A DNA stretch of 26,092 bases from a virus. Both the position numbers and the translations under genes were made by a program. The stretch lies in IMG/VR virus record IMGVR_UViG_3300025030_000382, positions 1-26,092 of that record, one strand, 5' to 3'. Under the pieces are notes generated by a model. That model saw only the letters and a program-made list of their open reading frames with translations, made no database searches and had not been told where the DNA came from. Shown here piece by piece: positions 1 through 26,092 of this stretch; within the stretch, counting starts at the first letter, position 1, and every line of letters starts with the position of its first letter.

Positions 1-818
1 TTCTCGGGGATCTCCAGGTTCAGAAGGTGCAGATATACACGGCGCGGGTGAATGCCTTGCAAGTAGTGATTGACCTGTATCGTGCGCAGATGGAGGGAGC
101 CAAGCTCCAGACAGATATCGACAAGGCCAGGATTGACGCATTCAGGGCACGCATCGAGGCAGTCGTCGCTCAGATTGGCGGAGTCACCGCCAAGTACAAC
201 CTCTACCAAGCCAGGATCGCGGGAGAAACGGCGAAAGTCGAGCTGTTCGGAAAGCAGGTTGACGCCTTCGCAACTCAGGTCCAGGCAACGAAAGTAACAG
301 CAGATATCAACCTCGCTGAGATGCAGGCCCGCGTAGAAGGGAACAAAGATAAAGTCGCGATACTCACCGCCGCACTGGAGAAGTATAAAGCAGACGCTGC
401 CTACGAAGCTGGGAAGGAAGATGCTTACGCCCGCGGGTATACTGCGCAGGCAAGCCGGTACGCCGCCGAGGTCGATCGAGAGGGAGAGTATCTCCGAGCG
501 AAGGTGGAGACGTTCAAAGCCCAAGTGAACGAGGTCATAGGCCGCGCCGAACTGGCAGTGAAGGAGATGGACGCTCGCCTCCAAGCGGCAACAGCGTCGA
601 AGGAGATGCAGCTCGAAGCCATGAAGACTACGGCCCTTATAAACGCCCAGCTAGCTGCCGCAGCGATGACCAGTACTTCTGTATCCACACAAATGGGATT
701 TAACGAATCACTCTCAAGTTCCAACAGCACGTCCAGTAGTGAGAGCAGTAGTCACAACAATAGTAACGTTGTCGAGATCAGCACACAAACTGTCGATCAG
801 ACTGTACATCAAGGGTAG
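1..818 (+). CDS. Coiled-coil virion-type protein, 5' end cut by window
   Basis: The reading frame is open from the window edge (in frame from position 3) to TAG at 816-818. The first available start (GTG at 27) has no convincing ribosome binding site, so the true start is probably outside the window. The visible 260-odd residues are almost entirely helical: alanine, lysine, glutamate and glutamine dominate, with recurring patterns such as YxAxI, KVExF and QVxA, suggesting a long coiled coil built from degenerate repeats. The last 55 or so residues switch to a serine/asparagine-rich, probably disordered tail. I do not recognise the family. Its place just upstream of two probable virion genes on the same strand suggests a structural or internal virion role, by context only. 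Confidence 0.75.
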   Translation, partial: LGDLQVQKVQIYTARVNALQVVIDLYRAQMEGAKLQTDIDKARIDAFRARIEAVVAQIGGVTAKYNLYQARIAGETAKVELFGKQVDAFATQVQATKVTADINLAEMQARVEGNKDKVAILTAALEKYKADAAYEAGKEDAYARGYTAQASRYAAEVDREGEYLRAKVETFKAQVNEVIGRAELAVKEMDARLQAATASKEMQLEAMKTTALINAQLAAAAMTSTSVSTQMGFNESLSSSNSTSSSESSSHNNSNVVEISTQTVDQTVHQG

Positions 819-823
819 AAGTG

Positions 824-850
824 TGGTATAGTAGTGTTACACACAGGAGG
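824..850 (+). promoter_or_regulatory. Possible extended -10 promoter and RBS before the 390-aa gene
   Basis: The 37-nt gap between genes holds TGG-TATAGT at 824-832, an extended -10-like element without a clear -35 box, followed by AGGAGG at 845-850, six bases before the ATG at 856. The ribosome binding site is clear. The promoter is weakly supported and the gene may simply be co-transcribed with its upstream neighbour. Confidence 0.3.
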
Positions 851-855
851 ATATC

Positions 856-2028
856 ATGGCTGGATTTATCAAAGAGGAAGAGGAACGGGCGAAAGTAGAC
901 AAGAACTGGGCCTATCAGGCGGGGAGCGGGTTCAGAGAGGTAGTAGCCCCTGCTGTAGCACAAGGCGCCGCAGTAGTGACGGATGTTGCCACTGAGCCCC
1001 TCCGGAAGGGGATATACAACGCCAGCAACCTCGTTCGCGGGGTGTTCGGTGCGGCGCCGAACGAACCGTTTGTTAAGAACCCCCTTGCCCAAGGCATGAA
1101 CAACATGCTCGCCCCGGCAGTCCGGGACACTGCGGTCCCCTATGTCGCTCAGTCTACTGAGCTTCCCGCACCCACAAACCTGGCGCCCGCAAACGCTAGG
1201 GAGTCAACAGCTTCCGGTTCCGCCTTTCTTGGGAGACCAGTTACTGCAGAAAGAATGAGGCAACTGACTGCAGACCCTGTTGAAGGGCTGGACTATACAG
1301 TTTTACCTGGCGGGACTGAGCTCATTACTGAGTATAGACACGACATAGCGACTGAGCAACGAAAACTAGAGGACGCACGAGACAGAGCCGCAGGGCGCCT
1401 TACCTCCTCAGAACGCAATGCGTTAGGCGGAGGGTTAGGCATACAACGCACAAGCGGTGCCCAGCAGATCTCAGACCCGCGAAGAGAAATAATGAACGGA
1501 AACGTCACTACTGTACTTGGTGGCGGGAGCGACCGCCCTTCGACATACATGCCTTTCCCCTCACCTAATGGGATGTGGCCAGATGCCGTAAACCTCTACA
1601 AAGCAGAAATAGATGCCTGGCGGACGCTGAACGGCCTAGTGCCCCTTGAGCAAGCCCAGGCGTCGCTGGCGGAAACGTCAGCAACAGAAATGCCGGAGGA
1701 GAATAAGTCTCAGCAGAGGCTTAGATTGGCGCAAACTGAAGAGTCACAGGCCCGGACTGGGCAAATAGGTAAAGGTGTATGGCAAACAGTTTCAGTTGAG
1801 GAACCCGGCACAGCCGCAGCAGGGTTCCAGCCGACAAAGTCTGCCGTGCAAGTGAACTCTGCCACTGGCGAAACGCGCCCCATCGGTGGGGGTCGACGAA
1901 CCCCGTCTGTACCTGACATGCTCTCCAGCCTCTCAGAAGACCGCAAGAAAAGAGTAATTGAGCACTTCGGTAATCGTACCGATGTGACCCCTGAGTCAGT
2001 ATTTGAGTATATAAAAACACTCCAATAA
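856..2028 (+). CDS. Unknown 390-aa protein, probable virion protein
   Basis: The ATG at 856 has a strong AGGAGG site, and the frame ends with TAA at 2026-2028, two bases before the next ATG, so it is likely translationally coupled to the giant gene. The N-terminus is a charged helix followed by an Ala/Gly/Val-rich stretch (about residues 30-70) that could associate with membranes. The middle is rich in Pro, Thr, Ser and Gly with a helical patch near residues 150-180, and the C-terminus ends in a short charged helix. I see no catalytic motif and do not recognise the family. Its position between a coiled-coil protein and a PLxRFG-type giant protein suggests an internal or ejected virion protein; this is inferred from context. 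Confidence 0.8.
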   Translation: MAGFIKEEEERAKVDKNWAYQAGSGFREVVAPAVAQGAAVVTDVATEPLRKGIYNASNLVRGVFGAAPNEPFVKNPLAQGMNNMLAPAVRDTAVPYVAQSTELPAPTNLAPANARESTASGSAFLGRPVTAERMRQLTADPVEGLDYTVLPGGTELITEYRHDIATEQRKLEDARDRAAGRLTSSERNALGGGLGIQRTSGAQQISDPRREIMNGNVTTVLGGGSDRPSTYMPFPSPNGMWPDAVNLYKAEIDAWRTLNGLVPLEQAQASLAETSATEMPEENKSQQRLRLAQTEESQARTGQIGKGVWQTVSVEEPGTAAAGFQPTKSAVQVNSATGETRPIGGGRRTPSVPDMLSSLSEDRKKRVIEHFGNRTDVTPESVFEYIKTLQ

Positions 2029-2030
2029 TT

Positions 2031-5000
2031 ATGCCTACTCTCGACGAACTTATCAACCCTCCGGATGACACAGGCTCGACGCTCCAAGACTTGATGGGCG
2101 AGCCTGCTGGTTTTAGGCAGCCGCGAAGCGGCGTAGGAGAAGTCCTTACTGGCCTTCGTTCAGGTGTAACCGAGGAGGTCCCCCTCCAGGCTGGACAGGT
2201 GATGCAGTGGCTCGGTGAGCCTACCGGAGGCGGCTTCCGTCAGGGCATCTACGATGTGGGCAAGGACATCGCCGACGCCGCCAAAGCTCGACTAGAGCTG
2301 CCGGAGAACAAACTTCAGCCGGAGGCGCACGGCGCAGTAGTCAACGCCTTGGCTGAAGGCGGGAAGATGCTCGCCCCGTCCATCGCTGCTCCTGCCATCG
2401 TAGGAGGCGGCCTGATGCTTGCCGGGGCGGCAGCCCCTGAGCTTGCAGTAGGTGGGGCGGTAGGGCTTGGGATATCGTCGTTACTCGGCGCGGTCCCGGC
2501 GGCTATGCAGCAAGGACAGCAGACCCTTGAGTCAGTCAAAGAGTCCGGGGCGTCCGACGAAGTAGCCCGCGCAGCCGGCTGGAAGAATGCATTCATTGAG
2601 GGCGTAGGAGAAGCAGCAGGTACGTTCGTAGGCGGCAAGTTCGTAGGCGTAGCCGGGAAAGCTCTCGGCAAAGCCGTAGCGCCGACGGTAGCCGGTACGA
2701 TCAAAGCGGCGACAGATACTGCCGTGTGGAAACCGTTCGCTAAGAACCTTGTGGGGACTGCTGCCGCTGAGGTGGGTACTGAGATCGGGCAGGCTGGCCT
2801 GCAGGCCGCAGTGGAAAAAGAGGCAGGAGTAGACGTAGACCCCCTTGAGCAGATGAAAAGCGTCGTTGGACCCACCCTCGGCATGACTGCGTTCCTTGCT
2901 CCGTTCGGACTCCATGCGAACTACCGAAACGCTCAGAGCGCCAAGGCAGTGAATACTGTTATCGAAGATCCAGCTTCAGCGACGCCGGAGCAACGACAGG
3001 CCGTCGTAGACGAACTTCACAAGCAGGCGGTAGCCAACGGAGTGCCGGACGCGGACCAATGGCTCGTTGGAGCGAAAGAGGACGTTACGGCGGGCCTCCC
3101 TATCCGAAGAGTAGCGAATGTAATCCGTGAAGAAGTTACGCCCGCAGAGCAGGCGACCGCAGCCATCCAAGGAGAGCTGCTGAACAACGCAACGTCCGAC
3201 AGAGTCAAGGTCGACAAGGTCGAAGGCAAGAAGGCAAGCATATCCATAGGAGATCAGGCTGCAGAGCTGCTGATCGAAGACGCAGTCAAAGCCGTCGCCG
3301 CCGGAAATCTCGAAGAGGTCCTTACCAAGAAAGTAGTGGAGCAGACTCCGCAAGAGGTCCCGCACGAAGCTGCGGGTGCGCTCGAAGCGGAGACAGTCAG
3401 TCCCGCATTCGAAGAACTGGAGCCGATGAAGCTGGCGCAAGCCCTCGGCAAACCCAATGAAATAAACACGCTTACCACTCTCGGTGTCACCGACCCAGTG
3501 CAACAATCGGAGATGATTGTGCGCGATGCAGTCACCCAGAAAGTAGATCTTGCTCTCATGGCTAGGGCGAAAGGCAAGACAGCGCTCGCAGATACGCTCG
3601 AAACGCAGGCCCGTGAGAACGGTACGAAACTCGTAGAAGCCGGCGGAGAAGACATAGCTCCCTCAGTGGACGCCGCACTCAGTCGGCTGGAGAGCGCCGC
3701 TCAAGCCTCTACCTCTTCAGGGGTAAGCTCACCCAGAGCGGCCACTTCGCCCGCAGAGATAACGCAGGTAGGTCGGCAAGTCTCTCCGGACATGATATAC
3801 AACGGGGAGATGGAGGGGCTGCACTTATTCACCACCCAGACTGGAGCCGCGAAGGGGGGTACATTTGCGATACAGGGTACACCTACAGTTGAGAAGGTTC
3901 AACAGGCCCACAACACGCTTCAGGAGAAATTCGCTGGGACTCAATCTTTCGCCGCCCTCGACAACCTCGCCGCGACCGCTGTGAAGCGAACGATTACCAC
4001 GGGCGACTTGTTCACTACGATTGAACAGTCTCCAAACGTGAACATCCAGAAACTCGGAGGTTTCCTCAAGGCGTTCACGCCCGGCTCAAAGTTGGACGCG
4101 ATTGTTAAGGTAGACCCTACAGCCAAGGCGTCGAAGTACACGCCAGGGACCAACGAAATCGTAATCAAGAATTTGCAGAACGCTCCGACGTCTTTACACG
4201 AGCTGGTGCACTCGGTCACGGTGCGAGAATTGAAAGTCCGACCAGACATGCAGAAGCGGGTGAAAGAGGTCATGGCGTTGGTCAAGGTCCAGGTCGCTAA
4301 GAGCGGGCTCATTTCAAAAGACACGATCTCCGGCATCGAGGCTGCTGGTGGCAGTAAGACGTTCAAGAACAAGTTCCTCGCCGGAGAGCTGTCCGGCATG
4401 GAGCAAATCGGCTACGGGCTCCTCAACGAGCAGGAGTTCCTGGCCCAGGCGTTCTCCTCGCCACAGTTTCAAGGCGTACTGAAAGCGACTCAGATCAAGA
4501 CCGGCGGCAAGCTCCGTAGCGCATGGGACGCCCTCGTCGAGAAGGTTATGCAGGTCCTCGGGATCGAGGCGAAACATACTACGGCGTTCAGCGAGGCTCT
4601 GTCTATCGCTGCTCAGTTGGCGAGTACGGACGTAACCGGAACACCACTACAGGCGCAGACTACCAAGGGTGGTAGCACCTTCATCGCACAGGTGCAGAAG
4701 GACCTGAAGGTTTTCCTCGGCAGGGGGTACGACAATCTCGTGAAACGAGGGAAACTTGAAGTTGTGGAGAATGCAAGCGAACTTGGTACCGAGGGCGAAG
4801 CCCTTCGAACCTCGAACGGCAAAACTGCAGGCGCGTACTTCCCCCTCCAGAAGAAAGTCGTTCTCTTCGCAGACAACCTCCGACCCGGCGGCGCGGCAGA
4901 TCTGATGCGACATGAAGCAGGTCATGCCCTCCTCAAGGAAGACAAGGTATTTCGCAAAGGGCGAACCAAGATCCTGAAGGACTTCGCCGTTCTCGCCAAG

Positions 5001-8000
5001 ACCAACCCTGCGGTCAAGGCTGCATTTGCTAAGGTGCCGAAAGACACGGAGAGAGGCTTCCGAGGTGAAGAGGCGCTCATGTACTTCCTTCAGGAGAAGT
5101 CCAACAGGCAGCACAATATCTTCAAACGGGTACTCTCCGCCGTCAAGGCCGCACTCTACCGGCTTGGTGTCGCCTACGGGCGGTTCTCAGAGTCCGACCT
5201 CGTTTCACTGTTCTCGCAAGGCACTCAGGCGTGGGCACGGAGAGAGCAGGACCAGGCTCCTAGCAGGAGCCTGAACGAGATCCTGGCCAAGCTGGACCAG
5301 CCGGAGCAACTGTTCTCAGTAGTCTCCGACAAAATGAAAGAAGGGCAAGCGACGATTGACCAAGTCTTAGACGCAGTCCAAAATTCGAAGGATATCCTAC
5401 GCGACACCTACGTCAAGTACGCCAAGCAGTGGTTAGCGGTAACACCGCGGTCGCACTTGGCCCAGACCCTCGGTAATAAGATCCACTGGCTAAAAGACAT
5501 CGACACGCACAACAAAAAGATGGAGGCTATCAAGGCCCAACTCCCTGACGACTTTTACGCCATCTATCAGGACGCGGAGCGCATCGCCGAGAAAAACTCC
5601 GGCTTGAAGGCGTTCAACAATCTCCTCCTCGTTGGCACGTTCAACCAGATGACCCCTTGGCTTAGTGAAAACGAGCAAGGCTGGGTATCTACGACCGGCC
5701 CGGCTGCTCTGCAGACCGACAGCGCCGAGCGCCTCTGGCAAGCCGAAGGGATGCGGAAGTCTACTGGCAAGTCGTTCGTTGAGGCGTACCTGGAAGTTCG
5801 AACCGCGTGGGACCGGTTAAAACCGGTTGAGCAGGAGCAAGCGAAAAAGGTCGTTGACTACCTAGCCTTTCTCAGGGAGAGAGAACGGAACAATCTCCTC
5901 GCTGTTATCGAGGCGTCGTCCGAAGGCGACCAGACCTTGCGCGAACAGCTCATGACCCAGTTCAATGCAACCTTCAGCAAGCTGCGAGGCATCTACGTGC
6001 CGTTATCGCGGTACGGTGAGTACATCCTGAAGTTCACTACGCAGGACGGTCGGGAGCAGACTGAGTTCTTCTCCTCACCTGGTGAACGTCGCGTATTCCG
6101 CAATCAGATGGAGGCCCAAGGCGTTGACCCGGACACCTTCGTTGAAGACGTGAAGAGGGAAACCCAGAGAGGCGAAGCCGTTATCCCGCAGGCCCTGCGA
6201 GAGCAGCTCGGCAAAGCCCTTGAGGCGAAGTACATGGCAGGCGTCGACCTGAGTGATGACGGCGCGGTAAGCGAAGCGCAGCAGCGCGCCGCCGACGCTT
6301 TCTCCGACCTGAACCAGGTCATCATCCGCTGGATGCCGGAGACCTCCGCGCTGAAGAACTCCATCCATCGAAAGAACGTTCTTGGTGCCCACACCGACAT
6401 GCTCCGCAGCTCGATGGACTATGTCCTGAGACATGCAGGCTCAATCGCCTGGATGGAGTATGGGCGGAAGATCGAGGCGGATATCCAAGGGTTCGAGGAA
6501 GAGACGAAGGGGATGGTTGCAGACCGAGATGAAAAGGTCCGGAGCGGCGAAGGCGTAATAAACACTGATATGCGCACTGAGTTGGTCAACGACGCCAGGA
6601 GATGGTACCAAGCAGTGAAGAATGAGCGGGTGAGCCCTATAGCCTCGACGCTTGGCAAGTTCAGCACCGCCTACTATATGACGTCCCCATCGACTTTTTT
6701 GGTCCAGTTGACCCAGTTACCAGTGCTCACACTGCCAGCCCTTGCCCGTAAGTTCGCTTCCCTACCGAAGGCAACCGCAGCACTCACCGAGGGACTGCGC
6801 AAGGCGTTCAGTGTGAAGTATAGCAAAGATGCAATGTACGGCGACGCTGATGTAAACCAATTATACGCGGACCTGCATCTGAAAGTAACAGAGAAGAACA
6901 GGGTTGGAGACCGTCAACTCGGCGAAGACTTCTTCTCGCCGGCAGAGAAGCTGCAGAAGGTAAAAGGGCTGAAGTCCGACTATAAGCGCGAGCTTCTCGC
7001 CCTTCGTGAATCTCTCGCCCGAGGCGACTTGGATATCTCCGCTGTCCATGAGGCGAGTGACATCGCTCAAGGGAAACAGACGACTGCGGTCGGCAAGGCC
7101 CTGCGCTACGCGATGCTGCCTATGCAGCACGGCGAGCTTGGCAGCCGGAAAGCGACAGTTCTTGCGAGTTATAAACTGGCGACTGAAAAGAAGAAGGACT
7201 TCTTCTCGGCACTGGACGACTCTTCGGAAATCGTCGGCGGGACGCTTTATAATTACGCCAAATCCGACAAGGGCTGGTTCATGCAGGGAGACACCGTCAG
7301 GACTCTGACGACGTTCCAGACGTACCGGATAAAGACTGCGCTTCGCATGGGTATATTGCTGATGCAGGCGACGAAAGGAGAAACTCCTGAAGTTCGTCGC
7401 GAGGCGATGAAAGAGTTCCTTGGGGTAACTGCGATGTCTGCCGCACTTGCCGGCGTACATGGCACGATTATCGGCGGGCTGGTGTTTGGCCTCGCCAACC
7501 TCTTCGGAGGCGACGACGATGAACCCTTCGACGCGGAGCTGGAGTTCGACAACTGGGTAAACGAGCGGGCCGGAGATCTCTTCGGTGGCGTTATCTCCTA
7601 CGGACTACCTACCGCTGCAGGAATGAACATCTCGAAACGCGTAGGTATGGGCGACCTGTACGGAGCTTCCTCGGAGCCTCCTGAGTATCTGCATGGGGCG
7701 CAGCTCGCGGCATGGTACGCCGGCAACCTCATCGGCCCGAGCTTCTCAGTGGCGCAGTCGTGGGTCAAGGGCTACGACCAGATGTTTAACAAAGGGAACT
7801 TCATGCGAGGGCTCGAAGAAGCGCTACCAAAACCTTTGAAGGACGGACTGAAAGCGATGCGAGTCGCCTCCGACGGACTGAAGACCGGAGCGGGGAAGAA
7901 ACTCCTTGCGGACGAGGCCATCGGCCCTGACGAAATCCTGATGATTGGGCTTGGGTTCAACCCGGACGAAGTTGCGAAGGCACAGGGCGCGGAGCGCAGT

Positions 8001-8264
8001 CTGAACAAGATAGGGACTCAGCTCTCCGAACGGAAAGGCCGACTCATTCGGGACGCAGCACAGGCGATCGTCGAGAGCGAGGACACTGACGGGCCGATGG
8101 CCGCAATCGCGACCTTCAATAAAAAACTCCCCCGGTTTGCTATCACCGGGGGAGATATACGACCCGCAATCAAGAAGATGGTTCTAGGAGAGCAGGGGAC
8201 TACCGGTCTTCGTCAGCAGCAGATTGCTGAGCAGTTTGGGATTCAGACGTACCGGGGGGAGTAG
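2031..8264 (+). CDS. Giant polyvalent virion protein, PLxRFG type, two zincin motifs
   Basis: A 2077-residue protein. Residues about 113-159 and 190-225 are Gly/Ala-rich and hydrophobic. Two separate HExxH motifs follow: HELVH at 723-727 and HEAGH at 961-965, each in a zincin-like setting. A PLSRYG motif at 1324-1329, preceded by Tyr-Val, matches the signature of the large phage PLxRFG domain. A hydrophobic Gly/Ala segment (about 1796-1827) precedes an acidic GGDDDEPFD stretch. Families of this kind are large phage proteins thought to be packaged and ejected with the DNA, and polyvalent proteins often carry several enzyme domains. Protease activity on host or virion proteins is inferred. The ATG lies two bases after the preceding stop and lacks a strong RBS, so coupling is likely. 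Its last 65 bases overlap a gene on the other strand, and a minus-strand terminator lies within its coding sequence. Confidence 0.85.
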   Translation: MPTLDELINPPDDTGSTLQDLMGEPAGFRQPRSGVGEVLTGLRSGVTEEVPLQAGQVMQWLGEPTGGGFRQGIYDVGKDIADAAKARLELPENKLQPEAHGAVVNALAEGGKMLAPSIAAPAIVGGGLMLAGAAAPELAVGGAVGLGISSLLGAVPAAMQQGQQTLESVKESGASDEVARAAGWKNAFIEGVGEAAGTFVGGKFVGVAGKALGKAVAPTVAGTIKAATDTAVWKPFAKNLVGTAAAEVGTEIGQAGLQAAVEKEAGVDVDPLEQMKSVVGPTLGMTAFLAPFGLHANYRNAQSAKAVNTVIEDPASATPEQRQAVVDELHKQAVANGVPDADQWLVGAKEDVTAGLPIRRVANVIREEVTPAEQATAAIQGELLNNATSDRVKVDKVEGKKASISIGDQAAELLIEDAVKAVAAGNLEEVLTKKVVEQTPQEVPHEAAGALEAETVSPAFEELEPMKLAQALGKPNEINTLTTLGVTDPVQQSEMIVRDAVTQKVDLALMARAKGKTALADTLETQARENGTKLVEAGGEDIAPSVDAALSRLESAAQASTSSGVSSPRAATSPAEITQVGRQVSPDMIYNGEMEGLHLFTTQTGAAKGGTFAIQGTPTVEKVQQAHNTLQEKFAGTQSFAALDNLAATAVKRTITTGDLFTTIEQSPNVNIQKLGGFLKAFTPGSKLDAIVKVDPTAKASKYTPGTNEIVIKNLQNAPTSLHELVHSVTVRELKVRPDMQKRVKEVMALVKVQVAKSGLISKDTISGIEAAGGSKTFKNKFLAGELSGMEQIGYGLLNEQEFLAQAFSSPQFQGVLKATQIKTGGKLRSAWDALVEKVMQVLGIEAKHTTAFSEALSIAAQLASTDVTGTPLQAQTTKGGSTFIAQVQKDLKVFLGRGYDNLVKRGKLEVVENASELGTEGEALRTSNGKTAGAYFPLQKKVVLFADNLRPGGAADLMRHEAGHALLKEDKVFRKGRTKILKDFAVLAKTNPAVKAAFAKVPKDTERGFRGEEALMYFLQEKSNRQHNIFKRVLSAVKAALYRLGVAYGRFSESDLVSLFSQGTQAWARREQDQAPSRSLNEILAKLDQPEQLFSVVSDKMKEGQATIDQVLDAVQNSKDILRDTYVKYAKQWLAVTPRSHLAQTLGNKIHWLKDIDTHNKKMEAIKAQLPDDFYAIYQDAERIAEKNSGLKAFNNLLLVGTFNQMTPWLSENEQGWVSTTGPAALQTDSAERLWQAEGMRKSTGKSFVEAYLEVRTAWDRLKPVEQEQAKKVVDYLAFLRERERNNLLAVIEASSEGDQTLREQLMTQFNATFSKLRGIYVPLSRYGEYILKFTTQDGREQTEFFSSPGERRVFRNQMEAQGVDPDTFVEDVKRETQRGEAVIPQALREQLGKALEAKYMAGVDLSDDGAVSEAQQRAADAFSDLNQVIIRWMPETSALKNSIHRKNVLGAHTDMLRSSMDYVLRHAGSIAWMEYGRKIEADIQGFEEETKGMVADRDEKVRSGEGVINTDMRTELVNDARRWYQAVKNERVSPIASTLGKFSTAYYMTSPSTFLVQLTQLPVLTLPALARKFASLPKATAALTEGLRKAFSVKYSKDAMYGDADVNQLYADLHLKVTEKNRVGDRQLGEDFFSPAEKLQKVKGLKSDYKRELLALRESLARGDLDISAVHEASDIAQGKQTTAVGKALRYAMLPMQHGELGSRKATVLASYKLATEKKKDFFSALDDSSEIVGGTLYNYAKSDKGWFMQGDTVRTLTTFQTYRIKTALRMGILLMQATKGETPEVRREAMKEFLGVTAMSAALAGVHGTIIGGLVFGLANLFGGDDDEPFDAELEFDNWVNERAGDLFGGVISYGLPTAAGMNISKRVGMGDLYGASSEPPEYLHGAQLAAWYAGNLIGPSFSVAQSWVKGYDQMFNKGNFMRGLEEALPKPLKDGLKAMRVASDGLKTGAGKKLLADEAIGPDEILMIGLGFNPDEVAKAQGAERSLNKIGTQLSERKGRLIRDAAQAIVESEDTDGPMAAIATFNKKLPRFAITGGDIRPAIKKMVLGEQGTTGLRQQQIAEQFGIQTYRGE
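8118..8154 (-). terminator. Intrinsic terminator of the leftward operon
   Basis: Arms 8127-8136 (CTCCCCCGGT) and 8145-8154 (ACCGGGGGAG) are perfect 10-base complements around an 8-base loop. Read on the minus strand, the hairpin is followed directly by six T residues (8126-8121) and then ATT. This is a textbook rho-independent terminator for leftward transcription, 46 bases beyond the last minus-strand stop codon. It sits inside the plus-strand giant gene, where the same bases encode the stretch around LPRFAITGG near the C-terminus. On the plus strand the hairpin has no following T-tract. Confidence 0.9.
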
Positions 8265-8385
8265 GGTATATTACGTTGGTCCCCACCCGCAATGCGTCTT
8301 CCACCAAGAACCGCAGGAAACGAAACGATACGAACCGGTGGGCAAACATGGCCTCTTTCCCGGCATAAATTTTCCAGTGTTTCAT
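8200..8385 (-). CDS. Small 61-aa protein ending the leftward operon
   Basis: The ATG at 8385 overlaps the TGA of the upstream DUF6378-like gene as ATGA, and a GAGGGAGA ribosome binding site sits just ahead. The frame ends with TAG at 8202-8200. The first half is basic and aromatic (MKHWKIYAGKEAMFAHRF); the second half is polar and probably disordered. No family is recognised. The gene runs 65 bases into the 3' end of the convergent giant gene, and the operon terminator follows. Start signals and operon position favour a real gene; the composition of the overlapping half is less convincing. Confidence 0.6.
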   Translation of the reverse strand: MKHWKIYAGKEAMFAHRFVSFRFLRFLVEDALRVGTNVIYPTPPGTSESQTAQQSAADEDR

Positions 8386-8912
8386 ACTTTCTCCCTCATC
8401 AGCCGATCGGCTGTGATCGCGGCGTAGCCGCAAATATCGATATACGAGTCCCGTTTCAACTTCTGCCCCTGGCAGCGAGCAACCTTGAACAAGATCATCA
8501 TGTGGGCTACGTCTTTGGCTTGCAGGTGGTGATGGTCGCTGTTGTATTCGTGCCGCAAGTACGTTGACCAATAGTCGGCGATCAGCGCGAAAGAATCTTC
8601 CGGACTCCCATATTGATCTTGTCGTTCACCACAGATTGTGGCCTTAGCTTCGTCTAAGCAGTCTCCGAGCGTGTGGTGCGAGCCAGCCTCAGCGGCCTGT
8701 AAGCGGCCCTTCCAATTGTCCGTACATAGTTTGGCCGATGCTGCTGCCCCCGTCAGCCCATCAACGACATTTATCTCCCTGGACTTTGCCTCCGCGTAAC
8801 AGAACGGGCAGCCCGGTGTTTTTTCTAGGTCCGCGTAGTAGTCTCCGTGAACCCTGCATCGTCTTACTCTCTTTTCCTCCTGTACTTCAGTAATCTCTTG
8901 GTCCTGATTCAT
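8382..8912 (-). CDS. DUF6378-like phage protein with N-terminal zinc-binding motif
   Basis: 176 residues, ATG at 8912 with GGAGGAAGC just upstream. The N-terminal part has C19-x-x-H22 and C35-x2-C38, a likely zinc ribbon. The C-terminal half (about 94-172) contains ERQDQYGSPEDSF, DVAHMMILFKVAR and KRDSYIDICGYAA, which match my recollection of the phage family DUF6378, an uncharacterised helical domain. Its acidic and histidine-rich helices resemble all-alpha NTP pyrophosphohydrolases in general style, but I cannot confirm catalytic residues. It is followed by an ATGA-overlapping small gene. Joining a zinc ribbon to this domain suggests nucleic-acid or nucleotide binding; that is inference. 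Confidence 0.75.
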   Translation of the reverse strand: MNQDQEITEVQEEKRVRRCRVHGDYYADLEKTPGCPFCYAEAKSREINVVDGLTGAAASAKLCTDNWKGRLQAAEAGSHHTLGDCLDEAKATICGERQDQYGSPEDSFALIADYWSTYLRHEYNSDHHHLQAKDVAHMMILFKVARCQGQKLKRDSYIDICGYAAITADRLMREKV

Positions 8913-8920
8913 GCTTCCTC

Positions 8921-9181
8921 CTATCGTATATGTTTTCTACCGTACGCCACTCCGTTTAGCCAAGCACTAAGTTCATACGTAGTCTGGGCGGTAAATATTT
9001 CCCCCGGACATGCGTCCGCAGTCAGTGGAAATTCCCCTCGGGGGAATATGTCTATCGAAGTACCGTTACATTGCAGCGAAAATCCGAGGTCCCACGCTCT
9101 CTGTGCAAGCTCGGCTAAATGATTCAAGGCTTCCATCTCGATTGCCTGATCTCTTTCAGACATGTCCATAGGCATTGTCAT
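8921..9181 (-). CDS. Unknown 86-aa protein
   Basis: ATG at 9181, preceded by a GGGGGGAAG ribosome binding site, stop TAG at 8923-8921. The protein opens with a helical stretch rich in Met, Glu and Ala (SERDQAIEMEALNHLAELAQ) and then a mixed segment with two cysteines (QCNGTSIDIFP and DACPGE). No family is recognised. It lies eight bases upstream of the DUF6378-like gene in a compact operon of small genes. A second ATG two codons in is also possible as the start. Confidence 0.7.
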   Translation of the reverse strand: MTMPMDMSERDQAIEMEALNHLAELAQRAWDLGFSLQCNGTSIDIFPRGEFPLTADACPGEIFTAQTTYELSAWLNGVAYGRKHIR

Positions 9182-9249
9182 TTCGCTTCCCCCCTCATCC
9201 GAAGTAAGTTCTCACACATTTCACGCTGAAATGCGATTCGTTGCTCCAT
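9178..9249 (-). CDS. Possible mini-gene of 23-31 codons
   Basis: The gap between the 61-aa and 86-aa genes contains an open frame that starts at ATG 9249 (or GTG 9273) and whose TGA overlaps the next ATG as ATGA, the pattern seen through this operon. The peptide (MEQRIAFQREMCENLL, then RMRGEAK) is charged and looks helical. There is no strong ribosome binding site at either start. It may be a real small gene or simply spacer, so confidence is limited. Confidence 0.4.
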   Translation of the reverse strand: MEQRIAFQREMCENLLRMRGEAK

Positions 9250-9259
9250 AATTTGTGTC

Positions 9260-9445
9260 TCATGAACCCACACCAACACGATTGCGCAGTGGCCTATCGT
9301 ATTCCCACACAACAGTCCTTTCCGGCAACACCATCCACGCGGCTTCGTATACCTTTAGAAGATAATCGGATCTGCTCTTCGAGGACTCTTCGCCTGCTGC
9401 AATTACAGCTTTGAATATCTCGAACCATGCTTGCTGTCTAGTCAT
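9260..9445 (-). CDS. Unknown 61-aa protein
   Basis: ATG at 9445 preceded by GGAGGAAAACTT, a good ribosome binding site. The gene starts 19 bases after the stop of the thymidylate-synthase-like gene. The protein is mostly helical in appearance (MTRQQAWFEIFKAVIAAG and a second helix around YLLKVYEAAWMVL), with a polar C-terminus. No catalytic or metal-binding motif is visible and no family is recognised. Confidence 0.7.
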   Translation of the reverse strand: MTRQQAWFEIFKAVIAAGEESSKSRSDYLLKVYEAAWMVLPERTVVWEYDRPLRNRVGVGS

Positions 9446-9464
9446 AAGTTTTCCTCCGAGACTC

Positions 9465-10196
9465 TTACCGACCGTTTACCTGCAAATACTCAATCTTGTC
9501 ATTCTGCGCAGCAGCATCCACGTTGATCTTGTCTACGTTCAGACAATCCACAAGAGAGAAGTATTGTTCGTACAGATGCAGCCCGTCGGAATACGCGATG
9601 ATCGACCCGTCAGTTATGGGGAACACGTCTTCGACCTGGCTCAGCACCAGTTCCTTCAAAAGCTGCAACCCACCTAGGTTCTCTGGTAAGCCGGCGTAAA
9701 GATCCCACGACCGGAAATACACCGACATATTCAGCCGACCGTTCACCACTTTAAACGAGATGCTCCGCAGACACGGAGGATCAGCAAGGAACGTTGTATT
9801 CGTGTTACCGATGCAGATCGTCGCCTGATTAGTATTCCCTTCCGAAGATCGAAGGAGACTAATGACTTGACCAAGCTGCTTCACAATAAACTCCCCGTAA
9901 GTATAAACTTCGTTCGGGGCCTTCTCATCGCCTACGAGATACCGGACGAAGTATTCTCCGATCTTCACTTCGCTGGTCGGCGCGGGGATAGCTGCAGGCG
10001 TGATCGGCGCTAAAGGGCGGGAGCCGGGTGCGGTTATCTCGATCATCACCTTGTCGAGCTGCTTCCGTATTTGCCCTTGGTAACTCCCTCCTTTCACCAG
10101 GAAGTCGTACCCGTTCCGCACACATAGCCACATCGCTTCCCGCCAAGCGTTGTCAATTGTCGGTACTCGCACATAATTTGCTTCGCCTATTATCAT
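9465..10196 (-). CDS. Thymidylate synthase-family enzyme (ThyA-like)
   Basis: 243 residues. The start is set at ATG 10196, which overlaps the upstream TGA as ATGA and has GGAGGGAGGGGG ahead; a longer frame to 10241 is unlikely. ThyA landmarks are present in order: YTYGEF (98-103), the catalytic cysteine in DPPCLR (C142), RSWD (162-165), PENL with N173, and DGLHLY with H207 and Y209. These align with the E. coli motifs PCH, RSCD, PFN and HLY. Retention of Asn at the pyrimidine-specifying position points to dUMP rather than dCMP. The short layout and the PPCLR form resemble archaeal and phage ThyA-like proteins. The product could be dTMP, or 5-hydroxymethyl-dUMP as in phages with modified thymine; the sequence alone does not decide. 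Its neighbours are small genes and, three genes upstream, a C5 methyltransferase. Confidence 0.85.
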   Translation of the reverse strand: MIIGEANYVRVPTIDNAWREAMWLCVRNGYDFLVKGGSYQGQIRKQLDKVMIEITAPGSRPLAPITPAAIPAPTSEVKIGEYFVRYLVGDEKAPNEVYTYGEFIVKQLGQVISLLRSSEGNTNQATICIGNTNTTFLADPPCLRSISFKVVNGRLNMSVYFRSWDLYAGLPENLGGLQLLKELVLSQVEDVFPITDGSIIAYSDGLHLYEQYFSLVDCLNVDKINVDAAAQNDKIEYLQVNGR

Positions 10197-10393
10197 CCTT
10201 CCCCTCCCTCCGTCACGTCGATCAGCTTCCGCCCATCCCATTTCGAATGGGTGCGCTCAATTACTTTCCCACACCGCAAGCACTTCACCTGTGTAATGAA
10301 GTCCGTAATTATCTCGGCGTCTATGCTCGGTAAGTACGTAGCCTTGAATACAGTGCGGTGCAGCCCGAGCCTACAAAGAATTTTACCTATCAT
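10193..10393 (-). CDS. Small zinc-binding protein, DUF1660-like
   Basis: 66 residues starting at ATG 10393, which overlaps the preceding gene's stop as ATGA. The opening MIGKILCRLGLHR and the later CLRCG give a C7, H12, C38, C41 set, the layout of small phage proteins of the DUF1660 kind (CxLFGH then CxRCG). That is the most likely relationship, though the spacing is longer here. The C-terminus is polar. It ends within the ribosome-binding/start region of the thymidylate-synthase-like gene, so the two are likely co-translated. Confidence 0.7.
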   Translation of the reverse strand: MIGKILCRLGLHRTVFKATYLPSIDAEIITDFITQVKCLRCGKVIERTHSKWDGRKLIDVTEGGEG

Positions 10394-10587
10394 GATTCTC
10401 CGTCCGAAAAGTTAATATCGACCTGCTTGGTCCCGACGACTCTCACCTTCACGAATTTACCAGAAGCGACCAATGCTTTTGCTATATCATATACGATGAT
10501 ATAGTCTCCTTCACGTACATCAAAATGCATATCAAATTGTCGCCACTCTGATTTATGCAATGCGCTAATATCGTATGATTCCATCAT
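10390..10587 (-). CDS. Unknown 65-aa protein
   Basis: Starts at ATG 10587 (a second ATG follows directly), behind a GGAGGAAGGGAGG run, and overlaps the previous gene's stop by ATGA. The centre looks like a beta-rich fold: FDMHFDVREGDYIIVYDI followed by a helix and KFVKVRVVGTKQVDINF. No cysteines or catalytic motifs are visible. Function unknown. Confidence 0.7.
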   Translation of the reverse strand: MMESYDISALHKSEWRQFDMHFDVREGDYIIVYDIAKALVASGKFVKVRVVGTKQVDINFSDGES

Positions 10588-10769
10588 CCTCCCTTCCTCC
10601 TCATCTCTCCCAGTTGGTATGTGAGTGCAAGCGATGCTCTCCGCATGTTCCTTGATGTCGTATGGTGATACTTGAATGGCTCCCGCTCGCGCACGAGGAG
10701 GTGCTTCCTCGCCCTGGCTACGAACTCATCTGCTGCGGCTATAGCCTTCTCAATTTCCGCTGTCAGCAT
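10584..10769 (-). CDS. Unknown 61-aa helical, basic protein
   Basis: ATG at 10769 with a GAGGAGG site immediately upstream, beginning 20 bases inside the end of the preceding gene. The sequence is a run of basic, probably helical segments (AEIEKAIAAADEFVARARKH and later RRASLALTYQLGEMRRKGG). A nucleic-acid-binding role is possible from charge alone but is not shown. No family is recognised. Confidence 0.65.
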   Translation of the reverse strand: MLTAEIEKAIAAADEFVARARKHLLVREREPFKYHHTTSRNMRRASLALTYQLGEMRRKGG

Positions 10770-10965
10770 CCTCCTCGCCCCCTCCTTGCGCCAATGTTAT
10801 CTCGTAGCAAATGGTGTCGACTATCTGCCGCAGCTTCGCGTTCTCCGGCCTGTTTTCGAACGGAGTCGTGGCGAACACGAAATTCTTACCGATGAGAAGG
10901 TAAAAATTTTCATCGGCTATCACTACTTTTTTACGGATGCAGGCGTCGCCTTTCAGACCGCTCAT
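10750..10965 (-). CDS. Unknown 71-aa protein
   Basis: ATG at 10965 overlaps the methyltransferase TGA as ATGA, so translation is probably coupled. The first half alternates charged and hydrophobic residues (RKKVVIADENFYLLIGKNFVF), suggesting beta strands; the second half contains a likely helix (ENAKLRQIVDTICYEITLA) and a Gly/Glu-rich end. It overlaps the next gene by 20 bases. No family is recognised. Confidence 0.7.
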   Translation of the reverse strand: MSGLKGDACIRKKVVIADENFYLLIGKNFVFATTPFENRPENAKLRQIVDTICYEITLAQGGGEEDADSGN

Positions 10966-12230
10966 ATCTCATCAACCCCCTGTATTCGTTTCCCGAGCCA
11001 CCTCATGCATGGCACTGCCATACTGTTTCCGAGAGCTTTATACCTCGGCCCATCCGGGCACTGCTCCGCAGGCTTGCCTCGCCAAGGGATTTTGGTGTAG
11101 TCGTCTGGGAAACCTTGCAGTCTTTCGCACTCTTTGGGAGTGAGTCTTCGTACTTGCGCATTTTGCACAATCGAAAAGTCTACCATCTGGCCGCTTGAAC
11201 TCTTCGTTGGGGACAAACTCTCCTTGCCGAGGCAAGGAGAGACCTCAGAGCAAAACACTCCGTAAGAGTCGCACCCACTCCTGAGAGTGGGTGCGACTTG
11301 CTCTTCGTATCCTACACTACCTGCCTTACTACCTTGCCCTGGGAGGAACCCAGCAACTATTGGAGCCTCGTGGTTGCAGGTAAGCGACGGCTCGCCGTCG
11401 CTGCGGATCTCTGCGTTTCCTTGGCCGTGTGCCATGCAGACAGCACCTTCAAAACCTCCTCCTGTCTCGCGGGCTATCAGGGTGCCGTAGCCATCAGGGA
11501 CAAGTACTAGCATGCCACTCTCCGCATCTTGCTGCGTTGCCGACCCCGCTGCCTTTCCGTTTGCGTTCAGAGTTCCACAAACTAAATAATCGGCTGGAGC
11601 GTCGCCATTCGGGGTTCCGCAGCGTCTTCCAAGGCTACTCGTAAGAGTTCCGGCAACTTTTTCCCTCTTCTCTCTGCTCGGCGGAGTATCCCTTGACAAG
11701 CTGTGGCGCTCAAAAAGAACCGCTGCGGCACGTCGCCAATCTCCAAGATATCCGACAACGAAGACGCGACGGCGTCGCTGGGGAACTCCAAAATATTGAG
11801 CGTCAAGGATTCGGTAGGACCACCCATACCCGAGTTCAGCCAACGCCCAGAGGAAGGAACCAAAATCCCCTCCTCCTCCGGATGAGAGAACACCGGGGAC
11901 GTTTTCCCAGAGTATCCAGCGAGGGCGAAACCTCTCTGCAAGTCCGAGATAGACCAAGCAAAGGTTGCCACGCGGGTCATCCAGTCCTTTTCTAAGTCCA
12001 GCGACGGAGAAGGACTGGCAGGGGGTACCTCCGGCAAGCAGATCGATCTGGTCAATGTTCCACTCCTTGTATTGTGTCATGTCCCCAAGATTGGAGACGG
12101 CTGGGTAATGATGGGCCAGGACCGCCGACGGGAACTTCTCGATCTCCGAGAAAGCCACCGGCTCCCAGCCCATCTGGTGCCACGCTACGGTCGCAGCTTC
12201 TATCCCGCTGCACACGGAAAGATACCTCAT
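10962..12230 (-). CDS. C5-cytosine DNA methyltransferase
   Basis: 422 residues from ATG 12230, which overlaps the primase-helicase stop as ATGA and follows GGAGGGGAGGA; a longer frame to 12335 lies inside the upstream gene. All main C5-MTase motifs are visible: SAM-binding SVCSGIEAATVAW (5-17), catalytic GGTPCQSF with C71, ENVPGVL (109-115), QRRRRVF (151-157), RRLTPKECERLQGF (361-374) and YKALGNSMAVP (397-407). The enzyme methylates cytosine C5 in a specific DNA motif, using S-adenosylmethionine. The target region between motifs VIII and IX (about 160-360) contains several similar short units of the form xGTL or APTL spaced 25-35 residues apart. The target is unknown and no partner endonuclease is seen, so protection against host restriction is the likely role. 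Confidence 0.95.
   Translation of the reverse strand: MRYLSVCSGIEAATVAWHQMGWEPVAFSEIEKFPSAVLAHHYPAVSNLGDMTQYKEWNIDQIDLLAGGTPCQSFSVAGLRKGLDDPRGNLCLVYLGLAERFRPRWILWENVPGVLSSGGGGDFGSFLWALAELGYGWSYRILDAQYFGVPQRRRRVFVVGYLGDWRRAAAVLFERHSLSRDTPPSREKREKVAGTLTSSLGRRCGTPNGDAPADYLVCGTLNANGKAAGSATQQDAESGMLVLVPDGYGTLIARETGGGFEGAVCMAHGQGNAEIRSDGEPSLTCNHEAPIVAGFLPGQGSKAGSVGYEEQVAPTLRSGCDSYGVFCSEVSPCLGKESLSPTKSSSGQMVDFSIVQNAQVRRLTPKECERLQGFPDDYTKIPWRGKPAEQCPDGPRYKALGNSMAVPCMRWLGKRIQGVDEI
11218..11241. repeat. Perfect 11-bp hairpin inside methyltransferase gene
   Basis: Arms 11218-11228 (CTCTCCTTGCC) and 11231-11241 (GGCAAGGAGAG) are exact complements with only two bases between them. The site lies in the variable target-recognition part of the methyltransferase coding sequence. 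There is no adjacent T-tract strong enough to call a terminator on either strand. Confidence 0.85.
11267..11298. repeat. Perfect 14-bp hairpin inside methyltransferase gene
   Basis: Arms 11267-11280 (AGTCGCACCCACTC) and 11285-11298 (GAGTGGGTGCGACT) are exact complements around a 4-base CTGA loop. It is 25 bases from the other perfect hairpin, and both encode the last units of the methyltransferase target-recognition region. A stem of this length is very unlikely by chance in ordinary coding sequence. Confidence 0.9.
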
Positions 12231-15106
12231 TCCTCCCCTCCTCCAATTTTCCCACTCCCCGGCAACGCCGGCAACTTTGCAAGCTCCTCGGCGGTCTCTA
12301 TGAGCTGCTGCGCCGCAAAACCAAGCCGTCGGCATGAGACATTAATATCCCACGTAGCCTGCGAAGCTGAGGAGAACCACGTCCCGGCGCCCAAGTTCTT
12401 CGTCCTGTTGGCGTCGACCAAAGCTTTCATCTCCATCAGGTCCCTCTTCAGTTTGGTGTACGAGCCGTACCGTTTGGACAACCACGTCTTGAGCACAGGC
12501 CGCGAGACATACATTCTCCGGGTATCGATCTCGTACCGCACGTAGAGCGCCCCTCGCGGCGCCTCGATGACCTGGCAACCTTGTTTCGAGTGAGCGCTGC
12601 CTTTGACGATCAGGCGGTTGCCGGCGTGCTCGTCGAGGAATTGGGCGAGGATAGCGACTGAGTCACTGGCCAGCTCCTGCTTGTCGGTCCTCATCTCCTG
12701 GATCGTCTTCTCAGCCCACCGCATGACAGGGGCGATCTCGAAATCGATCAGCCCGAGATCCTTGGCGATCAACCCTCCGTAGATGGCGACACTTGCAATC
12801 GCCGACCAGAACCGCTCACCGCCCTGCGTTGCTGCTTTCGCCTCGATTCGTGTCTTGATCTTATCAAGGTCAGCCCGCAGCCTCTTGACGTTCTTCACCA
12901 GTCGCTCTGCATACACCTCCCCGGCATGGCCAAAGTTCTCGGTTATGGTCCAGTACAGCTCGGTGGTCAACGGCTCAACGAACAGCTCATGCTTGCTTAC
13001 GTAGTACTCGAACACCCGGTTTATCTCGGCTGTAGCGTCAGTCTTGGTCGCCGACAGTTTGTCGACAAGTGACTCATTCGAACTGGTGACAGCGAGGGTG
13101 TTCCATCTGTTGAGGTTATTCATCTCCTTCGAGTCCCTGCCGAGCCGCGTCCGCTCTCGCCCCTGAGTGATCTGGTACAGCAAATTAGAGGCCTTCATCG
13201 CCTCCATGTTGGTCACTTCATCGATGGTCAGAGGCAGGGTGTTATATACGCCGAGTCGCGAGATCATCGATAAATCGGTATCGTTCTTGGTCATCATTAG
13301 GTCTTGATGTGCCCCCCAGACGGACTGAATCATCATCAGCATGAGGGTCTTGCCCGCGCCGGAAGGACCGACCATAGAGACAGCAGCACCGTCGAACCCA
13401 GTGAACTTCATAAGCGGGGCACCAAAGCCTCCGGCAAGCAGTGCAAAGGCGAAAGGCTCCATACCTGGAGCGCTCAGTATCTTCGTCGCTCGCACCCACT
13501 CCTGCAGGGAGCCTGCGGTGCGATAGCCTCCGGCTGCGACAGGTACATTATGGGCGAGGCTCGCCTCTTCAGAAGTCCCGTCGCTGTGCAGGATCTTCTT
13601 CCCGAGGACGAACATATCCTTGCCATCCCGCGCTGACGCCCAGCCCATCTGACACAGGTAGTGCGACATCCGGCGCATTCTTTGGAGTTTGGACTGGTAG
13701 CCTTCCATATAGTTCACCAAGTACGTTTTGTTTTTCGCCCCGATTACCTTGATATGGTTATCGGCAAGCAGAGTTAGTAGCGCCTTCGGGTCGTTGACCA
13801 ACGAAGATCTGACGGTGCACTCCAGGTCCCCCTCATGCGGCAGGGTATGCTTGATCGTCATCACCTCGTAGCCGAGGGATTGATCATATGCCAGCCTGTC
13901 GACGTAAAGGTCGCAATCATAGAAACGTACCCACCGCCCCTCAATCTCAACGTACAGGCCATCCTCGCCCCTCCTGAATCTATCTGGAGGAGGACATTGT
14001 TCTTCGACTATGACTATCGCCTTCGGTTCAGGCTTGCCGAGGACGATCGGGCTCTTAATCTTGCCATTACTCGGGCAGCCGATACAGCCTGTCGGATTCA
14101 GCTCTCCGAACTTGGCGCAGGTCGTCGGACCTATGCCGGTCCCCTGCCACTGAGCGATCTTCCGCGAGGTTTCAGCTACGCTGTACTCCGGGTGCCCGGA
14201 CGACCATTCGTGCGCGGTGACTTCTCCGTCCTCGCAGTGAATGACCAGACCAAGGGTATTGTACCATAAGGGCTCAGAGACATCCCCTCGTGCGTCTCGC
14301 ACTTCCCGCACCTGTGCACATTTCTCCGCAACGCGCTCAGCGTTACTTGGAGGTCCTGTCGGGCTGAGTCCGTCGTAAAAGTCAGCATTGACATCTGCGG
14401 GCGTAGGCGGTAAGATCATCTCCCGGTTTACCCTCTTCGCCTTGGCGGCCTCTCCGAGCCGGTTGACGAAGTCAAGGAACTCCACAGGGGCGACGTCCTT
14501 TATGATGACTACGTCCTTCTCCGGCTTCCCCGGCTTCCTGTTCGTCGTGCCTGGCGGTCTAAGGACCGAAGCCGAGTCGCTCGTCCGAGAAGAGTCTCCG
14601 CCGAGCGGGGGCGAGTACGCCGCTACGACCTTCTTCAGAAGTTGCGCGATAGTCTTCCACTGGTCAGCCGGCACCGCTTGTTCAAGTATCCAATGCGCAT
14701 ACAGCCCATTGCCGGAACTTACGACAGAGGGGAACGGGAGCCCGGTTTCGCGGACGAACTTCTTCAGCTCGTCTGCTGCCTCTTTCTTGGTCTTCAAAGG
14801 CCACTTCTCCCCCACGTCGATGTCGAGGAAGAAGTTCTTGAGCTTAAGAGCATTGACCTGAGTCCTCATGCCCATACGTTTCTCTCCCTCTGCGAGGGAA
14901 GCATTTGCCTTTTTTGCTTCAGCGATCTTCGATGGGTCAAACGTAGCTTGCGCTATGTAAACTGTGTTTCCTGCATTATTTAGGGCGTTTAGCCTAGCCT
15001 TCGCCTCCCCGAGTTGATCATGAAAGAAGTGCCTAAACCCTCCTTTAGGGAGAGCCATTGCCACGCAATACAACCCTTCCTCTGGAAGGAGCTTTGATAG
15101 GAACAT
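12227..15106 (-). CDS. Primase-helicase: AEP-like primase plus DUF927 helicase
   Basis: 959 residues, ATG 15106 behind GGAGGCGCAAAA. The N-terminal part has the archaeo-eukaryotic-type primase pattern: FFLDIDVG with D95 and D97, SGNGLYAHW (131-139) with H138, and RPPGTTNRK (183-191). A cysteine cluster follows: C330, C341 and C344 in the form TTCAKFGELNPTGCIGC, plus C263 and C291, probably a zinc-binding PriCT-like linker. The C-terminal half is a DUF927-type helicase: Walker A GPSGAGKT (580-587, K586), a Walker B-like PLTIDE, and a sensor-like TSSNES. It should prime and unwind DNA at the phage fork. The downstream methyltransferase start overlaps its stop codon. Domain order and length fit phage primase-helicases of this class. 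Confidence 0.88.
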   Translation of the reverse strand: MFLSKLLPEEGLYCVAMALPKGGFRHFFHDQLGEAKARLNALNNAGNTVYIAQATFDPSKIAEAKKANASLAEGEKRMGMRTQVNALKLKNFFLDIDVGEKWPLKTKKEAADELKKFVRETGLPFPSVVSSGNGLYAHWILEQAVPADQWKTIAQLLKKVVAAYSPPLGGDSSRTSDSASVLRPPGTTNRKPGKPEKDVVIIKDVAPVEFLDFVNRLGEAAKAKRVNREMILPPTPADVNADFYDGLSPTGPPSNAERVAEKCAQVREVRDARGDVSEPLWYNTLGLVIHCEDGEVTAHEWSSGHPEYSVAETSRKIAQWQGTGIGPTTCAKFGELNPTGCIGCPSNGKIKSPIVLGKPEPKAIVIVEEQCPPPDRFRRGEDGLYVEIEGRWVRFYDCDLYVDRLAYDQSLGYEVMTIKHTLPHEGDLECTVRSSLVNDPKALLTLLADNHIKVIGAKNKTYLVNYMEGYQSKLQRMRRMSHYLCQMGWASARDGKDMFVLGKKILHSDGTSEEASLAHNVPVAAGGYRTAGSLQEWVRATKILSAPGMEPFAFALLAGGFGAPLMKFTGFDGAAVSMVGPSGAGKTLMLMMIQSVWGAHQDLMMTKNDTDLSMISRLGVYNTLPLTIDEVTNMEAMKASNLLYQITQGRERTRLGRDSKEMNNLNRWNTLAVTSSNESLVDKLSATKTDATAEINRVFEYYVSKHELFVEPLTTELYWTITENFGHAGEVYAERLVKNVKRLRADLDKIKTRIEAKAATQGGERFWSAIASVAIYGGLIAKDLGLIDFEIAPVMRWAEKTIQEMRTDKQELASDSVAILAQFLDEHAGNRLIVKGSAHSKQGCQVIEAPRGALYVRYEIDTRRMYVSRPVLKTWLSKRYGSYTKLKRDLMEMKALVDANRTKNLGAGTWFSSASQATWDINVSCRRLGFAAQQLIETAEELAKLPALPGSGKIGGGEE

Positions 15107-15132
15107 TTTTGCGCCTCCGCAGTTATATGAAC

Positions 15133-15426
15133 CTATTCTACCTTCTTTGTTGCTGCGTTGGCAATAATTTTCCTAATGAGCGCCACTCGCGCACCTACCT
15201 TCAAGGAGTTCTGCAGGGGCAACATGCCGGCGTCGCACGCCGCATCGATGAGAGCGGCGAACTTCAACATAATACCCAGACGTAGGAAATCTTTGATATT
15301 CCCTCCGTCCTTCCACTTATATAAAGTCTCCCGGCTGATACTGGTGAGGCGTTGCACATCGACCATACTGATATCCGCCCGCTCTATCGCCTGGAAAATC
15401 TTCTCTACTTTCTCTTTGGTTGTCAC
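15133..15426 (-). CDS. Small helix-turn-helix DNA-binding protein
   Basis: 97 residues from a GTG start at 15426 with AAGGGAG eight bases upstream. Residues about 19-41 (ISMVDVQRLTSISRETLYKW) form a classical helix-turn-helix, as in XRE- or transposase-type regulators. The C-terminal half is helical and basic. A 24-base perfect palindrome lies 15 bases upstream of the start codon and would be a natural operator for autoregulation; that link is inference. It sits directly upstream of the primase-helicase, so it may control replication genes or help at an origin. Confidence 0.75.
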   Translation of the reverse strand: MTTKEKVEKIFQAIERADISMVDVQRLTSISRETLYKWKDGGNIKDFLRLGIMLKFAALIDAACDAGMLPLQNSLKVGARVALIRKIIANAATKKVE

Positions 15427-15440
15427 TGGTCAACTCCCTT

Positions 15441-15464
15441 CTCCGCCCCTACGTAGGGGCGGAG
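15441..15464. promoter_or_regulatory. 24-base perfect palindrome between genes, possible operator
   Basis: CTCCGCCCCTAC and GTAGGGGCGGAG abut to make a perfect palindrome (or a 10-bp stem with an ACGT loop). It fills most of the 50-base gap between the 55-aa gene and the HTH gene, just upstream of the HTH ribosome binding site. No T-tract follows, so a terminator is unlikely. An operator bound by a dimeric regulator, or an RNA stem controlling HTH translation, both fit. Confidence 0.7.
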
Positions 15465-15476
15465 GTCGGATTGTTT

Positions 15477-15644
15477 CTATGCTTCTTCGGCTACCCACTC
15501 GAAAAACCTGCGGGCTGCGGCCAGTACCTGCTCTGTCTCCGTGTTGCCATTTTCCGCGCATGATTGGACAGCGGCGTCCACGCACCGCATACGCATCTCT
15601 TGCCGCAGCATTCGAAAGGTTTCCTTCTCTGAATCAGTCAGCAT
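15477..15644 (-). CDS. Unknown 55-aa protein
   Basis: ATG at 15644 with TAGGAG upstream, stop TAG at 15479-15477. The protein is a charged, helical-looking sequence: MLTDSEKETFRMLRQEMRMR followed by a second helix containing EQVLAAARRFFEWVAEEA. It fills the gap between the candidate SSB and the palindrome, and its codon use resembles its neighbours. No family is recognised. Confidence 0.7.
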   Translation of the reverse strand: MLTDSEKETFRMLRQEMRMRCVDAAVQSCAENGNTETEQVLAAARRFFEWVAEEA

Positions 15645-15653
15645 AGCGGACTC

Positions 15654-16700
15654 CTATAGGTCGTCGAGCCCCAGCTCGTTAATGAAGTCTTCATCTGAGA
15701 ATTCGGATGAGTCGTAGACCTCGGGTTTGTTTGCTGCTTGTGCAGCGAGCGCTGCTTCGGCTTCTGCCTTGGCTTTTGCATCAGCCTCGGCTTTCTTCTT
15801 GGCAGCAGCGAGTTTCTTCTTGGCTGCGGCCTCCGCCTTAGCTTTCGCCTCAGCTTCCGCTGCGGCCTTGCCATCTTCAAGGTCCAGGCCGAGATCATCA
15901 TCCGCCGGAGGAGGTGCAGTCGCAGGCTTGGGCGGTGCCGGCAAAGCCGGAGCAGCCGCAGACACAGTGATCCCTCTGACGATGTCTTCTACTTCGACCG
16001 ACATTGCCATTTCTTCGAGCTGCGCCATATGGTCTGGTTTGAGAAACCCGCCAAACTTGAAGACCAGAACGGGGTATGTCTGTGCAAGATCGAAACCCGC
16101 CAAAGTCTTGACTGTGCCAAGCGGTATGCCGCTGCCCGACAACTGTTTGACGTACAGGCCGAAGTTCTTCAGCGACGCTGGCGGCAGCTTGAACGAGTGG
16201 ATTCCGAAGCCGGGCACGAATACTGCCAGAATCTTGCTGTCGGAACAGGCTTTGCCTTTCGTCGCGTTGCCGTTCTGGTCGGTACCAGAACCGAAGGCAT
16301 TGTGCGGACAGGCTGCGCAGGTCTCTGATTGCTTAGAGGGGCTACTCAGGTCTGGGCGCTCACCGTCGTTGCTGAAGCAGTCCGGAGCTTGGAACGTATC
16401 GGCGTTCGGGTCGTACTTCCGGAGGTACCATGCTTTCTGCAGGGGTTTCTTCGCCCGCAGGATGATGATAGGCAAGTACTGGTTGTCGTCAGGTCCGTTG
16501 AACAGCTTGCTGGGAGGGAACGGTTTCTCCTCGCCGTTACCGTCCACCAAAGCAAACTTCGTGCCCATCAGCTTTATTCTCGCTGGAAACCCTGTGCCGA
16601 TGCCGGCGGCTGCGTCCTCATTCGCCTGGCGAGCAAGCTCGGGATTGAGAATATATGCCGGAATTTCGGCCTTGCTCGGAATCATAAGTTCATTACTCAT
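15654..16700 (-). CDS. Candidate ssDNA-binding protein with acidic tail
   Basis: 348 residues, ATG 16700 behind GGAGAAAACGAA. An N-terminal globular region (about 35-245) carries a probable zinc site: C108, then C128 and C131 in ETCAACPHN, then C152 in KGKACSD. Residues 250-270 are Pro/Ala-rich, 278-325 are an Ala/Lys/Glu low-complexity helix, and the end (329-348, DSSEFSDEDFINELGLDDL) is strongly acidic with hydrophobic residues. A DNA-binding core, flexible linker and acidic tip are the layout of phage and bacterial ssDNA-binding proteins (gp2.5, gp32, SSB), and the gene sits in the replication operon. I do not recognise the exact family, so the function is inferred from architecture and context. 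Confidence 0.6.
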   Translation of the reverse strand: MSNELMIPSKAEIPAYILNPELARQANEDAAAGIGTGFPARIKLMGTKFALVDGNGEEKPFPPSKLFNGPDDNQYLPIIILRAKKPLQKAWYLRKYDPNADTFQAPDCFSNDGERPDLSSPSKQSETCAACPHNAFGSGTDQNGNATKGKACSDSKILAVFVPGFGIHSFKLPPASLKNFGLYVKQLSGSGIPLGTVKTLAGFDLAQTYPVLVFKFGGFLKPDHMAQLEEMAMSVEVEDIVRGITVSAAAPALPAPPKPATAPPPADDDLGLDLEDGKAAAEAEAKAKAEAAAKKKLAAAKKKAEADAKAKAEAEAALAAQAANKPEVYDSSEFSDEDFINELGLDDL

Positions 16701-17082
16701 TTTCGTTTTCTCCTTGCGGTTTTGGTTCCGCCTCTAATGGGGCGTATCTTCTGAACTTGATTATTTTCCCTTCAGGTGGGAAGTTTTTCTCCACTGAGGG
16801 ATCTTCGCTAAAAACTAATGACGTCCGTTCGAATGCGCTGACGAGTTGCGTCGAACATTTTTCCAACATCCTCGCAGTACATGCTTCGGCGAAGCTGATT
16901 ACCGGCCTGTATTCCTCCTTTGGGTCCTCTTCTACCGTAGGTTCCTCGACCCCTTCGCATGCCATCTGGTATACAGTATTGCAGGTCCGACATAAATATT
17001 TTTCCCCGCCCCTGTAGTCCCAGTCATCCTGGTCTTCAAGGGTCTTTGCTCCACAATTCGGGCAGAAAAGCACGTCCTCCAT
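16693..17082 (-). CDS. Zinc-ribbon protein with acidic middle, 129 aa
   Basis: ATG 17082 follows GGAGTAAGGAA; a longer frame to 17217 would overlap the histone-like gene and is rejected. The first 35 residues form a zinc ribbon with C7-x2-C10 and C31-x2-C34 (FCPNCG and LCRTC). The middle is acidic (EEPTVEEDPKEEY), and the end is polar. It overlaps the candidate SSB start by eight bases. Nucleic-acid or protein binding is likely from the ribbon. The partner and role are unknown. Confidence 0.75.
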   Translation of the reverse strand: MEDVLFCPNCGAKTLEDQDDWDYRGGEKYLCRTCNTVYQMACEGVEEPTVEEDPKEEYRPVISFAEACTARMLEKCSTQLVSAFERTSLVFSEDPSVEKNFPPEGKIIKFRRYAPLEAEPKPQGENENE

Positions 17083-17086
17083 TTCC

Positions 17087-17254
17087 TTACTCCTTAACGA
17101 AAATTTTCCGCCATTCTTTCGGGGGCTTGTCAAGCTCCAAGCTGGTCTCCCGAGATCTGGCGCCCGCGGCCTTGTTGCCATTGTCCAGTCTTGCATTAGA
17201 GTCGCGCTTAAACTCATAGAACAGATCGTTAATTTTTACTAAAAGTTCTTCCAC
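17087..17254 (-). CDS. Mini histone H1-like protein, 55 aa
   Basis: A GTG start at 17254 with GAGGAGG five bases upstream; stop TAA at 17089-17087, four bases before the next ATG. The frame encodes an amphipathic N-terminal helix (VEELLVKINDLFYEFKRD), then GNKAAGARSRETSLEL and KEWRKI. The GNKAAGxRAR-type motif followed by SLELxK and a WRK/FRK end is characteristic of the short N-terminal domain of bacterial histone H1-like (Hc1-type) proteins. The Lys/Ala-rich tail of Hc1 is absent. It may help compact phage DNA or act on host nucleoid proteins; that is inferred. The short length makes it easy to miss. Confidence 0.7.
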   Translation of the reverse strand: MEELLVKINDLFYEFKRDSNARLDNGNKAAGARSRETSLELDKPPKEWRKIFVKE

Positions 17255-17264
17255 TCGTTCCTCC

Positions 17265-17714
17265 TCACCCTCGATTAATCTGTACTACCCTCGTAGACGA
17301 GTACGACGTCCCTGGCGGAGGAGTCTGGCCGTCCTTAATGGCCTCGTCCACTGCGGTCTTCGATACTCGCTTCTCTAAAAAGTGGTTTCGCCCCTCCCAG
17401 TCCTCCTTAATCCAATTGACAAATTGTGTTGCGTCGGCCATCGTTGCCGACGTTCGCGTTTTGAAGAACGCGATGCCTATTCCTGTTTTCTTGAAACTCG
17501 TCAGCTTCAGCTTGTCAAGCTCCGACGTAAGCCACTGCTCGCGCTTGGCCTGCACCGCCTTCAGGTTCTCGACTTTTTCTTCGTAGATCTTCTTCTCCGC
17601 CTCAATGGCGTCTCGCGTCTTGATATACGCCGCTATGACGGCATCCGCCGTTATTACTTTCTTCGCCGGTTGCTCTGGCTCCGCCTTCGTTGCGTCCCTC
17701 CTATTGTTTCCCAT
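17265..17714 (-). CDS. Phage protein with coiled coil, function unknown (149 aa)
   Basis: ATG 17714 is preceded by GAGGAGGCTCAG, an excellent ribosome binding site. After a polar N-terminus, residues about 20-65 are a coiled coil (KTRDAIEAEKKIYEEKVENL), followed by KKTGIGIAFFKTRTSATMAD, WIKEDWEGRNHFLEKRVSK and PPPGTSY. This layout (helical arm, then GxxxF/Y, a WxxFLxKRVSK segment, then PPGxxxS) recurs in uncharacterised phage replication-region proteins and loosely recalls Gam-like nuclease inhibitors, though I cannot prove that. The frame is open upstream without a stop back to the amber codon at 17855, so a longer readthrough product of 232 residues is conceivable. Confidence 0.75.
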   Translation of the reverse strand: MGNNRRDATKAEPEQPAKKVITADAVIAAYIKTRDAIEAEKKIYEEKVENLKAVQAKREQWLTSELDKLKLTSFKKTGIGIAFFKTRTSATMADATQFVNWIKEDWEGRNHFLEKRVSKTAVDEAIKDGQTPPPGTSYSSTRVVQINRG

Positions 17715-17963
17715 CTGAGCCTCCTCGATTGCTACAATGTGAACCTCATTTATAAGGAATTTGCCTCGTCCCTCAGTTACCCAGTACGACCATTCGTTCT
17801 CATGCCGCTCCACGATCTCTGCGCTGCGGACACAGTCGAACGCCTCGTCCTTCTACCGGACCTTCGTTCCAGGGACGAGGAGGTGGTCCTGGCTCAGGTG
17901 GTCGAAGATCCTGAAGGGCGGCTTGACTGCTTCGGTTATCGCATCCATAAGTACTTTTTTCAT
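17715..17963 (-). pseudogene. Frame interrupted by in-frame amber codon
   Basis: ATG 17963 follows GGGAGG and the upstream TGA. It opens MKKVLMDAITEAVKPPF and runs 36 codons to TAG (17855-17853). The same frame then continues with KDEAFDCVRSAEIVERHENE, a tryptophan/tyrosine-containing strand and INEVHIVAIEEAQ, reading directly into the ATG of the downstream gene with no other stop. Both halves look like one small beta-rich domain, so the TAG is most simply a point mutation of a sense codon such as CAG. Alternatives are amber readthrough, a sequencing error, or two separate short frames. TAG ends other genes here (818, 8264, 8200, 8921, 15477), so genome-wide reassignment is not supported. Confidence 0.65.
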
Positions 17964-17964
17964 C

Positions 17965-18171
17965 TCAGTACTTGCCTCCCTCGTATCTCTCCTCTTCCGA
18001 GAAGAGGATGCTTACGCATTCTTTGCAAATACAGGCCGGGTTGTACTCCCCCTCTGAGGCGTCGGAGACCAGGCAGGGCTTAGTTTTCCTACACCTGCAG
18101 CATGTAGCTTCTTTGACCTGAATTATGCCACGCCGGTTATACCCTCCGTCGAAACCTATCCGCATTCCCAT
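17965..18171 (-). CDS. Small cysteine-rich zinc-ribbon protein, 68 aa
   Basis: ATG 18171 (or 18165, two codons later) follows GGAGGAGGGTAAG. A longer frame to 18213 would run into the leader stem. Seven cysteines occur: C24, C25, C27, C33, C47, C49 and C52 (TCCRCRKTKPC and ACICKEC), enough for one or two zinc knuckles. It is the first gene behind the promoter at 18288-18316, so expression should be strong. No family is recognised. Confidence 0.75.
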   Translation of the reverse strand: MGMRIGFDGGYNRRGIIQVKEATCCRCRKTKPCLVSDASEGEYNPACICKECVSILFSEEERYEGGKY

Positions 18172-18186
18172 CTTACCCTCCTCCAC

Positions 18187-18259
18187 ACTCCGCACCCGGT
18201 GCGACCCGCCCACTCCCGGAGGCAGGACATAAGCCCTATGCTTTCGCCGGGTGCGGAGT
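18187..18259 (-). promoter_or_regulatory. Structured 5' leader closed by a 13-bp stem
   Basis: Arms 18187-18199 (ACTCCGCACCCGG) and 18247-18259 (CCGGGTGCGGAGT) are exact complements enclosing 47 bases. The whole element lies between the start predicted for the 18288-18316 promoter (about 18281) and the ATG at 18171, and it ends next to the ribosome binding site. Within the loop, CATA and TATG can form a small inner stem. It does not match a riboswitch class I recognise. A regulatory leader or a stabilising 5' stem are both possible. Confidence 0.65.
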
Positions 18260-18287
18260 AAGAAATTATTTGTTCCTCATTTTCTTA

Positions 18288-18316
18288 ATTGTAACCCGAT
18301 TGACAGAGATAGTCAA
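18288..18316 (-). promoter_or_regulatory. Strong sigma70-type leftward promoter (copy 1)
   Basis: On the minus strand, TTGACT (18316-18311) and TACAAT (18293-18288) are separated by exactly 17 bases. A dyad TTGAC-N7-GTCAA overlaps the -35 box and the spacer and could be an operator. It begins 25 bases after the stop of the PAPS-reductase-like gene. It shares 30 of 35 bases with the other promoter at 23407-23435. Confidence 0.88.
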
Positions 18317-18340
18317 GGGGTTTTTGTTAACTGATTTACT

Positions 18341-19237
18341 TTACTCGTAAGGTACTCCGATGTAGTCGAGTACTCGGTCCATGCCGAGGTATTCCATACA
18401 ATACTTGTGCAGTTTAGGGTGGGTGTACTTCAACTTTACAAATCTTGGCTCCTTCTCCTGCATACAGCCAAACGCACAGAATACGCACCCCGTGCGGTCG
18501 TAGCCCATATTGTAGATAGATGAGTAAGGTATCCCAGCGGTCAAGCATCTCCAGATATCGTGCTCTGTCCAGATAGATAGTGGTCTGGACATAAGTTTCT
18601 TTTTGTCAAATATATTACAGCCTGCGGTCGCGTAACTTCTAGCCCTCGCTCTGCTGTCACATGCCATAACCCCGACCACTGGTACTGCGCCGCTCTCTTT
18701 GTTGAACGCTGCGATCGGACGCTTCTTCATGCAGTCGCAACATTGTTCGCTTATCTTGAACGGCGCGTCTACTAGATAGTGATATTTCTTCGGGATCACT
18801 CCTACAGTCTGCACCTTTCCGGAGGTCGGGTTTACCCCGCCCCAAAGCCGGAGCCTTCGCTGATCCTCAGACTTGGTGTTTCGGTATCTCGATACCGCCA
18901 TCGCGACTTCCTTGCTAATTACTGGGTACCCGTACTTCCTTATCACATCTCCAAACAACATCTTAGGCTTCAGCCACACTACGTTAGGGACAGTTCGCAC
19001 AAACGACGTAACCTCTGGGAACTCAAGACCAGTATTGACGAATACTGCAGGAACTTCCGGGTACAGTTGGCGCACCAGATGCAGGAGCACAGTAGAATCT
19101 TTTCCTCCGGAGAATGAGACGTATACTTTACCATCCCAGGCTTCATACCACTCCTGGATTCGCTCCCTTGCCCATCTAATTTTAGTTGTGATGGGCAGCG
19201 CTTGGCTGGTCGTTATATCGCAGTGGGCGAGACTCAT
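18341..19237 (-). CDS. PAPS reductase-family protein (PP-loop)
   Basis: 298 residues. The start is ATG 19237, one base after the TGA of the helicase gene plus a GAAGGA site; longer frames overlap the helicase. The PP-loop SGGKDS (43-48) is followed by a typical PAPS-reductase fold with VNTGLEFPEV and a downstream SIWTEHDIW. Cysteines at 166, 167 and 169 (CCDC) and 251, 254 and 258 (CVFCAFGC) could bind zinc or an iron-sulphur cluster. The family activates substrates with ATP and includes PAPS reductases, sulphurtransferases and the DndC subunit of DNA phosphorothioation. Phages commonly carry a stand-alone member of unknown substrate. No dndD or dndE homologue is visible here. Confidence 0.85.
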   Translation of the reverse strand: MSLAHCDITTSQALPITTKIRWARERIQEWYEAWDGKVYVSFSGGKDSTVLLHLVRQLYPEVPAVFVNTGLEFPEVTSFVRTVPNVVWLKPKMLFGDVIRKYGYPVISKEVAMAVSRYRNTKSEDQRRLRLWGGVNPTSGKVQTVGVIPKKYHYLVDAPFKISEQCCDCMKKRPIAAFNKESGAVPVVGVMACDSRARARSYATAGCNIFDKKKLMSRPLSIWTEHDIWRCLTAGIPYSSIYNMGYDRTGCVFCAFGCMQEKEPRFVKLKYTHPKLHKYCMEYLGMDRVLDYIGVPYE

Positions 19238-19241
19238 TCCT

Positions 19242-20801
19242 TCACCAACTCCTCTTCTTGGAAAGTTCCAAGACAATATCCTGATACCGCCCATTGCCTT
19301 CAAGGACGGCGTAAGCCCTCTTCTCTTCAGAGGTCGCATATATCCAAGCGATGTCGATCTTCGCTGTCTGCCTGCTCCCATCGGTCCGGGCGTTGGCCTG
19401 CTGATACTTCTCCGACTTGAGGTACGGCGCATACCAGATGGAGAGGGACGCCGTTGTTAAGTCCAGGCCGTGGGCCATGCAGTCCGGGTGGCAGAGAAGT
19501 ATCCAAGGATTCTTCAGGGACCGGAACTCTCGGAACACTTGTGTTCTCTTCGCCGGAGAAACGTCGCCGTTGACGACTGCTACTGACCATCGCTTTCGCA
19601 ACTCCGTTGCCAATGCCTCAAGGACGCCGGTAAACGGGACGAAGACCAAAACCTTCTCATTGTTCTCCTCAATCAGTTCTTCGAGGACTGAAAGCCTCGG
19701 GCCGAAGTCAAGCCTGGCGATAGAGCCGTCTGCAGCATATGCCACGCCTGCGCTGATTTGAATAATTTTTGATAATAAATTCGCGGCGTTAACCGCTGTA
19801 ACCATCGACCCCCGGATGTCCGTCGCTGCCTGATTGACGATTTGTCTATACGCCTTGTGCTGCTCCTCGGAGAGCTGCGCTCGTCGCTCGATGTAATAGG
19901 GCTCCATATCGGTGCAGACCGTTCGCTCGAAGCGGATAGACGGGCTGAGTATGCGCGCTACGCTCTGAGCTGAGTCCTGCTTCGGTACCCACTTGAACTG
20001 GGAGACCTGGAGCATGGTCTCCTGTTTCCAAGCAGTAAAATGCCCTTTCAACTTCTCCGGAGTAATGAGCTTACTCTGGCCGAAGGCGTCGGTCGGGCCA
20101 GTCGGCGTCGGCGAGCCTGTGAGACCCCATGCTGCCCGCGCTATCCCCTGCCGGTTAAGAACCGTGTTCAAGGGTTTCCAGAGGGTCTTGGCCCTGCTAT
20201 TCCTCATCGTGGCGACTTCGTCAATGATGACAAGATCGATATCGGGGCGAGCCTGCAGCTCCTGCTCAAGGAGCCTTACTCCGTGATGATTGATGATATA
20301 AAAATCGTAGGGCTGCGCCAGCAGCGCGAGCCGCTTCTTCCTGCCGCCGTGCAGCACCGCGAAGGTCCTGAGCGGGAATGACTCGAAGATGTTTGTCTGC
20401 CAGACGTCCCAGAGGGTGGAGAGTGGGGCGACGATCAGTGTTCGTTTGACCTTGCCGGCCATGCGGAGGTAGTCTGCAGCCCATAGGGCGCTGAGCGTTT
20501 TTCCCGTTCGCATCGCCGAAAGGCAATAACATCGCATATTGAGTGTGAAGAACTCGGCAGTATCAACTTGATACCATCTCGGCGTGTACCTCCCCGGCCA
20601 GTCGTATTGTGTCCTGATCGGCGACGGCGCCTGCATCCCGAGATTATTCAGGATCTTCGCACTCTCCAAAGTGTGCGGTATGGCTACGTAGTGGCCGCCG
20701 TTGATCATTGCTTCTTTCAGAAGCGGGAAGACTGCGCGAAGCTGCCCGACATTGTCGGCCCGAAGGATGAGGTGGTTCTGGACTACTCGAACCGAGGTCA
20801 C
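19242..20801 (-). CDS. SNF2-like DEAD/H-box helicase
   Basis: 519 residues from GTG 20801, which overlaps the upstream TGA as GTGA and has GGGAGGT ahead. Superfamily 2 motifs are in order: Q-like PRWYQVD near 74-80, motif I SAMRTGKT (95-102), motif Ia IVAPLSTLWDVW, motif II DEVA (194-197) instead of the usual DEAH, MRNS (199-202), motif III GLTGSPTP (226-233), then FVPFTG, NGD and QANARTDGSRQ (468-478) as motif VI. This is the phage SNF2/RapA-type translocase pattern. It lies three genes from a VRR-NUC nuclease and near a Cas4-like nuclease, suggesting recombination-dependent replication or repair. The DEVA motif keeps the catalytic Asp-Glu. Confidence 0.9.
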   Translation of the reverse strand: MTSVRVVQNHLILRADNVGQLRAVFPLLKEAMINGGHYVAIPHTLESAKILNNLGMQAPSPIRTQYDWPGRYTPRWYQVDTAEFFTLNMRCYCLSAMRTGKTLSALWAADYLRMAGKVKRTLIVAPLSTLWDVWQTNIFESFPLRTFAVLHGGRKKRLALLAQPYDFYIINHHGVRLLEQELQARPDIDLVIIDEVATMRNSRAKTLWKPLNTVLNRQGIARAAWGLTGSPTPTGPTDAFGQSKLITPEKLKGHFTAWKQETMLQVSQFKWVPKQDSAQSVARILSPSIRFERTVCTDMEPYYIERRAQLSEEQHKAYRQIVNQAATDIRGSMVTAVNAANLLSKIIQISAGVAYAADGSIARLDFGPRLSVLEELIEENNEKVLVFVPFTGVLEALATELRKRWSVAVVNGDVSPAKRTQVFREFRSLKNPWILLCHPDCMAHGLDLTTASLSIWYAPYLKSEKYQQANARTDGSRQTAKIDIAWIYATSEEKRAYAVLEGNGRYQDIVLELSKKRSW

Positions 20802-21028
20802 GCGACCTCCCTCGCCCAGACATGATCGCAATCAGGACATTGCCACGCAGCAGTCCAGTCATGCTCCATGTCGTATATCCCTAGCTGCCTCCCCCATCTT
20901 CCTGAGGTCTTTGTCGCCCCGTACAGCGCCGCTGTCTCCAGCGCGATCTTTTCATCGCCGTGCATTGCGAGGAAGGTTTCGTATATCAAGTCCCCTTCCA
21001 AGTTCGATTTACAATTAGGACAGATCAT
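20798..21028 (-). CDS. Zinc-ribbon protein, 76 aa
   Basis: ATG 21028 follows GGAGAGGAGGAAAG. Cysteines form a split ribbon: C3-x2-C6 (ICPNC) and C64-x2-C67 (QCPDCDHVW), with a helical insert between. The insert contains an ALYGATKTSGRWGRQLG segment. It ends in GTGA overlap with the SNF2 helicase start, so it may be a small accessory of that helicase; this is inference. Confidence 0.78.
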   Translation of the reverse strand: MICPNCKSNLEGDLIYETFLAMHGDEKIALETAALYGATKTSGRWGRQLGIYDMEHDWTAAWQCPDCDHVWAREVA

Positions 21029-21287
21029 CTTTCCTCCTCTCCCTCTGCTGCAGCCGTTGAACCTGTTTCCGGAGCTTATCATTCTCCTCAATGAGTCTGA
21101 ACACACTGCTAACAGCTTCCTTATTGCCTAAAAATTCCGAGCCGATCAGCTCATCCGATTTATCTGCAAACAGGAATACCACGTTGGCACCTGAACAACC
21201 TCCGCCCTTCCAGTAACGATTGAAGCAGGAACCAATCTCAAGCCGTCCATCTTTCGCCGGCCAAATATTCGCAAATATGTGTCTCAT
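21015..21287 (-). CDS. Unknown 90-aa protein with C-terminal coiled coil
   Basis: ATG 21287 preceded by AAGGAGTAACAT. The N-terminal two-thirds look globular, with CFNRYWKGGGCSG containing a cysteine pair and hydrophobic VVFLFADKSDELIG. The C-terminus (about 58-88) is a charged coiled coil (IEENDKLRKQVQRLQQRERR). It overlaps the zinc-ribbon gene by 14 bases. No family is recognised. Confidence 0.7.
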   Translation of the reverse strand: MRHIFANIWPAKDGRLEIGSCFNRYWKGGGCSGANVVFLFADKSDELIGSEFLGNKEAVSSVFRLIEENDKLRKQVQRLQQRERRKDDLS

Positions 21288-21290
21288 ATG

Positions 21291-21623
21291 TTACTCCTTC
21301 AACCAAGCCTCGAAGAGGCTCAAACTCTCCTCCCCGTCGACGACGAAGACAGCGCCGCCGGAGTCGGCTATTGCTGCGATCTGCAGCGCTTGAAAACCTG
21401 ATGGCTTCTTGCCTGGCGCCTTTGCTTCGATAGCGAAGAACCTCCCCTTGTAGTGCCCTATTACGTCAGGCACTCCTCGCACTGACATCACTCCCTGCAC
21501 TGCAGGATACCACCACCCTGTCGCCTTCGCAAACGTCCCGGCCTTGGTCGCCGCCTGAATGTCGTACTTGGCGAGGAGGGCGTAGATTGTTTTTTTCGTT
21601 GCTCCTTCCGGTGTAGTGCTCAT
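21291..21623 (-). CDS. VRR-NUC domain nuclease
   Basis: 110 residues starting at ATG 21623, preceded by GGAGGCAGG and overlapping the stop of the DHH frame. The VRR-NUC core is visible: VRGVPDVIG with D53, FFAIEAK with E66 and K68, and PSGFQALQ with Q78. This is the PD-(D/E)XK nuclease arrangement. Stand-alone phage VRR-NUC proteins of about 100 residues are typical and often neighbour a SNF2-type helicase, as here. It probably acts on branched DNA, such as Holliday junctions, during replication or recombination. Confidence 0.9.
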   Translation of the reverse strand: MSTTPEGATKKTIYALLAKYDIQAATKAGTFAKATGWWYPAVQGVMSVRGVPDVIGHYKGRFFAIEAKAPGKKPSGFQALQIAAIADSGGAVFVVDGEESLSLFEAWLKE

Positions 21624-21872
21624 CCTGCCTCCGCTGTTTTGTGGTGATCGTAAATAGTTACATTGTATTTAGCGCTTAGCGCCTCGCATATTTCGCGCTT
21701 GTAGGAGAAATCAACGATGTAAAGCACCCTTATCCCCTCCAGGATCTCCGGAACCGGCTGCGAGTACTGGACCTCGATGTAATTAGCTCGGTCTCCGAGC
21801 TTCAGCCAGATTGCAAAACGCAGAAGCGAAGCCGTCTGCGTCGGCGTGGTAAAGCACTGTTACTTCTTTCAT
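21620..21872 (-). pseudogene. DHH phosphoesterase domain with a one-base frameshift
   Basis: ATG 21872 overlaps the upstream stop as ATGA and follows GGAGGGAATAA. The first 19 codons read MKEVTVLYHADADGFASAF, the N-terminal DHH-family metal site, then run out of frame and stop at 21783. Skipping one base of the T run (AAAA on plus at 21815-21818) continues with AIWLKLGDRANYIEVQYSQP, IRVLYIVDFSYK, and IYDHHKTAEAG, ending in TGA that overlaps the VRR-NUC start. D in DADG, D in VDF and the DHH motif are all present, so this was one domain. It stops soon after DHH, shorter than usual family members, which carry further domains. A sequencing indel, real decay or programmed +1 shifting could explain it. 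Confidence 0.85.
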
Positions 21873-22111
21873 TTATTCCCTCCTGCAGAGTCAATCTCCG
21901 CGTTGATGACGGCGTTCTCTGCCCGCCGCTCACTGTCTGCCCTCTCCCAGAAGCGAAGCATCTCGCCGTAAAGTTCGGCCTGCTCGTCAACTATGAAGTG
22001 CAGTACCTGGAACCTCGGTTTGTCAAACTTCCCTATGGGAAGGACAATTTCCATCTCAGTTATCCCTGCGTCGGGATCATATTCCATCCTTAACTCGGCT
22101 TTAAGCTCCAT
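21869..22111 (-). CDS. Unknown 80-aa protein
   Basis: ATG 22111 directly follows the TAA of the upstream gene, with GGGAGGAAATTAA as ribosome binding site. The first half looks beta-stranded (MELKAELRMEYDPDAGITEM and EIVLPIGKFDKPRFQVLHF), and the second half is helical. No catalytic motif is visible and no family is recognised. Its stop overlaps the DHH start. Confidence 0.7.
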   Translation of the reverse strand: MELKAELRMEYDPDAGITEMEIVLPIGKFDKPRFQVLHFIVDEQAELYGEMLRFWERADSERRAENAVINAEIDSAGGNK

Positions 22112-22393
22112 TTAATTTCCTCCCATCATCTTTTTCAAGGTCTCGTTCCGATCCAAGGGCTCGGCGCGCTCCGGCTTCTTCGCGTGCTCGAAGAACTCAT
22201 CTGGAAACTTAGGCGGCACCTGCTCTTTTGGCGGTGCTGGAAGAAAGGCGGCGCAATATACGTATCCGTCCTCCTCTTCTCTCGGTTCGAAGATGTCGTA
22301 CACCGCGTCCGCCGGAGCGAACCGGTAGGCCACAAAACGCTTGCACTTCTCGGCAAGCGAGCATCGTTCGTTTTCACATAGATGTATGCTCAT
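22112..22393 (-). CDS. Small cysteine-containing phage protein, 93 aa
   Basis: ATG 22393 overlaps the nuclease stop as ATGA; a longer frame to 22450 lies within that gene. The N-terminus has C6, C11 and C17 (LCENERCSLAEKCKRF) with C47 in YVYCAAFLP, likely a metal site. This C-x4-C-x5-C-x-RF pattern recurs in small phage proteins of unknown role. The remainder is Pro/Lys/Glu-rich and probably disordered. Confidence 0.72.
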   Translation of the reverse strand: MSIHLCENERCSLAEKCKRFVAYRFAPADAVYDIFEPREEEDGYVYCAAFLPAPPKEQVPPKFPDEFFEHAKKPERAEPLDRNETLKKMMGGN

Positions 22394-23085
22394 CTCCCAC
22401 CGCCCTTCCCGCAGTGCGGGCACGTTCCTACGGAACAATAGTTTCGACAAAGCCCACTTGGGCGAGGGGGGAAGGACTCTTCCGTCCAGGATGTTTCCAT
22501 CCTCCGAACCCAGCCGAAAATCTCCTCCCAGAGTGAGGGGATTTTCGGCTTCTTAAAGACCTCGCCTGTAGCGGCGGCATGCTTCAGCCAGATGTACCGC
22601 AGGTTGAACTGCTCCAGCTCTGGATAGAGCAGAGAGACAAAACAGGCATTAATTTTCAGTTGGAGACTATTCTCTCGGATGCCGCCGGTTTTCCAATCGC
22701 CCACAAAGCAGTTCTTTCCTTTGTGGGCGAGCACATCGATCTGGCAGCGCCCGTAGGCGTCCTTCGCGAACCATTTGACAAACTTCATATCTCGGTTTAT
22801 CGCAAGCTGCTTCTCGGTAAATATCTGACCTCCTGCGGCACAGGACTCAATCACTCGACAATATTTCTCACCTCGGGTGTATCCTGCGGGGAGAGGAGTC
22901 TTGCTCTGCAGCCGCTCTTCGAGCATCTTGTGCTCTAAAGTGCCTTGGCGCATTGCTTCCGTCTCTACGTAAGGGACGGTCTCGTAGAAGCGCTTAGCGC
23001 CGTAGCTCATCGGGCAGTTGATGTAGTCGCTGATCGCCGACGGGGACCAAGAAAAATTCTTACCTCCAGCGTTTTGAGGGATCAT
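22390..23085 (-). CDS. Cas4/RecB-like PD-(D/E)XK nuclease with apparent Fe-S cysteines
   Basis: 231 residues, ATG 23085 overlapping the upstream stop as ATGA behind GGGGAGGATGA. Opening SWSPSAISDYINCP is the usual RecB/Cas4 entry (C24). Then RQGTLEHKMLE with H52, QIDVLA with D117, GDWKTG with D130 and K132, and QLK with Q142 give the nuclease site. The C-terminus has C213, C217, C222 and C225 (LCRNYCSVGTCPHCG). One cysteine early and several late is the arrangement that holds a 4Fe-4S cluster in Cas4 and AddB. It is probably a phage exonuclease for recombination or end processing. No CRISPR genes are nearby, so an adaptation role is not supported. Confidence 0.85.
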   Translation of the reverse strand: MIPQNAGGKNFSWSPSAISDYINCPMSYGAKRFYETVPYVETEAMRQGTLEHKMLEERLQSKTPLPAGYTRGEKYCRVIESCAAGGQIFTEKQLAINRDMKFVKWFAKDAYGRCQIDVLAHKGKNCFVGDWKTGGIRENSLQLKINACFVSLLYPELEQFNLRYIWLKHAAATGEVFKKPKIPSLWEEIFGWVRRMETSWTEESFPPRPSGLCRNYCSVGTCPHCGKGGGR

Positions 23086-23258
23086 TCATCCTCCCCTCTG
23101 CACGCACACAGCGCTCTCCAGTTTGCGACTGCTCTGGATGTTTGGTATGCGAGCTTCGCCTCCAGCTCTTTTACGTCCTCGAACAGTACGTAAGCCCCGT
23201 CAGGAGTCTCGCACATCTGATCCTCCCACGGCACCATTGGTGGTTCATATCTCTTCAT
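23082..23258 (-). CDS. Small phage protein, 58 aa
   Basis: ATG 23258 follows GGAGGAACTGAA; a longer frame to 23435 would start in the promoter and is rejected. MKRYEPPMVPW with DGAYVLFEDVKELEAKL is a common layout of short phage proteins: a basic/aromatic start, a DGxYVLxxDVxxLEA segment, and a helical tail. Function is unknown. It is the first gene after the 23407-23435 promoter, with a leader of about 140 bases in which I see no recognisable element. Confidence 0.75.
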   Translation of the reverse strand: MKRYEPPMVPWEDQMCETPDGAYVLFEDVKELEAKLAYQTSRAVANWRALCACRGEDE

Positions 23259-23406
23259 TTCAGTTCCTCCTTGAATAAAACCCGATTCCGAGTGGCCCTT
23301 CTCGACGATACCTGGCAATTCAGGTCTGATGGTGCGCTCGTGCCGATTTGTCCGTATTCTTCCAACGGCGAGCAGGTAGGCGTTCCCGGTATTTTTTACT
23401 TCCCTA

Positions 23407-23435
23407 ATTGTAACCCGACTGACATTAATAGTCAA
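23407..23435 (-). promoter_or_regulatory. Strong sigma70-type leftward promoter (copy 2)
   Basis: TTGACT (23435-23430) and TACAAT (23412-23407) are 17 bases apart on the minus strand. It lies four bases after the polymerase stop and precedes the 58-aa gene and the nuclease. The TGAC and GTCA dyad around the -35 box and spacer is kept, as in the copy at 18288-18316. Confidence 0.88.
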
Positions 23436-23438
23436 GGG

Positions 23439-25394
23439 TTATTTGTTTCCCCACTTCTCCAAATCCATCAAATCTCCCCACGATGTTCCGATCTTGGCGT
23501 CGAATGGGAACATAATTGGAAGGTCGACGCCCCAAGCCTTTTTGTACGGCAAGGCTGAAAGCCTATCGCGGAAAACTTCTGCTGCCTTCAGTGCTCTGTC
23601 CTCCGGGAAAATGAAAAAGAGTCCATCATGCAACTCATAGTAAAAATACCCTGAAAACTCAGGAAGAAGGTTGCGTGCAATCGCCATCGCTAGATACTTC
23701 TGATCTCCGCCAGTCCCTTGAATCGGGTAGTTGATGGATGTACTCTCCATAGCCCAAGCATCTCGACCTGCCCAACTTCCTTTGAGCTGTACTCTCCTAC
23801 CGGCGAAGGTCTCGGCGTAGCCGAGCCTCTTGCACTTCTCGATCTGCCGCCCCCAGTAGCCACCATTCCGCTCTCGCGGCAGCCCCCCGACGCCGACATA
23901 AGAGGTTCGGTAGATAGCCTGCGTCCGCTGGATGAACGCCTCGTCAACATCGAGTTCATAGTCAATTCGAGCTTTTGTTGTGGCAGTTCGGGCACTTACC
24001 CTATACTGATAGGACAAATTACAGAATTTCCCGCACTTACGCTCATTGGCAGCTTCAACATCTCCGTCTTTTACTCTTTGCACAAGGTCTCGATAGTCAC
24101 ATGATGCTACTTGTGCTCCCATATACCCGTGTGCGTCCTCTCCAGGAGCGCAAAGCGAGAGCATTGTCTCATCGCCGGAGGCGACCGCCATCCAACGAAA
24201 CTCCTGGCCTGCTGCGTCGAACTCGGTGAGTACATAGCCTGGAGGCGGCATTATCAGCCTGCGGTATTCTTTCCCTCTCTTCCACTGGTGGAGAGCTACG
24301 CCGACAGGAACTTCGACATTCTTAGTGATGATCTGAAGACCGTTTTTCTTCGTTGTCTTCTCGAACTGCCTCGACGCCTTGTCGGAACTTCCATAGGTAA
24401 TACGTGAAGTATACGTCGAGAAGATTTTTGCCTGTGGCCTGACTTTCCCGTCTCCATTGTATGCAAGACTATTAATTGTGCCGATGGCGTACTTCTTTCT
24501 GTTGTTCTTCGCCTCCCGCAACTCTTTCAAGAGTTTCGCCCTTGGGTCGATGAAGGCCAGATCGAACAAGGCATACTTGTCGGTCGAAGGATCTCCGGAT
24601 TTTTTGGAAAACCTGTCAGCCATGAGCCCCCAATTCTCATAAAGAAGTTTTTGCAGTTGTTTCGGACTCCCGAGGTTTATCCCCCTGACCTCTGGCGAGG
24701 TTCGAAGAAGCTCCCGATATGTCCTAATTGCGTCATCGGCAAGAGAGTTTGCGAGCTGCCTGGCGGCGCCGTCTGCTGAGTTTATTCCGAGAACTTTTGT
24801 TTTCGCAATGAGTGGTATGCACCTTGCCTCAATAAGTGCGATCCGCCGCTGCCCTTCATTCAACATCCCCCAGAACTTCTCAGCCAACTTCAGAGTCCAG
24901 TAGGCATCTTTCTTGTTACGGTGTAACAGGAGTTCTAAACTTTCCTGATCTACAGCCTGAAAATCTTTGAAATCCTTGAACCCTGCCTCTTGCGGATAGA
25001 ACTCATACATTGCCGACTCAAGAGAATACGACTTCCTTTTCGCTCTTGGAATATCTTCACCCTCCGGCTCGACTACAGCGTGCCGCCACAAAAGCATAGC
25101 GTCCAACCACTTCGTTTTGAAAACAACCTCCTCAAGGCCGATAGCGATGCACCACGCTGCGTCGAATGCTACGTTCCACCCTACTACATAGCTATCAGTC
25201 CTGCCTGCGTACAGGAGCATGTTTCTAACCTTAAAGAGGTCAGGATATAGACTCCCCCTCATTTCTTCGCCTACGGCAATACTGGCGGCCTTAATCTTTG
25301 CTTTGCCGGTCTCAGCTCGAAAAGGTTGAAGGGCGTACTCAGGGAGGTCTCCTTCTGTCTCAAGGTCGAAGCCTACGGCCTTCGGCAAGCTCAT
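23439..25394 (-). CDS. DNA polymerase, family A, with 3'-5' exonuclease
   Basis: 651 residues, ATG 25394 overlapping the upstream TGA and following GGGGAGGAGCG. Exonuclease motifs: FDLET (D10, E12), GWNVAFDA (N74, D78) and HRNKKDAYW (D163), where the residue at the usual ExoIII tyrosine place is Arg159. Polymerase motif A is EFDAAGQEFRW (D393, E398, R400); motif B is ERKCGKFCNLSYQY (R452, K456, L460, Y464); motif C is ELHDGLFF (H589, D590), with Gly in place of the usual Glu. The conserved INYPIQGTGGD precedes motif C. It replicates the phage genome and lacks the 5' nuclease domain, as in phage polymerases. Leucine at the E. coli 762-equivalent is a known variant class. Confidence 0.95.
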   Translation of the reverse strand: MSLPKAVGFDLETEGDLPEYALQPFRAETGKAKIKAASIAVGEEMRGSLYPDLFKVRNMLLYAGRTDSYVVGWNVAFDAAWCIAIGLEEVVFKTKWLDAMLLWRHAVVEPEGEDIPRAKRKSYSLESAMYEFYPQEAGFKDFKDFQAVDQESLELLLHRNKKDAYWTLKLAEKFWGMLNEGQRRIALIEARCIPLIAKTKVLGINSADGAARQLANSLADDAIRTYRELLRTSPEVRGINLGSPKQLQKLLYENWGLMADRFSKKSGDPSTDKYALFDLAFIDPRAKLLKELREAKNNRKKYAIGTINSLAYNGDGKVRPQAKIFSTYTSRITYGSSDKASRQFEKTTKKNGLQIITKNVEVPVGVALHQWKRGKEYRRLIMPPPGYVLTEFDAAGQEFRWMAVASGDETMLSLCAPGEDAHGYMGAQVASCDYRDLVQRVKDGDVEAANERKCGKFCNLSYQYRVSARTATTKARIDYELDVDEAFIQRTQAIYRTSYVGVGGLPRERNGGYWGRQIEKCKRLGYAETFAGRRVQLKGSWAGRDAWAMESTSINYPIQGTGGDQKYLAMAIARNLLPEFSGYFYYELHDGLFFIFPEDRALKAAEVFRDRLSALPYKKAWGVDLPIMFPFDAKIGTSWGDLMDLEKWGNK

Positions 25395-25564
25395 CGCTCC
25401 TCCCCAACCTCAACGAAAATAAGAGGCTCGCCAAATCCATCCGATTCTCCTCCATAACACCAAGGGAGCGAGGAACAGAGCAGCATTTTACCCTCTCCCG
25501 CACATCCCCTGCACGAGCCGTCGTCGCTTGTTTGCGCTTCGTATTCCTTACCAAGTACCTTCAT
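25391..25564 (-). CDS. Small zinc-knuckle protein, 57 aa
   Basis: ATG 25564 follows GGAGGCGCAAAA, the same sequence as in front of the primase-helicase. Four cysteines, C18, C21, C30 and C36 (SCRGCAGEGKMLLCSSLPWC), make a probable zinc site. The C-terminus is Gly/Glu-rich. Its stop overlaps the polymerase ATG, so it may be co-translated with it. Function unknown. Confidence 0.72.
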   Translation of the reverse strand: MKVLGKEYEAQTSDDGSCRGCAGEGKMLLCSSLPWCYGGESDGFGEPLIFVEVGEER

Positions 25565-25812
25565 TTTTGCGCCTCCTCTTCTAGTGTTAACTGTTGCCAA
25601 GCTGCGTTGCCGCGGGTCATGTTGATATTTTTAACCCGGTCGAGCAGGTGGGGATGGGTCATCCCTAGTGAGAGCATCTTGCAGTAGAAATTGCCGGGGC
25701 GCGCGTAACCGCATATCCGAGATAATTCTCGTACTGTATACTCCTGACCGTCGTCGCAGAGATACCGAGCGGCTCGGATGCCTTTGATCTTCATTTTCTT
25801 GATGATTATCAT
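25561..25812 (-). CDS. Possible HTH-type small protein, 83 aa
   Basis: ATG 25812 overlaps the upstream TAA as TAATG; an internal ATG six codons later is an alternative start. The centre (about 25-50, YTVRELSRICGYARPGNFYC) is reminiscent of a helix-turn-helix, and the N-terminus is very basic (MIIIKKMKIKGIRAARYL). Weak DNA-binding is plausible; I do not recognise the family. The stop overlaps the next ATG. Confidence 0.65.
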   Translation of the reverse strand: MIIIKKMKIKGIRAARYLCDDGQEYTVRELSRICGYARPGNFYCKMLSLGMTHPHLLDRVKNINMTRGNAAWQQLTLEEEAQK

Positions 25813-26084
25813 TATCTAAGATACTCCTGTAAGTCTTCTTTATCCAACTCGTAGACGTCAATATCAGCTTGGGGAGGAGTAACCGCCGTGTCCCCTGGAA
25901 TGTTCCGTGATGTCCCAAGTTTTAGGTTCAACAGGACACATTCCCCTTTCCGGTATCCTAGCGAAACTCCGTCCCCACCTTTGTGTTTATCTACTTTGAT
26001 ATAGAAAGAGCTGTTATAGTTCAGGTATGTACCATACTTTAATTCGCCTACTCTTGTTTTCCATCTTGGTCCTCCTCCATGCAC
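25812..26084 (-). CDS. Unknown protein, start uncertain near window edge
   Basis: The frame ends with TAA at 25814-25812. Upstream it is open to the window edge. The only clear in-frame start is GTG at 26084, whereas a strong GGAGGAGG serves an ATG in another frame (about 26064) that stops after 14 codons. So the gene either begins outside the window, uses the GTG, or carries a small frameshift. The protein looks beta-rich (TYLNYNSSFYIKVDKHKGGD and RKGECVLLNLK) with an acidic helical C-terminus. No family is recognised. Confidence 0.6.
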   Translation of the reverse strand: MHGGGPRWKTRVGELKYGTYLNYNSSFYIKVDKHKGGDGVSLGYRKGECVLLNLKLGTSRNIPGDTAVTPPQADIDVYELDKEDLQEYLR

Positions 26085-26092
26085 AGGATAAT

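Follow-up and report, generated by a model that had tools for sequence, protein, structure and literature searches.

Operator-bearing early promoters that are repeated within one genome are known from phages such as lambda (OL/OR) and phiC31, with its conserved inverted repeats. Stabilising hairpins at the 5' end are known from bacterial and phage mRNAs, for example those of ompA and T4 gene 32. The stoperators of cluster A mycobacteriophages are several like sites per phage genome served by one repressor; they are numerous and asymmetric, and they stop elongation (PMC9283540). In phage HK022, the antitermination RNAs putL and putR follow two early promoters, are alike, and consist of two adjacent stem-loops each (PMC9378689).

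The locus described here lies in an IMG/VR record of 26,092 bp, the whole of which was analysed and is called the window below; it is a single phage fragment, the relatives of which have 63-65 kb. Like lambda and phiC31, this phage carries near-identical promoters at separate genome places, each under the same inverted repeat. In contrast to those systems, it has one dyad per promoter and exactly two sites, which point in the same direction and belong to one replication operon, and its repressor is putative. The stable stem near the 5' end of one leader (leader A), just upstream of the ribosome-binding site, resembles the ompA and gene 32 hairpins, but the other leader of the window (leader B) has no stem, and a stabilising role for leader A is putative. 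One repressor for several like sites, as proposed here, recalls the cluster A stoperators, but exactly two dyad-symmetric sites inside promoters, in place of many asymmetric ones, separate the locus from that class (PMC9283540). A structured RNA after each of two promoters is a likeness to HK022, whereas the two leaders found here do not resemble each other, and a single long stem closes leader A, which sets them apart from the put RNAs (PMC9378689).

Sequence comparison makes it probable that the locus comprises paired sigma70-type promoters with a shared operator, which would restart transcription of two replication sub-operons.

Two promoter-like blocks in a replication operon

Leftward genes extend from ~8.4 to 26 kb of the window and encode replication functions, including a polymerase, an exonuclease, a VRR-type nuclease, a helicase, an ssb-like protein, a small HTH protein, a DUF927 primase/helicase, a cytosine methylase and a thymidylate synthase-like protein. 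This run of replication genes suggests that the two blocks, which are ~5.1 kb apart, are internal promoters of one long replication operon. The GC-skew around the two sites showed no switch suggestive of an origin. The opposite strand carries the gene of a DarB-like antirestriction protein of 2077 aa (2031-8264, plus strand), convergent with the replication operon, and a strong terminator-like inverted repeat CTCCCCCGGTGATAGCAAACCGGGGGAG is located at 8127-8154, near the convergence of the two transcription directions. In the search for a host, helicase relatives (38-41%) turned up only in two betaproteobacterial MAGs, too distant for an assignment. The features around the two sites are as follows.

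23439..25394, minus strand: DNA polymerase family A gene (Pfam PF00476, E 4.8e-32), directly upstream of site B
23439..23447, minus strand: A-rich element AACAAATAA, putatively UP-element-like, ~3 nt upstream of the -35 box of site B
23406..23435, minus strand: predicted promoter/operator B, TTGACTATTAATGTCAGTCGGGTTACAATT; -35 TTGACT (23435-23430), 17-nt spacer, -10 TACAAT (23412-23407)
23420..23434, unstranded: dyad TGAC-N7-GTCA of site B, probable operator
23082..23258, minus strand: first small gene downstream of promoter B, 58 aa
22390-23085: PD-(D/E)XK exonuclease, after the 58-aa gene
19242..20831, minus strand: SNF2-type helicase (Pfam PF00271/PF00176), the conserved core gene preceding slot A in relatives
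18341..19432, minus strand: PAPS reductase-like gene (Pfam PF01507, E 2.7e-23), directly upstream of site A; its 5' end overlaps the helicase ORF and its start is uncertain
18321..18328, minus strand: A-rich element AACAAAAA, upstream of the -35 box of site A
18287..18316, minus strand: predicted promoter/operator A, TTGACTATCTCTGTCAATCGGGTTACAATT; -35 TTGACT (18316-18311), 17-nt spacer, -10 TACAAT (18293-18288)
18301..18315, unstranded: dyad TGAC-N7-GTCA of site A, probable operator
17965..18171, minus strand: first small gene downstream of promoter A, starting at the ATG behind GGAGGAGGG

The two near-identical promoter-like blocks described in the earlier note were recovered with both hexamers, the 17-nt spacing and the TGAC/GTCA dyad. 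The 35-base stretches quoted there share 30 of 35 bases and form the top direct 35-mer pair within the window, and identity is 83% when the comparison is made over 48 bases. Both sites have hexamers of the TTGACA and TATAAT type separated by 16-18 nt, as in sigma70-type promoters: TTGACT and TACAAT each match at 5/6 positions, giving 10/12 hexamer matches per site. Both blocks are on the minus strand, a point on which the earlier note was silent. A degenerate pattern matched twice in the window and not at all in 100 dinucleotide shuffles, and a position-weight scan of the genome revealed no further copies above the shuffled background. The Pfam matches confirm that the blocks follow the 3' ends of a PAPS-like and a polymerase gene, with the polymerase stop 3 nt before the -35 box of site B and the PAPS gene stop 24 nt before that of site A. 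The A-rich element of site B overlaps the final codons and the stop of the polymerase gene, and an ACAAAWA-like stretch precedes the -35 box in most sites of the window's lineage (lineage I) and of the more distant lineage II.

The dyad overlaps the -35 box and the spacer at both sites, so that each promoter lies under the same inverted repeat, and TGAC-N7-GTCA occurs exactly twice in the window against a mean of 0.30 in shuffles. Its arms are short (4-5 bp), and the -35 box itself supplies part of the repeat. For a plain sigma70 promoter, a fixed TGTCA in the spacer would be superfluous, which suggests a bound protein. A divergent plus-strand promoter on the same dyad was rejected on inspection by eye, as its -10 box would be TTTGTT.

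In the proposed mechanism, for which we infer promoter activity, the binding protein, the sign and timing of control and the function of the leaders from the DNA, promoter B would restart transcription for the exonuclease-endonuclease-helicase stretch and promoter A for the genes of the ssb-like protein, the HTH protein, the primase and the methylase. One sequence-specific protein would most likely occupy the dyad, which spans the 3' portion of the -35 box together with some of the spacer, and both promoters would be switched together, most simply through blocking of RNA polymerase (repression). The A-rich stretch just upstream probably boosts promoter strength. Most transcripts would carry a tRNA or a stable stem-loop at their start, a feature that may protect the 5' end or guide processing.

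Conservation of the sites and gene exchange around them

Viral contigs were scanned with the pattern TTGACN7GTCAN4GGTTACAATT, which matched 12 stretches with 13 sites on 10 related viral contigs; bacterial genome contigs had no match, and no close match to this phage group was found among isolate phage records. Exactly two copies are present in each of two near-complete contigs (62,980 and 64,223 bp) and in a 17,172-bp contig, and a weight-matrix scan of these three revealed no weaker copies above the shuffled background. A single match in G017, which has no homologue of the window genes, was treated as chance, and tandem copies in G016 were put down to overlapping contig ends carrying two variants of the same slot. 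Placement of the window proteins on the contigs showed that slot B lies behind the polymerase and before the exonuclease, and that slot A follows the helicase, with variable cargo in between, and is itself followed by g17265/ssb. In the window, the 17965..18171 gene is followed by g17265, g16693, the ssb-like gene (15654-16700), the HTH gene and the DUF927 primase/helicase gene.

Across 10 distinct sites there is no variation in the hexamers (TTGACT as the -35 box), in the two dyad arms or in GGTTACAATT. The dyad centre is variable and mostly slot-specific, with TAA in all slot B sites and CTC, ATG or ATA-like centres in slot A. Thus, the two sites appear to be an old pair kept by selection rather than the product of a recent duplication. 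The idea of a repeated promoter cassette is upheld by the relatives, which keep it in the same two slots. The earlier note had named the lack of both further copies and conservation as one outcome that would speak against it; no further copies exist, but conservation in relatives is strong.

The genes around the sites have been exchanged. Full-length polymerase of the window type was not found in G001, G002, G005, G015 or G016. G001, G002 and G016 allowed a complete reading of the slot, and all three carry another kind of family A polymerase there, of about 730-750 aa; in G001 and G016, a residual 3' piece of the window-type polymerase gene (DLMDLEKW-like) has survived after the stop codon of the new gene and ahead of promoter B. 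Downstream of promoter B, several relatives have a terminator-ended folded RNA and then a tRNA-Pro(UGG), to which G001 and G002 add an RtcB ligase; this region is possibly a tRNA-repair or counter-defence cassette. The cargo before slot A is a PAPS reductase in the window and L010, consists of other genes in L004 and L008, and is absent from L011 and L012.

L037 1068-1115, minus strand: polymerase replacement with a short remnant of the old gene
L062 (G016), near the right end: the same
L059, left end: the same
L033 10618-12047, L005 1823-2033, L008 5307-5518 and L003 549-772: folded RNA and tRNA-Pro(UGG) after promoter B, with RtcB in G001 and G002
L011 2672-2755: tRNA-Ala(GGC) directly after promoter A

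The ends of the 65-kb G016 contig (L059 1-700 and L062 4469-5168) overlap, with different cargo between the polymerase and promoter B, which suggests strain variants of one circularly assembling genome.

In more distant relatives, slot B reads TTGCAATACCTTGTCAATCAGTTTACAGTT (or begins TTGCATTACC; L042, L015, G015 and G016) and slot A reads TTGACAACCCGTTGACGAAGTTGTAGGGT (L042, L015 and G016), and a similar stretch, of the form GTAAACC..GC.(A/G)ACAAATA, lies ahead of both. Lineage II still has promoters at these positions, and the common stretch upstream of them, but no longer the dyad; slot B of this lineage retains TGTCA in the spacer with a poor -35 (TTGCAA) and -10 box (TACAGT). Promoter-like sequences occupy both slots in lineages II and III, both of which lack the TGAC dyad; L016 has them in both slots, that of slot B being weak. 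Random stretches score as well in proportions of 0.005 for the window, 0.03-0.06 for lineage II, and 0.05 and 0.12 for lineage III. L043, which is ~50% identical in helicase and polymerase, has no promoter in either slot. Since promoters are found in both slots across lineages and the dyad in one, the promoter pair appears to be older and the TGAC dyad specific to the window's lineage. The loss of the dyad in lineage II also indicates that the arrangement can do without the operator.

Leader RNAs and candidate regulators

Between each promoter and its first small gene lies a leader, the start of which was predicted from the promoter position, sigma70-type starts being expected about 7 nt downstream. 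The leaders and the candidate regulator are listed below.

18281 to the ATG at 18171 (behind GGAGGAGGG), minus strand: predicted leader A, ~110 nt
18180..18262, minus strand: structured leader RNA A, a 14-bp stem (ACUCCGCACCCGG/CCGGGUGCGGAGU) enclosing small hairpins
23400 to the ATG at 23258 (behind AAGGAGG), minus strand: predicted leader B, ~142 nt
23259..23400, minus strand: leader B of the window, with no significant structure (z +1.15 and +1.26)
15133..15426, minus strand: small HTH protein, the candidate regulator proposed in the earlier note
15441..15464, unstranded: perfect 24-bp palindrome CTCCGCCCCTACGTAGGGGCGGAG, ~15 bp upstream of the HTH gene start

The leader A structure ends just before the ribosome-binding site and is conserved in four distinct phages, with folding z-scores of -2.3 to -2.9 in the window and -4.3 in L004 and L008. 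Covariation lends the folds minimal support: a single pair has changed on both sides in the four sequences compared, which are too few and too close to prove a structure. L072-L074, retrieved by pattern search as leader A homologues, have neither the second arm nor a promoter and look like chance matches. Strong folding was found for the slot B leaders of L003, L005, L008 and L042 (z -2.6 to -4.4). Neither leader A nor the leader B of relatives matched an Rfam family at the gathering score, where tRNAs were the only hits; leader matches at a permissive threshold were weak.

The HTH protein has a predicted helical fold of high confidence (pLDDT 89). Its domain matches are all weak (Cro/C1-, resolvase- and transposase-type HTH), and its Foldseek neighbours are the antitoxins NatR and MbcA, together with HipB and further Xre-type regulators, at E-values no better than 0.0095. 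Promoter A would serve the operon that includes its gene, so autoregulation is possible. Conservation is 70-77% in lineage I and 42-43% in lineage II, where the recognition segment ISRETLY is kept. The palindrome occurs once per genome (window 15441-15464, L034 906-929, L011 5166-5189 and L004 5256-5279); it is found upstream of the HTH gene also in G002 and L011, is absent there in L039 and L013, and shares CTCCGC arms with the leader A stem. It is either a rival candidate site of the HTH protein or an mRNA hairpin. Relatives encode other small Xre-type HTH proteins upstream of the polymerase, in a region beyond the end of the window contig. The regulatory role that the earlier note offered for this protein is thus not established: it is conserved in lineage II without the dyad, its own nearest palindrome differs, and relatives have other Xre-type candidates. 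The repressor candidates comprise this protein and several Xre-like proteins of relatives, none of which is singled out. No integrase of the tyrosine type (PF00589) was found in the window, G001, G002 or G016, so that an immunity repressor is not assured; a temperate life cycle would be required only for an immunity system.

Alternative explanations and significance

Against co-regulated promoters we count the lack of promoters in both slots of the more distant phage L043, the unstructured leader B of the window, the shortness of the dyad and its overlap with the -35 box, and the loss of the dyad in lineage II. The last observation would also fit strong promoters without regulation, in which the conserved spacer, by its shape, and the A-rich stretch, as an UP element, do no more than tune host RNA polymerase, and the dyad would be a coincidence, TTGAC of the -35 box chancing to face GTCAA: lineage II retains the promoter and the A-rich element, and each genome has two copies only. 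However, the spacer TGTCA is invariant in 10/10 distinct sites and persists in slot B of lineage II, whereas three adjacent bases vary freely, a constraint unusual for ordinary sigma70 spacers, which makes this explanation rather unlikely. The same spacer element, TGTCANTC, could instead be bound by a phage protein that recruits RNA polymerase to middle promoters without any repression; MotA of T4 is an activator of this kind. Its presence in slot B of both lineages, with poor hexamers in lineage II, is in line with such activation, but the near-consensus hexamers of lineage I (10/12) would make an activator unnecessary and a dyad over the -35 box is in the usual position for repression, so that we regard activation as distinctly improbable.

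Exchange of genes at both slots raises the further idea that the block is kept for cassette exchange by homologous recombination, with promoter function secondary. Slot B has seen two Pol A types, the window-type remnant in G001 and G016, and RtcB plus tRNA-Pro; slot A has PAPS reductase or other genes before it and tRNA-Ala after it. Conservation, however, tracks promoter anatomy (hexamers, 17-nt spacing and operator arms) rather than a uniform block, and the polymerase remnants place the exchange junctions outside it; a recombination boundary is very improbable. A broader and still doubtful reading is a docking module of promoter plus structured RNA, in which two fixed, co-regulated promoters would each feed an RNA of an undescribed family while cargo genes are swapped around them. 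Slot A would contribute the leader with the CUCCGC stem; in relatives, slot B would contribute the terminator-ended RNA followed by tRNA-Pro and RtcB RNA ligase.

Shared operators at repeated phage promoters are a textbook principle, and phages are known to have arrangements of this type; new here are the present instance and the unclassified leader RNAs. Paired promoters with a shared probable operator would provide a testable regulatory map for an uncultured phage group, with two promoters, one operator and two operons, and the analysis brings to notice leader RNAs for which Rfam has no family. A promoter that stays in place while the adjacent polymerase is replaced represents a clear case of regulation outlasting the surrounding genes.
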